From Chloroflexota bacterium (GTDB lineage Bacteria > Chloroflexota > Limnocylindria > Limnocylindrales > CSP1-4), in NCBI GenBank assembly GCA_015478725.1, contig JADMIG010000001.1:62001-126000 (forward strand): a stretch of 64,000 nucleotides of DNA. The letters are read 5' to 3'. Numbering within the stretch: the first letter of the stretch is position 1; every line of letters begins with the position of its first letter. The notes under the pieces are model-generated. The model did not search any database. It worked only from the letters and a program-made list of their open reading frames with translations, and was not told the origin of the DNA. Position numbers and translations under genes: made by a program. This document shows, one piece after another, positions 1 to 64,000 of this stretch.

Positions 1-28
1 GCAGGTTCGAACCCTGCCGGGGACGCCA
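1..28 (+). tRNA. 3' end of a tRNA gene, possibly tRNA-Glu (partial)
   Basis: The window opens inside a T-arm: a 5 bp stem GCAGG/CCTGC closes the loop TTCGAAC. It is followed by acceptor strand CGGGGAC, discriminator G and an encoded CCA. The 5' half, including the anticodon, lies outside the window. The acceptor and G discriminator resemble bacterial tRNA-Glu (GTCCCC...GGGGACGCCA), but identity cannot be proven from the 3' end. Confidence 0.75.
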
Positions 29-165
29 CGTCACGCACGCGCTGCGCATCGCCACGCACGACGGACACGCGAGCGTGTCCGTCAGGAATTCCCTCGATCC
101 TCGTGCGAAACGAGAGACCGGCCGTTGGTGGGCAGCCGGGACGTCGGGACGCCCATGGGTCGGCC

Positions 166-1464
166 TCAGTAGTGGATGACGCCGCCGAGGGCGGCGTCCT
201 GCGGCGGCGGGCTCGGCAGCGTTCCCGAGTGGCCCGTCGCGATCCGCAGCGCGGACCACGCCGCCGCCGCGGCGTCGACGACATCGTCGGGCGCGACCCG
301 GCCGCCGTCGGGCAAGTCCTCCGGGAGGCGGATGCCCATCGCCGCGAGGAGCGCCCGTCGCTCCGCAATGCCGCTCCAGCTGCGCTTCGAGTAGCGGAGC
401 GGCGTCCCTTGCATCGCCCGGAAGCTCACCTCCGGGTGGACCTCGACGATCCGCTGGTCGCTCTCTGCAGCGGGGGCCACCTCGAGGATGTACTTCCGCA
501 GCGCGTACGCCTGCTGGCTCGGGGCGCGGCTCACGAGGCGGCGAGCCAGTTCGACCGCCGTCTCGTATGAGGGAGCCTCGAGCACCTCGCGGGGGAACGT
601 CTCGAAGACGGACGACGCACGGGCGGGCCCGACGAACGTGCGGGCCGCATCATCGGCCGGTCGCGTTCCTCCGACCGGAAGTCCGATCGGGATGTCGATC
701 GCGACAACCCCGACGTCGGGATGGCGCTCGAGCAGGGCGGCGAGCGACGGCTGAAGGTCCGCTCCGACGAAGGCGCCGTCGACGAGCAGCACAGCGAGCC
801 ACTTACCGGCGGCTGCGTCGACCCCCATGACCTTCGAGATCATCGGGCGCACGTCCGAAGTCGGCGCGGCGGTGCTTTGAGCCGGTGTCAGGCCGACGTC
901 CGGGGTCGGCTCGACGAGGCCCGCGTCGCCCGAGAGGGCCTGCCGTTCCTTCGCGTACTGCCAGAGCGCCCGATCGAGCGTCCGCATCCACACCCCGGCT
1001 TCGGCTGCCAGCAACCGACACGCCTGCGTGTACGCCGACCAGAACCCGAACGAGTAGTAGGAGGGCGGGGCCTCGACACGGAGGCTCCACAGCGCCCGGT
1101 AGGCGATGATCGGATAGAGCTCACGATGACCAAGGTGAAGGAGCACCGATGCCGTCGGGAGCTGGACCCCATGGAGCCGGGTCAGGGCCTTGATCCGGAG
1201 ACGCTCGTCGGGAGTCGAGAGGGCGAGCCGGGTTGTGGCCTCGACGGAAGCTTCGTCGTTCTTCTCGCAGCGGCTCCTGGTCCGCTGTGTCTTCCAGCGG
1301 GTGACGACGAGGAACTCGTCTCGGGTGTACCAGCCCCGGCGACGGGCTGCCTTCCCGATCGCCTCGACAGCCGAGTCGTCGGCGGAGCTGTAGCGAGCCG
1401 CCCAGAAGGGGACCTCGGCGAGCGGGAACCGCAGCTGGAACGTGGGGACGTTTGGCACACTCAT
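166..1464 (-). CDS. DUF429 (RNase H-like nuclease) domain protein with an N-terminal extension
   Basis: The C-terminal half resembles DUF429, a family predicted to have an RNase H-like fold. Counting from the upstream GTG at 1491, it shows GVD (223-225), a strand with IDIPIGLP (265-272), EVHPEVSF (350-357) and DDVVDAAAAAW (402-412), with acidic residues where such nucleases coordinate metal. The first ~180 residues are a separate helical domain that loosely recalls helix-hairpin-helix DNA glycosylase folds; this is weak. The ATG at 1464 is preferred over the GTG because it sits 10 nt after the stop of the upstream uracil-DNA glycosylase remnant and follows a GG-rich stretch. Substrate unknown; a DNA-processing role is inferred from fold and neighbour. 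Confidence 0.7.
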   Translation of the reverse strand: MSVPNVPTFQLRFPLAEVPFWAARYSSADDSAVEAIGKAARRRGWYTRDEFLVVTRWKTQRTRSRCEKNDEASVEATTRLALSTPDERLRIKALTRLHGVQLPTASVLLHLGHRELYPIIAYRALWSLRVEAPPSYYSFGFWSAYTQACRLLAAEAGVWMRTLDRALWQYAKERQALSGDAGLVEPTPDVGLTPAQSTAAPTSDVRPMISKVMGVDAAAGKWLAVLLVDGAFVGADLQPSLAALLERHPDVGVVAIDIPIGLPVGGTRPADDAARTFVGPARASSVFETFPREVLEAPSYETAVELARRLVSRAPSQQAYALRKYILEVAPAAESDQRIVEVHPEVSFRAMQGTPLRYSKRSWSGIAERRALLAAMGIRLPEDLPDGGRVAPDDVVDAAAAAWSALRIATGHSGTLPSPPPQDAALGGVIHY

Positions 1465-1474
1465 CCTGACCAGC

Positions 1475-1784
1475 TCATGGACCGAGGGCACGACGCCACG
1501 CGTGCTTGAGGTCCGCGACGAGCATCTGGTACTCCCAGCCCATCCAGCCCTCGACGGCGAACGAAGGCGGGGTGAAGTGTCGGCACGACCCCTCCCCAGT
1601 CGCTCGGGAGTTCCGTGCCAGGCTCTTTCCTGGTCACCGGGAACGCCCGTTGACCGGTCACGGCCTGAACGGCCGTCACGCCAAGGGCGACGACGACGGT
1701 GCGGCTCGCGGGATCACCCCGGGGGCCGATCGCGGGATCGTACTCGCGGCATGGGCAGCCGGGACAGTGTCGGACCGTCTTCAT
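1475..1784 (-). pseudogene. uracil-DNA glycosylase C-terminal half, frameshifted
   Basis: The frame from ATG 1784 carries the family 4/5 UDG pattern: VVVALGVTAVQAVTG, a basic strand, then TLHPAF, the conserved HP(S/A) active-site loop. After the HPAF motif the frame becomes unlike the family, while the adjacent frame continues with EGWMGWEYQMLVADLKHAW and stops at 1475. A single indel near 1548-1575 would restore one protein. The usual N-terminal half (Fe-S cysteines and GEQPG-like loop) is absent; only a short Cys-rich start (CPGCPC) remains. A -10 box TATAGG lies 8 nt before the ATG, so transcription may persist. A sequencing error is the alternative. Confidence 0.55.
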
Positions 1785-1792
1785 GAGCCCAG

Positions 1793-1798
1793 CCTATA
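1793..1798 (-). promoter_or_regulatory. -10 box TATAGG, leaderless type
   Basis: TATAGG on the minus strand lies 8 nt from the ATG of the glycosylase remnant, the same geometry seen at many genes in this window. Confidence 0.4.
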
Positions 1799-1873
1799 CC
1801 GTCGGCCGGGCCGTCAACGGGGACGCGAACAAGCCGCCCGGTGGGTCGACGATCTGCGAGTCGATCCCCATGA

Positions 1874-2371
1874 TGCGGCCACGCTGGCCGAGTTACATGC
1901 GGGTACTCGCAGGCAAGGCGTCTCGAGCAGGTGCCCGGGATGGCACGCGACGCCATCGCTGCGTTCCTGGGAATCGCGTCGAGTTCAGTCGAGGTTGAGG
2001 TGATCCCGCGGTTGGCTGCGGATCTGGAGGCCACGGTGACAAAGGCGGGTCGTGTCCGTGAGGCTGCCGAGCTCATGCACCGAGAAGCCGCCAATCTCAC
2101 CCGTGCCGCGGTCGTCAGTCTTGCCGATGCCGGCTTGACGGTTCGTGACATCGGCCGCGTCGTCGGCCTTTCGCATCAGCGGGTCGCCCAGATTCTGGCG
2201 CAACCTGCCGACGCCGCGCCGAGCGGCAGTCTCGTCGACCTGATGGCTGCCCTTGAGGCGTCGGTCAGCGCGGCCAGGATGGCCCGCGGAGAAGCGAACG
2301 AGGTCGCCAGTGGCGAGGGCAAACCCCGACCGCACCTGGTGGCCGCAGCCGGTCCGACGCCCTGGCCGTGA
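1874..2371 (+). pseudogene. HicB-like antitoxin/HTH protein lacking its N-terminus
   Basis: From just after an in-frame TGA (1871-1873) the frame reads like the middle of actinobacterial HicB-type antitoxins: a GRVTCGYSQARRLEQ strand-turn, then MARDAIAAFLG. An Ala/Glu-rich helix follows, and a sigma-region-4-like HTH (LTVRDIGRVVGLSHQRVAQ). The first beta strands are missing or displaced by frameshift. The first usable starts are ATG 1931 or 1940, which would give a ~143-146 residue protein without the complete HicB fold. No HicA-like toxin is seen nearby. The HTH part may still be expressed; I judge it a degenerate antitoxin. Confidence 0.5.
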
Positions 2372-2882
2372 TCCCCGGACACCACGTTGACGAGGATGGC
2401 CATCGGATCGAGCCCTCCGTCCCAGGGTTCCGGCAGATGGCCATGAGGCGGGCACTGGTCTGCAGGTCGGTGACAGGTGGCCCTCCCCCGCGCATCTGGC
2501 AGGATCCACGTGCCGACCCGGTACGCTCCACGCTCAGGTCTACGAGCGCCCCGTGGAGAGTCGGTGACCAACGCCCGCCTGGGGGTCATCTGGCACGAAC
2601 GGCATGCCGCGTCGTACCCCGCCCGATGGAACCGGATCCGGCGGAAGCCGGGCGGGCCTGCGCTGTCGACGACGTCCGTGGGGATCACGGCTAGCGGATG
2701 GCGAACAGGCTGACGAGGAGGACGCCGGATCCGACGAGCGTGATCGACGGCATATCGCAGCCGAGACCGCTCGTTCCCGGCACCCCGGCGCGTACTGGGT
2801 GTTTGTTGTAACAGGCATTCATCGCCCGTGTTAACATTCCGATAACAAAGCGCATGTCTGTACGCCCGCACTCGAGGAGGCC
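2372..2882. other. intergenic, no gene seen; AT-rich patch upstream of the phosphate transporter
   Basis: No frame in this stretch shows recognisable protein features. The last ~50 bp (about 2802-2850) is strikingly AT-rich for this genome and holds TTGTAACA, GTTAAC and GATAACA motifs ahead of a GAGGAGG ribosome site and the GTG at 2883. It is a plausible promoter/operator for the pit operon, but no -35/-10 pair is convincing and it does not match an actinobacterial PHO box. Confidence 0.4.
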
Positions 2883-3845
2883 GTGGACCATCTGGCCCTG
2901 CTCCTGCTCGCCCTCGCCCTGTGCTTCGTGGCGGGCGCCAACGACGGCTCGACGCTCATCGCCCTCAACCTGACCAACAAGGCGATCGGTCCGTTCGCCT
3001 CGATCGTGCTCCTCGCCGCGGTGATCGCCCTCGAGCCGTTCGTCCTCGGCACCGCAGTCGCCACGACGGTCGCCCACGGGCTCGTCTCCTTCGCGGGCCA
3101 GGGTGGCGTGCAGGATGTCCTCATCGCCGTGCTCGTGACGCTCGGCGTCATCGTCGTCCTGAGCCGGGCCGGACTGCCCACGAGCCTCACCCTCGCGCTT
3201 GTGGGGAGCATCGTCGGTGTCGGCCTGGCGACGGGTCGCCCGGTGTCGTGGACCACGGTGCGGTCGGCACTCGTGGTCGGGGTCGCTGCGCCCGTGGTGA
3301 GCGCGTTCGTCGGCTGGTGCGTCGCCCGCTGGCTGGGCCATGTTCCGTGGCGAGCGGAGGTCCGGCGCCAGACGAGGGTGCTGCACGGCGGAGCGTTCGT
3401 CCTCCAGGCCGTTGCCTATGCGGCGAACGATGCCCAGAAGCTCTTCGCCGTCGCGGCCCTGGCGACGGCTGGCGCGACCGGCACGGTCAGCGTCGAGCCC
3501 GCGTCCCAGATCGCCATCGCCGTGATGTTCAGCCTCGGCATCCTCGTCGGGATCCGGCGCTACGCCGGCCGACTGGCCGACCGGGTCATGCCGGTGCGGG
3601 AGACCCACGCGATCGCGGCCAAGCTCGGGGCCTCCGCTTCCGTTCTCGCGTCCGCGGCGATCGGCCTGCCGGTGTCCATGACGCAGTCCGCGACCGCCGG
3701 CCTGGTGGGAGCGGGGATGAGCGAGGCGATCACGCGCGTGCGGTGGCCGCGCACCGTGCCGATCGTCGGCGCCTGGCTCGTCACCCTGCCGGCGGCGACG
3801 GTCGCCGCGATCGTCGTGGTCGTCGCATTCCAGACGGTCCGATGA
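2883..3845 (+). CDS. pit: PiT-family inorganic phosphate permease
   Basis: Integral membrane symporter for inorganic phosphate. The family's duplicated signature is visible: GANDGSTLIALNLTNKA near residues 18-34 and AYAANDAQKLF in the second half, each in a hydrophobic repeat, with about nine or ten membrane segments in 320 residues. The GTG start is fixed by an upstream GAGGAGG and by the N-terminal helix beginning at once. It overlaps the next gene by ATGA, the usual PiT plus DUF47 accessory pair. Low-affinity phosphate (or metal-phosphate) uptake is known for the family; cation specificity cannot be read here. Confidence 0.88.
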   Translation: MDHLALLLLALALCFVAGANDGSTLIALNLTNKAIGPFASIVLLAAVIALEPFVLGTAVATTVAHGLVSFAGQGGVQDVLIAVLVTLGVIVVLSRAGLPTSLTLALVGSIVGVGLATGRPVSWTTVRSALVVGVAAPVVSAFVGWCVARWLGHVPWRAEVRRQTRVLHGGAFVLQAVAYAANDAQKLFAVAALATAGATGTVSVEPASQIAIAVMFSLGILVGIRRYAGRLADRVMPVRETHAIAAKLGASASVLASAAIGLPVSMTQSATAGLVGAGMSEAITRVRWPRTVPIVGAWLVTLPAATVAAIVVVVAFQTVR

Positions 3846-4486
3846 AGTTCCAGCTGGCCGGTCTGATCAGCGACCTTCGGGGGCAGACGAACCACCGCTT
3901 CGTCGACCTGCTCGGGGAGCACCTCGATGAGACCCGGGCGGCGGCCGAGCTCGCCGGACGCGCTGTTCGTGGCGACATCGCCCCAGCAGAAGCGAACGCC
4001 GCCATGATCGAGGTCGAACACCGGGGCGACGACCTTCGACGCGACCTCGCCCGTCTGCTCTCGACCACGCTCATCACGCCGATCGATCGCGAGGACATCT
4101 CGCGCATCTCGCGCTCCATCGACGACGTTCTCGACAACCTCCGCGACTTCCTCCTGGAGTTCCAGATGTTCGCGCCCGACGACCAGGGGGTCCTCGAGCC
4201 GGTGCTCGAGGCGGTCATCGGCGCGATCGCCGAGCTGCGGCTCGCGATCTCGGTCATCGTCGCCGAGCCGGGCGCGATCATGGACCGGTCTGTCCGCGCG
4301 AAGAAGGCCGGGAACGAGATCCGGCGGCGCTATGAAGTCCAGCTCGCCGCGATCTTCAGCGGAGCGCTGTCGATGGACGTCCTCAAGCTCCGGGAGCTGC
4401 TCCGCCGCCTCGATGTGGTGGGCCTGAGGGTCGGCGAGGCCGCGAACGCTCTCTCCGATGCGGCGGTCAAGCGAAGCGAAGGCTGA
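3842..4486 (+). CDS. DUF47 PhoU-like Pit accessory protein
   Basis: A 214-residue all-helical protein of the DUF47 family, distantly related to PhoU and habitually encoded beside PiT transporters. It shows the family's charged helical pattern, including EVEHRGDDLRRDLARLL and TPIDREDISRISRSIDDVLD. Family members are thought to sit at the cytoplasmic face and modulate phosphate flux. It is translationally coupled to pit (ATGA). No DNA-binding or membrane segment. Confidence 0.85.
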   Translation: MKFQLAGLISDLRGQTNHRFVDLLGEHLDETRAAAELAGRAVRGDIAPAEANAAMIEVEHRGDDLRRDLARLLSTTLITPIDREDISRISRSIDDVLDNLRDFLLEFQMFAPDDQGVLEPVLEAVIGAIAELRLAISVIVAEPGAIMDRSVRAKKAGNEIRRRYEVQLAAIFSGALSMDVLKLRELLRRLDVVGLRVGEAANALSDAAVKRSEG

Positions 4487-4516
4487 CGGTCCGACTCCTC
4501 GCCCCGGGCCGGACCG
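4487..4516 (+). terminator. weak hairpin after the pit operon
   Basis: CGGTCCG and CGGACCG form a 7 bp stem around a 16 nt loop immediately after the DUF47 stop codon. There is no T-run, so termination is only a guess. Confidence 0.3.
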
Positions 4517-4547
4517 GCGCCGCTGGCAGAGGGATCGTGATGTACCC

Positions 4548-4578
4548 TTGACGCTATGTAACAGATGTTATACAACAT
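4548..4578 (+). promoter_or_regulatory. promoter with overlapping palindromic operator for the ABC importer operon
   Basis: TTGACG and TATACA lie 15 bp apart. Across the -10 runs the palindrome ATGTT-ATAC-AACAT (4565-4578), nested in TGTA-N10-TACA (4557-4574). An AT-rich dyad over a -10 box in GC-rich DNA is the classic position for a repressor. The regulator is not encoded next door; a metal regulator (Fur/DtxR type) or GntR protein is possible, but neither consensus is matched with certainty. Confidence 0.55.
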
Positions 4579-4645
4579 CCATGCCAACGTAACCATCGTA
4601 GCATCGCGAGTCGCCACCGCAGGCGTCGGAGACGGGAGAGGCACC

Positions 4646-5842
4646 ATGGACAACGAGCGCGATCTCTATGTCCTCGCGGCAGCGGGCCGGATCAGTCGTC
4701 GGGACCTCCTCAAGGGAGCGGCACTCCTCGGTCTGAGCGGGGCGGCGGTCTCAGCGCTGCTGGCGGCGTGTTCGTCACCGGCGGCGACGACCCCACCCTC
4801 CGTCGCGGCCGTCAGCGCTGCACCGTCCGTCGCGAGTGCGGCGCCCGCCTCCGTCGCCGCGACGCCGGCCGCGAGCCGGACCCTCGCCGGTACGCTGTCG
4901 CTCTACAGCTCGACGGATACGGCGCAGCAGGTCGCGGATGCCTTCGCCAAGGCGACCGGGGTGAAGGTCAACAACTACAACGACGATGCCGGCGTGGTCC
5001 TCGCCCGGATCGAGGCGGAAGCCGGACATCCGCAGGCGGACGTCTACCTGCTGTCCGACGCCGAGGGCACCGCCGGGCTCGGCCAGCAGGGTCGGCTCCA
5101 GGCGTACCTGTCGCCAGCCCGCAGCACGATGTCGTCGCTCGCGCTCCAGGTGAGCGACACGAGCGGCTTGTTCACGGCTGCCGGCCTCAGCGGGGCCGGC
5201 CCATTCACCTACAACACGAAGAAGCTCACCGCGGCGACCGCACCCAAGGACTGGCCGGACCTGCTCGATCCGCGTTTCAAGGATCAGATCGCGATGACGG
5301 ACCCGGCCTTCAGTGGGCCGTCGTACGGCGCGATCTTCGGCATCCTCCAGCGGATGGGCGACACGGCCGGCTGGACCTACATCCAGGGCCTGTTCTCGAA
5401 CGGCATGAAGGTCTTCAAGACGAATACGCCGACCCTTGCTGCCGTGACGTCCGGGGGGCGGAGCATCGCCCTCGCCCAGGACTCGGCGACCTACTATGAC
5501 GTCGTCGCCCAGAGCGCACCGCTGGCGGTGGCCTACCCGACGAGCGGCACCGTCCTCCAGGGGGACGTGATCGGGATCGAGGCCAAGGCGAGCAACCTCG
5601 ACGCAGCGCAGGCGTTCGTCGACTACGTCCTGTCGGCGGCCGGCCAGACGACGGAGATCGGCGACGCGGTCAGCGGCAAGGGCGTGTCCGGTGACGCCTG
5701 GATCATCCCGGTCCAGCCCGGCGTGGCCCAGAACTCCGCCCGCATCTCGAGCGGCATCAACTGGACCATCATCGACCTGCAGCAGGCCGCCTCGCAGGAG
5801 GCATCGATCAAGGGACGCTTCAAGTCGCTCGCGGGATCATGA
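4646..5842 (+). CDS. ABC transporter substrate-binding lipoprotein, AfuA/FbpA-like
   Basis: Extracytoplasmic solute receptor of the family 1/Fe(III) type. The N-terminus has a twin-arginine-like SRRDLLKG, a hydrophobic stretch and a lipobox ending LLAAC, then a low-complexity Ala/Ser/Pro linker. The mature part starts TLSLYSSTDTAQQVADAF and continues with IEAEAGHPQADVYL, the hallmark of ferric-iron and 2-aminoethylphosphonate binding proteins. The ATG at 4646 is chosen because it directly precedes the signal peptide and follows GGGAGAGG; an upstream in-frame ATG lies inside the operator. It is first in an operon with permease and ATPase. Ligand: ferric iron or another oxyanion/phosphonate, unresolved. 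Confidence 0.85.
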   Translation: MDNERDLYVLAAAGRISRRDLLKGAALLGLSGAAVSALLAACSSPAATTPPSVAAVSAAPSVASAAPASVAATPAASRTLAGTLSLYSSTDTAQQVADAFAKATGVKVNNYNDDAGVVLARIEAEAGHPQADVYLLSDAEGTAGLGQQGRLQAYLSPARSTMSSLALQVSDTSGLFTAAGLSGAGPFTYNTKKLTAATAPKDWPDLLDPRFKDQIAMTDPAFSGPSYGAIFGILQRMGDTAGWTYIQGLFSNGMKVFKTNTPTLAAVTSGGRSIALAQDSATYYDVVAQSAPLAVAYPTSGTVLQGDVIGIEAKASNLDAAQAFVDYVLSAAGQTTEIGDAVSGKGVSGDAWIIPVQPGVAQNSARISSGINWTIIDLQQAASQEASIKGRFKSLAGS

Positions 5843-7602
5843 GCGCGGTCACCCCTTCGCGGACCCTCGTCGGCACCATCTCGCGGTGGCGAACGCAGCG
5901 GGGGCTCGATCGCCTCGCGATCCTCGTGGCGATGGGGAGCCTCGCGGTCCTCATCGTCTTCCCGCTCGTCGAGCTGCTCCAGCAGGCGATCATCCCGGCC
6001 GGGCAGAGCGTCCTCCAGCCGTTCCGCGACACGTTCGCCACGCCCGGCAACTATGTCGCCATCGTGGACTCGGTCGGGATCGGCCTCGCCGTCTGCGCCG
6101 CCTCGGCGCTCATCGGGGTGCCCCTCGCGATCCTCCTGACCCGGACGGATATCCCGGGCCGGCGGCTCTTCGAGGCCCTCGTCTGGGTCGACTTCTTCAC
6201 CCCGTCCTACCTCATCGCCCTCGGCTGGACTGCCCTCATGCAGCAGGGCGGCTTCCTCGACCTCATGCTCGGTCAGACGAATCCGCTCATGGGCGTCTTC
6301 TTCGGACCGATCGGGATCGCCGTCGTCCTCACCTTCAAGCTGTTCCCGTTCGTCTATCTCGCAACAAGCGCCGGGGTCCAGGTCGTCGGCGCGGAATACG
6401 AGGAGGCGGCCCGCGTCGCTGGGGCGAGCCGCCTTCGGGCATGGCTGGCGATCGTGGTGCCGATGCTCCGACCGGCGGTGCTGGCCGGCCTCATCCTCGT
6501 CTTCGCGGAGGTCGTCTCCGACTTCGGCATCGCGGCGACGATCGGACAGCAGGCGGGGTTCCCGCTCATGACGCTCGAGATCTACAACTACGTCTCGTCG
6601 TGGCCGATCAACTATCCCCTCGCCGCGGCGATGTCGTCCTTCCTCGTCCTCAGCATGGGTGCCGCGCTCGGGGTCCAGTCGCTCCTTCTGCGTCGTCGCT
6701 CGTTCCAGGTCATCACGGGCAGGGGGCGAGCCCCGACCCGTGTCCGACTCGGACGCTGGCGCTGGCCGGCAACGGCGATCGTCAGCCTCCTCTTCGCCCT
6801 CGCCCTCGGCGCGCCGTTCGGCGCGTCCATCGTCATCTCGCTCATGCACAACATCGGCCTCGGCCTCGTCGCGAGCAACTTCAGCCTGCAGAACTACGCG
6901 GACGTGCTCGGCGATCTCAACACCGGCGTCGGGGCCCTCTGGCGGAGTGTCCAGCTGGCGGTCGAGGCGGCCACCCTGACAAGCCTGCTCAGTCTCGTCG
7001 TGACCTACATGATCTACCGCTGGGAGGGGATCGGGCGGCTCATGCTCAACCAGCTGACGGTCGTGGCGATGGTCGTCCCGAGCATCGTCATGGCTGCGGG
7101 CTACGTGTTCGCGTTCAACCAGGACTGGCTCTTCAGCCTCGGCATCTCGATCTACGGAACGATGTTCCTGCTCCTCATGAGCTACATCGGCCAGCAGGTC
7201 TCGATGGCCGTCCGACTCCATCTCGGTGCCATCCAGCAGGTGTCCGGATCGCTCATGGACGCGGCACAGGTCGCGGGAGCGGGCGTCGTGACGCTCCTCC
7301 TCCGCATCCTCCTGCCGCTCCTCCGCAAGGCCATCGTCTCGGTCTGGCTGCTGACGTTCGTCATCGTCATGTTCGACCTGGCGATGTCCGAGATGCTCTA
7401 TCCACCGGGCGAGCCGACGCTCGGGGTGGCCCTCATCAAGAAGTTCGGCGACCTCGGCAACATCGGCACCGGGACGGCGATGATGATGCTCGCGATCCTC
7501 ATCGTCCTCGCGATGGTCGTCGCCGTGAACTTCGTGTTCCGGGGCGGGTTCGGAACGGCGGTGACCGAGGATCTGGCACCAGGCATCAAGGAGCGTCGGT
7601 AA
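5839..7602 (+). CDS. ABC transporter permease with two fused inner-membrane domains, FbpB-like
   Basis: 587 residues with two copies of the binding-protein-dependent permease domain, as in FbpB/AfuB and ThiP. Each half has five to six membrane helices and a cytoplasmic EAA loop: EYEEAARVAGASRLRAWL (about 186-203) in the first and SLMDAAQVAGAGVVTLL (about 472-488) in the second. The loops dock with the ATPase encoded next. Its ATG overlaps the stop of the binding-protein gene (ATGA), so the two are translationally coupled. Confidence 0.88.
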   Translation: MSAVTPSRTLVGTISRWRTQRGLDRLAILVAMGSLAVLIVFPLVELLQQAIIPAGQSVLQPFRDTFATPGNYVAIVDSVGIGLAVCAASALIGVPLAILLTRTDIPGRRLFEALVWVDFFTPSYLIALGWTALMQQGGFLDLMLGQTNPLMGVFFGPIGIAVVLTFKLFPFVYLATSAGVQVVGAEYEEAARVAGASRLRAWLAIVVPMLRPAVLAGLILVFAEVVSDFGIAATIGQQAGFPLMTLEIYNYVSSWPINYPLAAAMSSFLVLSMGAALGVQSLLLRRRSFQVITGRGRAPTRVRLGRWRWPATAIVSLLFALALGAPFGASIVISLMHNIGLGLVASNFSLQNYADVLGDLNTGVGALWRSVQLAVEAATLTSLLSLVVTYMIYRWEGIGRLMLNQLTVVAMVVPSIVMAAGYVFAFNQDWLFSLGISIYGTMFLLLMSYIGQQVSMAVRLHLGAIQQVSGSLMDAAQVAGAGVVTLLLRILLPLLRKAIVSVWLLTFVIVMFDLAMSEMLYPPGEPTLGVALIKKFGDLGNIGTGTAMMMLAILIVLAMVVAVNFVFRGGFGTAVTEDLAPGIKERR

Positions 7603-7604
7603 GG

Positions 7605-8681
7605 ATGGACGTCACCGTCGAGTCGCTCGCTCGGTCGTTCGGAACGGTCGAAGCCGTCCGGGACGTGTCGTTCGCCGTGCCCTCGGGCACCGTGACGACC
7701 CTCCTCGGACCCTCCGGCTGCGGCAAGACGACGACCCTCCGCTGCCTGGCCGGCCTCACGACCCCCTCGGCCGGCACGATCCGGTTCGGCGATCGGATCG
7801 TGTACTCGTCGGATCGGCGGATCAATGTCCCTCCGGAGCAACGACGGCTCGGCATGATCTTCCAGGACTTCGCCCTCTGGCCGCACATGCGGGTCCGTGA
7901 CAACGTCGCGTTCGGACTGCGGCTCCGGCACCTGCCGAAGGCCGAGATCGAGCGGCGGGTGATGGACGCGCTCGCGCTCGTGCGACTCGACGACCACGCC
8001 CGTCGATTCCCCTTCGAGCTCTCAGGCGGCCAGCAGCAGCGCGTCGCCGTCGCCCGGGCCATCGTCACCGAGCCTGAGCTCCTCCTCCTCGACGAGCCGT
8101 TGAGCAGCCTCGACACGAGCCTTCGCGAGGAGATGCGTCGCGAACTCGTGTCGGTCATCGACCGCCTCGGCATCACGGCGGTCCTCGTCACCCACGACCA
8201 CATCGAGGCATTGACGATGTCGAGCCTCATCGTCGTCATGAACGGCGGCCGGATCGAACAGATCGGGTCCCCCGACGAGATCTACCGGCGCCCGGCCAAC
8301 CTGTTCGTCGCCGGCTTCCTCGGCACCGTCAACGTGCTGACCGGGGAGGCCACCCAGGTGGACGGCGGATACCGGGTGAGCGGGGGCGACTGGAGCGTCA
8401 TCGGGACCGCGCCCCGTCCCGTCGGTGGGACGGCCCACGCCGTCCTCCGGCCGTCCGCGCTGCGGATCCTCGCGCCGGGCGACGACGCCTCCGTCAATCA
8501 CCTCGTCGGGACAGTACGGGGGGCTGCCTACCATGGGGATCGCTGGCAGTACGACGTGCAGACGACCGGCGGGATCGAGCTCCGGCTCCTCTCCGAGGCG
8601 GCGATCCCCGGCGGAAGCGAGGTTCGCCTCGGGTTCGGCGTCGCCGACTGCGTGATCGTCCCATCCACCCCGGTCAGTTGA
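7605..8681 (+). CDS. ABC transporter ATP-binding subunit, FbpC/PotA-like
   Basis: Cytoplasmic ATPase driving the importer. Walker A GPSGCGKTT (35-43), Q-loop FQDF, signature LSGGQ (139-143), Walker B LLLLDEP and the switch His in THDHIE are all intact. A C-terminal TOBE-like extension (about residue 240 on) fits the FbpC/MalK subgroup and may sense substrate or regulators. It begins 2 nt after the permease stop, and its own stop overlaps the start of the ChrB-like gene. Confidence 0.88.
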   Translation: MDVTVESLARSFGTVEAVRDVSFAVPSGTVTTLLGPSGCGKTTTLRCLAGLTTPSAGTIRFGDRIVYSSDRRINVPPEQRRLGMIFQDFALWPHMRVRDNVAFGLRLRHLPKAEIERRVMDALALVRLDDHARRFPFELSGGQQQRVAVARAIVTEPELLLLDEPLSSLDTSLREEMRRELVSVIDRLGITAVLVTHDHIEALTMSSLIVVMNGGRIEQIGSPDEIYRRPANLFVAGFLGTVNVLTGEATQVDGGYRVSGGDWSVIGTAPRPVGGTAHAVLRPSALRILAPGDDASVNHLVGTVRGAAYHGDRWQYDVQTTGGIELRLLSEAAIPGGSEVRLGFGVADCVIVPSTPVS

Positions 8682-9373
8682 CGACCTCGATGGACTCGAC
8701 TCCGGCGGGCCGCTCGAAGCGGCGGTTCGTCGTGCTCGTCTATCGCATGCCGCCGAAGCCGACGGCCAGCCGGGTGGCCGTGTGGCGCCAGCTCAAGAAG
8801 ATCGGTGGTGTCTACCTCCAGCAGTCGGCGATCGCCTTCGCCCAGAACCCCCGCGTCGTCCGCGACCTGCGGCCGCTCCTCGGTCGGATCCAGGAGGCCG
8901 GCGGCGAATACCACCTCCTGCCGGTCGGCCGCCTGTCCGGCGACGAGGAGGCCAAGCTCGTCGAGCTGTTCGTCCAGCAGAGCTCGCGCCACTACGCGGA
9001 GATCATCGAGGAGTGCGAGGTCGACTTCGCCAGGGAGATCGAGTTCGAGACGTTCCGCCGGAATTTCACGTACGAGGAAGCCGAGGAGATCCGAGCCGAG
9101 TACGAGAAGCTTCTCAACTGGTTCGAATGGGTCCACGCGCGGGACTGGTTCGGCGCTCCGAACCGGGAGACGGCGGTCACCTGGCTCGATCGCTGCCGGC
9201 TCCAGCTCGAGGCGTTCGAGGCGAAGGTCTACGGCCTCCATTCCAAGGGTCGCGGGCGCACCGAGGAGATGCCGATCGGTGGACCCGGGCCGGGCCTCCG
9301 CGAGCTCGACATCCTCCCAGCCCCGTCTCGCGAACGTGGACGGCGGAGGGCCGCGCGCGCGTCGACCCCCTGA
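8678..9373 (+). CDS. ChrB N-terminal-domain protein
   Basis: A soluble 231-residue protein whose first ~150 residues match the ChrB N-terminal domain: RFVVLVYRMPPKPTASRVAVW, then KKIGGVYLQQSAIAFAQNP and REIEFETFRRNFTYEEAEE. In chromate loci ChrB is a regulator/accessory protein; the C-terminal superoxide-dismutase-like part of full ChrB is absent here. The TTG at 8678 overlaps the ATPase stop (TTGA), while the ATG four codons on is an alternative. It is the last gene of the importer operon. A role in sensing the transported ion is inference. Confidence 0.7.
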   Translation: MTTSMDSTPAGRSKRRFVVLVYRMPPKPTASRVAVWRQLKKIGGVYLQQSAIAFAQNPRVVRDLRPLLGRIQEAGGEYHLLPVGRLSGDEEAKLVELFVQQSSRHYAEIIEECEVDFAREIEFETFRRNFTYEEAEEIRAEYEKLLNWFEWVHARDWFGAPNRETAVTWLDRCRLQLEAFEAKVYGLHSKGRGRTEEMPIGGPGPGLRELDILPAPSRERGRRRAARASTP

Positions 9374-9399
9374 CCCGAACGGTACGGAACGGCCTCGGC

Positions 9400-10863
9400 T
9401 CAGGCCGCGCCCGCCGGCACCGTCTCCCCGACGCCGCGCGCGACTCGGTCGCCGAGATCCCGATCCACGCTTCGCCAGTAGTCGAGGGCACGGGTCAGCA
9501 CGGCGCCACTCACGCCCCCCTTGAGGTGGTTCGAGATGTTGGTCACGAGTCGCTCTCGTGCGGCGTCATCCAGGACCCTGCGGTACAGGGTCCCCGGCTG
9601 GCCGAAGTCATCGTCTTCTGCGTGCATGGTGTAGGCGGCGCGGACGACCTCCCCCGCCACGCCCCAGCCGGGCTCGGCGTATCGCGGGTCCGCCTTCGGT
9701 CCACCGGCCGAATTCGGCGCGTAGACCGGATCGCCGGGGTTGTCGTAGCGCATCGCCCCATCGCGGTTGTAACTGTGCACGGGAGCGTGCGGTCGGTTCA
9801 CCGGCAGCTCGAGGTAGTTCGTCCCGATGCGGTGGCGATGCGTGTCCGGGTACGAGAAGAGGCGGCCCAGCAGCATCTTGTCGGGTGACGGACCGATGCC
9901 GGGGACCATGTTCGCCGGTTCGAATGCCGCCTGCTCGATCTCCGCGAAGTAGTTCTCCGGGTTCCGATCGAGCACGAACCTTCCGATCGTGATCGGCGGG
10001 TAGTCCGCATGCGGCCAGATCTTGGTCAGATCGAACGGGTTGAAGCGGTAGTCCGCGGCGTTCTCGAACGGCATGACCTGCATCTCGAGCGTCCACGACG
10101 GATGATCGTTCCGGGCGATCGCCTGATGGAGGTCGCGAAGGTGGTGATCGGGGTCCTCCGCCGTCATCGCCTTGGCGTCGGCGTCCGTGAAGTATTCGAT
10201 CCCCTGATCCGTCTTGAAGTGGTACTTGACCCAGAACTTCGTGCCGCCGGCGTTCTGCCACAGGAAGGCGTGGCTGGAGTAACCGTTCATGTTGCGCCAG
10301 GTCCTGGGGATGCCGCGGTCGCTCATGAGGACGGTGACCTGGTGTGCGGACTCCGGGGAAAGCGTCCAGAAGTCCCACTGCATGTCGTTGTCGCGCGTGT
10401 GCGTGTCGGCTCGGCGCTTCTGCGAATGGATGAAGTCCTGGAACTTCTGGGGATCGCGGATGAAGAACACCGGGGTGTTGTTGCCGACGAGGTCGTAGTT
10501 GCCCTCCTCGGTGTAGAACTTCATCGCAAAACCACGAGGGTCCCGAACCGTGTCGGCGTACCCGCTCTCGCCGGCCACGGTGGAGAATCGGACGAGCACG
10601 TCGGTCCGCCGGCCCTTCCTCAGGAAATCGGCCTTGCACCACTGGCTGACGTCCTCGGTGACTTCGAAATGCCCGAACGCTCCACCGCCCTTCGCGTGGA
10701 CGACCCGCTCGGGGACCCGTTCCCGATTGAACTGCGCCATCTTCTGGATGAGGTAGTGATCCTGGAGGAGGATGGGGCCGTCCGGCCCGGCGGTCAGCGA
10801 GTGCTCATCGCTCGCCGCGGGGATGCCCGCGTCCGTGGTGGTGACGTACGGTTGATCGGACAT
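9400..10863 (-). CDS. katA: monofunctional heme catalase
   Basis: Decomposes hydrogen peroxide in the cytoplasm. At 487 residues it is a small-subunit catalase. Counting from ATG 10863: distal His56 in [11 protein letters not shown], catalytic Asn in [12 protein letters not shown] (128-129) and the proximal heme ligand Tyr338 in [14 protein letters not shown]. The ATG at 10863 is preferred over an in-frame codon 11 residues upstream because a CGAGGAGGA site lies just before it and family proteins start with a short polar tail. It converges on the ABC operon with a 26 bp gap. A possible -10 TACACT (complement of 10899-10904) faces this way. Confidence 0.93.
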
Positions 10864-10952
10864 TCGAGCGGATCCTCCTCGGAGAGTGGCAATCAACGGC
10901 AGTGTACGCGGTGGGGCCCTGACTCCCGTCGGCGGCCCAGGCGAGGCGATCG

Positions 10953-12470
10953 GTGCGGAGTGACGACACGGTGACGAAGTACGTCGGAGCGCTCGACCAG
11001 GGCACGACGAGCACCCGGTTCATCATCTTCGACCACGCTGGGCGCGTTGTCGCGAAGGATCAGCAGGAGCACGAGCAGATCTACCCGCAGGCGGGATGGG
11101 TGGAGCACGATCCCCTCGAGATCTGGCAGCGGAGCGTCGAGGTCACCCGCGGCGCTCTCACCAGGGCCGGCATCGCGGCCGGTGATCTGGCCGCGGTCGG
11201 CATCACGAACCAGCGCGAGACGACGGTCGTCTGGGATCGCTGGACCGGCAGGCCGATCCATAACGCGATCGTCTGGCAGGACACCCGGACCGACCGGATC
11301 ATCGACGAGCTCGCGAAGGACGGCGGTCAGGATCGCCTCCGGGCGAAGGTCGGCCTTCCCCTCGCCACCTACTTCTCCGGCCCGAAGGTCGCGTGGCTGC
11401 TCGACAACATCCCGGGCGCACGAGCGAGGGCGGAGGCGGGCGACCTGCTCTTCGGCACCATCGACAGCTGGTGCATCTGGAACCTCACCGGCGGTGTCGC
11501 CGGCGGTGTCCACGTCACGGACGTGAGCAACGCGAGCCGGACGATGCTCATGAACCTCCAGACCCTCGACTGGGACGACGAGATCCTCCGCCTCATGGGG
11601 ATTCCGCGCTCCATGCTGCCGCACATCGGTGCGTCGAGCGAGGTCTACGGGACCGCCGTCGGCGATCTCGCCGGCGTCCCCGTGGCGGGCGATCTCGGCG
11701 ACCAGCAGGCGGCCTTGTTCGGTCAGACGTGCTTCTCCGCCGGCGAGGCGAAGAACACGTACGGCACCGGGTGCTTCATGCTCCTCAACACGGGTCCCCG
11801 GGTCGTCCCATCGAAGCACGGCCTCCTCACGACCGTCGGATACAGGATCGGCAGCCAGCCCGCGGTCTACGCGCTCGAGGGCTCCATCGCGATCGCCGGA
11901 GCCCTCGTCCAATGGCTTCGCGACAACCTCGGACTCATCAGGACCTCCGACGAGATCGAGGAGCTCGCCCGAACCGTCGACGACAACGGTGGGGTGTACT
12001 TCGTGCCTGCGTTCTCGGGGCTCTTCGCGCCGTACTGGAGGAGCGAGGCGCGCGGCGTCATCGCCGGCCTCACCCGGTACGTCAACAAGGGCCACATCGC
12101 CCGGGCGGTCCTCGAGGCGACCGCCTGGCAGACCCGCGAGGTCCTCGATGCGATGAACGCCGACTCGGGCGTCGCCCTGACCGCGCTCAAGGTGGACGGC
12201 GGGATGGTCCACGACGAGCTCCTCATGCAGTTCCAGGCGGATGTGCTCGGCGTCCCCATCATCCGGCCGCAGGTCGCCGAGACCACGGCGCTCGGCGCGG
12301 CGTACGCCGCCGGGCTCGCCGTCGGCTACTGGTCGGCGGTGGAGGACCTCCGGGCGAACTGGGCGAAAGACAGGGAGTGGACCCCGACGATGGACGGGGC
12401 AACACGCGACCGCGAGTACCGCTCGTGGAAGAAGGCCGTCGCCCGCACCTTCGACTGGCTCGACCGCTGA
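10953..12470 (+). CDS. glpK: glycerol kinase
   Basis: Phosphorylates glycerol to sn-glycerol 3-phosphate, feeding the glpABC dehydrogenase and plsY downstream. FGGY-family features: N-terminal phosphate loop [42 protein letters not shown], and the ATPase motif [15 protein letters not shown], over 505 residues, the normal length. GTG 10953 is used; an in-frame GTG six codons later (10971) is closer to the usual start. First gene of the glycerol cluster. No glpF channel is adjacent. Confidence 0.95.
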
Positions 12471-12498
12471 GGCCGTCGACTCGCCGGCGCACGGGATC

Positions 12499-12517
12499 CA
12501 TCATCTGCGGGATGATG
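12499..12517 (+). promoter_or_regulatory. short dyad between glpK and glpA
   Basis: CATCATC and GATGATG pair over a 5 nt loop (TGCGG), 42 bp before the glpA GTG. It could be an operator, a processing hairpin or a weak attenuator. No partner protein is apparent. Confidence 0.3.
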
Positions 12518-12559
12518 CGAGCGACACGTCGGCGGTGAACATCCGCGACGTCCCACGCC

Positions 12560-14278
12560 GTGGAGTACCGCAGCATCAGCGTCGATCTCGTCGTCCGACA
12601 CCGCGACGCCACGCTCCCGCGGACCGCGGACGTCCTCATCGTCGGCGGCGGCGCGACTGGCGCGGGCCTCCTCCGCGACCTGAGCCGCCGCGGGCTCTCC
12701 TGCGTCCTCGTCGACAAGGGCGACTTTGGGAGCGGCACGAGCGGGAGATATCACGGCCTCCTCCATTCCGGTGCCAGGTACGTCGCGAAGGACCCGCTCG
12801 CCGCCCGTGAATGCATCGTCGAGAACCGTGTTGTCCGTCGGATCGCGCCCGCCTGCATCGAGGACACCGGCGGCCTGTTCGTCGCGACCCCCGACGATCC
12901 CGAGGACTACGTGGCAGCGTTCCCGGCGCGCTGTGCCGCTGCGGGGATCCCGTGCGAGGAGGTGCCGCTCGGCGAGATGTTCCGCCGTGAGCCCGCCCTC
13001 AGCCGGCGGATCCGGCGCGCCTTCCGGGTGCTGGACGCGTCCCTCGAACCGTGGCAGCTCATCGAGGCCAACCTCGCCGAGGCCGAGGACCGCGGCGCCA
13101 TCGCCCTCGGATACCGCCAGGTCGTGGGGATGGATCGCAACGGCGGGTTCATCGCCTCCGTGGCGATCGCCGATCGACGGACCGGCACGGTCGACCGGAT
13201 CGCCCCCCGGATCGTCGTTTCCGCCGCTGGTGCCTGGGCCGGCCGGATCGCCGCCCTGGCGGGAGCGCGCCTGGACATGTCGCCCGGCAAGGGGACGATG
13301 CTCATCTACAACCAGCGGATGACGGACACGGTCGTCAATCGATGCCATCCGCCGGGCGACGGCGACATCATGGTCCCCGTCCACACCGTGGCGATCCTCG
13401 GCACGACGGAGGTCCAGGTCGACGACCCGGACGCCTACGCGATGGACCGCGACGAGGTTGAGGCGCTCATCGTCGAAGGCGAGAAGCTCTTCCCGGAGAT
13501 CCGGCGGATGCGGCTCCTCCGAGCGTACGCCGGCATCCGGCCGCTCTATTCGGCGGACGACGGCGCGGGCGACGGTCGCGCGATCTCGCGAGCCCATGTC
13601 CTCCTCGACCACGAGCGCCGTGATGGCATCGCGAACTTCCTCTCCATCGTCGGCGGGAAGCTCACGACGTACCGGCTCATGGCCGAGCAGACAGCGGATC
13701 TGGCCTGCGAGAAGCTCGGAGTGGATGTCCGCTGCACGACGGCCGAGGATCCGCTGCCCGGCAAGGCGCCAGGGCGCCCGTACCACTGGCTCGGCGACCG
13801 GCTCGCCGAGCACGAGGCGGCCGGCGGCGGCGATGCGTCGCTCATCTGCGAATGTGAGCTCGTGACGCGGCCCATGCTCGACCGCTTCCTCGCCGATCGC
13901 TGGCCGTGCAGCCTCGACGACGTCCGTCGCGGGACACGCCTCGGGATGGGTCCGTGCCAGGGGGCGTTCTGCACGTTCCGGGCGGCCGGCGTGGTCGCCG
14001 ACGAGGTCGCCAGGCGCGCAATCGCCACGGCGGGGGCAGATCCCCGCGACGCGGCCGCCGAGATCGCCGAGCGAGCCCTCGTCGCGTTCATCCGCGAGCG
14101 CTACGCGGGGACCCGGCCGATCGCCTGGGGTCGCCAGCTCCAGGAGCTCTGGCTGGCAACGGGGATCTACTGGGGTTCGCTCGGCATCGACGCGTTCGAG
14201 GCGTCGCCGAGGCCGGTCGACGGCCCGTCGGCGGGTCCGCCGGACCTGACCGGGGAGACGACGCATGCCGCGCGCTGA
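12560..14278 (+). CDS. glpA: glycerol-3-phosphate dehydrogenase subunit A, GlpA type
   Basis: FAD-dependent oxidation of glycerol 3-phosphate to dihydroxyacetone phosphate. N-terminal FAD fold DVLIVGGGATGAGLLRDLS (about 24-42) and the family motif GTSGRYHGLLHSGARY. Near the C-terminus four cysteines, CEC and GMGPCQGAFC, form the BFD-like [2Fe-2S] domain that marks the anaerobic GlpA/archaeal type. The GTG at 12560 is the only start ahead of the conserved fold. It overlaps glpB by 14 bp, so the three subunits are likely co-translated. Confidence 0.93.
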   Translation: MEYRSISVDLVVRHRDATLPRTADVLIVGGGATGAGLLRDLSRRGLSCVLVDKGDFGSGTSGRYHGLLHSGARYVAKDPLAARECIVENRVVRRIAPACIEDTGGLFVATPDDPEDYVAAFPARCAAAGIPCEEVPLGEMFRREPALSRRIRRAFRVLDASLEPWQLIEANLAEAEDRGAIALGYRQVVGMDRNGGFIASVAIADRRTGTVDRIAPRIVVSAAGAWAGRIAALAGARLDMSPGKGTMLIYNQRMTDTVVNRCHPPGDGDIMVPVHTVAILGTTEVQVDDPDAYAMDRDEVEALIVEGEKLFPEIRRMRLLRAYAGIRPLYSADDGAGDGRAISRAHVLLDHERRDGIANFLSIVGGKLTTYRLMAEQTADLACEKLGVDVRCTTAEDPLPGKAPGRPYHWLGDRLAEHEAAGGGDASLICECELVTRPMLDRFLADRWPCSLDDVRRGTRLGMGPCQGAFCTFRAAGVVADEVARRAIATAGADPRDAAAEIAERALVAFIRERYAGTRPIAWGRQLQELWLATGIYWGSLGIDAFEASPRPVDGPSAGPPDLTGETTHAAR

Positions 14279-15599
14279 CGTCGGCGTGGTCGGCGCCGGC
14301 CTGGCCGGCCTGACGGCGGCAATCGGCCTGGCCGATGCGGGTGCCCGTGTCCACGTCCTCGCCGCCGGCCATGCGGCGACGCACTGGGCCCCTGGCACAC
14401 TCGACGTCGGCGTGGCCCGCGGTGCGGTGACGGCCGGCGACGCGGTCGAACGGCTCGCGGTGCGGCCGGGTCATCCGTACGGCTCGCTCGCCTCGGGCCT
14501 CGCCGAGAGCCTCAGCGAGGTACGTTGCATCCTCGCCGCCGAGGGTCTCGACATCGCCGGCGAGCTGACGGATCCGCTCCGCCCGATGCCGACCTCGATC
14601 GGCGCCACCCGCCTCGCGGCGATCGTGCCGGACGGGATGTCCGGGGCGCTCGCGCCCTGGGGGCCGGACGAGACGCTCGTCGTGTGCAGCCCGGCCGGAT
14701 TCCGCGATCTCTGGGCGGAGGCGGTCGCGGCGAGCCTCCGTCGCTCGTCGTCGTGGCGCGGCTATCCCGGCCCGGCCAGGGTCGAGGCGCTCACCATCGA
14801 GCTGCCGGGCATGGCCGGCCGGCGGAACGTGAACGGTCTCGAGCTCGCGACGGCGTTCGACGACCCAGCGTGGCGAGACCAGGCGCTCGATGCGATCGCG
14901 CGGGCGCTCGACGCGCGGGTCCGTGGTCCGGGCCGGGTCGCCCTTCCCGCGATCCTCGGCCTCCAGGACCACCCCGCTGTCCTCGCCGCCGCGCGGGCCC
15001 GATTGCCGCTCGTCCCGTTCGAGGTTCCGCTCGTCCCACCGAGTGTGCCCGGGATGCGGATGTATCGCGCCCTGCGCGAGGCGCTCCGGCGCCGCGGCGG
15101 TCGGATCCAGGTCGGGGAGGCGGTCCGCGGGTCGATCGGGCCGGACCGGCGCGTCGACGAGCTCGTCGCCCCCGCCGCCGCGCGCGCGTTCGTCCTGTCC
15201 GTGGGAGCCGTCGTGCTCGCGACCGGTGGCATCGTCGGCGGCGGGATCGTCGCCGAAGCCGACGGGACCCTCGTCGAGACCGTCCTCGGCCTCCCGGTGG
15301 AGGGGCCGCCGATCGATGCGGCGCTGCTCGGCGATCCGTTCGAGCCGAGTGGGCATCCGCTCGAGGTGGCCGGCGTCCGGACGGACGCCGAGCTCCGACC
15401 CATCGCGCCCGGTCGCCCGGACCCGATCGCGGACAACGTCCGGATCGCCGGGAGCCTCCTCGCCGGCCAGCGCTACCTCCGGGAGCACTGCGGCGACGGC
15501 ATCGCGATCGCCAGCGGCCGATCCGTCGCCCGCTCCCTCGCTGGATCGCGCGCGCCGGTCGCGACCACGACGGACGCGGCGGCGGGCACGGTCCGATGA
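14265..15599 (+). CDS. glpB: glycerol-3-phosphate dehydrogenase subunit B, GlpB type
   Basis: Flavoprotein subunit linking GlpA to the iron-sulfur subunit GlpC. It starts with a dinucleotide-binding fold (VGVVGAGLAGLTAAIGLADAG) and the GlpB feature THWAPGTLDVGVARG. The C-terminal part has LATGGIVGGGIVAEADG and a short FAD-contact strand. Length 444 is normal. It overlaps both glpA and glpC, matching the canonical glpABC order. Confidence 0.9.
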   Translation: MPRADVGVVGAGLAGLTAAIGLADAGARVHVLAAGHAATHWAPGTLDVGVARGAVTAGDAVERLAVRPGHPYGSLASGLAESLSEVRCILAAEGLDIAGELTDPLRPMPTSIGATRLAAIVPDGMSGALAPWGPDETLVVCSPAGFRDLWAEAVAASLRRSSSWRGYPGPARVEALTIELPGMAGRRNVNGLELATAFDDPAWRDQALDAIARALDARVRGPGRVALPAILGLQDHPAVLAAARARLPLVPFEVPLVPPSVPGMRMYRALREALRRRGGRIQVGEAVRGSIGPDRRVDELVAPAAARAFVLSVGAVVLATGGIVGGGIVAEADGTLVETVLGLPVEGPPIDAALLGDPFEPSGHPLEVAGVRTDAELRPIAPGRPDPIADNVRIAGSLLAGQRYLREHCGDGIAIASGRSVARSLAGSRAPVATTTDAAAGTVR

Positions 15600-16897
15600 T
15601 CGCCGCTCCCCGAGGATCCGTGCCGATCGGCCTGAGCGCCGACGAATGCCTCAAGTGCAACGTCTGCACGACCGTCTGTCCAGTCGCCCGGGTGACGGAC
15701 CTCTTCCCGGGGCCCAAGTACGCAGGCCCGCAGGCACAGCGGTTCCGGCTCGGCACGACGCTCGCTCCAGGGTCGCCGGGCTCAGCCGCCCTGCCTTCTC
15801 CGGACCACACGGTGGACTACTGCTCCGGCTGCGGTTTCTGTTCCACTGCCTGCCCGGCGGACGTGAAGATCGCCGAGATGAACAATCGCGCCCGGGCCGC
15901 CCTCCGCGCAGGACATCGGCCGCGGCTGCGCGACTGGCTCCTCGGCCAGACGGACCTCAGCGGTCGGCTCGGCACGCTCAGCGCCCCGCTGGCGAACTGG
16001 TCATTGCGGAACGGGCTCTTCCGTTGGCTCATCGATCGGGTCGTGGGGATCCACCGGCACGCACCGCTACCGCGGTTTGCGGGGCGTCCGTTCCGCGCCC
16101 GGCTCGGCGACCGGCATCGGTCGGCGGACCCGGCTGGCGCGCCGCCGCCGGACCGCGCCGTCGTGTACTTCCATGGCTGCGCTGCGAACTATTACGAGCC
16201 GCACGTCGCGAAGGCGGCGCTCGACGTTCTCGAGCGGAACGGCTTCGCGGTGATCGTCCCGCCGCAGGTGTGTTGCGGCCTGCCGCTCATCAGCAACGGG
16301 CTGTATGGCTCGGCGCGCGGCCGGGCCCGGCGGAACCTCGGCGTCCTCGCCGCCTATGCGCGGGCCGGATACCGGATCGTCGGCACGTCGACCTCGTGTA
16401 CCCACACCCTGAAGTCGGAGTATCGCGAGATGCTCGACCTGGAGGACGACGACGCGCGGGTCGTCGGCGAGGCCACGTGGGACATTTGCGAGTTCCTCCT
16501 CGACCTGCACGATCGGGGCCGGCTCGACACCTCCTTCGGCATGATCGAGCGCGCCCTGCCGTACCACGCGCCGTGCCAGCTGCGGAGTCACGGGATCGGC
16601 CTGCCGGCGCTCGACCTGTTCGCGCTCGTTCCCGGGCTCGACGCGACGGACATGGATCACGACTGCTGCGGCATCGCCGGGACGTACGGCCTCAAGAGCG
16701 AGAAGTACGACATCGCGATGGCCGTCGGCGAGCCGCTGTTCCGGAAGATCCGGGCGATGGGCGCGACCGAGGCCGCCTGCGACTCCGAGACGTGTCGCTG
16801 GCAGATCGAGGCGGCGACCGGGGCACGCCTGGTCCACCCGGTCGAGATCCTCGCCGAGGCCTACGCGGCGTGGTCGGGCGGAGTGGCAGCCGGGTGA
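15596..16897 (+). CDS. glpC: glycerol-3-phosphate dehydrogenase subunit C, GlpC type
   Basis: Membrane-associated iron-sulfur subunit passing electrons from GlpAB to the quinone pool. Two ferredoxin-type clusters are evident: CLKCNVCTTVCP near residues 19-30 and CSGCGFCSTACP near 78-89. Two CCG domains follow, with CCGLPLISNG and HDCCGIAGTYG, the heterodisulfide-reductase-like cysteine motif. 433 residues. The start codon overlaps the glpB stop (ATGA). Confidence 0.92.
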   Translation: MIAAPRGSVPIGLSADECLKCNVCTTVCPVARVTDLFPGPKYAGPQAQRFRLGTTLAPGSPGSAALPSPDHTVDYCSGCGFCSTACPADVKIAEMNNRARAALRAGHRPRLRDWLLGQTDLSGRLGTLSAPLANWSLRNGLFRWLIDRVVGIHRHAPLPRFAGRPFRARLGDRHRSADPAGAPPPDRAVVYFHGCAANYYEPHVAKAALDVLERNGFAVIVPPQVCCGLPLISNGLYGSARGRARRNLGVLAAYARAGYRIVGTSTSCTHTLKSEYREMLDLEDDDARVVGEATWDICEFLLDLHDRGRLDTSFGMIERALPYHAPCQLRSHGIGLPALDLFALVPGLDATDMDHDCCGIAGTYGLKSEKYDIAMAVGEPLFRKIRAMGATEAACDSETCRWQIEAATGARLVHPVEILAEAYAAWSGGVAAG

Positions 16898-17910
16898 TCC
16901 TCGTCGTGGGCGCGGGAGCGGTCGGGAGCTTCCTCGGCTCGATCCTCGCCGCCGGAGGAGCGGACGTCGTGCTCCTCGGCCGCCCGAGCCCGGAACCCGT
17001 GGGGCCGGCATCGCTGACCCTCGTCGAGCCGGACGGATCGAAGCGCACGCTCGCCGTGGCCCGCGGCGGCGCGGCGGACAGCGTCACGGTCGAGCCCGAC
17101 CTCACGATCCTCGCCGTGAAGATGGCCGACCTCGAGGCCGCGATCGACGTCGTTGCCCGCTGGCCGTCGACGACGATCGTCGCGGTCGAGAATGGGATCG
17201 GCGCCGACGCGCTGCTCCGCGAGCGCCGACCGACCGGCGGTCTCGTCGCTGGATCGCTGACGACATCGGTGGAGCGCGACGGCGCTACCGTCCGCCGCTT
17301 GTCGCAGGGAGGCATCGGCCTCGCCCCGGTCAGGGGAGCCGTGGGGCCGCGGATCGCCGCCCTCGCCGCGCGGCTCGAGTCGGGCGGTCTGCGTGTCGTC
17401 GAGACGGCGGACGCCGCCGCGATGCGCTGGTCGAAGCTCCTCGTCAACCTCGTTGGCAACGCGACGAGTGCGATCCTCGATGTCGATCCGGGCGACGTGT
17501 ACCGCGATCGAGCGCTCTTCGCCATCGAACGCGGCCAGCTGCGAGAGGCGCTCGAGGTCATGCGCCGGCTCGGGATCCAGCCGATCCGGTTGCCCGGAGC
17601 GGACGCCCGGCTTCTTGTGGCATCGACTCGCCTCCCGGATGCCCTGGTGCGGCCCGTGCTCGGCCGGATCGTCGCCGGCGGCAGGGGAGGAAAGGACCCG
17701 TCATTGCGGCGGCACGTGCGCAGCGGCCGCCCGCCGACCGAGGCCGCCTGGCTCAATGGATCGGTCGATCGTGCGGCACGGACGATCGGATTCCGGGCAC
17801 CCCTGAACGCGCGCCTCGCCGACCTCGTGGGCGAGGTCGCGGCCGACCCCGATCGCCGCGCCTGGTTCCGCGCCCGCCCCGACCGGCTCCTCGCGGAACT
17901 CCCCCGGTAG
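16894..17910 (+). CDS. ApbA/PanE-family reductase (2-dehydropantoate 2-reductase-like)
   Basis: NADPH-binding N-terminus ILVVGAGAVGSFLGSILAAG, then ILAVKMADLEAA and VENGIG. The C-terminal domain has the PanE KLLVNLVGNATSAI segment, whose Lys and Asn bind ketopantoate in characterised enzymes. The family role is ketopantoate to pantoate in CoA synthesis. The GTG overlaps the glpC stop (GTGA) and the gene sits between glpC and plsY, where gpsA often occurs, so a polyol-phosphate or other 2-oxoacid substrate is an alternative. PanE-type function is the family-based default. Confidence 0.75.
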   Translation: MILVVGAGAVGSFLGSILAAGGADVVLLGRPSPEPVGPASLTLVEPDGSKRTLAVARGGAADSVTVEPDLTILAVKMADLEAAIDVVARWPSTTIVAVENGIGADALLRERRPTGGLVAGSLTTSVERDGATVRRLSQGGIGLAPVRGAVGPRIAALAARLESGGLRVVETADAAAMRWSKLLVNLVGNATSAILDVDPGDVYRDRALFAIERGQLREALEVMRRLGIQPIRLPGADARLLVASTRLPDALVRPVLGRIVAGGRGGKDPSLRRHVRSGRPPTEAAWLNGSVDRAARTIGFRAPLNARLADLVGEVAADPDRRAWFRARPDRLLAELPR

Positions 17911-17960
17911 CTCGATGCAACGCGACCCCGGCAGCCCGCCGAGGCGCCCCGGACGCTCGA

Positions 17961-17966
17961 TATACT
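17961..17966 (+). promoter_or_regulatory. -10 box TATACT for plsY, leaderless type
   Basis: TATACT ends 8 nt before the plsY ATG, so transcription should begin at or next to the start codon. This gives plsY its own promoter even though it lies behind the glp genes. Confidence 0.55.
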
Positions 17967-17974
17967 GGCCAGAT

Positions 17975-18595
17975 ATGGACACGACGACGCTCGGCCTGGC
18001 GCTCGTCTCGGTCGTGGGCGCCTATCTAATCGGCGCGATACCGTTCGGCGTCGTCGTCGCCAAGGTGTCGGGTGGGCCGGATCCGCGGACCCTCGGCAGC
18101 GGTCGGACCGGCGGGGCGAATGTCCTGCGGGCGCTCGGGCCGCGGGCGGCCGCCGCCGCCGGGCTGCTCGACCTGCTCAAGGGCAGCGTGGCCGTGGCGA
18201 TCCCGATCGCCCTCGGCGCGGGGATCGTCGTCGAAGGCCTCGCCGTCCTCGCCGCGATCGTCGGCCACAGCCGCTCGATCTACATCGGCTTCCACGGTGG
18301 CCGGGGCGTGTCCCCGGCGTTCGGCTCGCTCCTCGTCCTCGCCCCACTCGTCGCGCTCGTGATCGTGCCGGTCTTCGCCGCGATCATCGCCCTGACGCGC
18401 TACTCGTCGCTCGGATCGCTCGCCGCGTCGGCCCTCGCCGGGATCCTCCTCGTGATCCTCGTCGTCGTCGGCGGCCTGCCACCGTCTCACCTCATCTACG
18501 CCATCGGCGGACCGGCCCTCATCTGGCTGTTCCACGCCGACAACATCGGCCGGCTGCTCGCCGGGAAGGAACGGACGATCGACCAGCGCTCCTGA
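17975..18595 (+). CDS. plsY: glycerol-3-phosphate acyltransferase PlsY
   Basis: Integral membrane enzyme transferring an acyl group from acyl phosphate to glycerol 3-phosphate, the first step of phospholipid synthesis. Motifs: LIGAIPFGVVVAK, the Ser/Gly loop LGSGRTGGANVLRALG, and FHGGRGVSPAFGSLL, with about five membrane helices in 206 residues. The ATG at 17975 is chosen over one 20 codons upstream because the -10 box lies between them and the first helix follows directly. PlsX is not in the window. Confidence 0.9.
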   Translation: MDTTTLGLALVSVVGAYLIGAIPFGVVVAKVSGGPDPRTLGSGRTGGANVLRALGPRAAAAAGLLDLLKGSVAVAIPIALGAGIVVEGLAVLAAIVGHSRSIYIGFHGGRGVSPAFGSLLVLAPLVALVIVPVFAAIIALTRYSSLGSLAASALAGILLVILVVVGGLPPSHLIYAIGGPALIWLFHADNIGRLLAGKERTIDQRS

Positions 18596-18764
18596 TCGGC
18601 ATGCGATGGAGCGGACTGGTACTGCCGACGGGCGCCACTCCCTGACCGAAGTACGGCTTGTCGCCTCCTGGTCCGCACCGCCACACTCCCCTCACCAGCG
18701 GGCCGGACTGCACCCGTGTGTACCCCACGGGATCGCTCCGGCTCCGCACCGTACGAGGCGACGA

Positions 18765-18959
18765 ATGGCATCGATGGCCGTCAGCGAACTTGGACCCATG
18801 CTCACCGCGACCGAGGTGGCGCAGATGCTCCACCTCCACGTCAACACGGTGAAGCGGCTCGGCGATCGTGGCGAGCTGCCCTTCTACCGCGTCTGCAAGC
18901 GGGGCGATCGGCGGTTCCGGCTCGACGACATCATGGCCTTCCTCGCCCGCAACCGCTGA
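18765..18959 (+). CDS. small excisionase-type helix-turn-helix protein
   Basis: A 64-residue protein that is almost wholly a MerR/excisionase-like winged HTH: LTATEVAQMLHLHVNTVKR, then a wing ending GDRRFRLDDIMAFL. Such proteins are usually DNA-binding regulators or recombination directionality factors. Alternative in-frame ATGs are at 18765 and 18774. It is separated from plsY by about 170 bp with nothing else recognisable and converges on the aminotransferase gene. Target unknown. Confidence 0.72.
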   Translation: MASMAVSELGPMLTATEVAQMLHLHVNTVKRLGDRGELPFYRVCKRGDRRFRLDDIMAFLARNR

Positions 18960-18962
18960 CCG

Positions 18963-20288
18963 TCAGGACCCGACGCCCTCCAGGCGCGGGATCCGGCTCA
19001 GGGCATCGCCGAAGATCTCGAGCGCCTCGAGGATCTCCGCGCTCGTCACGTCGATCGGCGGGATCCAGCGGACCACCTGGTGGGCGACGCCGCAGCTGAG
19101 GACGAGGAGGCCGTCGTCCGCGCAGCGGGCGACGAGCGCATCGCAGGTCTGCCCGTCAGGAGCCTTCGTCGCCCGATCAGCGACGAACTCCACCCCGACC
19201 ATGAGACCCGGCCCCCGGACGTCGCCGATCCGGTCGTCCTCGGCCATGAGCCGGCGGAGCCCCGCCGTGAGCTCGGCACCACGCGCGGCCGCGTTCTCGA
19301 CGAGCCCCTGCTCGCGGATCGTGCGGACCACCGCGAGACCCGCCGCGCAAGCCACCGGGTTGCCGCCGTACGTCGACCCGTGGGCGCCCCGCCCCCAGCG
19401 CTCCTGGAGTGGGCGGGCGCTGACGATCGCCGAGAGTGGAAGGCCGTTCGCGATCGCCTTGGCGAGGCAGACGACATCGGGGACGATGGCGGCGTGCTCG
19501 AAGGCCCACATCCGCCCGGTCCGGCCGAAGCCCGTCTGCACCTCGTCCGCAATGAGGAGGATGCCGTGCTCGTCGCAGAACGCCCGCAGGCCGTGCAGGA
19601 AGGCCGCCGGCGCCGGGCGGTAGCCGCCCTCGCCCTGGACGGGCTCGATGAGGATTCCGGCGATCGATTCGGCCGGGACCGTGCTCGCAGTCAGGGCCCG
19701 CAGCTCGTCGAGGCAGACGCGTGTCGCCAGCTCCTCGTCGCCACCGAAGTCGCCATAGACGGCGGGGAATGGGATGAGGTGGACCTCCGGCAGGAGCGGT
19801 TCATATCCCCGCCGGTAGTTGAGATTGGAGCTCGTGACGGACGTCGCCCCGAGAGTCCGACCATGGAACGCACCGCGGAACGCGACGATCGCCGGACGGC
19901 CGGTGACCCGCCGGGCGAGCTTGAGCGCGCCTTCGATCGCCTCCGACCCCGAGTTGAGGAAGAACACCGTGTCGAGCGGCTCCGGGAACGTCGCTGCGAG
20001 CTCGGTCGCGAGCCGTGCGACCGGTTCCGCATAGCCGATCGCGCCGGTCGGGACGATGAGTCGGTCCACCTGTTCGTGGATCGCCTTCGTGACCGCCGGA
20101 TGATGGTGGCCGAGTGCCGAGACGGCGATGCCGTTCGCGAAGTCGAGGTACGCCCGGCCGTCCGTGTCGTAGAGGCGGTGGCCCTCGCCGTGACTCCAGC
20201 TCCGCTCGAAGTAGCGACCAAGGACGGGGGTGAGGTGCGGACGCGAGAGGGCGGCGAAGTCGAGGCGGTCGTCGGTCGGCGTCGTCAT
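18963..20288 (-). CDS. class III PLP aminotransferase (GABA/acetylornithine type)
   Basis: Transfers an omega-amino group to a 2-oxoacid. Family features: NSGSEAIEGALKLAR for phosphate binding, LIADEVQTGFGRTG with the PLP-contacting Asp, and the Schiff-base Lys in CLAKAIANGLPL; 441 residues. The ATG at 20288 follows AAGGAC and lies about 45 nt after a -10 box TATACT (complement of 20333-20338). It is divergent from the GMC oxidoreductase. GabT-like 4-aminobutyrate transamination is the best guess; ornithine or a diamine is also possible. Confidence 0.85.
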   Translation of the reverse strand: MTTPTDDRLDFAALSRPHLTPVLGRYFERSWSHGEGHRLYDTDGRAYLDFANGIAVSALGHHHPAVTKAIHEQVDRLIVPTGAIGYAEPVARLATELAATFPEPLDTVFFLNSGSEAIEGALKLARRVTGRPAIVAFRGAFHGRTLGATSVTSSNLNYRRGYEPLLPEVHLIPFPAVYGDFGGDEELATRVCLDELRALTASTVPAESIAGILIEPVQGEGGYRPAPAAFLHGLRAFCDEHGILLIADEVQTGFGRTGRMWAFEHAAIVPDVVCLAKAIANGLPLSAIVSARPLQERWGRGAHGSTYGGNPVACAAGLAVVRTIREQGLVENAAARGAELTAGLRRLMAEDDRIGDVRGPGLMVGVEFVADRATKAPDGQTCDALVARCADDGLLVLSCGVAHQVVRWIPPIDVTSAEILEALEIFGDALSRIPRLEGVGS

Positions 20289-20332
20289 GAGGCGTCCTTG
20301 TGATCGTGCGGAGGAGGGGAGGGGATCGGCCG

Positions 20333-20338
20333 AGTATA
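20333..20338 (-). promoter_or_regulatory. -10 box TATACT for the aminotransferase gene
   Basis: TATACT on the minus strand, about 45 nt upstream of the ATG at 20288. The leader carries an AAGGAC ribosome site, so this gene is leadered, in contrast to its divergent neighbour. Confidence 0.45.
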
Positions 20339-20414
20339 CGGGCGCGTCCGGCACGAGCCGGGCCTCCACCCGCCAGGTTGCCCCCGGCGCCCGGTTCGGC
20401 CGGCCCGCCGCCCA

Positions 20415-20420
20415 TACAAT
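20415..20420 (+). promoter_or_regulatory. -10 box TACAAT for the GMC oxidoreductase, leaderless type
   Basis: TACAAT ends 6 nt before the GTG start codon and no ribosome-binding site intervenes. Confidence 0.55.
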
Positions 20421-20426
20421 CGGCCG

Positions 20427-22409
20427 GTGACGCCGCCTCCGCCGCCGGATCCGTCGCGCCCTGTCTCATGGTCCGGGATGGAGCTCGCGATCCTCGCCGC
20501 GATCGCGGACACGTTCGCCATCGCCACGGCGCCCGGCGACGCCGAGCGCCGGGCCGAACTCGCCACCGCCGCGATCGACCGGCTCGACCCGGGGCAGGCG
20601 AACCAGCTCCGGCTCGTCCTCCGGCTCATGCGGTCCTCGGCCGTGAGCCTGGCCGTGGTGGGCCGGCCGACGCCGTTCGACCGCCTCGATCGACGCGGGC
20701 GAGAGCGATACCTTTTGCGCTGGGCGACGTCCCCGGTCCCGCTCCAGCGAGCCGCGTTTCAGGCCCTCAAGAAGCTGTCGTGTTTCCTCGCCTACGCGGA
20801 TCCGGGGATCGGAGCGCCGAATCCCCGGTGGGCGGAGGTCGGTTATCGGCCGCCGCTCGAGCCGGTCACGCCTGATCCGACGCCGATCGTCCCGCTCGAC
20901 ACCTCCGCGGTCGATTTCCTCGATGCGGATGTCGTCATCGTCGGGTCCGGAGCGGGCGGCGGGGTCGCCGCGGCCGAGCTCGCCCGGGCCGGCCGTTCTG
21001 TCGTCGTCCTCGAGGCGGGCCAGTTCGTGCCAGAGCCGGAGATGCCGACTGATGAGCTCGCCGCGTACGACCGACTGTACCTCGATCACGGCCTGACGGC
21101 GACGGCAGACGGCGCGGTGTCGGTCCTCGCCGGTTCCGGCGTCGGTGGCGGCACGACGATCAACTGGATGACCTCCATCCCCCTCCAGCCCGCGGTCCGC
21201 ACCGAGTGGGTCCGCGACCACGGGCTCGATGGGCTCGACGGGGCTGAGTTCGGGGCCGACCTTGCGGCCCTCGAGGCGGAGCTCCGGCTGCAGGGACCGC
21301 CGAACGTCCCGCCGAAGGACGCGGCGATCCTCCGGGGAGCGGCCGCGCTCGGCTGGGAGGCGGCGGAAACCCGCCGCAACGGCAGCGGCTGCGGCGACTG
21401 TGGGTCATGCCCGTTCGGCTGCCGGCGCGGCGCGAAGCAGAGCGGCCTTCGTGTCCACCTCGCGGCGGCATGGCGGGCCGGGGCGAGGATCGTCGCCGAT
21501 GCGACGGTGGGGCGAGTCCTCATCTCCGGCGGCCGCGTCACGGGCGTCGAGGGGACGCTCGTCGGCGGACGTCGGCTCGCCGTCCACGCCCGCCAGGTGG
21601 TCGTTGCCGCGGGAGCGCTCCGGACGCCCGCGGTCCTCGCCCGGAGCGGGGTCGGCCATCCCGCCGTCGGGCGGTTCCTCCGGCTCCATCCGGTCGCCGT
21701 CGTCGGCGCCTTCTTCGACGCGCCGGTCGAGATGTGGTCCGGAACCATGCAGGCGGCACGCTCGCTCGAGTTTCTCGAGTCGCGTTCGACGGATGGATCG
21801 GGATTCGTGATCGAGTCGGCGCCCGGGCATCCCGGGCTCATCGCGCTCGCGTTCCCCTGGGAGTCGGGGCAGGCGTTCGGCCGGCTCATGGGACGGGTTC
21901 GGAACGTCGCACCGCTCATCGCCATCTGCCGCGACCTCGGTTCGGGGCAGGTGGGACTGACCGCGAGCGGTCAGGTGCGAATCGACTATCGCGTCGGCCC
22001 GACGGAGATCGACACGCTCCGGCGGGGCCTCGTCGCCCTCGCCCGGCTCGGCCGGGCAGCCGGGGCCCGCGAGCTCGTCGCACTCGGCACGCCGGCGGCT
22101 TGGTCCCGGGACACCGAGGACCGGGTATTCGCGGCGTACCTCGATCGGCTCGCCCGATTCGACTTCGGACCGAACCGCGGCCTCGTCTTCTCGGCCCATC
22201 AGATGGGCACGGCCCGGATGGGAACGTCGCGGCGGGACCACGTCTGCGATGAGCGAGGCCGGGTCCGCGCCGACGCGCGCGGCCGTCTCGTGGATGGACT
22301 CTACGTCGCAGACACGTCGCTCTTCCCGACCGCCATCGGCGTCAATCCGATGCTGACGGCGATGCTTCTCGCCCGCCGGGTGTCGCGGACGGTCGTCGCC
22401 GAGGCGTGA
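20427..22409 (+). CDS. GMC-family oxidoreductase, long-chain-alcohol-oxidase-like
   Basis: FAD enzyme oxidising an alcohol. After a ~160-residue helical N-terminal region comes the FAD fold DVVIVGSGAGGGVAAAELA (168-186), then AGSGVGGGTTINWMTSI, and a C-terminal HQMGTARMG followed by VADTSLFPTAIGVNPMLT. A cysteine cluster CGDCGSCPFGC at about 323-333 resembles that of membrane-bound fatty-alcohol oxidases and may hold a metal or disulfides. Length 660 and the N-terminal region fit that subgroup better than choline or glucose oxidases. Substrate is inferred. Confidence 0.8.
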   Translation: MTPPPPPDPSRPVSWSGMELAILAAIADTFAIATAPGDAERRAELATAAIDRLDPGQANQLRLVLRLMRSSAVSLAVVGRPTPFDRLDRRGRERYLLRWATSPVPLQRAAFQALKKLSCFLAYADPGIGAPNPRWAEVGYRPPLEPVTPDPTPIVPLDTSAVDFLDADVVIVGSGAGGGVAAAELARAGRSVVVLEAGQFVPEPEMPTDELAAYDRLYLDHGLTATADGAVSVLAGSGVGGGTTINWMTSIPLQPAVRTEWVRDHGLDGLDGAEFGADLAALEAELRLQGPPNVPPKDAAILRGAAALGWEAAETRRNGSGCGDCGSCPFGCRRGAKQSGLRVHLAAAWRAGARIVADATVGRVLISGGRVTGVEGTLVGGRRLAVHARQVVVAAGALRTPAVLARSGVGHPAVGRFLRLHPVAVVGAFFDAPVEMWSGTMQAARSLEFLESRSTDGSGFVIESAPGHPGLIALAFPWESGQAFGRLMGRVRNVAPLIAICRDLGSGQVGLTASGQVRIDYRVGPTEIDTLRRGLVALARLGRAAGARELVALGTPAAWSRDTEDRVFAAYLDRLARFDFGPNRGLVFSAHQMGTARMGTSRRDHVCDERGRVRADARGRLVDGLYVADTSLFPTAIGVNPMLTAMLLARRVSRTVVAEA

Positions 22410-23456
22410 TCAGACGACCTCGCCGGCCTCGTCGACGACGGCGGGCGTCGCGGGTCGGGCAACGCGGGCTGGCGGGGCGGTCCGGCTTCGGGCCGTGACG
22501 ATGAGGGCGACCGCACCGACGATGACCACCGCCGCGACCACCGTCCGCCCGGACAGCGCCTCACCGAGGAAGATCGCACTGAGGACGAAGGCGACGATCG
22601 GGTTGACGTAGGCGTACGTCGCGACCTTGGGGAGCGGTGCCACCCGGAGGAGCCAGACGTACGTCGTGTAGCCGATGCCGCTGCCGATCGTCACGAGATA
22701 GGCGAGCGCAGCCCACGAAGCCGGCGTGACCGCGGCGAGCGAGAAGCCACGAGCCTCGTCGGTGATGAGCGCCATGACCGCGAGGACCACACCGCCGCAC
22801 AGCATCTGGATCGCCGTCGCGACGAGCGGCAGGCGCGGCAGCCGCGCTCGATGCGACGAGTAGAGCGAGCCCGATGCCCAGCAGATCGGCGAGATGAGGA
22901 CCGCGAGGAGTCCGCCGGGGTCGAGGGCAAGGGTTCCGCCTGCCGGGGCGACGAGGATCGCCACGCCGACCACGCCGAGGGCGATCCCGACGACCACAAT
23001 CCGCGGCAGGCGTTCGCCGAACACGATCCGGCCGAGGACCGCGACCCAGACCGGCATGAGCGCGATGAGCAGGGCGGTGATCCCCGACGGCACCGTCCGC
23101 TCGCCGAGGGCGACCATGCCCATGCCGCCCCCGAGGAGGAGGGCGCCCACGATGAACGAATCGCGGACCTCTCGCCGCGTGACCGCGAGGGCCGGGCGTC
23201 CTTCGCGGATGACGGAATAGCCGAGCAGGAGGAGTCCGGCGAGGAAGAAGCGCCCCGACGCCATGAGGAACGGCGGCATCGTCTCGACGGCGATCTTGAT
23301 CCCGATGTACGTCGAGCCCCAGACGACATACAGCGTCGCGAGACCGGCCCACAGGGCGAGTGGTGTCGCCGACATCGCGGGCGCGATGGCTCCGGGACCC
23401 GCGGGCGTGGCTTCGGGTGCCGCGGTGCCAGGCGTCGTCGCAACGCCGCTTGTCAT
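22410..23456 (-). CDS. EamA/DMT-superfamily exporter
   Basis: Inner-membrane metabolite exporter. After a Pro/Ala-rich N-terminal tail there are about ten hydrophobic helices in two EamA repeats, with LYVVWGSTYIGIKIAVETMP in the first helix and YAYVNPIVAFVLSAIFLGE near the end, both typical of RhaT/EamA proteins. The ATG at 23456 is preferred: it is the nearest start before the first helix. It abuts the convergent GMC gene. Substrate cannot be told; amino acids or drugs are usual. Confidence 0.82.
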   Translation of the reverse strand: MTSGVATTPGTAAPEATPAGPGAIAPAMSATPLALWAGLATLYVVWGSTYIGIKIAVETMPPFLMASGRFFLAGLLLLGYSVIREGRPALAVTRREVRDSFIVGALLLGGGMGMVALGERTVPSGITALLIALMPVWVAVLGRIVFGERLPRIVVVGIALGVVGVAILVAPAGGTLALDPGGLLAVLISPICWASGSLYSSHRARLPRLPLVATAIQMLCGGVVLAVMALITDEARGFSLAAVTPASWAALAYLVTIGSGIGYTTYVWLLRVAPLPKVATYAYVNPIVAFVLSAIFLGEALSGRTVVAAVVIVGAVALIVTARSRTAPPARVARPATPAVVDEAGEVV

Positions 23457-23596
23457 AGTCGACTGGTCCAAGATGGGCGTACTGTAGCGGCTCTGACCCG
23501 CCTGCGCTCGTCGCTCGCTCCGCGAGGCTCCGTTCGACGGGCGGGAAGGGTCGCCACCCGCCGACTGACCGTCTGCCCTCATGCCCCGAACTGAGG

Positions 23597-24403
23597 TCAG
23601 GCCGCCATGCGGACCGGTCGGCACGATCGGCAGGGGCGATAGCCGCGTGCCTCGGCGTCACCGAGCGACCGGAACGGAACGCGGTGCGCGTCCACGATCC
23701 GCCGCGCGTGGCGGCACGTCGGGTGGCAGACGACCCGGGTCGTGTTGGACCCGACGAAGCGGATGCCGCTGACCGCGAGCGCCTCGAGGCGGTCCGGATC
23801 GGCACCCTCCCAGGTGAGGAGCGAGTGCTTGTTCTCGGGCCCGCCGAGCGAATACCGGCCGATGTGTCCGTCCGTCCGGACCACCCGGTGGCACGGGATG
23901 ACGAGCGGGATCGGATTCTTCGCCAGCGCCGTTCCCACCGCCCGGACCGCCGCCGGATGGCCGATCTCCGCGGCGATCCAGCCGTACGGCCGGACCTCAC
24001 CGCGGGGGATCTCGGAGGTCTTGTCGAGGACGGCCCGCTCGAAGGCCGTCCGCCCGCGGAGATCGACCGGCACGTGAGCCCGGCGATCACCGGCGAGGCG
24101 CCGCTCGATCACGCGGGCGAGCCGGGTGGGGAGCGTCGCGACCCGGCGGATCGGCCGATGGAGTGCCGCCCGGAACTCGGCCTCGAAGGCGGACGCCTCG
24201 CCGGTGCCGGAGATCGTCGAGACGCCACGGCCATTCCAGGCGACCCACATCGGCCCGATCGCGGTCTCGATCGGCGCGTAGTCGTCGGCGAGGCCGAGGA
24301 TGACGAGGGTGTCGCCGACGAGCGTCGGCGGTGCCGCGACTGCGAGGCCGCGCAGGGCCTCCTCGATCGAAGCCGTCGAGCGGTCGCCCGTGGTCGAAGT
24401 CAT
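23597..24403 (-). CDS. O6-methylguanine-DNA methyltransferase fused to a C-terminal Ada zinc domain
   Basis: A suicide DNA-alkyl repair protein with an unusual order. Residues 1-115 are a degenerate N-terminal part. Residues 115-200 form the Ogt domain with the acceptor motif IPCHRVV (Cys171). Residues 213-265 match the Ada N-terminal zinc/phosphotriester domain, with Cys226, Cys230, Cys258 and Cys261 spaced C-x3-C-x27-C-x2-C. In E. coli Ada the first of these cysteines takes methyl groups from phosphotriesters. Ada normally carries this domain first, joined to an AraC HTH; here it is last and no HTH is present. The ATG overlaps the stop of the ECF sigma gene (ATGA), so both are made together. 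Confidence 0.85.
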   Translation of the reverse strand: MTSTTGDRSTASIEEALRGLAVAAPPTLVGDTLVILGLADDYAPIETAIGPMWVAWNGRGVSTISGTGEASAFEAEFRAALHRPIRRVATLPTRLARVIERRLAGDRRAHVPVDLRGRTAFERAVLDKTSEIPRGEVRPYGWIAAEIGHPAAVRAVGTALAKNPIPLVIPCHRVVRTDGHIGRYSLGGPENKHSLLTWEGADPDRLEALAVSGIRFVGSNTTRVVCHPTCRHARRIVDAHRVPFRSLGDAEARGYRPCRSCRPVRMAA

Positions 24404-24972
24404 GCGATCGACTCCTCTCGTTCGGCCGCCTCGAAGGCGGCGCGGAGCAAGGCGAGGCCCCGGTGGACCTGGGCGCGGATCGTGCCCTCCGGCCGGCCGA
24501 GGACCTCGCTCATCTCCTCGTAGGACAGGCCGTCGACGTGCCGGAGCACGACTGCCGCCCGATAGCGGGCGGGCAGACCGGCGACGAGGGCGGCCCAGTG
24601 CGCGGCCGACTCGCGCCGGGCGAGCCGCTCGTGCGGTGTGTCGGACGGCCCGGCGGCAGCGGTGAGGTGCGGTGCATCGGTGAGCACCGTCGTCGGGAGC
24701 CGGTGGCGCGCGACCCGGCTCCGACAGAGGTTGATGACGATCGTCGCGAGCCAGGCCCGAAGCCGGAGCTCGGCGATCCGCTCCGATCCGTACGAGCCGA
24801 GCGCCCGGTGTGCGCGGACGAACGCGTCCTGGGCGATCTCCTCCGCGTCCGCCGGGTCGCCGAGGAACCGGAGGGCGATCGAGTAGCAGCGGTCGGCGTG
24901 CGCCCGAACGAGCGCCTCGAAGGCGCCGTCGAGGTCGCGGGCGAGGGCGTGGAGCAGGTCGTCGTCGTCCAT
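24400..24972 (-). CDS. ECF RNA polymerase sigma factor
   Basis: A ~190-residue group 4 sigma factor. Region 2 spans about residues 15-75 (YSIALRFLGDPADAEEIAQD, then AFVRAHRAL). A linker follows, then region 4 at about 130-180 with the HTH LSYEEMSEVLGRPEGTIRAQ. No anti-sigma gene is adjacent. The only coupled gene is the Ogt-Ada fusion, whose start overlaps this stop. The ATG at 24972 follows GGAG; the GTG one codon before is an alternative. Expression of repair or envelope genes under alkylation stress is inference from the pairing. Confidence 0.88.
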   Translation of the reverse strand: MDDDDLLHALARDLDGAFEALVRAHADRCYSIALRFLGDPADAEEIAQDAFVRAHRALGSYGSERIAELRLRAWLATIVINLCRSRVARHRLPTTVLTDAPHLTAAAGPSDTPHERLARRESAAHWAALVAGLPARYRAAVVLRHVDGLSYEEMSEVLGRPEGTIRAQVHRGLALLRAAFEAAEREESIA

Positions 24973-25049
24973 CACACTCCAGAACCAGCGGGGTGTGCGT
25001 AGCGTTGCACTATCATCCGTCGCGCTGGCGCTCGCCGATCGGAGGTCCG

Positions 25050-25937
25050 ATGTCCGTTATCGAGCGCCACGCGGAGCGCCTCGGGATCGTCCTCGCCTCG
25101 GTGCTGTGGATCGCGATGGTCGCCAGCTCCGGGGTCCATTTCGACGTGACCGTCCCGCCGTTCGGCAACGTGCCCGTGGGGCCGGCCCTCGACGCTCGGG
25201 CGTACTGGGAGGCGGACCTCGCCCATCCGTACGCGAACGCGAGTGCCGGCGTCCCGGGGGCGTATCTCTACTCGCCGGCCTTTCTCCTCGCGCTCGCCCC
25301 GCTCCGCGTCCTGCCATGGCCGCTCTTCGTCGCCGTCTGGGTCGCGATCCTCCTCGTCGCTCTCCGCTGGCTCGTCGGCCCGCGGCTGCTCGGGCTCGCC
25401 GTCATCGTCGCCTTCCCGGAGCTGTGGGGAGCGAACATCGTCATCCTCATGGCGGCGGTCGTCGTCGCCGGGTTCGCCCGACCCGGCGCCTGGGCCTTCA
25501 ACCTCCTGACGAAGGCGACACCGGGCGTCGGCCTGCTCTGGTTCGCCGTCCGTCGCGAGTGGCGGGCCCTCGCCGAGGTCGCACTCGTGACCGCTGCGAT
25601 CGTGGCGCTGAGCTACCTCGCGTTGCCGGGCGCCTGGGCCGACTGGATCGGCGTCCTCCGCGGCAACACCTCGGCACCCGGGACGTGGGCCTCCCTCAAC
25701 GTCCCGCTCCTCATCCGCGCGCCGTTCGCCGTCGCCGTCCTCGCGTGGGCCGCCTGGACCGGCCGCCGCTGGGCGGTCCCGATCGGCTGCCTCCTCGCCC
25801 TGCCCATCCTCTGGTATGGCGGCTTCGCGATGCTCCTCGCGATCGTCCCGCTCCGCTGGCCAGCGCTGACGGGGAGGGAAGGGATTCCGGCGGCCGCCGC
25901 GAGTGATGGCAGTCGCTCCCGTCGCCGCGCGTCGTGA
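25050..25937 (+). CDS. GT87/DUF2029-like integral membrane protein
   Basis: A polytopic protein with about seven hydrophobic helices. The segment AYWEADLAHPYANASAG followed by GAYLYSPAFLLALAPLR is the GT87/DUF2029 pattern of polyprenol-phosphate-mannose-dependent alpha-mannosyltransferases (early Tyr/Asp-containing loop, then Y-SP). At 295 residues it is shorter than the usual 400. The start is set by GGAGGT 8 nt upstream. A TATCAT at 25012-25017 could be its -10. Divergent from the sigma factor. Sugar acceptor unknown. Confidence 0.6.
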   Translation: MSVIERHAERLGIVLASVLWIAMVASSGVHFDVTVPPFGNVPVGPALDARAYWEADLAHPYANASAGVPGAYLYSPAFLLALAPLRVLPWPLFVAVWVAILLVALRWLVGPRLLGLAVIVAFPELWGANIVILMAAVVVAGFARPGAWAFNLLTKATPGVGLLWFAVRREWRALAEVALVTAAIVALSYLALPGAWADWIGVLRGNTSAPGTWASLNVPLLIRAPFAVAVLAWAAWTGRRWAVPIGCLLALPILWYGGFAMLLAIVPLRWPALTGREGIPAAAASDGSRSRRRAS

Positions 25938-25995
25938 CCTCTGACCCGTGCCTGCGTCCCCGCGTCGTGGCTGCGTCCCCGGCGCCCGTCCAGCT

Positions 25996-26156
25996 GGAAC
26001 ACCCGCAGTTCCATCCGGCGCACGGTGAACCCGCGCCGCCTCTTCCTGACCTTGTTGCGCGTCGACCGGAACGCCGGCCGTTCCAAACGACACAGGAACG
26101 ACGCTCTCGTCACCATCCGTACCGGATCGTGCGTCAGCTGGAACGCTGACCGTTCC
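25996..26156. repeat. three GGAAC-N7-GTTCC palindromes at exact 72 bp spacing
   Basis: Copies at 25996-26012, 26068-26084 and 26140-26156 each have 5 bp arms GGAAC/GTTCC around a 7 nt centre. The last two share GGAACGC and CCGTTCC. Starts are exactly 72 bp apart, and the sequence between is only loosely similar. Read on the minus strand the unit can be translated as diverged 24-residue repeats, but no start codon or family supports a gene. They could be regulator sites or relics of a repeat family. Confidence 0.65.
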
Positions 26157-26198
26157 ATGGCCGCGCCGTCCGCTCGGCCCACTCCATGTCCGGTCCGG

Positions 26199-26555
26199 CT
26201 ATCGCCCCGCGACGTACGAGTGCGCCTCGGTCGCCAGGCGATCCCAGTCGAGGTCGTTGACGGGCTGGATCGCCATCGCCCATTCGCGCATCGGGCGGGC
26301 CTTGCCGGCATCGAACCGGATCGCCGCGCCGGAGTCGACGAGCTCGTCGACGCGCTCCTTCGGCAGCTTCACGACGAGCCGATCGCGGACGAGCATGGCG
26401 AAGATCCGACCGCCGACGCGGAGACCGGGATTCGAGCCGAAGCCTGTTCCGGGGGTCACGTCGGCCGCAGTAGCGAACTGCCGGGCGAGGCGCTCGAATC
26501 GCTCGAGCGGCGTGTCGTCAGGCACGGTGTGACCTCTCCTCGCGATCGGCGTCAT
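26199..26555 (-). CDS. TfoX-N/MmcQ-like small protein
   Basis: About 118 residues. The core GRIFAMLVRDRLVVKLPKER, followed by an acidic loop and ARPMREWAMA, matches the TfoX N-terminal/YjbR-MmcQ-like fold: a beta-rich domain found in small uncharacterised proteins. Its ATG overlaps the CPBP protease stop (ATGA), which sets the start and makes it the third gene of the operon. Function unknown. Confidence 0.7.
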   Translation of the reverse strand: MTPIARRGHTVPDDTPLERFERLARQFATAADVTPGTGFGSNPGLRVGGRIFAMLVRDRLVVKLPKERVDELVDSGAAIRFDAGKARPMREWAMAIQPVNDLDWDRLATEAHSYVAGR

Positions 26556-27298
26556 CGTGCCCACCCTGCACCTGCGAACCGCCGTCCGGCGTCCGGCCCG
26601 ACCGCCTCGATCTCGCCGGTGGGCTGGATGAGGAAGATCCAGATGTCCCAGCTGCAGTGGCTCACAACGAGCGCGCCGAGGGGGACGCCCGCGGCGTACA
26701 GCACCGCCCAGTGGGCACCGGCCACGCCAGCCGCGCCCATGAGCGTGAAGTTGCCGGTCACCACGTGGACCCCGCCGTAGGCGGCCGTGGCGAGAGCGGC
26801 GCCGCGCCAGCGCCCGTAGCGTCGCATGAGCGCCGACTGGACGAAGCCCCGCCAGAAGAGCTCCTCAGCCGGTCCGACGATCGTCGCGAGGCGGGTCGCG
26901 ATCTCGGCCCGTGGGCGCAGTGTCCGGAGGGCATAGATGTCGCGGATCTGGCGCTCGCCGCCCGGCACGAAGCGGCGGGCGAAGCGGTCCCCGACGCCGA
27001 ACGTCAGGTAGAGGACCCAGGCGGACGCGAGGCCGACCGGGAGGTGCCAGAGGCGCAGCCGGAAGCGGCGGGACGGCGCCGAGGCGACGAGCGAGAAGCC
27101 GCCGAGCGCCAGGCCGGTCAGCGTCATCCGCTGCCAGAACCGCTCGCGCGGGCCGCGGAACGTCGCGCTGAACGCGGCGACGGCCGCACCGAGGCCGACG
27201 GCGAGGATCGGCAGGCCCGGCCCGTCGGGTCGCCCGACCCCGCCGGCAGCGACCCGCCGCGAGGTCGCCGATCGCGACGTCGCCGATCGCCGCCTCAC
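26552..27298 (-). CDS. CPBP-family intramembrane metalloprotease
   Basis: A 248-residue membrane protein with about six helices. The CPBP (Rce1/Abi-like) signature is present: EE-x3-R as Glu145-Glu146 and Arg150 in GPAEELFWRGFVQ, a second-motif His178 in GGVHVVTGNF, and His214 in VVSHCSWD, where the usual Asn/Asp is nearby. Family members cleave or bind prenylated or lipidated membrane proteins. It overlaps the upstream UbiA fusion by ATGA and the downstream TfoX-like gene, so all three are coupled. Confidence 0.8.
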   Translation of the reverse strand: MRRRSATSRSATSRRVAAGGVGRPDGPGLPILAVGLGAAVAAFSATFRGPRERFWQRMTLTGLALGGFSLVASAPSRRFRLRLWHLPVGLASAWVLYLTFGVGDRFARRFVPGGERQIRDIYALRTLRPRAEIATRLATIVGPAEELFWRGFVQSALMRRYGRWRGAALATAAYGGVHVVTGNFTLMGAAGVAGAHWAVLYAAGVPLGALVVSHCSWDIWIFLIQPTGEIEAVGPDAGRRFAGAGWAR

Positions 27299-29358
27299 CC
27301 GCGGCCGACCCCGGACACGAGGATGCCGGCGACGAGGAGGGCGCCGAACACCATGTGGAGGCGCGCGGTCTGGAGATCGATCATCGCGATCGCCCGCATC
27401 TGACCCGTCGCACCGAGCTCGGCCGAGCGGATGACCTGGGCGAGGAACGGGAGCGAGAGGATCGCGAGCAGCGTGGCCGGCGGGAGCAGTCGCGCCGCGA
27501 CCGCGAGGCCGAGCGCCATGTACGCGCCGAGGACGAGGGCCACGTAGACGTAGTGGGCGTACTCGCGGCCGATGTCACCGGACAGCGTCCGGATACCGGC
27601 CCGCGTGTCCTCACCGATGTCGCGCCACTCGTTGCCGTCGAGGATCGCCGCAACGAGGAGGCCGACCGGGATCGAGGCGATGAGCGCCTCCACCGACCAG
27701 TCGCCGGAGACCGCGAAGTACGTACCCTCCACCATGAGCGGCCCCATGAGGAAAAAGACGAGCGGTACGCCGAGGGCGCGGTACTTGTACTCGAACGGCG
27801 GTGCCGTGTAGAAGAACCCGCCGGCGAGCCCGAGCAGCCCGAGCCCGACGATCGCCGGGCCACGGAGCGTGATGAGGTAGACGCCGACGGCCACGGCGAG
27901 GGCGAATGCCGCCGCCGCGACGACGAACGCCGTGCGCTCGGTGATCCGGCCCTTGACGAGAGCGTGACTCGCCCGCGGCGAGGTGATCGAGTCAATGCCG
28001 CGGCGGACGTCGTAGATCTCGTTGACGACGTTCGTGCCGGAGTGGAGGAGGACGCCGCCGACGAGGGCTGCGATGAACGGTCCGATGGTGAACCGGCCAT
28101 CGACCGCCGCGAGCGCGCCGCCGGCGAGGACCGGGATGACGGACGCGGTGTAGGCGAATGGCCGGAGGATCTCCCAGACCCCGCCGCCTCGCCGGCGGAG
28201 GAGGCCGCCGAGACCGAGGCGCCGGTCGTCGTCGAGGCCTCGAAGGCCCGAGCGGGTCCCATCGACGACCGCGGGAGCATCGCCCACGGGTTCCTCCGTC
28301 GCGGCCGCCGGCAGCTCCGCGTAGAGGGTCGCGGCCGCGACGAGCTCCTCGACCTGACGCTCCTCCTGGACCACCGGCTGGAGGAGCGGCAGCCCGAGAC
28401 CCGCGTCGCGATGGAAGGCCATCGCCCGATCGGCGATCTCCTCGCGTGTGCCGCACAGCATGAACGCGTCGAGGAGCTCGTCCGGGATGAGGTTGCCGGC
28501 GGTCGTGTAGTCCTCCACCCGCCATGCCGCGGCGACGCGGTCGCGAAGCTCCCGATCGAAGCCCGCCCGGGCGAGCGAGACGTCCGAGAGGATCGACATC
28601 ATGTAGATGACGAACGGCTCGCGCTTCGCCCGATTGAGCGCCTCCCGACGGGTCGCATCGACCAGGGAAAGGAGGTAGCCGGCGGTCTCGAGGGAGGCCG
28701 GATCCCGACCAGCGTCCGTGGCGGCGGCCCGCAGCCGCTCGAGGATGCCGCGCAGGCTGGGGATCGATTCCGCCGGGCGGGCGAGATAGCCGTCCGCCTT
28801 CTGCCCCGCGAGCGCGACGAACTCCTTGCGGTAGGCCGCGACGACGATCGGGATCCTGTGGGTCGGCGGGAACATCGGCTGGATCGGCGGCAGGCCGGGG
28901 GTCGCCGACGGCAGCCGCTCGCCGGCCCACAGCGCGCGGAGCTCGTCGATCGTCGTCGAGACGCGGGCAAGCGCGGCGTCCGGCTCGTACGGGATGCCCA
29001 TCTGCTTCAGTCGGAGCGGGAGCCCGGTCCCGAGGCCCATCACGATCCGCCCGGGAAGCATCTCATCGAGCGCGGAGCCGGTCATGGCAAGGACGACGGG
29101 ATGGCGGGTGTTCGGGTTCACCGCCCCGAGCGCGACGCGGAAACCCGCCTCGCCCTCCACGAACCCGCCGTCCCCGTCGTTTCCGATCGCCGCCGCGATC
29201 GCCGAGCCGAAGCTCACCGCATCGCGTTCGTAGTAGCTGTCGTGGATCCAGACCGAATCGAGGCCGGCGTCGCGGGCGCGTCGGGCCCAGGCGACGACAT
29301 CGTCGACGTCGCCTCGGGCGGCGAGGCCGAGGCCGATCGGCCTGGCGAGGGTACGCAT
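27295..29358 (-). CDS. fusion of luciferase-like flavoprotein and MenA/UbiA prenyltransferase
   Basis: 687 residues in two unrelated domains. Residues 1-345 are a luciferase-like TIM barrel of the F420-dependent reductase type (IGLGLAARGDVDDVVAWARR; VALGAVNPNTRHPVVLA; PGRIVMGLGTG). After a ~50-residue linker, residues 395-687 are a membrane UbiA prenyltransferase with both Asp motifs: NEIYDVRRGID (446-456) and NEWRDIGEDTRAG (576-588). YTAPPFEYKYRALG at 517-530 points to MenA, which prenylates 1,4-dihydroxy-2-naphthoate in menaquinone synthesis. No start codon with a ribosome site is visible in the linker, so this reads as a true single chain. Confidence 0.85.
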   Translation of the reverse strand: MRTLARPIGLGLAARGDVDDVVAWARRARDAGLDSVWIHDSYYERDAVSFGSAIAAAIGNDGDGGFVEGEAGFRVALGAVNPNTRHPVVLAMTGSALDEMLPGRIVMGLGTGLPLRLKQMGIPYEPDAALARVSTTIDELRALWAGERLPSATPGLPPIQPMFPPTHRIPIVVAAYRKEFVALAGQKADGYLARPAESIPSLRGILERLRAAATDAGRDPASLETAGYLLSLVDATRREALNRAKREPFVIYMMSILSDVSLARAGFDRELRDRVAAAWRVEDYTTAGNLIPDELLDAFMLCGTREEIADRAMAFHRDAGLGLPLLQPVVQEERQVEELVAAATLYAELPAAATEEPVGDAPAVVDGTRSGLRGLDDDRRLGLGGLLRRRGGGVWEILRPFAYTASVIPVLAGGALAAVDGRFTIGPFIAALVGGVLLHSGTNVVNEIYDVRRGIDSITSPRASHALVKGRITERTAFVVAAAAFALAVAVGVYLITLRGPAIVGLGLLGLAGGFFYTAPPFEYKYRALGVPLVFFLMGPLMVEGTYFAVSGDWSVEALIASIPVGLLVAAILDGNEWRDIGEDTRAGIRTLSGDIGREYAHYVYVALVLGAYMALGLAVAARLLPPATLLAILSLPFLAQVIRSAELGATGQMRAIAMIDLQTARLHMVFGALLVAGILVSGVGRG

Positions 29359-29397
29359 GGGGTCGGGCGCTCCTGTGCACGAGCGGGGTCGTCCGGC

Positions 29398-29403
29398 ATT
29401 CTA
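29398..29403 (-). promoter_or_regulatory. -10 box TAGAAT for the prenyltransferase operon
   Basis: TAGAAT on the minus strand, with a leader of roughly 35 nt that carries AGGAGC before the ATG at 29358. Confidence 0.45.
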
Positions 29404-29495
29404 CCGCCTCGGCCCGCACTTGCTCATTCGCGGGAGCACGTTTCGCGGATCGTTCCGGCACAGGGGCCGATGGCCGGCGCACGCACGACGAGTGG

Positions 29496-29501
29496 GACAA
29501 T
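29496..29501 (+). promoter_or_regulatory. -10 box GACAAT, leaderless type
   Basis: GACAAT ends 7 nt before the ATG at 29509. It is back to back with the prenyltransferase promoter. Confidence 0.4.
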
Positions 29502-29508
29502 TCGCCGC

Positions 29509-30039
29509 ATGCGCCTCGACGCTCGTCTCGCCACCGCCGGCTGGCAGCAGGACGCCGTGGCGATCGTCCTCGAGCGTCTGCGGCGGGTCGGGTTGGACGT
29601 CGATCCGCCCGACCCGTCGGGTCCCGAGCCGGATGGGCTGCGCGCAGTCGATATCGTCGCGATCGGCTGGGCGACGGTCGACGCGGACCGGGCGGCTGGC
29701 GGCGCGGCGCTCGAGCCTCGGCCCCGGGACCCGCATCTCGGGGCGATCGCCCTCCTCCTTGTCGGCCCGTCCGCGCCGGAGGCTCTCCCGGTCGCACTGC
29801 TCGAACCGGACACGGAGGGACGGATCGCGGCGACGCTCGCCCGTCACGGCGAAGGTCCAGCCGCCCTGTACGTGCGGGCCGATGTCGATCTCACTGCGCA
29901 GCTCGAGTCCATCCGGCGGATCGGTGGTCGTGCGACGACGGTCGCGGACGGCCCGTTCGGCCCGTCCGCCCTGGTACTCGACGACCGGCCATCCGGCCCG
30001 CACCTCATCCTCGTCGGGCGGGCTACCATCGCAGCCTGA
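29509..30039 (+). CDS. hypothetical protein, weakly VOC/glyoxalase-like
   Basis: 176 residues, soluble. DIVAIGWATVDADRAAGG and, later, GPAALYVRADVDLTAQLESI then PFGPSALVLDDRP recall the paired beta-alpha-beta-beta-beta modules of vicinal-oxygen-chelate proteins, but metal ligands are not clear. The assignment is a guess. The start is set by the close -10 box. A GNAT acetyltransferase gene follows after 14 bp, so they may be co-transcribed. Confidence 0.5.
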   Translation: MRLDARLATAGWQQDAVAIVLERLRRVGLDVDPPDPSGPEPDGLRAVDIVAIGWATVDADRAAGGAALEPRPRDPHLGAIALLLVGPSAPEALPVALLEPDTEGRIAATLARHGEGPAALYVRADVDLTAQLESIRRIGGRATTVADGPFGPSALVLDDRPSGPHLILVGRATIAA

Positions 30040-30053
30040 CGAAGGGAGCGCGA

Positions 30054-30494
30054 ATGACCGATCCGGGGGTCCTCGAGGTCCGCCCCGCGACACCCGCCGA
30101 CGCCGAGCGGATCGCCACCCTCTTCACGGACGAGGGATATCCCGTCGGCCCGACGGACGTCGTCGCCCGTCTCACCCGATTCGCCGAACCCGGCTCTGCC
30201 GTCTTCGTCGCCGCCAGCGGCGACGAACTCCTCGGGTTCGTCGCCCTCCATCTCGTGCCCCGGTTCGAGACGGACGACCCGTTCGCCCGGGTGGTCGCGC
30301 TGGTCGTCGATGCCGGCGTCCGCGGGCGGGGAGTCGCTCACCGCCTGATGGCGGAGGCGGAGCGTGTCGCGCGAGACGGCGGCGCGGCGTTCATCGAGGT
30401 CACCTCCGGGCACCATCGGCCCGAGGCGCGACGGCTGTACGAGGCCCTCGGCTATGACGCAGCCGTCGCCGCGTACCTCCGCAAGCGCCTGTGA
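30054..30494 (+). CDS. GNAT-family N-acetyltransferase
   Basis: 146 residues forming a single GNAT domain: RPATPADAERIATLFTDEGY at the start, the acetyl-CoA loop VRGRGVAHRLMAEAERVAR, and the C-terminal RPEARRLYEALGYD. The substrate (small amine, antibiotic or protein N-terminus) is not evident. The ATG follows AGGGAGC. It overlaps the ABC ATPase gene (GTGA), so resistance or export of a modified compound is a possible theme. Confidence 0.85.
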   Translation: MTDPGVLEVRPATPADAERIATLFTDEGYPVGPTDVVARLTRFAEPGSAVFVAASGDELLGFVALHLVPRFETDDPFARVVALVVDAGVRGRGVAHRLMAEAERVARDGGAAFIEVTSGHHRPEARRLYEALGYDAAVAAYLRKRL

Positions 30495-31423
30495 CCGCGA
30501 TCGAGGCGACGACGGTCATCCGCGCCGTCGAGGTCCACAAGACCTACGGCGCCGTCCACGCCGTCGACGGGGTCTCGTTCCATGTCGCCCGTGGCGAGGT
30601 CTTCGGCCTCCTCGGACCGAACGGGGCGGGGAAGACGACGACGGTCGAGATGCTCGAGGGCCTCCGCCGGCCCGACTCCGGCAGCCTCGAGGTCCTCGGC
30701 ATCGACGTGGCCCGCCAGCCGGACGCGCTGAAGCAGCGGATCGGCGTGACGCTCCAGACCGCCGAGCTCTACCCGAAGCTCACCGTCGTCGAGGTGCTCG
30801 ACCTGTTCCGCAGCTTCTACCGGCGGACCATCCCGACGGACCGGCTCATCGATTCGCTCGGGCTCGGCGAGCGCCGGCTCGCCCAGACACGCCAGCTGTC
30901 GGGCGGCCAGCGGCAGCGACTGGCGGTCGCGCTCGCCCTCGTCAACGATCCGGAGGTCGTCTTCCTCGACGAACCCACAAGCGGCCTCGACCCGGCGGCG
31001 CGGCGATCGCTGTGGGACCTCATCCGCGGCCTCAAGGCGGAGGGCAAGACCATCCTCCTCACGACCCACTACCTCGAGGAGGCGGAGATCCTCTGCGACC
31101 GCCTCGCGATCATGGATCACGGCCGGATCATCGCCCTCGGCACGGTCGATGAGCTCGTCGAGAGCCGTTCGTCGGAACGGACGATCCGTTTCGACCGGAT
31201 CGAGACACTGGCCGAATCCGACCTCGCCGCCCTGACCGGCGTCGACCAGGTCGCCAACGATGACGGGGTCACGCTGCTCTACACGCGGGATGTCCCGGGC
31301 ACCATCGGCGGGCTGCTCGCGGCGACGAACGCGCTCGGCGTGGAGCCGGAAAACCTCGGCATCCGGCGACCGTCGCTCGAGGACGTCTTCCTCGACCTCA
31401 CCGGCCGCGCACTGCGGGACTGA
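30491..31423 (+). CDS. ABC-2 type exporter ATP-binding subunit (DrrA/CcmA-like)
   Basis: 310 residues. Walker A LLGPNGAGKTTT, signature LSGGQRQRLAVALAL, Walker B VVFLDEPTSGLDP and switch LTTHYLEEAE are all present. A C-terminal extension of about 80 residues is typical of DrrA/NodI-type daunorubicin or polysaccharide exporters. The GTG overlaps the GNAT stop. It works with the permease encoded 7 bp downstream. Confidence 0.88.
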   Translation: MTAIEATTVIRAVEVHKTYGAVHAVDGVSFHVARGEVFGLLGPNGAGKTTTVEMLEGLRRPDSGSLEVLGIDVARQPDALKQRIGVTLQTAELYPKLTVVEVLDLFRSFYRRTIPTDRLIDSLGLGERRLAQTRQLSGGQRQRLAVALALVNDPEVVFLDEPTSGLDPAARRSLWDLIRGLKAEGKTILLTTHYLEEAEILCDRLAIMDHGRIIALGTVDELVESRSSERTIRFDRIETLAESDLAALTGVDQVANDDGVTLLYTRDVPGTIGGLLAATNALGVEPENLGIRRPSLEDVFLDLTGRALRD

Positions 31424-31430
31424 CCACCGG

Positions 31431-32531
31431 ATGACCGCCCTGCTCACGCTCACCCTCGCGAACATCCGGAGCTTCCTGCGGGATCGGGCGGCGCTCTTCT
31501 GGACCCTCGCCTTCCCGCTCATCTTCGTCATCCTCTTCGGCCTCATCTTCCAGGGCGGGAACAGCACCCTCAAGCTCGGCTGGGTCGATCTCGACGGATC
31601 GGCGGCCTCGGCCGGGCTCCACGACGCGTTCGCCTCGGTCAAGGGGATCGCGCTCACCGTCGAGTCGCACGATGCAGCGCTCGAGCAGATGCGGAGCGGC
31701 AAGGTGAGCGCCGTCCTCGAGGTGCCCAGGGGCTACGGTGCTCGGGTGGCATCGGCCGGTGGCGGCGCCTCGGCTGCGGCCGGAGCTCCGGCGACGATCA
31801 CCGTCTACACGGACCCGAGCCAGGCGTCGACGACCGGGCTCGTCGAGCAGGTGGTCGGTGGCGTCCTTGGGGTGGTCAACCTCGGCGGTCGCCCGCCGAT
31901 CGTCGAACCCGTCGTGAGGAGCGTCCAGACCCAGGATCTCAACGGGATCAGCTACCTCGTCCCGAGCATCCTCGGGATGGCGCTCATGCAGCTCGGCGTC
32001 TTCGCGGCGATCCCGCTGGTGGCCGATCGGGAGAAGAAGATCCTCAAACGGCTCAGCGCGACGCCGCTCCGCCGCTGGCAGCTCGTGGGCAGCAACGTCC
32101 TCATGCGCCTCCTCATCGCGATCGTCCAGACGCTCATCATCGTCGGCGTCGGCTCGCAGGTGTTCGGCCTCCAGATCGCCGGGAATCTCGCCGTCCTCGG
32201 CGGCCTCGTCATCCTCGGCGCACTCGCCTTCATCTCGCTCGGCTACGTCATCGCCTCGTTCGCGCCGTCCGAGGACGCGGCGAACGGGATGACGAGCATC
32301 GTCCAGTTCCCGCTGATGTTCCTGTCCGGCACCTTCTTCGTCATCGACCAGATGCCCGGGCCACTCCAGCTCGTCGCCCGATTCCTGCCGCTCACGTATC
32401 TGTCCGACGCGCTCCGTCAGGTGATGGTGAACGGCGCCGCGTTCTCGCCGCTGTGGGTCTGTGTCGCGGTCCTCGTCGGCTGGACCGCCGTCTGCTTCGG
32501 GATCTCGGCGCGGTTCTTCCGCTGGCAGTAG
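31431..32531 (+). CDS. ABC-2 type exporter permease
   Basis: 366 residues with the ABC-2 layout: one N-terminal helix (RAALFWTLAFPLIFVILFGL), a ~150-residue extracytoplasmic domain with an Ala/Gly-rich loop, then five helices including SYLVPSILGMALMQLGVFAA and VQFPLMFLSGTFFVIDQMP. DREKKILKRLSATPLRRWQL is the conserved coupling segment. Forms a transporter with the preceding ATPase; drug or lipid export is typical. Confidence 0.87.
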   Translation: MTALLTLTLANIRSFLRDRAALFWTLAFPLIFVILFGLIFQGGNSTLKLGWVDLDGSAASAGLHDAFASVKGIALTVESHDAALEQMRSGKVSAVLEVPRGYGARVASAGGGASAAAGAPATITVYTDPSQASTTGLVEQVVGGVLGVVNLGGRPPIVEPVVRSVQTQDLNGISYLVPSILGMALMQLGVFAAIPLVADREKKILKRLSATPLRRWQLVGSNVLMRLLIAIVQTLIIVGVGSQVFGLQIAGNLAVLGGLVILGALAFISLGYVIASFAPSEDAANGMTSIVQFPLMFLSGTFFVIDQMPGPLQLVARFLPLTYLSDALRQVMVNGAAFSPLWVCVAVLVGWTAVCFGISARFFRWQ

Positions 32532-32537
32532 CGCCCG

Positions 32538-33089
32538 CTACCAGCGTTCCTCGTGGACGAGCTCGTCGAGCCGGCGGCGGCCACCCGCCCGGAGCGACCG
32601 GGTGAGTTCCGACGGATCCGCCGGGTAGCCGAACGAGAGGAGGTACTCGCAGCGTCGGTCCGTCGGGTAGCCGAGGAGCCGACGGGCGAGGTCGTGGTCG
32701 TAGACGGTCGCCGGGCAGCTGCCGATCCCGAGCTCCCATGCCGCAAGCTGTATGTTCGCCGCCGCCTGGCCGAGGTCGAACAGGATCGAGAGCGGTGCGT
32801 CGGGCCCGTGCGGATCCGGTGTCACCAGGGCGATCGCGACGGCGGCCCCGGCGACGTGCCCGGCCCACGGTCCCACGGTCGAGAGCTCGCCGAGGTGGGT
32901 TCGGTCTCGGCAGACGATGAACTCCCAGCGCTGGAGGTTCTTCGAGCTTCCCGATCGCCGGCCGGCGTCGAGGATGCGGCTCACGTGGACCGGTTCGAGC
33001 GGTCGATCCGTGAACCGGCGGATCGCATGACGAGTGGCGATGGCGATCCAGGCGCCGCGGACCGTCGGAGCGCCGTCGGACGGGGTCAT
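32538..33089 (-). CDS. nitroreductase-family flavoprotein
   Basis: 183 residues, the size of a minimal FMN-binding nitroreductase. TRHAIRRFTDRPLEPVHV, then GSSKNLQRWEFIV for FMN phosphate contact, FDLGQAAANIQLAAWELGIGS and LSFGYPADP near the end follow the family order. NAD(P)H-dependent reduction of nitro compounds, quinones or a coenzyme F420-like partner is possible. The ATG overlaps the stop of the upstream hydrolase gene (ATGA). Confidence 0.85.
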   Translation of the reverse strand: MTPSDGAPTVRGAWIAIATRHAIRRFTDRPLEPVHVSRILDAGRRSGSSKNLQRWEFIVCRDRTHLGELSTVGPWAGHVAGAAVAIALVTPDPHGPDAPLSILFDLGQAAANIQLAAWELGIGSCPATVYDHDLARRLLGYPTDRRCEYLLSFGYPADPSELTRSLRAGGRRRLDELVHEERW

Positions 33090-34138
33090 GTCGACGCCGG
33101 CCCGGTCGGCGCGGCCCCCGTCCCGATCGCGAGGGCGCTGAACGCCTCGTCCGCCTCGGCGATGCGGGGCGCCGCCACCGCCGAGGCCCGGTCCGCGGCC
33201 TCGGTCGGCGAGAGCGGTCCCCCGAAGGCGTCCGCGAGGAACGAGGCAACCGCGCGACGATACGACTCGTGCTCGTGGAGCCAGCTGTGGTTCCCGCCCT
33301 CGACGATGAGGGTCTCGACGCGCCGCGCGCCACCGCCGCGGGCCGCCCGCGCCAGCCGCTCGAGGTGCGAGACGGGGACAACGGCGTCCGCCGACCCGTG
33401 GACGAGGAGGATCGGGCCCTCGTATCGCGTGATCGCCCGGCTGGCCGACAGCGCACGGACCGCATGCCCACGCGGTCGCAGGTAGACCCGCGTCGTCAGC
33501 TCGGCGAGCGGCGTCGCGAACGGTTCGGGGATCGGGAGTGAGGCGAGACGGAAGGTCTGGCGCGTGAGGCGTCGCGGATCCGCCGGTGCGGAGAGGCTCA
33601 CGAGGGCGGTGCAGCGATCGCCGGCCCGCGCCGCGGCGATGATCGCGCCGACCCCACCGAGCGAGTGGCCGAGCACGGCGACGGCCGTCACCTCCGCTCG
33701 GGCGCTGAGCGCAGCGAGCGCCGCCTCGGCGTCCGCGGCAAACTCGCCGACGCTGATCGGCAGCCGCTCCGGCGGGTTTGCGCCATGGCCGCGGACATCG
33801 AACGTAAGGACATGGAATCCCGCGGCGTGGAGCACCTCGGCGTGGGGCAGCGTCCGCGACCGGTTCGACTCCCAGCCGTGGACGATGACGACCCCCGGAC
33901 CGGGGGCCCCGTCGCGGGCGGGGATGAACCACCCCGGGAGCGCGGCCGCGGAGGATGGGACGGACAGCTCCACGAACGGCAGCCCGAGGTCGGCCGGGCT
34001 GACGGTCGGTGGCCGGCGCCGCGGGTAGCCGGCCCGGACGCGGTAGATAAGGGCGAACCGGTAGGCCGCCGCGAGCGGGGCACCCACGAGCCCGGTGAAC
34101 AGGCCGAGCCGGGCGAGCGGGCGACGGATGGAGCTCAT
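33086..34138 (-). CDS. alpha/beta hydrolase with N-terminal membrane anchor
   Basis: 350 residues. The N-terminal LGLFTGLVGAPLAAAYRFAL is a likely anchor or signal. The hydrolase core shows VVIVHGWESNRSRTLPH (oxyanion loop), the nucleophile elbow LGHSLGGVG, the acid strand ILLVHGSADAVVPVSH, and the catalytic His in GGNHSWLHEHE. Esterase or acyl-peptidase-like activity is likely. The ATG at 34138 is chosen because it directly precedes the hydrophobic segment. Divergent from the J-domain gene, 59 bp away. Confidence 0.82.
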   Translation of the reverse strand: MSSIRRPLARLGLFTGLVGAPLAAAYRFALIYRVRAGYPRRRPPTVSPADLGLPFVELSVPSSAAALPGWFIPARDGAPGPGVVIVHGWESNRSRTLPHAEVLHAAGFHVLTFDVRGHGANPPERLPISVGEFAADAEAALAALSARAEVTAVAVLGHSLGGVGAIIAAARAGDRCTALVSLSAPADPRRLTRQTFRLASLPIPEPFATPLAELTTRVYLRPRGHAVRALSASRAITRYEGPILLVHGSADAVVPVSHLERLARAARGGGARRVETLIVEGGNHSWLHEHESYRRAVASFLADAFGGPLSPTEAADRASAVAAPRIAEADEAFSALAIGTGAAPTGPAST

Positions 34139-34184
34139 GTCCACAGGGGACGTCACCCGGCGTCGCCTGTCAAGCGCGGGCCGG

Positions 34185-34190
34185 TAGACT
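34185..34190 (+). promoter_or_regulatory. -10 box TAGACT for the J-domain gene, leaderless type
   Basis: TAGACT ends 7 nt before the ATG at 34198 with no ribosome-binding site between. Confidence 0.5.
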
Positions 34191-34197
34191 TCGGACG

Positions 34198-34977
34198 ATG
34201 CCCGACAGAGACCCACGCGACGTTCTCGGGGTGGCCCGGGACGCGAGCCAGACGACGATCAAGGCGGCCTGGCGGCGCCTCGCCCGCGAACACCACCCGG
34301 ACGTGGTCGGCGCGGATCCGGCGATCGCCCGCGCAGCGACACGACGGATGGCCCAGATCAACGCAGCGTATGAGGCGCTCCGCGACGCTCCGACGCCCGT
34401 TTCGGCGCAGGCGGCGCGACGAGGTCCAGCCGCCACGGACGAACCATGGGCCGGATCGACTGTGCGTCCTCCGTCCGGCCCGCCGCGCGCCCGGCCGACG
34501 CGCCCCGTCACCCGCCGTGTCGACACGACGGACACGTTCCAGCCGCGGAATCGGCCGACGACCGTGCGGCCGCATCGGAGCGCCCGTGAGCCCGGACAGT
34601 CGCCGCCGCGGACCATCGTCATCGACCGCGAGCCGCCGCGTGCCTCCGATCCCACCGGCCCGCTCCGTCGCTCACGGGCCCGATCGTTCGTCGCACCTGA
34701 CCCGCCGGACTTCGATGCGGCCCTCGCGATGGAGGTGGCGTTCGGCAAGTTCCGTGGCCACACCCTCGGCGAGATCGCGGCCTTCGAACCGTCGTACATC
34801 GACTGGATCGCTTCGACGATCACCCGCGAGCCGGGGCTCGTCGCCGCCGCGCGGGTCATCCGCGACGACCTCGATCGCCGCGGGGTCGTCCGTCGCCGGC
34901 GGGAGACGGACCGCCAGCGGCGCGATCGGGAGCGGCACGTTCGGGAGTGGTCGAGGATCTTCGGTTCGGACGACTGA
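34198..34977 (+). CDS. J-domain protein with a C-terminal DUF3820-like module
   Basis: The first 65 residues form a DnaJ J-domain (DPRDVLGVARDASQTTIKAA; HPD at 33-35), which would stimulate an Hsp70 ATPase. A ~100-residue basic, Pro/Arg-rich disordered linker follows. The last ~85 residues contain EVAFGKFRGHTLGEIAAFEP then SYIDWIAS, the short fold found in DUF3820/exonuclease-associated proteins, and end in a highly charged helix. The Gly/Phe and zinc domains of true DnaJ are absent. The client is unknown; a nucleic-acid link is inferred from the C-terminal module. Confidence 0.75.
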   Translation: MPDRDPRDVLGVARDASQTTIKAAWRRLAREHHPDVVGADPAIARAATRRMAQINAAYEALRDAPTPVSAQAARRGPAATDEPWAGSTVRPPSGPPRARPTRPVTRRVDTTDTFQPRNRPTTVRPHRSAREPGQSPPRTIVIDREPPRASDPTGPLRRSRARSFVAPDPPDFDAALAMEVAFGKFRGHTLGEIAAFEPSYIDWIASTITREPGLVAAARVIRDDLDRRGVVRRRRETDRQRRDRERHVREWSRIFGSDD

Positions 34978-34997
34978 CCCGCGATCGGCCGGAATCT

Positions 34998-35028
34998 CGA
35001 TCGCCTCCCGTTGGCCGGGAGGCGATCG
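34998..35028 (+). terminator. strong 13 bp hairpin after the J-domain gene
   Basis: CGATCGCCTCCCG and CGGGAGGCGATCG pair perfectly around the loop TTGGC, starting 20 bp after the stop codon. No T-run follows, so this is either a U-less terminator or a protein-binding dyad. Confidence 0.55.
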
Positions 35029-35367
35029 ATGGGTGGCGCTCGAACGATGAGTCCAGCCGTACCGCGATCCGGGCCTGCTGGCCGAATGATCGTGGTTACT
35101 CGGCTCGTGGCCGGTGTCCGGATGCTGGCCCACGACCGCCCATGTGCTCCTGGGCAGGCCGCCTGTCCGTCCATCGGCCCGTGACCGACGCCCCAGGGAG
35201 TTCCCGGTATCGTCGCGGTCCGGCGTGCCCAGACTGTATGGCCCGCCCGGGCGTCAGGGGAATGGCTCCTCCGTCCCGGTGCGGCGCGGGCGATGGTCGG
35301 GCGCATGCGGGCACCATCCCGGGACGGACGTACCAGATGCGTCGGCGCACCGCGGGCGCACCCCGGG
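35029..35367. other. intergenic, nothing recognised
   Basis: About 340 bp between the hairpin and the next promoter. No frame has a plausible start or family pattern, and no tRNA or repeat is seen. Confidence 0.4.
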
Positions 35368-35373
35368 TACGCT
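35368..35373 (+). promoter_or_regulatory. -10 box TACGCT, leaderless type
   Basis: TACGCT ends 7 nt before the lipoprotein GTG at 35381. Confidence 0.4.
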
Positions 35374-35380
35374 GTCCGAC

Positions 35381-35968
35381 GTGTCGCCGACGGTCCGCCG
35401 CCTTGCCGCCGTCGTCTGCGCACTCGGCCTCCTCGCCGCGGCCTGCGGCGGCTCCCCGTACACGCGCTTTGATCCATCGTCGGCCTGCACGACGGACGGC
35501 CGCTTCGCGGGTGCCTATCCGAGGCTCGAGGCGCAGGTCCCGACGATGCTCGACGGCCGCGGTCCGGACACCCTCGACTCCGGCCGGAACTGCACGCCGA
35601 AGGAGCTCGGCACGCTCGCGAACCACGGGATCCGCGAGGTCCGCTTCGCCGGCGGGACGTGGAACCTCTCGGCGAATGCGGGGATCACGCTCGCCGTGTT
35701 CAGCGGCCAGGGGCTCACCGCGGCCTGGCTCGGCGAATGGTACGAAGCGAGCGCCCGAGCCGCCGCGAACACGAGGAACATCGATCCGAGTCGGCCAACG
35801 ATCGACGGCCGACAGGGCTACCGGCTCGACACCGTGAACGGCGACTCGAACCAGACCGTCATCACATGGGACTCGGCGAACGGCGATGCCGTCTACGTCA
35901 TCGTCGCGGCCGATGCGCCCGCCACGCTCATCGCGGCGGCGATCAACGCCTTCCCGGTCCACGGCTGA
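35381..35968 (+). CDS. secreted lipoprotein of unknown function
   Basis: 195 residues. The start VRRLAAVVCALGLLAAACGG is a short signal peptide with lipobox LAAAC, predicting attachment to the outer face of the membrane. The mature part holds two further Cys (SSACTTDG and GRNCTPKE) that could pair, and a mixed alpha/beta region ending ATLIAAAINAFPVHG. I do not recognise the family. The GTG start is fixed by the signal peptide and the adjacent -10 box. Confidence 0.75.
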   Translation: MSPTVRRLAAVVCALGLLAAACGGSPYTRFDPSSACTTDGRFAGAYPRLEAQVPTMLDGRGPDTLDSGRNCTPKELGTLANHGIREVRFAGGTWNLSANAGITLAVFSGQGLTAAWLGEWYEASARAAANTRNIDPSRPTIDGRQGYRLDTVNGDSNQTVITWDSANGDAVYVIVAADAPATLIAAAINAFPVHG

Positions 35969-35994
35969 CGTCCGTTCCGGGGCGAACGCGGTGC

Positions 35995-36000
35995 TAGGAT
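35995..36000 (+). promoter_or_regulatory. -10 box TAGGAT for the acyl-CoA mutase gene, leaderless type
   Basis: TAGGAT ends 7 nt before the ATG at 36008. Confidence 0.5.
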
Positions 36001-36007
36001 CGGACGC

Positions 36008-37708
36008 ATGACCGATCGGGCGAGCGAACGATCGCGCTGGGAGACCGAGCGACTCGAGCCTGCCCTCGCCCGGACTCCCGAACGCCGGGTGCGCTTCTCG
36101 ACGATGAGCGACGTGGAGGTCGAGCGGCTCTACGGCCCGTGGGATGTCGCGGCCGCCGGGGCGGCATCGTCGGACGTCCTCGACCCGCCGTCCTCGATTG
36201 GCTTTCCCGGCGAACCGCCGTTCACCCGCGGGATCCACCCGACCGGCTATCGGAGCCGGCTCTGGACGATGCGGATGTTCGCCGGCTTCGGGGCCGCGGA
36301 GGACACGAACGCGCGATTCCGCCGACTCCTCGACGCGGGCCAGACCGGGCTCTCGATCGCCTACGACATGGCGACCCTCTACGGCTACGACACGGACGAC
36401 CCCGAGGCCGATGGAGAGTTCGGGACGTGCGGCGTCGCCGTCTCCTCGCTGGCCGACATGGAGGTCCTCCTCGACGGCCTGCCCCTGGACCGGATCAGCA
36501 CATCGATGACCATCAACGCTCCGGCAGCGCCGATCTGGGCGATGTACATCGCGGCCGCCGAGCGGCGCGGCGTGCCTCGCGCCGCGCTCGAGGGGACGCT
36601 CCAGAACGACATCCTCAAGGAGTTCGTCGCCCAGAAGGAGTACCTGTTCCCTCCGGATCCGTCGCTCCGCCTCGTGACGGACACGATCGAGTTCGGGACC
36701 CGCGAGCTGCCGCGCTGGAACACCGTGAGCATCAGCGGCTACCACATCCGTGAGGCCGGCTCGACCGCCGTCCAGGAGCTCGCGTTCACGATCGCCGACG
36801 GTCTCGCCTACGTGGACGCGGCGATCGCCCGCGGTCTGCGGATCGACGACTTCGCGCCGCGCCTGAGCTTCTTCTTCAACAGTCACAGCGAGTTCTTCGA
36901 GGAGATCGCGAAGTTCCGCGCGGCGCGGCGGATCTGGTACCGCCTCATGACCGAGCGCTACCGGGCCGAGAACGAGCGATCGACGTGGCTCCGCTTCCAC
37001 ACCCAGACGGCCGGCGTCTCGCTCACCGCCCAGCAGCCCCTCAACAACCTCACCCGCGTCGCCCTGCAGGCCCTCGCGGCGGTCCTCGGCGGGACCCAGT
37101 CGCTCCACACGGACGCGTACGACGAGGCGTGGGCGGTCCCTTCAGCGGACGCGGCCCTCCTCGCCCTTCGCCAGCAGCAGATCCTCGCTGAGGAGACGGG
37201 TGTCACGAGCACCGTCGATCCGCTCGGCGGGAGCTGGTTCGTCGAGGCCCTGACGGACGAGACAGAGCGGGCGGTCTGGCGTTACCTCGACGAGATCGAT
37301 CGTCGCGGCGGGATGGTCCGGGCGATCTCGGACGGCTACCCGCAGCGGGAGATCGCCGATGCGGCGTATCGGTTCCAGCGCGAGCTCGACGAGGGCGCGC
37401 GCTCGATCGTGGGCGTCAACGTCCATGCCGACCCCGACGAGCAGATCGCGATCCCGCTCCTCGAGGTCCCGGAGTCGTCCCTCCGGGCGCATCTCGGACG
37501 GCTGGATCGGACGCGCCGGGAACGCGACGGCGAGGCGGTCGCGGCCGCGCTCGCCGGCCTTCGCGAGGCGGCGCGACGTCCGGGCGGCACGGACTCGAAC
37601 CTCATGCCCCACTTCCTCCGCTGCGCGACGGCCCATGCGACGCTCGGCGAGCAGTGCCGCGTCCTCCGCGAGGTGTTCGGCGAGTACCGGGAACCCGTCG
37701 CCGTGTGA
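36008..37708 (+). CDS. B12-dependent acyl-CoA mutase large subunit, isobutyryl-CoA-mutase-like
   Basis: Catalytic (beta/alpha)8 subunit of the methylmalonyl-CoA mutase superfamily, 566 residues without a B12-binding domain. [57 protein letters not shown] and [18 protein letters not shown] are family hallmarks. Aligned from memory with P. shermanii methylmalonyl-CoA mutase, Tyr89 and Arg207 (which bind the substrate carboxylate) are replaced by Phe91 and Gln209, the isobutyryl-CoA mutase pair. The C-terminal [19 protein letters not shown] also resembles IcmA. Butyryl-CoA/isobutyryl-CoA exchange, or a related 2-hydroxyisobutyryl or pivalyl reaction, is inferred. The B12 subunit and chaperone lie about 9 kb downstream. 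Confidence 0.85.
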
Positions 37709-37748
37709 GCCGCGGCCGCGGCGACCGACGCCGCGCCCGGGCCGCGGC

Positions 37749-37754
37749 TACGAT
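37749..37754 (+). promoter_or_regulatory. -10 box TACGAT, leaderless type
   Basis: TACGAT ends 6 nt before the ATGATG start of the DinB-like gene. Confidence 0.5.
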
Positions 37755-37760
37755 TGGCCG

Positions 37761-38249
37761 ATGATGTACCTCAGCGCGATGGAATTCCTCGAGGAAGAAC
37801 GCGATGCGTGGCGACCGTACGAGGCGCTCGCCGGTCTGTCCGACGCGGCCCTCGAGCGCCCGGTGGCCGCCGCGCACGGCTGGTCCGGCCGCGAGCTCAT
37901 GGCCCACCTCGCCGCCTGGCTCGAACAGGCGATCACCGTTGCTCGCGAGCTCGCGGTCGGCGAGACGAGCGCCAGCCTCGAGCGCCTCGACGCCGAGTGG
38001 GCCGCCGGGGGCGATGCGGTCAACGCGCGGATCTCGGCGGACTGGGCGGCGCTGCCGCTGAGCGAGGTCCGGGCACGGTTCCTCGCCGCGCCGGGCGAGC
38101 TCCGCGGCACGCTCACGGTCGTGCCCGAGACGCGCTGGGTGAAGCACACGAGCCACATGCGGTCGTTCGTCGACGAGACAATCGATCACTACGTCGATCA
38201 CGCCGCGGACCTCGGCGCGATCCTCACGGCCGCCTCGGCGACGGCGTGA
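37761..38249 (+). CDS. DinB/maleylpyruvate-isomerase-like protein
   Basis: 162 residues, all-helical, of the DinB-like four-helix-bundle superfamily: AMEFLEEERDAWRPYEALAG, GWSGRELMAHLAAWLEQA with the conserved His, and a final HYVDHAADLGAIL with two more His. The three histidines fit the usual metal site. Members act as thiol-dependent transferases or isomerases (mycothiol, bacillithiol); the substrate is unknown here. The stop overlaps the next start (GTGA). Confidence 0.75.
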   Translation: MMYLSAMEFLEEERDAWRPYEALAGLSDAALERPVAAAHGWSGRELMAHLAAWLEQAITVARELAVGETSASLERLDAEWAAGGDAVNARISADWAALPLSEVRARFLAAPGELRGTLTVVPETRWVKHTSHMRSFVDETIDHYVDHAADLGAILTAASATA

Positions 38250-38545
38250 GCGAGTTCCGTGACGTCCTCGCGGGGCGCGCGGCGGCTCTCGAAGCGGAGC
38301 GTCGCGATGTCGCCGGAGGCACGGAGTTCATCCGCGGCGGGACGGTCTTCGCCAGCCTCGTCGGAGGGACGATGAGCGTGCGCCTGGATCCCGCTGTCGC
38401 ACTGGCGGCGATCCGCACTCCGGACACCACGGCGTCGCCGCTCGGTGCCGAATGGGTCGCGTTCGGCCCGACCGTGCTCGACGATCACGCGGTCGACCGG
38501 GCGGCCGCCTGGTTCGACGCCGCCTGGCGGCGCGCGGCCGGCTGA
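38246..38545 (+). CDS. small hypothetical protein, weakly TfoX-N/MmcQ-like
   Basis: 99 residues. FIRGGTVFASLVGGTMSVRL, then TASPLGAEWVAFGP, loosely parallels the TfoX-N-like protein encoded at 26.2-26.6 kb (a hydrophobic strand, a short acidic loop, an aromatic strand), suggesting the same small fold. No catalytic residues are evident. The GTG start overlaps the DinB-like stop, so the pair is coupled. Confidence 0.5.
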   Translation: MSEFRDVLAGRAAALEAERRDVAGGTEFIRGGTVFASLVGGTMSVRLDPAVALAAIRTPDTTASPLGAEWVAFGPTVLDDHAVDRAAAWFDAAWRRAAG

Positions 38546-38552
38546 CCCGGCG

Positions 38553-38870
38553 ATGGGACCGATCTCCTCGTACGTGCGCGACGCGATGCTCGCCGCCGCG
38601 GAACGGGCGAGAGTCGAGCGCATTCCGCTCGTGCGGATCTTCGGCTACGACGGGCGGGCGGTCTTCTTTCAGCACGTCCTGACGGACGACGCGGTCGTCG
38701 TGGAGGACGTCGCCGCGCTCGTCCTGGCGGTGGGCCACGAGCCGGTCGACGGCCTGCTCGCGGACCTCGAGGGCTATCCGGGCGAGGTCCGCGCGATCGG
38801 CGATTGCCTCGCGCCGCGGACGGTCGAGGAGGCGGTCCTCGAGGGGCTCAAGGTCGCCACGGAGATCTGA
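38553..38870 (+). CDS. isolated C-terminal fragment of a 2,4-dienoyl-CoA reductase/OYE-type flavoenzyme
   Basis: 105 residues. The second half, VVVEDVAALVLAVGHEP and RAIGDCLAPRTVEEAVLEG, is the extreme C-terminus of the FAD/NAD(P) domain of NADH:flavin oxidoreductase/2,4-dienoyl-CoA reductases, which normally exceed 650 residues. The TIM barrel, Fe-S cysteines and first FAD motif are missing upstream; the preceding genes are unrelated. It may be a decayed relic or a stand-alone small protein. An ATG is available 8 bp after the previous stop, with CCGG-rich spacing and no clear ribosome site. Confidence 0.6.
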   Translation: MGPISSYVRDAMLAAAERARVERIPLVRIFGYDGRAVFFQHVLTDDAVVVEDVAALVLAVGHEPVDGLLADLEGYPGEVRAIGDCLAPRTVEEAVLEGLKVATEI

Positions 38871-38886
38871 CGATCGGCCGGTCCGC

Positions 38887-39234
38887 TCAGGCGCTGGCCT
38901 TGGGCGTCGCGAGCTCCGTGAGGCCAAACTGGACCTCGAGCTGCTCGAGCGGTCGGAAGCCGACGACGCCCATCGGCTGGGCGCCCGGCTTGAAGAACGC
39001 GATCGTCGGGATGCTCATGATGTTGAACTTCCGCGACAGGCCGGGATTGGCGTCGACGTCCACCTTGACGACGTCCACCGCGCCGTCGTACTTGGCGGCG
39101 AGCTTCTCCATCTCCGGGGCGACCATCTTGCACGGACCGCACCAGGTGGCCCAGAAGTCGACGACCGTCGGTTTGTCGTTGTTGAGGACGAGGTCCTCGA
39201 ATGTCGCGTCGGTCGCCACCTTGATCTCGGCCAT
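38887..39234 (-). CDS. trxA: thioredoxin
   Basis: 115 residues with the thioredoxin fold: VVDFWATWCGPCKMVAPEM carries the redox pair Cys32/Cys35, and the cis-proline loop is MSIPTIAFF. The C-terminal tail is a few residues longer than E. coli TrxA. Cytoplasmic disulfide reductase. It sits 48 bp downstream of an ArsR-type regulator on the same strand, with AAAGGA before the ATG, so its expression is probably controlled by that regulator. Confidence 0.92.
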   Translation of the reverse strand: MAEIKVATDATFEDLVLNNDKPTVVDFWATWCGPCKMVAPEMEKLAAKYDGAVDVVKVDVDANPGLSRKFNIMSIPTIAFFKPGAQPMGVVGFRPLEQLEVQFGLTELATPKASA

Positions 39235-39282
39235 CGCCGGGTGATCCTTTCTCCCGCGCTCGCGGGATGCCGTCCGGCCGCC

Positions 39283-39576
39283 CTAGCGGGCGATCGTCTG
39301 GATGAGTCGATACGCCTCGAGGACGCGCGTGTCCGCGAGGCGGTAGAAGATGGTGTTGCCGTCCCGTCGTGTCGTGACGAGGCCCGCGCTCCTGAGCACG
39401 GCGAGGTGCTGGCTCATGTTCGGGACCTGACAGCCGACCCGGACGGAGAGATCGCTGACCGAGAGCTCGCCGGCGGCGAGGGACTCGAGCACGCACAGCC
39501 GCTTGGGATCCGCGAGCGCCCGGCCGACGGCGGCGAACCGCTGGCGGTCAAGGTCGCTCGAGACGCTGGCGATCAT
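39283..39576 (-). CDS. ArsR/SmtB-family transcriptional regulator
   Basis: 97 residues, one winged HTH: RALADPKRLCVLESLAAGEL, then LSVRVGCQVPNMSQHLAVLR as recognition region, and a wing TTRRDGNTIFYRL. Cys residues in PKRLC and VGCQV could sense metal or redox, as in some ArsR proteins, but the exact ELCVC site is lacking. It precedes trxA, so it may be a thiol/redox- or sulfide-responsive repressor. The ATG at 39576 is used; a GTG two codons earlier is possible. Confidence 0.85.
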   Translation of the reverse strand: MIASVSSDLDRQRFAAVGRALADPKRLCVLESLAAGELSVSDLSVRVGCQVPNMSQHLAVLRSAGLVTTRRDGNTIFYRLADTRVLEAYRLIQTIAR

Positions 39577-39601
39577 GGTCACCCGGGTAGTCTGTCACTG
39601 A

Positions 39602-39617
39602 TTGCGCAAGTACGCAA
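39602..39617. promoter_or_regulatory. candidate ArsR operator TTGCG-N6-CGCAA
   Basis: An inverted repeat TTGCG/CGCAA with a 6 bp spacer, containing the palindrome TTGCGCAA, lies 26 bp upstream of the regulator start. Position and shape fit autoregulation by a dimeric ArsR protein. Confidence 0.5.
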
Positions 39618-40134
39618 GTGCCCCTTGCCAGTGCGCGGGCAGGCGCGGTCCCGTTCGGCCTGTTGCGGCTCCGGGTCGTGGAGCGGATTTGACGGGATCG
39701 CCCGGCGGCCCGATGGTAGAGGTCAGGTCGCAGGCGCCGGGCTCCGATTCCGTCAGTCCGAAGCGCGCGATGGATCGGACTCGAATCTCATGGCTCGAAC
39801 ACCCTTCTCACAGTCTGAAGCGCACATCGTCGTCAGCAGCGACGGCTATTTCGATGTCTATCCGCCGATCGATCGATCGAATGGGGACAGGCCCTCCTAT
39901 CGCGGCGAACTCGCGGAGCTCGGCGCCGGGATCCGCGGTGCAGACGACCGGCTCGGGATCCGGCCCGGGTCCGTTGCACTCGCCGACGCCGTGCGTGCCT
40001 GGTCCACCGTCCATGGTGCGGCCGCCGTCCGTGGCGACCTCGGCGGTGGGCGCGACGGCAACCGAACGGAGGCGTGAGCGGCGCGTCGCCGATGGGGCCG
40101 CCGGATAGCGGTTCGCCCAGCGGCGCTCGCGCCG
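39618..40134. other. intergenic, nothing recognised
   Basis: About 520 bp. Open frames exist on both strands but none has a convincing start, ribosome site or family pattern. It ends at the promoter of the methyltransferase gene. Confidence 0.4.
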
Positions 40135-40140
40135 TACGAT
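40135..40140 (+). promoter_or_regulatory. -10 box TACGAT for the homocysteine methyltransferase gene
   Basis: TACGAT followed by a ~20 nt leader containing AGGAGGGCG ahead of the ATG at 40167. This is an example of a leadered gene in the same region as leaderless ones. Confidence 0.45.
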
Positions 40141-40166
40141 GGCGGCCCACAGGAGGGCGAGCGCGG

Positions 40167-41180
40167 ATGGAGCAGCGAGGACGGCGTCGTCGCGATCCGG
40201 GCGGACGAGGCACGGCCGAGGCGGCGGACCGCGCTCGCGCGTCGATGCCACTGCCCGGCGGTGGGCCGCTGCGGCCCGCGGCGCCCGGCCCGGCGAACGT
40301 GCGCTGGCGCGACCTTCTCGCGTCGGATCAGACGATCCTCGCCGATGGCGCGATGGGGACGATGCTCTTCGCGGCGGGACTCCAGTTCGGCGACCCACCC
40401 GAGGTCTGGAACCTCACCCAGCCGGAGATCGTCCGGCGGATCCACCGCGGCTACCTCGAAGCCGGGTCGAGCATCGTCATGACCAACACGTTCGGCGGCA
40501 ACCGGCTCCGGCTCAGTCTCCATGGTCTCGAGCGACGCGTCGCCGAGCTCAACCAGACGGCGGCGATCCTTCTTCGGGCGGAGGTCGAGGCGGCCGGAGG
40601 CCGGGCCCTCGTGGCCGGCGACATCGGGCCGAGCGGGGCGATCCTCGCTCCCACCGGGACCCTCGACTACGAGGAGGCCGTGGACGTCTTCGCCGAGCAG
40701 GCGACGGCGCTGGTGGCCGGCGGGGTCGATCTCATCTGGGTCGAGACCATGTCCGACCTCGCCGAGATCCGGGCCGCGATCGAGGGCGTCCGCCGGGCGT
40801 CCGCGAACATCGCGCTCGTCACGACGATGACGTTCGACACCCGAGGCCGGACGATGATGGGCGTCACGCCTGAGCAGGCCGTGATGGCGCTCAGCGACTG
40901 GGGTGCGGACGCGGTCGGCGGCAACTGCGGGAATGGGCCGGACGAGCTGATCCGGGTCGCGACGCGGATGCGGGCGGTGGCGCCGGAGGTGACGCTCGTG
41001 GCGAAGTCGAACGCCGGGATGCCCGAGCTCGTCGACATGCGCGCCGTCTACCGCTCGGAGCCCGCGACGATGGCTGTCCAGGCGCTCGCGATGCGAGACG
41101 CCGGAGCCACGATCATCGGCGGCTGCTGTGGGACGACGCCGGAGCATCTCCGGGCGATGGCCGACCTCCTGTCCGCCTGA
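40167..41180 (+). CDS. homocysteine S-methyltransferase family protein
   Basis: Zinc methyltransferase domain as in BHMT and the N-terminus of MetH. The motifs are ILADGAMGTMLFAAGL, NTFGGNRLRLSLHG, the zinc Cys in GGNCGNGPDEL and the CC pair in IGGCCGTTPEHLRAM. At 337 residues it lacks the B12 and folate domains of full MetH. It could methylate homocysteine from betaine, dimethylsulfoniopropionate or S-methylmethionine; the donor is not determinable. An Arg-rich N-terminal tail of ~45 residues precedes the fold, so the ATG at 40245 is an alternative start. Confidence 0.85.
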   Translation: MEQRGRRRRDPGGRGTAEAADRARASMPLPGGGPLRPAAPGPANVRWRDLLASDQTILADGAMGTMLFAAGLQFGDPPEVWNLTQPEIVRRIHRGYLEAGSSIVMTNTFGGNRLRLSLHGLERRVAELNQTAAILLRAEVEAAGGRALVAGDIGPSGAILAPTGTLDYEEAVDVFAEQATALVAGGVDLIWVETMSDLAEIRAAIEGVRRASANIALVTTMTFDTRGRTMMGVTPEQAVMALSDWGADAVGGNCGNGPDELIRVATRMRAVAPEVTLVAKSNAGMPELVDMRAVYRSEPATMAVQALAMRDAGATIIGGCCGTTPEHLRAMADLLSA

Positions 41181-41188
41181 CGTCGCCG

Positions 41189-42199
41189 ATGTCCGACCAT
41201 ATCGTCCCGTTCGAGGCGATCCTCGCTGCCCGCGAGGTGATCGCCGGGCGGGTCCACCGCACGCCGATCCTCAGCTCCGCGACCGCGGCCCGCGTGGTCC
41301 TCGCCGCGGGTGGTCCGGCGGTCGTCGGGGGGACGATCCACGTCAAGGCGGAGCACCTTCAGGTCACCGGCTCCTTCAAGCCGCGAGGGATGACGAACAA
41401 GGTCGCCTCGCTGTCGTCCGATGAGCGCCGCCGCGGGATCGTCACGCTGTCCGCGGGCAACGCCGCCCAGGCCTACGCGTGGGCCGGCCGGGAGGCCGGC
41501 GTCCGGGCTACCGTCGTCATGCCGGAACGGGCCGTCCGTTCGAAGGTCGACGCCTGCCTCGGCTACGGCGCCGAGGTCGTCCTTCATGGCGCCGACATCG
41601 GTGCGACGCTGGCCCGGGTGAAGGAGCTCGAGGCGGAACGAGGCCTCGCCTATTGCCATCCGTTCGATGACCCCGCGGTGATCGCGGGCCACGGGTCGGT
41701 CGGGCTCGAGATCCTCGACGACCTGCCGGACGTCGACGTCGTCGTCGTGGGCGTCGGTGGTGGTGGGCTCATCAGCGGGATCGCCGCCGCCGTGAAGGAG
41801 CGCCGGCCGGCCGCCCGGGTGTACGGCGTCGAGCCGGAGGGCGCGAACGCCGTCGCCGTCGCGCTCGAGCGGGGTGAGATCGTCACGGTCCAGCCGCAGA
41901 CGATCGCCGATGGGCTCGCCGCCCCGTTCGCCGGCGCATGGACGCTCGCCATGTGCCAGCGCTATCTCGATGGCCTCGTCCTCCTCGACGACGCCACGAT
42001 CCTCGCCGGAGTTCGCTTCGCCGCCGAGCGGATGAAGCAGGTCCTCGAGCCGGCCGGGGCCGCCGCACTCGCGGCCGTGCTCTTCGGGCGGATCCCGATC
42101 CTGGCCGGCGATCGGGTCTGCGTCGTCGCCTCGGGTGGGAATGTCGAGACGGCCCGGCTCGGGCCGCTCCTGGAGGCCGCCGCGCCGCTTCCCGCGTGA
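41189..42199 (+). CDS. threonine/serine dehydratase (PLP fold type II)
   Basis: Deaminates L-threonine to 2-oxobutyrate, or serine to pyruvate. Schiff-base Lys64 lies in VTGSFKPRGMTNK; SAGNAAQAYAW binds substrate carboxylate, GVGGGGLISG holds PLP phosphate, and the final VVASGGNVE is typical. 336 residues without the C-terminal ACT domains of biosynthetic IlvA, so probably catabolic/unregulated TdcB-like. It follows the methyltransferase by 8 bp and is probably co-transcribed; 2-oxobutyrate could feed propionyl-CoA metabolism. Confidence 0.88.
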   Translation: MSDHIVPFEAILAAREVIAGRVHRTPILSSATAARVVLAAGGPAVVGGTIHVKAEHLQVTGSFKPRGMTNKVASLSSDERRRGIVTLSAGNAAQAYAWAGREAGVRATVVMPERAVRSKVDACLGYGAEVVLHGADIGATLARVKELEAERGLAYCHPFDDPAVIAGHGSVGLEILDDLPDVDVVVVGVGGGGLISGIAAAVKERRPAARVYGVEPEGANAVAVALERGEIVTVQPQTIADGLAAPFAGAWTLAMCQRYLDGLVLLDDATILAGVRFAAERMKQVLEPAGAAALAAVLFGRIPILAGDRVCVVASGGNVETARLGPLLEAAAPLPA

Positions 42200-42220
42200 C
42201 GGGCGTTGGCTGCCGGTGCG

Positions 42221-42637
42221 CTACTCGATCCCGAGCTCGGCGAGCCGTTCGTCGTCGATGCCGAGGTGGTGGGCGAGCTCGTGGAGGATCGTCAGGCGGA
42301 TCTCGGCGGCGAGCTCGGCCGGCTCCGGGAAATCCTCTTCGAGCGGCAGGCGGAACAGGCTGATCTTGTTCGGCACCGCGGCGAGGTCGGCGCCCCACTC
42401 GGTCCGGGGCACGCCCTCGTACAGGCCGTACAGGGTCTCGTCCGGGGCAAGGTCGCTCTCGCGCCGCTGGTCCGGCGACGGCTCGTCCTCGATGACGATC
42501 GCGACCTCCTCGAGCGCGCGATCGAACGGCGCCGGGATCCGGGCGAGGACGCTCTCGACGATCGCCTCGAACGGGCGATGCCTGGCCGGCGGGATCTGTC
42601 GCGGGGCGCTTCGGGAGCCGCGGCGGCGTTTCGGCAT
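42221..42637 (-). CDS. minimal zincin metallopeptidase-family protein
   Basis: 138 residues. The C-terminus carries HELAHHLGIDDERL, the HExxHxxG zinc motif (His119, Glu120, His123) with Asp128 as likely third ligand. The central LYGLYEGVPRTEWG matches the small DUF1025-like predicted zinc peptidases. Basic N-terminal tail, no signal peptide. Substrate unknown. The start is divergent from the hydrolase gene 20 bp away. Confidence 0.82.
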   Translation of the reverse strand: MPKRRRGSRSAPRQIPPARHRPFEAIVESVLARIPAPFDRALEEVAIVIEDEPSPDQRRESDLAPDETLYGLYEGVPRTEWGADLAAVPNKISLFRLPLEEDFPEPAELAAEIRLTILHELAHHLGIDDERLAELGIE

Positions 42638-42645
42638 CGTCCGCG

Positions 42646-42651
42646 TATCGT
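42646..42651 (+). promoter_or_regulatory. -10 box TATCGT, leaderless type
   Basis: TATCGT ends 6 nt before the GTG of the hydrolase-like gene. Confidence 0.45.
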
Positions 42652-42657
42652 ACGGCC

Positions 42658-43635
42658 GTGACCCACGACGATCCGCGCCTGACGGACCCGGCCGACCTCC
42701 GTCTCGACGAGCGTGCCGTGGCCGAGCCCGATCCGGCGGCCGAGCCGAGCGGGTTCACCGTCGAGGTCGACCCGGCCGACCGGATCCACTTCCTCGACTG
42801 GGGCGCTGCCGTTCCAGGCTCGGTTGCGCCGCGGAACGGGGTCCTCGCGATCCACGGGCTGTCGCAGACAGCCTGGACGTGGGCTCCGGTCGCGCGGCGC
42901 CTCGCCGGCGAGCGTCGGGTCGTCGCGATGGACCTTCGCGGGCACGGGCTGTCGGACGCGCCGACGCACGGGTACGACGAACGGACCCTGGGTGGCGACG
43001 TCATCGCGGTGGCGGAGGGAACGGGCCTGCTCGACGATGCGTCCGTCGCCGGTCCGACCATCCCGGGTCTCGTCGTCGCGGGTCACGGCTTCGGCGCGAT
43101 CGTCGCGGCGTGGGCCGCCCGCGAGCTCGGGTCGCGGTGCCGCGGCCTCGTCCTCGTGGACGGGGGCTGGGAGGCGATCGCGACAACGAGCGGACTCGAG
43201 CCCGAGGAGTTCCTCGGAGCGATCGAGGAGCCGCCCGAGGTCCTCCGCTCGCTCGGCGCCTATCTGGCCGACCGCCGATCGTTCGATCCGCCGACGTGGG
43301 ACGCCGACCAGGACCGGGCGGCCAGGTCCGCCGTCGTGGAGCTGCCGGCCGGTCGGGTCGTGTCGTCGACCCGCCCGCACGCCCTCGCCGGCTCCGTGGA
43401 GGCGATGTTCGCGTACCGCCCGCTCGAGGTCCTCGGCGACGTCAGGGTGCCGATCGTCGCCCTGATCGCGGCGGATCCGGACGGATCGCGGGAGGCGGAG
43501 CTCCGCGACGCGCGACGGGTGCGGATCGCTGCCGGCCGCTCGCCGATCGAGGTCGTCCGCTTCCCGGCGGATGCCCACAACCTCCTCCGCTATCGGCCGG
43601 CGGCCGTCGCCGCCGCGATCCGCACGTTCGACTGA
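42658..43635 (+). CDS. alpha/beta hydrolase-fold protein lacking the nucleophile
   Basis: 325 residues. GVLAIHGLSQTAWTWAPVAR and AMDLRGHGLSDAP are textbook alpha/beta hydrolase motifs, and a C-terminal PADAHNLLRY supplies a His. At the nucleophile elbow the sequence is GHGFG (142-146), with Gly144 where Ser, Asp or Cys should be. The protein is therefore probably not a Ser hydrolase; it may be a cofactor-independent lyase-like or binding protein, or inactive. The GTG start is fixed by the -10 box. Confidence 0.8.
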   Translation: MTHDDPRLTDPADLRLDERAVAEPDPAAEPSGFTVEVDPADRIHFLDWGAAVPGSVAPRNGVLAIHGLSQTAWTWAPVARRLAGERRVVAMDLRGHGLSDAPTHGYDERTLGGDVIAVAEGTGLLDDASVAGPTIPGLVVAGHGFGAIVAAWAARELGSRCRGLVLVDGGWEAIATTSGLEPEEFLGAIEEPPEVLRSLGAYLADRRSFDPPTWDADQDRAARSAVVELPAGRVVSSTRPHALAGSVEAMFAYRPLEVLGDVRVPIVALIAADPDGSREAELRDARRVRIAAGRSPIEVVRFPADAHNLLRYRPAAVAAAIRTFD

Positions 43636-43693
43636 CCCGCTCGGCGGCGCGGTCGGTACGATGACCGGGCTCAATCGTCGCCCGGAGGTTCAG

Positions 43694-44794
43694 ATGCGCG
43701 TCGTCTACTCGCCGGCCCACCTCGGCCACGAGATCGTCAGCGAGACCGTCATGGGCCGGCCCATCCCGGCCAACGAGGTCGCCGAGCGGGCGGAACGGAT
43801 CCGCGCCGCCCTGGAAGCGGACGGCGGGTTCGTCATCGGAGGTCCCACCGAGCACGGCGAGGCACCGCTCGCCGCGGTACACGATGCGGGGCTCATCCGC
43901 TTCCTCGAGGAGGCCTTCGCCCAGCTCCGAGCCGAGGGCGTCGCTCGACCGGCGCTCATCCCCGAGGGGTTCAACGTGCGGGGTCTCACGGAAGGGATGA
44001 CGCCGCCCGGCGAGCCGCGCCGGGCGATCTCCGGCCGGGCCGGGTACTGGGCGCTCGACACGTCCACCCCGATCGTCGCCGGGTCCTACGTCGCCGCCCG
44101 GGCGGCCGTCGACGTCGCGCTGACGGCGGTCGATCTCGTTCTCGGCGGCGAGACAGCCGTCTACGGTCTCTGCCGGCCGCCCGGCCACCACGCGGCCCGT
44201 TCCGTCTACGGCGGCTACTGCTTCTTCAACAACGCGGCCGTCGCGGCCGAGTCGATCGTCCGGACGACCGGCGAGCGGGTCGCGATCCTCGACGTCGACT
44301 TCCATCACGGGAACGGGACCGAGCAGATCTTCTGGCGTCGCGGCGACGTCCTCTACGTGTCGATCCACGCCGATCCGGACCGCCAGTACCCGTACTACCT
44401 CGGCCGGGCGGATGAGACGGGGGAGGGACCGGGGATCGGCGCGAACCTCAATCTTCCGCTGCCAGCCGGGACGACGAACGAGCGCTACCTCGTCGCGCTC
44501 GATCGGGCACTCGAGGCGATCGCCTCGACACCCGGCTCGATCGTCGTCGTCTCGCTCGGCTTCGACACCTATGCCCACGATCCGATCGGCGACTTCGCCC
44601 TCACGACGGACGCCTATCACGAGGTGGGCCGGCGGGTGGCTGCCCTCGGACGGCGCCTCGTCCTCCTCCAGGAGGGCGGCTATCACCGGCCGTCCCTCGG
44701 GGCGAACGCTCGAGCGTGGCTGCGCGGGGCCGAGGGACGCCCGTTCGATCCACTGCCGGCGGTCGGGTTCACCTCCGCCGGCACGGCCGGCTGA
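43694..44794 (+). CDS. histone deacetylase-family (acetylpolyamine amidohydrolase-like) protein
   Basis: 366 residues with the zinc deacetylase core: [20 protein letters not shown] (tandem His), [17 protein letters not shown] (zinc Asp/His) and [13 protein letters not shown] (second zinc Asp). The bacterial class deacetylates polyamines or other acetylated amines. The ATG at 43694 follows GGAGG and starts the first strand; an upstream in-frame ATG (43661) lacks a ribosome site. Substrate unassigned. Confidence 0.88.
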
Positions 44795-44834
44795 AACCGG
44801 CCATGATCGACGCGACGTACCGCAGGCCGAGGAG

Positions 44835-45515
44835 ATGACGACGCTGCCCGACCACGTTCGACGCCTGGTCGCCGAGATCGAGACGGAGATCGGCGAGAGC
44901 CCGGATCTGCCGGTCGCCGGGATCGAGAGCGACGACCCGTCGATCGCGGCCGGCTCGGTGGAGACCGCGGTGACGCGGATCCTCGAGGAGATCGGTGAAG
45001 ACCCGGACCGCCAGGGGCTCGTCGGCACGCCGGCCCGGGTCCACCGGATGTACACCGAGCTCACGGCGGGCTATCACGTCGACGCGGATCGGCTCATCAA
45101 CGGCGCGATCTTCGACGTCGCCTACTCCGAGATGGTCATCGTCAAGGACATCCCGTTCTACAGCCTCTGCGAGCACCACCTGCTGCCGTTCTTCGGCACG
45201 GCGTCCGTTGCCTACATCCCGCGTGGCCGGGTCCTCGGCCTCTCCAAGATCCCCCGCATCGTCGAGATGTACGCCCGGCGGCTCCAGGTCCAGGAACGCC
45301 TGACCCAGCAGGTTGCGGCCTTCCTCGAGGAGCGGCTCAATCCGCAGGGCGTCGGCGTGGTCATGGAGGCGACGCACCTCTGCGCGGTGATGCGTGGCGT
45401 CCGGAAACCGGGCATGGTGATGACGACCTCCGCGGTCCTCGGCCTGTTCCGCTCGCGGGACAAGACGCGGGCCGAGTTCCTCGCCCACCTCGAGCGCCGG
45501 CCGCCGGGCGCCTGA
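44835..45515 (+). CDS. folE: GTP cyclohydrolase I
   Basis: Converts GTP to 7,8-dihydroneopterin triphosphate for folate or pterins. Zinc Cys/His in [34 protein letters not shown] and [13 protein letters not shown] are all intact. 226 residues with a ~40-residue acidic N-terminal extension. The ATG follows CCGAGGAG. The stop overlaps the next ATG (TGATG), coupling it to the SDR gene, which might act on a pterin. Confidence 0.93.
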
Positions 45516-46279
45516 TGGACCTGGGATTCCGCGACCGGGTGGTCCTCATCACCGGTGCCGGCGGCGGCGTGGGCCCGACAGTCGCCGCGGCCTTCGCCGC
45601 GGAGGGTGCGGCCGTGGCGCTTCATCATCGGAGCGCGACGGACGGTGCCTCGCGGGCGGCGGCAGCCGCGTCCGGGATCGTCGACGGGGGCGGCCGGGCG
45701 ATCGCGGTGGCCGCGGACCTCACCTCCACCGACGAGATCGCCGCGATGATCGCGACGATCGAGGGCGAGCTCGGCCGCGTCGGCGTCCTCGTCACGGCGA
45801 CGTCCGCCTATCGGAGTGACCCGTTCGCCGAGATGACGGACGACACGTGGTCGGCGGTCGTCGACGACATGCTCGGCGCCACGTTCCGGGTCTCCCGGGC
45901 GGTCGTGCCGGGGATGCGCTCGGCGGGCTGGGGCCGGATCGTCCACATCGCCGCCCGGTCCGGCCTGGTCGGCGTCGCCGGCGCCGCGCACTATGCGGCG
46001 GCGAAGGCGGGGATCGTCGGCCTGACCGCGTCGCTCGCCAAGGAGCTCGGTCCGGACCGGATCCTCGTCAACGCCATCGCGCCGACCCAGATCCTCACCG
46101 AGCACGAGGGCACGCCATCCATCCCGCCGGAGCGCCAGGCCTCGCTCGGACGATTGATCCCGCTGCGCCGCGTCGCGGTCCCGGCGGATCTCGCCCCGCT
46201 CGTCGTGTGGCTCGGATCGGCGGCGAACACGTTCGTGTCCGGCGAGACCATCTCGCTCACCGGCGGCGCCCAGAGCTGA
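45515..46279 (+). CDS. short-chain dehydrogenase/reductase
   Basis: 254 residues. Cofactor loop LITGAGGGVGPTVAAAFAAE, NAG-equivalent VLVTATSAYRS (atypical: NAG is TAT), catalytic Ser in IAARSG and YxxxK as HYAAAKAGIVGL, then a C-terminal LTGGAQS. FabG-like fold. Because it is coupled to folE, a pteridine reductase role is attractive, but 3-oxoacyl reduction is equally possible next to the beta-oxidation genes. Confidence 0.85.
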   Translation: MDLGFRDRVVLITGAGGGVGPTVAAAFAAEGAAVALHHRSATDGASRAAAAASGIVDGGGRAIAVAADLTSTDEIAAMIATIEGELGRVGVLVTATSAYRSDPFAEMTDDTWSAVVDDMLGATFRVSRAVVPGMRSAGWGRIVHIAARSGLVGVAGAAHYAAAKAGIVGLTASLAKELGPDRILVNAIAPTQILTEHEGTPSIPPERQASLGRLIPLRRVAVPADLAPLVVWLGSAANTFVSGETISLTGGAQS

Positions 46280-46312
46280 GCCCGCGACGACGACACGGCT
46301 CGCGCCGCCGGC

Positions 46313-46318
46313 TACCAT
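46313..46318 (+). promoter_or_regulatory. -10 box TACCAT for the mutase B12 subunit, leaderless type
   Basis: TACCAT ends 6 nt before the ATG at 46325, marking the probable start of the acyl-CoA operon. Confidence 0.5.
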
Positions 46319-46324
46319 CGGCGC

Positions 46325-46729
46325 ATGACGGAGCGCCCGATCAAGGTCCTCATCGCGAAGCCGGGCCTCGACGGCCACGACCGCGGCGCGAAGGTCCTCG
46401 CCAGGGGCCTGCGCGACGAGGGGTTCGAGGTCATCTACACGGGGCTCCGGCAGACGCCGGAGATGATCGCGAGCGCGGCCCTCCAGGAGGACGTCGACGT
46501 CGTCGGCCTGAGCATCCTCTCCGGCGCCCACATGACGCTCGTGCCACGGGTCTGTGCGCTGCTCCGCGGGCAGGGACAGGGGGATGTCCTCGTCACGGCG
46601 GGCGGGATCATCCCGGACGACGATGTGCCGGCACTCCGGGAGGCGGGCGTGGCGGCGGTCTTCGGACCGGGAACGACGATCGGGTCCGTGGCGGCATTCT
46701 TCCGGGCGAACGTCCCGACCCGGACCTGA
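46325..46729 (+). CDS. B12-binding small subunit of acyl-CoA mutase, IcmB-like
   Basis: 134 residues, a stand-alone cobalamin domain. [14 protein letters not shown] carries the DxHxxG motif with the lower axial ligand His18. [12 protein letters not shown] and [12 protein letters not shown] complete the Rossmann-like fold. The length equals IcmB or the small chain of two-part mutases. Its partner is the large subunit at 36.0-37.7 kb. The GTPase chaperone gene follows 75 bp on. Confidence 0.9.
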
Positions 46730-46803
46730 TGTGACCCCACGCGTCGTCCGGCCGGCGCCCAGGGAGCGACCCGATCGAGCCTGATGCCCGCGCCGACCCG
46801 CTC

Positions 46804-47787
46804 GTGGCCGCGGCGCTCGCCGGCGACCGGCTCGCGCTTGCCCGGCTGCTCAGCGCGGTCGAGGACGGGGGCGCCGTCGCCGAGGCGGCGATCCGGCGGT
46901 TGTACGGCAGGGCAGGGCGGGCCCACATCGTCGGCATCACCGGACCGCCGGGAGCTGGCAAGTCGACCCTGGTCGCGACGCTCATCCCGCTCGTCCGGGC
47001 GGCCGGGCGATCCGTCGCCGTGATCGCGGTCGATCCGTCGAGCCCGATCACCGGCGGCGCACTCCTCGGCGACCGGGTGCGGATGCAGGCCTTCGCCACG
47101 GATCGCGACGTCTTCATCCGTTCGATGGCGACGCGCGGTCACTCCGGGGGTCTCGGCCCGACCACCGGGGCGGCGGCGGCGGTCCTCGATGCGGTCGGCT
47201 TCGACCTCGTGCTCGTCGAGACGGTGGGCACGGGCCAGAGCGAGGTCGAGGTGGCCGCGACGGCCGACACGACCGTGGTCCTCGAGGCGCCGGAGATGGG
47301 CGACGAGGTCCAGGCGATCAAGGCGGGCCTGCTCGAGGTCGCCGACATCGTAGTTGTTAACAAGGGCGATCGCCCGGGCGCCGCGCGGACGGCGAGCCAG
47401 CTGCGGGCGATGCTGTCCGCCGCAGCGCCGCGGCGCGAGATCGGCGATGAGCGGCCGCGCCCCAAACGGCCCGAGATCCTCATCGCGACCGCCGCCACCG
47501 GCGCCGGCATGGCCGAGCTCCTCGCGGCGCTCGATCGCCACCGCGCGTCCCGGGGCGGAGGTCGCCCGTCAGATCCGAGCCGACGCGCGCGGGCCGAGTC
47601 GCAGGTCTGGGCGATCGTCGGCGAGCGCGTGCGGCGCCATCTTGGTGACGCGAGGTTCGGGGAGGACACCCGCGCCACGCTCGACGCTGTGGCCGGTCAC
47701 ACCATGGATCCGTACAGCGCGGCGGACCGGCTCCTCGCCGTCCTCGAAGGCGCGTCGGCCGATCCTCGTCCGGAGGAACACGCATGA
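46804..47787 (+). CDS. MeaB/ArgK-type G3E GTPase, mutase chaperone
   Basis: Protects and reloads B12 mutases with adenosylcobalamin. 327 residues: Walker A GITGPPGAGKSTL, IAVDPSSPITGGALLGDRVR, SMATRGHSGGL, VETVGTGQSEVE and the base-specificity motif VVNKGD. The GTG at 46804 is the first start after an in-frame stop at 46732-46734; the ribosome site is weak. Lies next to the B12 subunit, as in known mutase loci. Confidence 0.9.
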   Translation: MAAALAGDRLALARLLSAVEDGGAVAEAAIRRLYGRAGRAHIVGITGPPGAGKSTLVATLIPLVRAAGRSVAVIAVDPSSPITGGALLGDRVRMQAFATDRDVFIRSMATRGHSGGLGPTTGAAAAVLDAVGFDLVLVETVGTGQSEVEVAATADTTVVLEAPEMGDEVQAIKAGLLEVADIVVVNKGDRPGAARTASQLRAMLSAAAPRREIGDERPRPKRPEILIATAATGAGMAELLAALDRHRASRGGGRPSDPSRRARAESQVWAIVGERVRRHLGDARFGEDTRATLDAVAGHTMDPYSAADRLLAVLEGASADPRPEEHA

Positions 47788-48659
47788 CCGAGTCGAAGCG
47801 CACCCTTGGCGCGGTCCTCGTCGCCGGCGCCGGGTTCATGGGCCACGGCATCGCCCAGGTGATCGCGGCGTCGGGCCGATCCGTCCGGCTCTATGAACCC
47901 GAGCTCGCCCGCGCCGAGGCGGGCCGAGCCCGGATCGCGGACAACCTCGACCGGGCGGTCGCGAAGGGTCGGATCGAGCGCCAGGCACGCGACGCGACGC
48001 TCGGCCGGGTCGAGCCCACGGACGACCTCGCCGCGGCCGGATCGGTCGATCTCGTGATCGAGGCCGTGTACGAGGAGGTCACGGTCAAGACGGCGCTCTG
48101 GCGAGAGCTCGATCGGGTCGCTCCGGGGCCGGCGATCTTCGCCACGAACACCTCGTCGATCTCGATCGAACGGCTCGCCGCGGCCGTCTCCCCGACTCGC
48201 CGGGCGCGGTTCGTCGGGGTCCACTTCTTCAGCCCGGTCCCGGTCATGCCGCTCATCGAGCTCATCCGCGCCTCGACGACGGACGACGCCACGGTCGAGG
48301 CGATCCGCGGCCTCGCCGTGGACCTCGACAAGCGGATCATCGCCGCTGCGGACCGGCCGGGGTTCATCGTCAACCGGATCCTCATGCCGTTCCTCGCCGA
48401 GGCGATGCGCGGGTACGAGGAGGGCCTCGGGACGGCCGAGGACATCGATGCCGGGGCGCGGCTCGGGCTCAATCACCCGATGGGCCCACTCGCCCTCGCC
48501 GACTTCATCGGCCTCGACGTCTGCCTCGGGGTCATGCGGGTCCTCCACGAGGGCCTCGGCGGGGAGCATCGGCGGCCGCCCGCGATCCTCGAGGAGCTCG
48601 TTGTGGCCGGCCACCTCGGCCGCAAGTCCGGACGCGGCTTCCACCGCTACGAGGACTGA
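47784..48659 (+). CDS. 3-hydroxyacyl-CoA (3-hydroxybutyryl-CoA) dehydrogenase
   Basis: NAD-dependent oxidation of (S)-3-hydroxyacyl-CoA. VLVAGAGFMGHGIAQVIAAS binds NAD, TNTSSISIERLA and GVHFFSPVPVMPLIEL hold the catalytic His, and ADRPGFIVNRILMPFL with NHPMGPLALADFIGLD form the C-terminal domain. 291 residues, the single-domain Hbd/PaaH size. The ATG overlaps the GTPase stop (ATGA). Confidence 0.92.
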   Translation: MTESKRTLGAVLVAGAGFMGHGIAQVIAASGRSVRLYEPELARAEAGRARIADNLDRAVAKGRIERQARDATLGRVEPTDDLAAAGSVDLVIEAVYEEVTVKTALWRELDRVAPGPAIFATNTSSISIERLAAAVSPTRRARFVGVHFFSPVPVMPLIELIRASTTDDATVEAIRGLAVDLDKRIIAAADRPGFIVNRILMPFLAEAMRGYEEGLGTAEDIDAGARLGLNHPMGPLALADFIGLDVCLGVMRVLHEGLGGEHRRPPAILEELVVAGHLGRKSGRGFHRYED

Positions 48660-48661
48660 GG

Positions 48662-49858
48662 GTGGAACCGTGGCCGCTGACCGAAGAGGAACGGCTCCTG
48701 GCCGCGACGGCCGCCGGGTTCGCGGACCGCGAGGTGGCGCCCGGCGCGATCGAACGCGATGAGGCCGAGCGGTTCGACCGGTCGGTCTTCGCCCGGATGG
48801 GCGAGCTCGGCCTCACGTCGGCGCCATTCCCGGAGGAGGCCGGCGGCGGCGGCTTCAGCTATGTCGGCTGGACGCTCGTCATGGAGGCCATCGCGCGGGC
48901 CGAGATGGCCGCCGCGGTCACCCTGTCGGTCCACGTCCTCTCGCAGTTCCCCGTCCTGTCCTGGGGAACGGCCGAGCAGCGAGCCCGCTGGCTGCCGGCG
49001 ATGCAGGCCGGATCCGCCCTCGGCGCGTTCGCCCTGACCGAGCCGGAGGCGGGCTCGGACGCGGCGGCGATCCGGCTGCGGGCCACGCGCCACGCCGCCG
49101 ACGGGACGGAGCTCCCGCTCGACGCGCCGCCATCGGCCGTGGTCGAGTACCGCCTCAGTGGATCGAAGATCTGGATCTCGAACGCTCCGGACGCGGAGCG
49201 CTACCTCGTCTTCGCGACGATCGATCCGGAGCGCGGACGGGCGGGGATCACCGCCTTCCTCGTGGAACATGGCCGGGACGGCTTCGGGTTCGGTGCCCAC
49301 GAGCGGAAGATGGGGATCCGCGCCTGTCCCACCTCCGAGCTCGTGTTCGACGGCTGTCGGGTCCCCGCGACCGACCGCCTCGGCGGCGAGGGAGAGGGGT
49401 ACCGGATCGCCCTGTCGGCCCTCGGGGAGGGGCGCATCTCGATCGGCGCGGCGTGCGTCGGGCTGGCCCAGTCGGCACTCGATCTCGCGGCCGCTCATGT
49501 CCGCGAACGGCGGGCCTTCGGCGGACCGCTCGCCGACCAGCAGGGGATCCGTTTCATGCTCGCCGAGATGGCCCGGGATGTCGCGGCGGCGCGGCTCCTC
49601 GTCCGGGCGGCGGCCGCGGCGAAGGATCGTGGCGAGCCCCTCGCGGAGCTGTCGTCGCTCGCGAAGTGGACCGCCTCCGATGTCGCGATGCGGGTCGCGA
49701 CGGACGCCGTCCAGCTGTTCGGCGGGTCCGGCTATTCCCGCGAGGTCGGGATCGAGCGGCTCATGCGCGATGCGAAGGGTGCCCAGATCTACGAGGGCAC
49801 GAACCAGATCCACCGGCTCATCGTCGCCGACGAGGTCCTCCGCCGGGCGGCGGGGTAG
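48662..49858 (+). CDS. acyl-CoA dehydrogenase
   Basis: FAD-dependent alpha,beta-dehydrogenation of acyl-CoA. 398 residues: [18 protein letters not shown] (FAD/substrate loop), [39 protein letters not shown] and [13 protein letters not shown], where the Glu corresponds to the catalytic base of short-chain enzymes. The GTG lies 2 bp after the previous stop. Likely a short- or branched-chain substrate, by context with the mutase. Confidence 0.92.
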
Positions 49859-49883
49859 GGGGCGCTCGTCCGGACGCTCCGTG

Positions 49884-49889
49884 TAGACT
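49884..49889 (+). promoter_or_regulatory. -10 box TAGACT for the thiolase, leaderless type
   Basis: TAGACT ends 7 nt before the GTG at 49897, giving the thiolase its own promoter inside the operon. Confidence 0.5.
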
Positions 49890-49896
49890 CCGGGCC

Positions 49897-51144
49897 GTGA
49901 CGGAGGTGCGGGGCGCGAACGGGTCGGTCTTCCTCGTCAGTGCGGCGCGGACGCCGATCGGGCGGTTCGGCGGAGGCCTGGCGGGGACGCCGGCGACCGA
50001 GCTCGGCGCCGTCGCGATCCGGGCCGCGGTCGAGCGGGCGGGCCTCCCGGCGGAGACGCCGATCGACGAGGTCCTCATGGGCCAGGTGCTCCAGGCTGGC
50101 GCCGGCCAGGCGCCGGCACGTCAGGCGGCCCTCGGAGCGGGACTGGCGGTCACGACGAGCGCGACGACGATCAACCGCGTCTGCGGCTCCGGGCTCAAGG
50201 CGATCATGCTCGCGGCCGCCGAGATCCGGGCCGGCGATGCCGAGGTGGCCGTTGCCGGCGGGATGGAGAGCATGGACGGCGCGCCGTACCTCCTGCCGAA
50301 CGCTCGCTTCGGCTACCGGCTTGGCGACGCCACCCTCGTCGACGCGGCGGTCCGGGACGGCCTGTGGTGCGCGATCGAGGGCTGCCACATGGGCACCCAC
50401 GCCGAGCGCGTCGCGATCCGCGACCGGGTGAGCCGCGAGGACCAGGATGCGTTCGCGCTCGAGAGCCATCGTCGGGCGATCGCCGCGATGGACGCCGGCC
50501 GCTTCGCGGACGAGCTGGTCCCGGTCACGACCCGCGACGCGAAGGGTCGTGAGACGGTCGTCGCGGCGGATGAGAGCCCTCGCCGCGACACGAGCCTCGA
50601 GACGCTCGCCCGCCTCCGTCCTGCCTTCGACCTGCCGTCGGCGGAGTCCGCCGATCGCGGCGACGCCGTCGCGGGGACGGTGACCGCGGGCAACGCCCCG
50701 GGCATCACGGACGGGGCGGCGGCTACCGTCGTCGCGAGCGAGCGCGCGGTGGAGCGACTCGGCCTCCGGCCGCTCGCGAGGATCGTCGGCTACGCCCAGG
50801 CGGAGGTCGAGCCGAAGTGGCTGTTCCTCGCGCCGGTCGTCGGCGTCCGCCGGCTCCTCGAACGGATCGAGCTGCCGATCGAGGCCTTCGACCTGGTCGA
50901 GATCAACGAGGCGTTCGCGGCGCAGACCCTTGCCGATGGCCGCGAACTCGGCTTCGACTGGGCGAAGGTCAACGTCAACGGCGGGGCCATCGCCCTCGGC
51001 CACCCGATCGGCGCGTCCGGCGCGCGGATCGTCGCGACCCTCCTGCACGAGCTGCGGCGCCGGCAGGGCCGCTACGGCCTCGCGACGCTCTGCCTCGGGG
51101 GCGGCGGGTCCGTCGCGATGGCCTTCGAGCGGGTCGTTTCCTGA
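49897..51144 (+). CDS. acetyl-CoA C-acyltransferase (thiolase)
   Basis: Thiolytic cleavage of 3-oxoacyl-CoA or acetoacetyl-CoA formation. 415 residues with nucleophile Cys in [26 protein letters not shown], the catalytic His in [16 protein letters not shown] and the final Cys in [12 protein letters not shown]. The last motif has Ser-Val where Gly-Ile is usual, which is conservative. Completes the beta-oxidation set with the two preceding genes. Confidence 0.92.
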
Positions 51145-51287
51145 ACGACGCCTCCCCGTCCGCTCGCGGCGCCTGCCCGGCCGCTCGCGGCACTGATAAC
51201 GGGACGAACCGCCAGCGAGCCCGCCGCCGACACCGGGCCCGCCGCCTCGGGGGCGCCAGCAGGATCCGACGAGCCGGTCGGGCCGCC

Positions 51288-51293
51288 TAGAAT
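51288..51293 (+). promoter_or_regulatory. -10 box TAGAAT for the aldehyde dehydrogenase, leaderless type
   Basis: TAGAAT ends 7 nt before the ATG at 51301. An in-frame ATG at 51292 lies within this box and so is an unlikely start. Confidence 0.5.
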
Positions 51294-51300
51294 GCCGCGC

Positions 51301-52821
51301 ATGGCACCATCAGGCGAACGGACGGACGCCACGCCGCCGACATTCCGCCACTTCATCGCCGGCGAATGGGCGGACTCCACCTCCGGTGGCACGTTCGAGA
51401 GCCGCAACCCGGCCGACCTGTCCGACGTGATCGGACGATTCCAGGGCGGCACCGCGGCGGACGTCGCGCGCGCAGTCCGGGCCGCGGACGTCGCCGGCGG
51501 ACTCTGGCGGCGGACGCCCGCTCCCAAGCGTGGCGAGATCCTCTACGCGTTTGGTGCCCTCCTCGCGCAGCACAAGGAGCGGCTCGCCCGGGCGATGACC
51601 CGCGAGATGGGCAAGGTGCTCGCGGAGTCCCGCGGTGACGTCCAGGAAGGCATCGACATCGCCTTCCTCATGGCCGGCGAAGGTCGCCGGATGTTCGGCG
51701 ACACGACCCCGTCCGAGCTGCCGGACAAGTGGGCGATGAGCGTGCGGGTCCCGATCGGGATCGCCGGCATCGTCACGCCGTGGAACTTCCCGATCGCCAT
51801 CCCATGCTGGAAGATGATGCCGGCCCTCGTGACCGGCAACACCGTCGTCTTCAAGCCCTCGAGCGACACCCCGCACTGCGCGACCCTCCTCGTCGAGCTC
51901 ATGGCCGAGGCCGGCTTCCCACCGGGGACGGTCAACCTCGTGACCGGCTCGGGGGCCGACGTCGGCGACGCGATCGTCGACAACCCGGACGTCCCCGTCG
52001 TCAGCTTCACCGGCAACACGGAGACCGGCCGACGGATCGCCGAACGGACCGCTCGGCGACTCAAGCGCCTCTCGATGGAGCTCGGCGGCAAGAACGGCAT
52101 CGTCGTGCTCGCCGATGCGGACCTCGACCTCGCCGTGGACGGCATCCTCTGGTCGGCCTTCGGGACGACCGGCCAGCGCTGCACCGCGTGCAGCCGGGTC
52201 ATCGCCGATCGTCCCGTCCTCGAGCCGCTCCTCGAACGCCTTGAGCGTCGCACCCGCGCCCTGCGGCTCGGTGACGGCCTCGATCCGGCGACGGATGTCG
52301 GGCCGCTCGTCAACATCCCGGCCCGCGAGAAGGTGGAAGGCCACGTCGAGGTTGGGCGACGGGATGCCGAGCTCGTGACCGGCGGGCGGCTGCCCGCGAC
52401 CGCGTCGCTCGGTCGCGGCGTCTTCTACGAGCCGACGATCTTCGCCGGCGTCGCGCCGATGGACCGCCTGGCCCAGGAGGAGATCTTCGGCCCGGTCCTC
52501 TCGGTCATCGCGGTCGATGGCTACCAGGAGGCGGCGATCGCCCTCAACCAGACCCGCTACGGGCTCTCGTCGAGCATCTACACCCGCGACGCGAACACCG
52601 CCTTCCGGGCGATGCGCGACTTCGAGACGGGCATCGTCTACGTCAATGCCGGCACGATCGGGGCGGAGACGCATCTCCCGTTCGGCGGCGTGAAGGCGAC
52701 GGGCAACGGCCACCGCGAGGCCGGCCACGCCGCCCTCGACACGTTCACCGAATGGAAGTCGATCTACGTCGATTTCAGCGGCCGCCTGCAACGGGCCCAG
52801 ATCGACAACCAACCCGCCTGA
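51301..52821 (+). CDS. NAD(P)-dependent aldehyde dehydrogenase
   Basis: 506 residues. IVTPWNFPIAIPCWKMMPAL, GNTVVFKPSSDTP for cofactor, general base Glu in LSMELGGKNGIVV, catalytic Cys in GTTGQRCTACSR and the NLPFGG-like HLPFGGVKATGNG are all in order. The sequence resembles the aminoadipate/succinate-semialdehyde subgroup. With the aminotransferase elsewhere in the window it could oxidise omega-amino or semialdehyde products, but substrate is undetermined. Confidence 0.9.
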   Translation: MAPSGERTDATPPTFRHFIAGEWADSTSGGTFESRNPADLSDVIGRFQGGTAADVARAVRAADVAGGLWRRTPAPKRGEILYAFGALLAQHKERLARAMTREMGKVLAESRGDVQEGIDIAFLMAGEGRRMFGDTTPSELPDKWAMSVRVPIGIAGIVTPWNFPIAIPCWKMMPALVTGNTVVFKPSSDTPHCATLLVELMAEAGFPPGTVNLVTGSGADVGDAIVDNPDVPVVSFTGNTETGRRIAERTARRLKRLSMELGGKNGIVVLADADLDLAVDGILWSAFGTTGQRCTACSRVIADRPVLEPLLERLERRTRALRLGDGLDPATDVGPLVNIPAREKVEGHVEVGRRDAELVTGGRLPATASLGRGVFYEPTIFAGVAPMDRLAQEEIFGPVLSVIAVDGYQEAAIALNQTRYGLSSSIYTRDANTAFRAMRDFETGIVYVNAGTIGAETHLPFGGVKATGNGHREAGHAALDTFTEWKSIYVDFSGRLQRAQIDNQPA

Positions 52822-52843
52822 TCCGAACCGAGAGCGTCCCCCC

Positions 52844-55102
52844 ATGAAGACCGCCACCCTGTTCACCTCGTCCCGCGATCCGTGGACGGTCCGCGTCGCT
52901 GGCTGGAGCGCGCGCCACCGATGGCGCATGCTCGGAGCGTGGTTCGTCGTCACGATCGGCCTCTTCGTGGCGAGCCTCGCCGCTGGCGGGATGAACACGC
53001 GGGGCGCGGTCTCGCAGGACCAGCGCGCGAAGTACGAGTCGGCGCATGCCTACGACGTCTTCGACGCCGGCGGCACCGCCGAGCCGACCCAATCGGTCTA
53101 CGTCCTCCTCTCCGATCCGTCGGGGACCGTCGCCGACCCGGCGTTCTCCGCTGCCATCGCCGACGCCGTCGTCCGTCTCGCCGCCCTCCGTTCGGTCGTG
53201 AACGGGGCGGACGGCCCGACCTTCGCCCAGGTCGCGGACCCGCTCTCGGCACCGCCCCAGGCGGGCCTCGTCTCACCGGATCGGTCGACGGTCCGGATCG
53301 TCGCGACCGCGAAGGGTGCCGGAGACGTCATCACCCAGCGTCTCGCTCCGGTCGGCGGCGCCATCGCGGCCATCCGCGCGGCGAACCCCGACCTCCTCGT
53401 CCACGGCCTCTCGAACACGCTCGCGAACGAGCAGATCAGCCAGGTCGTCAACGCCGACCTCGACGGTTCGCTCCGCCTCACGATCCCGCTCACGTTCGGG
53501 ATCCTCCTCCTCGCCTTCGGCGCCGTCGCCGCGGCCGTGATCCCTCTCGTCCTCGCGATCACGGCGCTCCTCGCGGCATTCGGGGTCCTCGGCCTCTACA
53601 GCCAGTTCGTCAGCCCGGTGAGCCCGTACGCGAGCCAGCTCGTCGTCCTCATCGGCCTCGCCGTGGCAGTCGACTATTCGCTGTTCATGCTCAGCCGGTT
53701 CCGGTCCGAGCAGCGACGCGGCCGGGCGAAGCTCGACGCGATCCACGTCGCGTCGAGCACGGCAGGGCGAGCCGTCTTCTTCTCCGGCCTGGCGGTCGGG
53801 ATCTCGCTCGCCGGGCTCTTCCTCCTCGACGATCCGCTGTTCAAGTCGATGGCGATCGGCACCATCGCCGTCGTCGCCATCGCGGTGGTCGGCTCGCTGA
53901 CGTTCCTGCCGGCGGTCCTCGCCATCCTCGGCCGACGGGTGGACTGGGGCCGCATCCCGTTCTTCGGCCGCGAACAGCCCGAGGGAAGCGGGGCGTGGAG
54001 TCGGATCGTCTCGGCGGCGATGCGTCGACCGATCGTCGTCTTCGTCGTCTCGGCTGCCGCGCTCCTCGCCGTCGCGACCCCGGTGACGCGCCTCCAGCTC
54101 GGCCAGAGCGATCTCACCTCGTTCCCGAGCAGTGTCGACTCGGTCCAGGCGATCCGGCTCATGAACGCGAAATGGCCGCAGGGCTCGACGCTCGAGTTGC
54201 AGGTGGTGGTCACCCACGCCGATCGGGCAGCGACGCAGGCCGCGATCGCCGCGTTCTCCGCCGACGTCCTGCGGATCCCCGGCGTCTCGGCGCCGACGAG
54301 CACCCAGCTCTCGAAGGACGGCACCGTCGCCCTCGTCTCGTACACCCTCGCCGGCTCCCAGAACGATCGAGCGAACTGGGACATCGTCAGCCGGGTCCGC
54401 TCGCAGACGGTGCCGGCCCACTTCGGGGCCCTCGGCGACGTCCAGGCGCTCGTGACCGGCGACGCCGCGTACGCCTACGACGCCACCCAGCTCTACGTCG
54501 CCGGCATGCCCCAGGTCATCGTCTTCGTCCTGGGCCTGTCATTCCTCCTCCTGCTCGTCGTATTCCGGTCGCTCGTCATCCCGCTGAAGGCGATCCTCCT
54601 CAACCTCCTGTCCACCGGCGCGGCGTACGGGGTCCTCGTGCTCGTCTTCCAGGAGGGCTGGTTCCGCGACCAGCTCGGCGTCCAGCCCGGGATCATCGAG
54701 GCGTTCGTGCCGGTCTTCATCTTCACGATCCTCTTCGGGCTCTCGATGGACTACCACGTCTTCATCCTCACCCGAGTCAAGGAGGCCCGCGACCGGGGCG
54801 CGACGTCCGATGAGGCGGTCGCCCGCGGGATCGCCATCACCGCCGGCACCGTCACCAGCGCGGCGGCGATCATGGTCGTCGTTTTCGGCGTCTTCGTGAC
54901 GCTCCAGCTCACGGCGATCAAGCAGCTCGGCCTCGGTCTCGCCGTCGCGATCTTCGTCGACGCGACCGTGATCCGGAGCCTCCTCCTGCCGGCCACGATG
55001 CGGCTCCTCGGCGATCGGAACTGGTGGCTCCCGCGGATCCTCGGCTGGCTGCCGCGGATCACCATCGAGGCACCGGACAAGCCGGAGGCCACTCCGGCCT
55101 GA
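52844..55102 (+). CDS. MMPL-family RND transporter
   Basis: 752 residues with the MmpL architecture: an N-terminal helix, a large outer loop with FDAGGTAEPTQSVYVLLSDP, then six helices including the sterol-sensing-like block YASQLVVLIGLAVAVDYSLF. This is repeated in the second half (FGLSMDYHVFILTRVKEARD), with the proton-relay Asp-Tyr pairs intact. Exports lipids or siderophores in known cases. It follows the aldehyde dehydrogenase by 22 bp; the cargo is unknown. Confidence 0.88.
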   Translation: MKTATLFTSSRDPWTVRVAGWSARHRWRMLGAWFVVTIGLFVASLAAGGMNTRGAVSQDQRAKYESAHAYDVFDAGGTAEPTQSVYVLLSDPSGTVADPAFSAAIADAVVRLAALRSVVNGADGPTFAQVADPLSAPPQAGLVSPDRSTVRIVATAKGAGDVITQRLAPVGGAIAAIRAANPDLLVHGLSNTLANEQISQVVNADLDGSLRLTIPLTFGILLLAFGAVAAAVIPLVLAITALLAAFGVLGLYSQFVSPVSPYASQLVVLIGLAVAVDYSLFMLSRFRSEQRRGRAKLDAIHVASSTAGRAVFFSGLAVGISLAGLFLLDDPLFKSMAIGTIAVVAIAVVGSLTFLPAVLAILGRRVDWGRIPFFGREQPEGSGAWSRIVSAAMRRPIVVFVVSAAALLAVATPVTRLQLGQSDLTSFPSSVDSVQAIRLMNAKWPQGSTLELQVVVTHADRAATQAAIAAFSADVLRIPGVSAPTSTQLSKDGTVALVSYTLAGSQNDRANWDIVSRVRSQTVPAHFGALGDVQALVTGDAAYAYDATQLYVAGMPQVIVFVLGLSFLLLLVVFRSLVIPLKAILLNLLSTGAAYGVLVLVFQEGWFRDQLGVQPGIIEAFVPVFIFTILFGLSMDYHVFILTRVKEARDRGATSDEAVARGIAITAGTVTSAAAIMVVVFGVFVTLQLTAIKQLGLGLAVAIFVDATVIRSLLLPATMRLLGDRNWWLPRILGWLPRITIEAPDKPEATPA

Positions 55103-55170
55103 CGGGTCCGACCGGCGACGAAGCGGGTCCGAGCAACCGATGCCGGCCTGACCTGGCCCGGGTCCTGCGG

Positions 55171-55219
55171 TATCATCCGCCCGGGCCGGTAGCTCAACGG
55201 CAGAGCAAGTGACTCTTAA
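55171..55219 (+). tRNA. tRNA-Lys(CTT) 5' half with promoter, truncated after the anticodon loop
   Basis: The tRNA part is 55183-55219: acceptor GGGCCGG, TA, D-stem GCTC/GAGC with loop AACGGCA, A26, anticodon stem AGTGA and loop CTCTTAA (anticodon CTT). The next bases should be TCACT but are GTACGG, and no variable loop, T-arm or CCGGCCC acceptor strand follows anywhere to the right in the window. A -10 TATCAT (55171-55176) sits 6 nt before. This looks like a tRNA cut by integration or a remnant copy, not a working gene. Confidence 0.75.
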
Positions 55220-55242
55220 GTACGGCACTCCAAACGCCGTAC
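55220..55242 (+). repeat. hairpin at the tRNA junction
   Basis: GTACGGC and GCCGTAC form a perfect 7 bp stem over a 9 nt loop, beginning at the first non-tRNA base. It could be part of the element's attachment site or a terminator. Confidence 0.55.
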
Positions 55243-55280
55243 CCTCCCGCGTGTCACCCATGCGAGAATCGACCTAGTTT

Positions 55281-55312
55281 CTTGCTCTAACGAGGGCAGT
55301 TCTTAGAGCAAG
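55281..55312 (+). repeat. inverted repeat carrying the tRNA D-stem core
   Basis: CTTGCTCTAA and TTAGAGCAAG form a 10 bp stem with a 12 nt loop. AGAGCAAG also occurs in the tRNA at 55202-55209, so three copies of this core lie within 110 bp in both orientations. This is consistent with recombinase-binding arms at an attachment site. Confidence 0.5.
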
Positions 55313-55873
55313 TAACGGCACCGATCGCGGTCACGGGCGCCGGGCCAATCGTGGTCTACGGATTCGCCTTCCGACCCTCGGCTCGCGGTCGTGACGATCG
55401 GCGTTGCCCGCCGTGGTTGCCCCAGGACGGCCGACAGGCTGTCGTGGCGACCACTCGGCGGGGCAGATCGGTCCCGGCATGGTGGCCGGGCGTTGGCGGC
55501 CTCCCAGGGCCATCCGGGTTCGAAGCACCGTCGCGACCACCCCGGTCGGCCAGCCGCTCGTGTCCAGGCCGTCCCGAAAGGGCAGCCCTGCCTCAGGCCC
55601 GCATTCGTGCGGCGGAGAGTCCGCCTTCGGGCTATCTCAGAAGGAGGGGGCGGTCATTTCGGGATGGGCCGTACGGCCGATGGGGCAGCGTGTCGGCCGG
55701 GCTCGACTGGACGAGCGGAACTTATCCGAGACTGACCAAAGTCGGATGCCTGGTAGGTAATCATCCCCATTGACGCCGCCGAGCGGGAGGGTACGGTGGT
55801 ATTCCACGGCCGAGGAAACGCCGGACTGAACCGGCCTTGACGTCCTGCCGGCGCCAAGCGAAGGAGGCGAGCC
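55313..55873. other. non-coding left end of the putative element
   Basis: About 550 bp without a supportable gene. It contains a 12 bp palindrome GGCCGTACGGCC (55667-55678) and ends in AAGGAGG (55861-55867), the ribosome site of the next gene. Base composition begins to fall toward the right. Confidence 0.4.
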
Positions 55874-56527
55874 GTGCGCCTACACTACGTCAGACCAACG
55901 GTGGAAGCGGGGAGGCAAACGGTGAGACCTGCGGCTATCTCGTCGGACGTTGGACAGGCTGCCGTGGCGGACAGACGCCAACCGGCTCTTCGTAGGGTTC
56001 GCGCCCGGCTCGCCGTCGTGCCGATCGCGCTCATCCTCCTACTGGCGGCGCCGGGCGCGTCGCTGGCGACCTATTACTCGAACACAGCGAAGGGTTGGTT
56101 CTATTACTGCGAACCAGGCGTGTGCACGTTTTGGTCCAGCTGGATCATCGCCGACCTGGAAGAGACTACGACGCTGTGGCACAGTGAAAACCAAACGGAG
56201 TACGACATTGCGCCGTTCCAGGACTCCGTCATCCTCCACAACGGTCGAGACATGTACAACGAGGGGCTCTATCCCCTCCCCGGGTATTCCAACGACATCT
56301 ACGACGCCGCGGGTACCTTGATCCGCTCGGGATACATTCCGAGCGGACCGCCCTGTTGGTCGTACCTCATCAATGGTAACGACTTGTTCGCTATCAGTTG
56401 CGACCAGTACGGGTTCGTCATCCCAACCTCTACGTATCCCCCCGGCAGGTCGACGTCGTATTGGTCGTATGTTGCTTCCGGTGCGTCAGGCGGCTTCTTC
56501 GCCAGCGCATCCGTCACGTTCCAGTGA
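55874..56527 (+). CDS. secreted Tyr/Cys-containing protein of unknown family
   Basis: 217 residues. A ~45-residue basic N-terminal tail leads to the signal helix LAVVPIALILLLAAPGASLA with a likely cut before TYYSN. The mature protein is rich in Tyr, Trp and Ser with four Cys (YYCEPGVCTFW, GPPCWSY, AISCDQY), so two disulfides are possible. GC is visibly lower than the core genome. The GTG 6 nt after a perfect AAGGAGG is chosen; GTG 55922 behind GGGGAGG is the alternative. No family recognised. First of three co-oriented envelope genes. Confidence 0.65.
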   Translation: MRLHYVRPTVEAGRQTVRPAAISSDVGQAAVADRRQPALRRVRARLAVVPIALILLLAAPGASLATYYSNTAKGWFYYCEPGVCTFWSSWIIADLEETTTLWHSENQTEYDIAPFQDSVILHNGRDMYNEGLYPLPGYSNDIYDAAGTLIRSGYIPSGPPCWSYLINGNDLFAISCDQYGFVIPTSTYPPGRSTSYWSYVASGASGGFFASASVTFQ

Positions 56528-56540
56528 GGGGATGGGGATC

Positions 56541-57155
56541 ATGGCAAGTATCGAGCGACGGTCGGTGGCGATTGTGGCGATCGTCTGTGTGGCCATCGCC
56601 CTTGGTGTTCAGGTCGTCCTCGCCGGAAGTGGGTTGAATCCCGACAAAACACTGCTCAGTATTTTCACGAGCGATGGTTCAGGTTATCCGTCGGTCGCCG
56701 TTCGAATTGACGGTCATCCAATCTCGGGCAAGTATCTGTCGTACGCAGTATCGATGTACGTGCACCAATCCGCGACAAATGGTGCCGCAGTCTCGCCTCA
56801 GACGGCCTTGAAGATGGCCATTGATCAGGTGGTGAACCGCCAAGTGGTGTTGGACGAAGCGGTGCGCCGTGGATTCGTTGTGACGGATGCCGAAGTTTCC
56901 ACGTATCTGGCCCAGCAGGTTCAGGGCGCTCTAGACGCGCCCTCCGCCGATCTCGATGCCGTCCTGGCGGCCAACGGTGATGCGGACCTGGCCGCGTATC
57001 AGGCAGACCCCAAGGTTCGACAATCGGCGCGTGATCTGCTCTTGATGCGTAAGCTCGTCGACAGCCTCTCGGAGGGCAACCCAAAGTTCGATTACTTGGC
57101 TTGGCGGTCGCAGCTTCGCGCTGCCGCCACGGTCGAAATCTTCGTCGCGCAATAG
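56541..57155 (+). CDS. SurA N-terminal-like membrane-anchored chaperone-type protein
   Basis: 204 residues: an N-terminal signal-anchor (SVAIVAIVCVAIALGVQVVL), then a helical region with VRIDGHPISGKYLSYAVSMY and KMAIDQVVNRQVVLDEAVRR, then GFVVTDAEVSTYLAQQ. This is the order of the SurA/PrsA N-terminal chaperone domain. No parvulin PPIase domain follows. Lies 13 bp after the secreted-protein gene with GATGGGGA before the ATG, so a folding or export helper for that protein is inferred. Lower GC, as its neighbours. Confidence 0.6.
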   Translation: MASIERRSVAIVAIVCVAIALGVQVVLAGSGLNPDKTLLSIFTSDGSGYPSVAVRIDGHPISGKYLSYAVSMYVHQSATNGAAVSPQTALKMAIDQVVNRQVVLDEAVRRGFVVTDAEVSTYLAQQVQGALDAPSADLDAVLAANGDADLAAYQADPKVRQSARDLLLMRKLVDSLSEGNPKFDYLAWRSQLRAAATVEIFVAQ

Positions 57156-57173
57156 ACCACAAGGGGCTAGCAC

Positions 57174-57686
57174 ATCCGGCGTCGACAGGCCGGCCGCGCG
57201 GCACTGGCGTGGTCGATCATCACCCTCGCAGCCTGCACCAGCTCCGCGGCCACGAGCCTACCGGCCAGCTTGTCTCAGGGCGATCTGTGCGTGAGCATCA
57301 CGGCGGTCAAAGGGTCAATGGCGCAGGTTCCGTCCCTGAAAGCGGCGCTATCCTCGCGAGATTGGACCGCCGTCGCGAACTCGTCAGGCACGATCGAGGC
57401 GCTGAGCAAGCCCGTGCTCCTGCTCGGCTCAAGAGGTTGGACGGGAGCGCAGAGGACCCTGGGCCTCGAACTGTACGATGCGGCGATCAAACTCCAGGTC
57501 GCCTCGGGAACGATATTTGAAGCAGTTTCCGTGTCGCCGACGGACATGTCCAGAATCGCAAGCGGTGCCTCCGTCCTACCAGATGGCCAGGCGGCAGCCT
57601 CAACTGCCCTCGCCGATGCCGCCAAGGCGCAGGCACTGGGCACGATTCGTTGTCCCGCACCCAGTAGTAGTCTTGCGGAGCCCTGA
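57174..57686 (+). CDS. lipoprotein with an apparent non-canonical ATC start
   Basis: After an in-frame TAG (57168-57170) the frame reads a compact lipoprotein signal, RRRQAGRAALAWSIITLAAC, with lipobox LAAC and then TSSAATS. No ATG, GTG or TTG precedes the signal. The only well-placed codon is ATC at 57174, 7 nt after AAGGGG. The conventional TTG/GTG starts inside (for example 57270) would lose the signal. The mature part is ~150 residues, mostly helical, unknown. Either ATC initiation or an ATG-to-ATC change has occurred. Confidence 0.5.
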   Translation: MRRRQAGRAALAWSIITLAACTSSAATSLPASLSQGDLCVSITAVKGSMAQVPSLKAALSSRDWTAVANSSGTIEALSKPVLLLGSRGWTGAQRTLGLELYDAAIKLQVASGTIFEAVSVSPTDMSRIASGASVLPDGQAAASTALADAAKAQALGTIRCPAPSSSLAEP

Positions 57687-58015
57687 AGGAAGGCGCGATC
57701 GAGACGCGTCAGGAGGAGATAGCGGCCGGCCCGACGTGATTGGGCGGGCCGCACCCTGTCCTATGCGACCGTGCTTCGGGTGGCATCACCGGACCTTTGC
57801 CCACGCATCGCGAGCACGGCCCGCTCCGGAAGGGCCACCTTTCGATCCGACGCGGCAAGGGAGACACCGAGGCCCCCAACGCTCCCGCGCCCGAGCGGTC
57901 ACGCTGTCCGGTCGGAGCGGTTCCTCCGGGTGTCTCTGCGCACGTTGATCCGCGACGTAGGATCGTTCCGCCTGAGCGAGGCGATGACGAACGTGGGCGG
58001 CACCGCGGAGGGAAC
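57687..58015. other. intergenic, nothing recognised
   Basis: About 330 bp without a convincing gene. The open frame running through it is an upstream extension of the methyltransferase frame with no family resemblance. Confidence 0.4.
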
Positions 58016-58753
58016 GTGGGCGAGTTCGACTTCGACACAGTCTTCGACGCCGACGACTACCTGTACTTCTACGAGCCCGTGCTCACCGACGAACGGAGCG
58101 AACGCGAGGCGGATCTAGTCTGGCGCCTGCTCCACCTGGAGCCGGGAGCCGAGGTGCTCGATCTCGCGTGTGGTCACGGGCGGATCGCAAACCGGCTTGC
58201 GGGTCGCGGTGCTCACGTGACGGGCGTCGATCGTTCCGCCGGGTTCCTCGCCCGCGCACGCGCCGATGCTCACGTGCGGGGGGTCGCTGTCGACTACATC
58301 GAGGGCGACATGCGCACGCTGCCCTGGGAGGCACGCTTCGACGCCGCGTTCAATTGGTTCACGGCCTTCGGATACCACGATGACGCGACTGATCGGGCCG
58401 TGCTGGCTGGGATCCGCCGCACGCTCCGCCCGGGCGGGCGGTTCGCGATCGACCACGTGAACCGAGATCGCCTGCTTGCATCGTTCCGTCCCGCCTCGCT
58501 CATCGAGCGCGGCGACGATCTGATGCTCGACAGCAGCGCGTTCGACCTGCTCTCGGGGCGAATCGAGACCGACCGCATCACGGTCCGCGGTGGCCACGTC
58601 AGGCGAGCGCATTTCAGCGTGCGTCTGCTCACTGCTCCAGAGTTGCGCGAGTGGCTCGCAGCGGCCGGCTTTGTTACCATCGAATTCGTCGGGGTTGACG
58701 GTGAGTCCTTCTCGGCGGCGAGCCGACGGATGATCGCCGTCGCGGGAGTCTGA
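58016..58753 (+). CDS. class I SAM-dependent methyltransferase
   Basis: 245 residues. Motif I VLDLACGHGRIANRLAGRG, acidic motif GVDRSAGFLARARA, motif II EGDMRTLPWEARFDAAFNWF and LRPGGRFAIDHVNRDRL. A small-molecule substrate is likely. The GTG at 58016 is chosen because it follows GGAGGGA and directly precedes the conserved DFDTVFDADDYLYFYE. Base composition is back to core GC. Substrate unknown. Confidence 0.82.
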   Translation: MGEFDFDTVFDADDYLYFYEPVLTDERSEREADLVWRLLHLEPGAEVLDLACGHGRIANRLAGRGAHVTGVDRSAGFLARARADAHVRGVAVDYIEGDMRTLPWEARFDAAFNWFTAFGYHDDATDRAVLAGIRRTLRPGGRFAIDHVNRDRLLASFRPASLIERGDDLMLDSSAFDLLSGRIETDRITVRGGHVRRAHFSVRLLTAPELREWLAAAGFVTIEFVGVDGESFSAASRRMIAVAGV

Positions 58754-58820
58754 CGCGGCAGGTAGCCCGGGCCAGATCCGTCCCGGCTTCCAATAACCAC
58801 CCTGCGTTTCGGGCGCGGCC

Positions 58821-59408
58821 ATGAACTGGCACCTTGTGCTACCTCGCCCAGCACACCAAGATCGGACTGTGTCCGAGCGTCGAGTGCCCATCCTCGTGCT
58901 GACCGGCCCGCCGGGGGTCGGCAAGACCGCGATCGCGCTCGAGGTCTCGCTCCGGCTCCGCGCCGCCGGTGTCGCGCACGCGGTGGTCGATCTCGACGCC
59001 CTCTCCTGGTGCTACCCCGCCCCTCCGGGTGATCCGTATCGCACCCGCCTGGCGCTGCGCAATCTGGCGGCACTCTGGCCCCACTTCCGGGCGGCCGGCG
59101 CGGCCCGACTCATAGTCGCGCGCACGATCGAAACCCGAGCGGAGGCGGACGAGATCGCGTCCGCGATCCCCGACGGCAACGTGGTGGTGGTGCGCCTGCA
59201 CGCCACACCAGCGGCGCTGTCAGCACGCCTCCGCGCGCGAGAGACCGGGTCGGGGCTCGGCCCGCTGCTGCAGCGGGCCACCGATCTCGCCCGGCGCATG
59301 GACCTCGCCCGGATTGAGGACCACCTCATCGAGACGACGGGGTGCTCGGTGGTCGAGGTCGCGACCGAAGTGCTCCGACTCGTCTGGAGCGACGCGTTGA
59401 CCCGCTGA
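58821..59408 (+). CDS. P-loop NTPase, kinase-like
   Basis: 195 residues. Walker A LTGPPGVGKTAIALEVS near residue 28, a DLDALSW strand like the DxD/E of small-molecule kinases, then ARTIETRAEADE and a lid-like LSARLRARETGSG. This is the plan of nucleoside/aminoglycoside-type or broad-specificity P-loop kinases. ATG 58821 or GTG 58869 could be the start; the latter leaves only a short tail before the P-loop. Substrate unknown. Confidence 0.7.
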   Translation: MNWHLVLPRPAHQDRTVSERRVPILVLTGPPGVGKTAIALEVSLRLRAAGVAHAVVDLDALSWCYPAPPGDPYRTRLALRNLAALWPHFRAAGAARLIVARTIETRAEADEIASAIPDGNVVVVRLHATPAALSARLRARETGSGLGPLLQRATDLARRMDLARIEDHLIETTGCSVVEVATEVLRLVWSDALTR

Positions 59409-59503
59409 GCCGATATGACCCCCTGAACCCACCCCTCGTTTCGGCACGCTGCGGTCGTCCGTGGGGACGCGTGGCGGTCCGCGGGTGATGCCCGGCCGGA
59501 GAG

Positions 59504-60121
59504 TCAGTAGTTTCCGGCTCGCAACGACGCCAGCAGGCTCCTGAAGGCCGACTCGTTGGCCGGGAGATCCGAGCCACCGAAGGAGCCGGTGATCCGGATC
59601 GCCCAGCCGCCCATCATCGGCAGGACCGTCCAGAGCGTCTCCTTCGCTCCCATCAGGCCTGGCCGGTCGGTTTCGAGCTTAAGGGACTGCCAATTGAGCG
59701 TGATGGCCTCACCGCTCGCCGGGCCGATGGGCTGGCCCGCCCTGTCCCCCGAGCTGAACACCACCAGGACATCGTCCGGCCCGAGGCTCGAGAGCGGCGT
59801 CAGCGAGCAGAGGACGACGGTGTTCGAGCCGCTGGGCAAGGCCGGATCCGTGCCGGAAGCGCAGGCGTCGGTCGGGATCGCCCGGGTGGAGAGATAGAGG
59901 AAGGCGCTCTCCCGATAGGGACTCGTCCCCTGGACCCGCGTCGCGGTCCACGACGAAGGGTGCGTGAAGGAGAGGCCCTGGTAGTCGTAGCGGGCGTTGG
60001 CACCGCGAAGGAGAAGGAGGGCCAGCAGCGAGACGACGACCACGAACGCGACGACGGCGAGCACGGGCCGAGGGAGGTGCGCTCGCCTGCTTCCGCGAGC
60101 GAGTGTGAGGGCACTACTCAT
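59504..60121 (-). CDS. membrane-anchored protein of unknown function
   Basis: 205 residues: a basic N-terminus, one membrane helix (AVVAFVVVVSLLALLLLRGA), then an extracytoplasmic beta-rich domain (YDYQGLSFTHPSSWTATRV) like surface or PsbP/LpqN-type domains that bind small ligands. This likeness is weak. The ATG follows GAGGAG. No partner gene is evident; it faces the methyltransferase and kinase genes. Confidence 0.55.
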   Translation of the reverse strand: MSSALTLARGSRRAHLPRPVLAVVAFVVVVSLLALLLLRGANARYDYQGLSFTHPSSWTATRVQGTSPYRESAFLYLSTRAIPTDACASGTDPALPSGSNTVVLCSLTPLSSLGPDDVLVVFSSGDRAGQPIGPASGEAITLNWQSLKLETDRPGLMGAKETLWTVLPMMGGWAIRITGSFGGSDLPANESAFRSLLASLRAGNY

Positions 60122-60371
60122 CGTGCTGATCTCCTCGGACCGCCGCCAAGGCGGACGACCGAGCCACTGTGTGCTGCCATCATCGTCCCGTCCGTGAGAA
60201 AGGGAAACCCTGCCTGAAAGATGCTCCCCAGTGCGGTGCGACGTAGACATTGATCCCGGCGACCGCCGGAATACTCGCAGAAACGACCACCTTCTGGCGA
60301 AGTCAGCCCCCCATTAGTGAGCGCGTGCCAACGTCACTCGATCAGGTGTCGATCGGCTTCGCCCGGATGCG

Positions 60372-60893
60372 TCACGGGCGCGGCTCTGTCGGCGCCTGCA
60401 TCGGGCCTTCCTCTTCGCGCGGGACCGCGGACGCTCGGCTCCGGAGCGATAGGCCAATCGTGGCCAGACCGATGAGCAGCATGCCCGCCCCGATGACGGC
60501 GGGAGCCTTGAGCGGGCCGTACTCCGCGTGCAGGTAGACCTGGCCGAGGAAGGTCGCGATCGGCTCGGGGAGCGCCGGTGGCGCGCCGTTCACCTCTGTG
60601 GCGAACAGCATGTTGAGCGACCCGAGGAACGTGAAGAACGCGCCGACGACGACGTAGGCGAGGCCGACACGGAGGCTTCTCGCCCACCACGCGAGGAGCG
60701 CGAGCGCGAGGATGCCGCCGGCGGTCGCGACTCGGGCCGCCGGCAGCGCCAGAGCCCACTCGATGGAGTCGAAGGTGGCCGCCACGCGGTGCTGGATCCC
60801 CAGCAGCACGACGGTGTCAAGCCAGGCGGCGACGACGAGGATCGCCGCACCCCCGAGTAGCGCGACGAGCATCCGGATCGTGGGGCCTGACAT
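60372..60893 (-). CDS. small polytopic membrane protein, unknown
   Basis: 173 residues with four hydrophobic helices (for example MLVALLGGAAILVVAAWLDT and VGLAYVVVGAFFTFLGSLNM) and a charged C-terminal tail. I recognise no family. The ATG at 60893 follows AGGGGGAACAGG; another ATG six codons upstream is possible. Confidence 0.55.
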   Translation of the reverse strand: MSGPTIRMLVALLGGAAILVVAAWLDTVVLLGIQHRVAATFDSIEWALALPAARVATAGGILALALLAWWARSLRVGLAYVVVGAFFTFLGSLNMLFATEVNGAPPALPEPIATFLGQVYLHAEYGPLKAPAVIGAGMLLIGLATIGLSLRSRASAVPREEEGPMQAPTEPRP

Positions 60894-61244
60894 CCTGTTC
60901 CCCCTGGCCATCTGGTTGAGAGTGCCCCCGCCGATGATGTACCGCTCTCCCCTCCGGTTGCAACCATCCACCGGACGGGGCGTGGTGTCCGCCTTGCTAG
61001 CGTGCATCAGCCACCCTACAAGGACCTCCTTCTGGGCAGACCCGGACGGGCATCGTCCCCCGCACGAATCAGGGGCCAGATCGGACCTCCCCTTTGGGGC
61101 GGCCACTCCGGGGTCACCATAGTCGAGGACGCGGGAGACAAGGTGCAACGGTGAGCCCGCCAGATTCGGCCCCTGCCGCGCCGGGCGATGGCGGGTGGAC
61201 GTGTCACGGTCCTGACGGCGCGCGGTGCCCGTCGGAGGCCGTGC
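60894..61244. other. intergenic, nothing recognised
   Basis: About 350 bp between two minus-strand genes. No supported gene, repeat or clear promoter. Confidence 0.4.
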
Positions 61245-63200
61245 TCACGCTCGACGCGGGGACGCGCGCCGCGGCGCCGGCCGGGTAAGCGGCGGGAGCC
61301 CCTCCGCGGCCAACGCAGTTCCGAGGACGGCGTCCACCGCCGGGCTCCCCCAGGCGAGCAGCTCGGTAGCCCGATACCGATGGCCGGCGCGATCCTCGTA
61401 CCAGGTCCGGATCTTCGGCTCGCAGACGGGGACGGGCTCCGGGGTCACGATCGCGACGATACCGGAGCCGGCGGGCGCCAGCGCTGCGGCCGTGGCGCGG
61501 ACCGTGCCGTGGAGCCGATGGAAGAAGCGGCGGCCCTGCGAGCCGAACGTCTCCGCCTCGTACTGCTCGCTCTCGCGGGTCAGACAGCCCGCCGCCACGA
61601 GCGCGTCCAGGACAGCCTCTCCGGGACGCGTCGTGCTGCGTCGGCAGAGGGCCTGTATCCCGGCGCGCCGCTTCTTGTCAGCCTGGACGGCCGCCGAGGC
61701 AGCCAGCCGGGCGGCCTTGTCGCGCTCCTTGGTCCGTTGGATCGCGTCGGCCGCCTCTCGACGGCGGTTCTCGCGGGCCGTGACCACCATGCGGATCGGG
61801 GTGATGACCTCGGGGCCGAGCAGGGCTTCGGGCGTGGCGAAGGCAGCGGGACTCCGGGCGGCGGTGATCGTTACGCGGAGGAGGCGGGCCTTCCCAACGG
61901 CCGTGTCCCGGATGGCCGGTTCCTCGGCCGTGAGGTCCGCCAGCCGGGGGATGGAGCGGACCGCGTCGTCGAGCATGCCGAGGAGGCGCTCGCGGGTCCC
62001 GGCGAGCTCGAGCGAGGCACCGAGCGACGCCCCGGCCATCGCCGCCTGCTGTCCAGCCTGCACTGCCAACCGGGCGCGGGCGGCGGCCAGCATGCCTGCC
62101 GCGGCGGCCGCGGCAGGCCCGACCGTCTGCTCGAAGACGAGCGGCCAGTCGTCCACGACGAACCCCGCCCGGGTCGAGGTGACGAGCAGGTAGTCCGCCG
62201 CGGTCGAGACCACCGCGGCGACGAGGTCGGTGGGCAGCGTCGCCCAGCGACCGAGGACCAGCCGGCTCACCGCCTCCACGTCGACGAGCTGCCAGCCCCG
62301 CTCGGTCAGGCAGTTCTGCAACAACGTGCGGAGCCCGCGACGAGCGTCGGCGGAGAGATCGGCCGCGGGCGGGGTGAGGTCCGGGCTCACCACTGGCAGC
62401 ACCACCCGGGCGAGCGCCGCGGCGACGAGGTCGAGGTCCCGGACGACCAGAGCGAGCGGCGCCGTGTCGAGGACGACCGAACGACGCAGGTAGGCGTCGG
62501 GCAGGAGCCCGAGATCGCGCTCGGCATTGAGGGTGACGATCACCGTCGCCTGGATGTCGAGCTCGCCATCCTCGCTCTGGTACCGCGACACCCCCTCGAG
62601 ATAGGCGAACACGGCCCCCCGCTGTTCGGGGCTCGCCTTGTCGAACTCGTCGAACATGACGAGCGGCAGGGAGAGCAGCGGGCTCGGCGTCATCTCCCAG
62701 GACGCCGAGCCGGTCTGCACCCGCCGGCCGAGGAGGCTGCCCGGCGTCTCCCGCATGAGGAGGCGGCAGGCCGCGATGGGATCGAGTCCGAACCGCCGGG
62801 CGGCGAGCGTGCCGAGGAGCGTCTTGCCGCTCTTCGTCGGACCGAGGAGGATGAAGGCCGGCCAGTTGCTCGGGTAGACATCGCGGAGGGCGCGCCGGGC
62901 GATCACCGCGGCCTCGATCAGCCGAAGCATGGCCCGATGCTCCGCCGGGAGGGTGTCGAGGCTGGCGATCGACGCCGTCGGCTCGGGGACCGAGCTGGCC
63001 AGCGCGGCCCGCTTGCCGGCTCCGGTGAGGGTCCAGCTGCCCCTCGTCCGCTGTTCGACGAGGCCCCGCTCGCGCAGCCCGGCGAGGTGGTCTTGGACCG
63101 TCCGCCGTGACTCGCCGAGCGCGTCGGCAATGGGCGCGCTCCCGCGCTCGCCGGTCGCGAGCAGGTGGAGGATGTTCCTGTCGATCGTCGTCAGCTGCAT
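61245..63200 (-). CDS. winged-HTH AAA+ ATPase associated with a serine recombinase
   Basis: 651 residues. The N-terminus is a winged HTH (IDRNILHLLATGERGSAPIA; VQDHLAGLRERGLVEQ). The ATPase follows: Walker A FILLGPTKSGKTLLG near 125, Walker B LVMFDEFDKASPEQ, sensor 1 VIVTLNAERDL and an Arg finger region DAYLRRSV, as in MoxR/sigma54-activator-like AAA+ proteins. The C-terminal ~250 residues are helical, with a basic stretch and a few Cys. The ATG lies within the last codons of the recombinase gene (10 bp overlap), so the two form one unit. A role in target choice or regulation of recombination is inferred. Confidence 0.75.
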   Translation of the reverse strand: MQLTTIDRNILHLLATGERGSAPIADALGESRRTVQDHLAGLRERGLVEQRTRGSWTLTGAGKRAALASSVPEPTASIASLDTLPAEHRAMLRLIEAAVIARRALRDVYPSNWPAFILLGPTKSGKTLLGTLAARRFGLDPIAACRLLMRETPGSLLGRRVQTGSASWEMTPSPLLSLPLVMFDEFDKASPEQRGAVFAYLEGVSRYQSEDGELDIQATVIVTLNAERDLGLLPDAYLRRSVVLDTAPLALVVRDLDLVAAALARVVLPVVSPDLTPPAADLSADARRGLRTLLQNCLTERGWQLVDVEAVSRLVLGRWATLPTDLVAAVVSTAADYLLVTSTRAGFVVDDWPLVFEQTVGPAAAAAAGMLAAARARLAVQAGQQAAMAGASLGASLELAGTRERLLGMLDDAVRSIPRLADLTAEEPAIRDTAVGKARLLRVTITAARSPAAFATPEALLGPEVITPIRMVVTARENRRREAADAIQRTKERDKAARLAASAAVQADKKRRAGIQALCRRSTTRPGEAVLDALVAAGCLTRESEQYEAETFGSQGRRFFHRLHGTVRATAAALAPAGSGIVAIVTPEPVPVCEPKIRTWYEDRAGHRYRATELLAWGSPAVDAVLGTALAAEGLPPLTRPAPRRASPRRA

Positions 63201-64000
63201 TTCGCTCCGTCCCCATCGGTGGTCCGCGCTCGCAGCACGGTACCGTGCGCGAGCCGCACCGGCCGGTGCGCGAGACTGGCCGGGCCGGTGCGCGAAACCT
63301 CCGGAGTCTGCGCGGATGGCCGGCTGGTCACGCTCGTGGAGCACCCTCGGATTGCGCGAAGCTGCCCGGCGCCGGCAGGGAGGGGGGAGGGGGTGTCGGC
63401 GGGCTCCTGTCCGGCCGACTCCCCTGCCGGGTCGGCGGCCAGCAACCGGGCGAGGGTGGCGGTACCGATCCCCAGCCGGCGGGCGGCCTGGCGGCGGGAG
63501 AGGTGGCCGGCGGCGAGCTCGGTGCGCACCTTCGGCCAGCGACGGGCGAATACTGGCCGGGCCGTCACCGGCGGTCGGCCGATCCGCTTGCCCTGGCGGG
63601 CCGCGTGGCGCATCCCCTCGCGCACTCGATCGGCGATGAGCTCGCGCTCCATCTCGGCCACCGCGGCAAGGATCGTGAAGACGAGCCGTCCGGTCGCGCT
63701 CGTCGTATCGAGCTCCGGTTGGGTGAGGGCCGCGAAGCCGACCCCGGCATGCTCGAAGTCACGGAGGGTGGCAAGGGCATGGAGGGTCGAGCGGAAGGCC
63801 CGGTCGAGCTTCCAGACCATGACGAGATCGACCTTCCGCTGCGCAACGTCGGCGAGCAGACGCGCCCAGGCCGTGCGATGGGCGAGATCACCGGCCGCTG
63901 CCGTGTCGACGTACTCGAGCACCTCCCAGCCGCGCGTCCGGACATAGTCGCGCAGGGCGTCGAGCTGGAGCTCGGGGTCCTGGTCCTTGTCGCGGGTGCT
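63191..64000 (-). CDS. serine recombinase (resolvase/invertase family), N-terminus beyond the window
   Basis: At least 269 residues. It begins in mid-domain with STRDKDQDPELQLDALRDYV, the strand carrying the catalytic Ser region; the first ~8-12 residues are cut by the window edge. Then VDLVMVWKLDRAFRSTLHAL and AAVAEMERELIADRVREGM are the resolvase core and E-helix. GKRIGRPPVTARPVFARRW leads to a C-terminal HTH (LSRRQAARRLGIGTATLARL). Long insertions of large serine integrases are absent. Likely a site-specific recombinase of the element. Confidence 0.9.
   Translation of the reverse strand, partial: STRDKDQDPELQLDALRDYVRTRGWEVLEYVDTAAAGDLAHRTAWARLLADVAQRKVDLVMVWKLDRAFRSTLHALATLRDFEHAGVGFAALTQPELDTTSATGRLVFTILAAVAEMERELIADRVREGMRHAARQGKRIGRPPVTARPVFARRWPKVRTELAAGHLSRRQAARRLGIGTATLARLLAADPAGESAGQEPADTPSPLPAGAGQLRAIRGCSTSVTSRPSAQTPEVSRTGPASLAHRPVRLAHGTVLRARTTDGDGAKCS

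Follow-up and report, generated by a model that had tools for sequence, protein, structure and literature searches.

Conserved coupling of an ECF sigma factor to an Ogt-Ada fusion points to a sigma-driven alkylation-repair regulon

An ECF sigma factor, encoded in overlap with a fusion of an Ogt methyltransferase to an Ada zinc domain, appears to run an alkylation-repair regulon, a conclusion that is well supported, on computational grounds, by a conserved promoter and by the genes found behind it. We lean towards the view that this regulon is autoregulated, and that the fusion serves it both as repair enzyme and as probable sensor; that the fusion itself controls the sigma factor, probably as an anti-sigma factor released by methylation, we regard as an even call. 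Slightly short of even, and held more tentatively, is the widest reading, in which a soluble suicide repair enzyme would act in several phyla as anti-sigma factor or methylation-gated partner, such that its self-methylation by damaged DNA directly sets ECF activity, by a mechanism unrelated to that of AraC-type Ada. In textbooks, the adaptive response to DNA methylation stands for the repair protein that also activates its own transcription.

The gene pair lies on the reverse strand of the window, by which we mean the whole 64,000-nucleotide stretch of Chloroflexota DNA analysed here (Table 1). The sigma factor scores over the cut-off for PF04542 (Sigma70_r2) and PF08281 (Sigma70_r4_2) in Pfam, as well as for TIGR02937, and lacks region 3; possession of regions 2 and 4 only, within about 180-200 aa, places it in the ECF family (group 4 sigma-70). 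The ATG of the fusion (24403-24401) overlaps the TGA that ends the sigma gene (24402-24400).

Table 1. Coordinates of the sigma-fusion operon, its promoter and the domains of the fusion (window numbering).
Feature	Position	Strand	Remarks
-35 element TGCAACG	25003..25009	-	fits consensus over 58 non-redundant promoters
-10 element CTGGTT	24983..24988	-	variant of CGTGTT; 14 nt after the -35 heptamer
ECF sigma gene	24400..24975	-	191 aa from GTG 24975 or 190 aa from ATG 24972
ATGA overlap, fusion start and sigma stop	24400..24403	-	23 of 24 family loci
Ogt-Ada fusion gene	23597..24403	-	268 aa
N-terminal extension	24290..24403	-	residues 1-38; two short helices; ...AP..L... motif
Ogt / O6-alkylguanine methyltransferase domain	23804..24289	-	residues 39-200
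PCHR Cys171 codon	23891-23893	-	within Ogt domain
Ada zinc-binding domain	23615..23767	-	residues 213-263; Cys226, 230, 258, 261
EamA (DMT-type) transporter gene	22410..23456	-	PF00892; directly downstream of fusion

Within the fusion, Pfam recognises PF01035 (E 3.5e-29, residues 121-200) followed by PF02805, Ada_Zn_binding (E 9.7e-9, residues 213-263). The former part carries the features of an Ogt or MGMT enzyme, namely the PF01035 fold, the PCHR cysteine, the flipping Arg and the conserved Asn and Glu. Of the features of Ada, the four-cysteine zinc domain is present, yet C-terminal rather than N-terminal, and the AraC-type HTH between zinc domain and Ogt is absent: no HTH is found by Pfam, although HTH_18 does appear in the same type of scan for the true Ada of a relative, and the AlphaFold2 model, which is confident throughout (mean pLDDT 91), leaves no room for one. 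The fold matches of this model include the M. tuberculosis Ogt (4wx9) and the C-domain of Ada (1sfe), together with a weak match to methylated N-Ada (1u8b). Both Cys171 and the zinc-domain residues Cys226, 230, 258 and 261 are invariant across 25 relatives; the four zinc cysteines correspond in the alignment to C38, C42, C69 and C72 of E. coli Ada, and 63 of 64 fusions retain the full set. The equivalent of R71, with which Ada reads the A box (PMC4437013), is lost in 60 of 63.

Genomes of the same family carry the fusion at 47-69% identity, with the sigma gene directly upstream in all 24 loci that have enough flanking sequence, and with the same 4-nt overlap in 23 of them. When about 85,000 species genomes were scanned, the fusion turned up in Chloroflexota, Dormibacterota, Rokubacteria, Methylomirabilota and WPS-2, as well as in Acidimicrobiia, Nonomuraea, Actinomadura, Pseudonocardia, Actinomycetospora and Streptomyces natalensis; across Chloroflexota, Dormibacterota, Actinomycetota and other phyla, the sigma gene is directly upstream in every testable fusion locus except one (L125). 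Chance linkage of the two genes is excluded. Besides sigma and Ogt, neighbourhood clustering of 39 loci revealed no gene that recurs across phyla. No anti-sigma gene adjoins the pair in the window, and Pfam recognises no anti-sigma domain in the fusion. The initial annotation had described a 268-residue protein whose start overlaps the stop of an ECF sigma gene, composed of Ogt and a C-terminal Ada zinc domain with the residues numbered as here, devoid of an HTH and unaccompanied by an anti-sigma gene. Both reading frames and the ATGA are confirmed, the architecture is correct according to Pfam and the alignments, and the lack of an anti-sigma gene agrees with the absence of any recurrent third gene around the 39 loci; the sigma-Ogt-Ada pair, for which a search of genomes had been proposed, is conserved across phyla.

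Upstream of the sigma gene, a promoter of consensus YGCAAC(C/G)-N14-(C/G)GTGTT ends 7-11 nt before the start codon across phyla, from which it follows that the sigma transcript is probably leaderless. The promoter of the window, TGCAACG-N14-CTGGTT (25009-24983), belongs to an xxGGTT variant common to L010 and L016, and its -10 element stands 7-10 nt before the sigma start in the same leaderless arrangement; that of Nonomuraea reads TGCAACC-N14-GGTGTT. With a threshold of at least 10 of 13 matches, which shuffled sequences reach in 35 of 1,400 trials (2.5%), the promoter precedes the sigma gene in 22 of the 24 family loci; among the cross-phylum loci it does so in 31 of 39. A pattern combining promoter and start codon returned about 22 distinct sites in 61 family genomes, and 39 sites in 107, with none in the reversed control on either occasion, whereas the exact full consensus, applied over 37 genomes, was too strict, yielding four sites of which two were this operon. 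Only the -35 and -10 elements are conserved among 58 non-redundant promoters, and as these were chosen by pattern, that conservation is partly built in; the upstream region is the unbiased test, and its 60 bp before the -35 element hold no conserved box and thus nothing resembling an Ada box.

The same promoter stands before further repair genes, and it is the roles of these targets in repair that tie the sigma factor to alkylation. In Chloroflexota relatives, six of seven orthologs of a second, stand-alone MGMT gene have it upstream, as does one more distant copy; at these stand-alone loci (L180-L187), whose presence in the family is patchy, it lies directly before the start codon. Another 27 Ogt paralogs in the family are without it. 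In three of four Actinomadura strains, and in weaker form in the fourth (L230-L233), the promoter precedes a PF09859 gene, the product of which is, according to the Pfam description, an oxygenase acting on damaged DNA. The PF09859 genes of Nonomuraea showed no such promoter, so that we claim control of the oxygenase for Actinomadura only. The conserved ECF promoter that the initial annotation had suggested seeking ahead of repair genes is accordingly found before the operon, the second MGMT gene and, in Actinomadura, PF09859. At least one of the Nonomuraea PF09859 orthologs (L236) appears instead to lie behind an Ogt gene. In the genome from which the window derives, a relaxed pattern of its own promoter type matched the operon and two other places, and the operon alone has a convincing site; the wider regulon is therefore one seen in relatives rather than in this genome. 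One of its matches (L178), situated about 300 nt ahead of an EamA core, could be due to chance. Five more promoter-like sites in Streptomyces natalensis (L210, L220, L224, L225 and L228) were left out, there being no convincing gene behind them; the other genomes tested differ.

Pairs without a zinc domain bear on how such a sigma factor might be switched. At L131 and L134 the same type of sigma factor is partnered by an Ogt that lacks the zinc domain, and L131 also has the sigma promoter. A second ECF-Ogt lineage joins a more distant ECF sigma factor to Ogt alone, again through ATGA overlaps; its members are L028-L031, L071, L072, L076, L150, L155, L162, L166, L168, L169, L172 and L174, with Nocardia and Rhodococcus, and their Ogts have no Ada domain and a different N-terminus. 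At L071, L072 and L076 the sigma start is preceded by a shared GCGTCACA-like sequence rather than by the YGCAAC-type promoter. In two lineages, pairing does without the zinc domain. The suggestion in the initial annotation that the methylated zinc domain controls the sigma factor is weakened by L131, L134 and the second lineage; the zinc domain as sole switch is disfavored because sigma-coupled Ogts without it exist, and any switch may reside, as L131 and L134 imply, in the Ogt domain alone. What tracks with sigma coupling is instead an extension of about 38 residues at the N-terminus, which sigma-coupled Ogts of the fusion type possess and uncoupled ones lack, among them L125, the sole complete fusion without a sigma gene. 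This extension is the best candidate for a contact with the sigma factor.

On the strength of motif and gene content, the sigma factor would read the consensus promoter before its own operon and before a few other alkylation-repair genes. Because the fusion is co-translated with the sigma factor and carries the sigma-coupled extension, it is most likely a sigma inhibitor, and the unmethylated form would bind the sigma factor and keep it inactive. From the chemistry of its family, the fusion is expected to take methyl groups irreversibly from O6-alkylguanine onto Cys171, and probably from methylphosphotriesters onto Cys226; such transfer from DNA may be the switch that frees the sigma factor. 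Freed sigma would then induce more fusion, and the new fusion would repair DNA, recapture sigma and end the response once the lesions are gone. E. coli Ada offers a precedent, in that its activation of transcription depends on contact with RNA polymerase and on the sigma subunit (PMC4437013). The loss of R71, together with the missing HTH and the missing box, indicates that it is now the sigma factor which selects the promoters. Among relatives, 16 genomes have the fusion and two have another PF02805 protein, with none having both; of the latter two, one encodes a canonical Ada, as judged from its domain order, and the other is G023. The proposal that alkylation is answered through sigma rather than AraC thus stands as the best reading of the pair, the promoter, the absent HTH and box and the lost R71, and its zinc-switch component does not fare as well.

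Operon membership and autoregulation would look alike if the fusion were merely a target of the sigma factor, and a fusion that is target only, or one that co-activates through protein contacts, fits the genomics nearly as well as an anti-sigma role. We consider it unlikely, if a serious contender, that the sigma factor drives repair genes among which the fusion is only an enzyme, being itself switched by its own transcription, by proteolysis, by another protein or by a growth signal, with the overlap doing no more than fixing stoichiometry. Several ECF groups without anti-sigma factors are indeed controlled transcriptionally or by proteolysis (PMC8999054), the catalytic residues are intact, and by its promoter the fusion belongs to its own regulon. 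Yet the 1:1 overlap with sigma is kept across phyla, whereas the other promoter-bearing repair genes are neither coupled nor adjacent to it; the extension tracks with sigma coupling, and the 39 loci offer no other conserved candidate regulator nearby.

Less probable again is a positive role for the methylated fusion, as a co-factor that contacts the sigma factor or promoter DNA and raises transcription in the manner of methylated Ada with sigma-70. Methylated E. coli Ada activates through contacts that it must make with RNA polymerase, and the sigma subunit is essential for Ada-activated transcription (PMC4437013), a precedent with which the retention of zinc cysteines in nearly all fusions is consistent. 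Against this are the want of any conserved DNA box upstream of the 58 promoters, the missing HTH, the loss of the A-box-reading arginine, and the occurrence of two lineages of the same sigma type without the zinc domain; a DNA-bound, Ada-like activator is disfavored by the lack of a box. Anti-sigma factors unlinked to their targets exist, and one encoded elsewhere in the genome might control the sigma factor. We judge this very improbable, given that no neighbor recurs in the 39 loci, and that ECF122, which comes nearest among the groups described, figures in the list of those without a cognate anti-sigma factor (PMC8999054).

The bare pairing of sigma factor and methyltransferase is already known in outline, through a group of sigma factors, ECF122, to which the initial annotation made no reference; nor did it mention the EamA gene. 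A 2022 review lists ECF122 sigma factors as having no anti-sigma factor, 6-O-methylguanine methyltransferase neighbors and an unknown mechanism (PMC8999054). The present pair resembles that group (Casas-Pastor et al., 2021, cited in PMC8999054) in its ECF sigma factor, its lack of an anti-sigma gene and its nearby 6-O-methylguanine DNA methyltransferase gene, a likeness drawn from the description of the group's neighborhood rather than from its sequence model. It differs in that at least two separate ECF-Ogt lineages exist, and the review makes no mention of an Ada domain, the promoter, the regulon or EamA. A literature search of partial coverage returned no description of the Ada fusion, the promoter, the repair regulon, the EamA link or the N-terminal extension. 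With the E. coli Ada regulon (Ada, AlkA, AlkB, AidB) the system shares a suicide methyltransferase composed of Ogt and a four-cysteine Ada zinc domain, apparent autoregulation, and alkylation-repair genes that include an oxygenase; unlike Ada, its fusion has the zinc domain at the C-terminus, no AraC HTH and no Ada-box-like site, and promoter specificity would reside in the co-encoded ECF sigma factor. A canonical Ada (Ada_Zn - HTH_18 - Ogt) with the same two repair domains occurs in one genus of the family (g3; L073 and L074), but in the classical order with its HTH, without an adjacent sigma gene and in genomes without the fusion. Operons of ECF sigma and anti-sigma factors of the ZAS or zf-HC2 type likewise place sigma first and an overlapping partner second behind an autoregulated promoter, although the partner here is a soluble DNA-repair enzyme with no recognised anti-sigma domain. 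If the anti-sigma reading is true, several phyla have met the same problem with an ECF sigma factor and a partner consumed by methylation, and a sigma group listed without a known signal would gain one. The system is present in actinomycetes that can be cultured (Nonomuraea, Actinomadura, Streptomyces natalensis), so that a test can draw on an exact promoter, on target genes and on defined residues for mutation.

The EamA transporter gene is likely the third gene of the operon in the window's bacterial family. It has a proposed ATG start at 23456, the longest reading frame running from 23624. In 20 of 26 family loci, a gene of this type comes after the fusion on the same strand, an observation drawn from the window together with L002-L021 and L023. 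The genome of the window has about a dozen EamA genes, such that this repeated association is unlikely to be due to chance. At L006 and L007 the EamA gene belongs to another subfamily and has a 4-nt overlap, and a sigma-type promoter precedes EamA genes in three other genomes (L033, L051, L274). On a Dormibacterota contig (L102), a LigD-like DNA ligase gene comes after the fusion. On the other side of the pair, at L004, L006, L007, L010, L013, L015 and L016, a gene lying upstream of sigma in divergent orientation carries a conserved ATTGTCGCA, which reads TGCGACAAT on that gene's strand, immediately ahead of its start.
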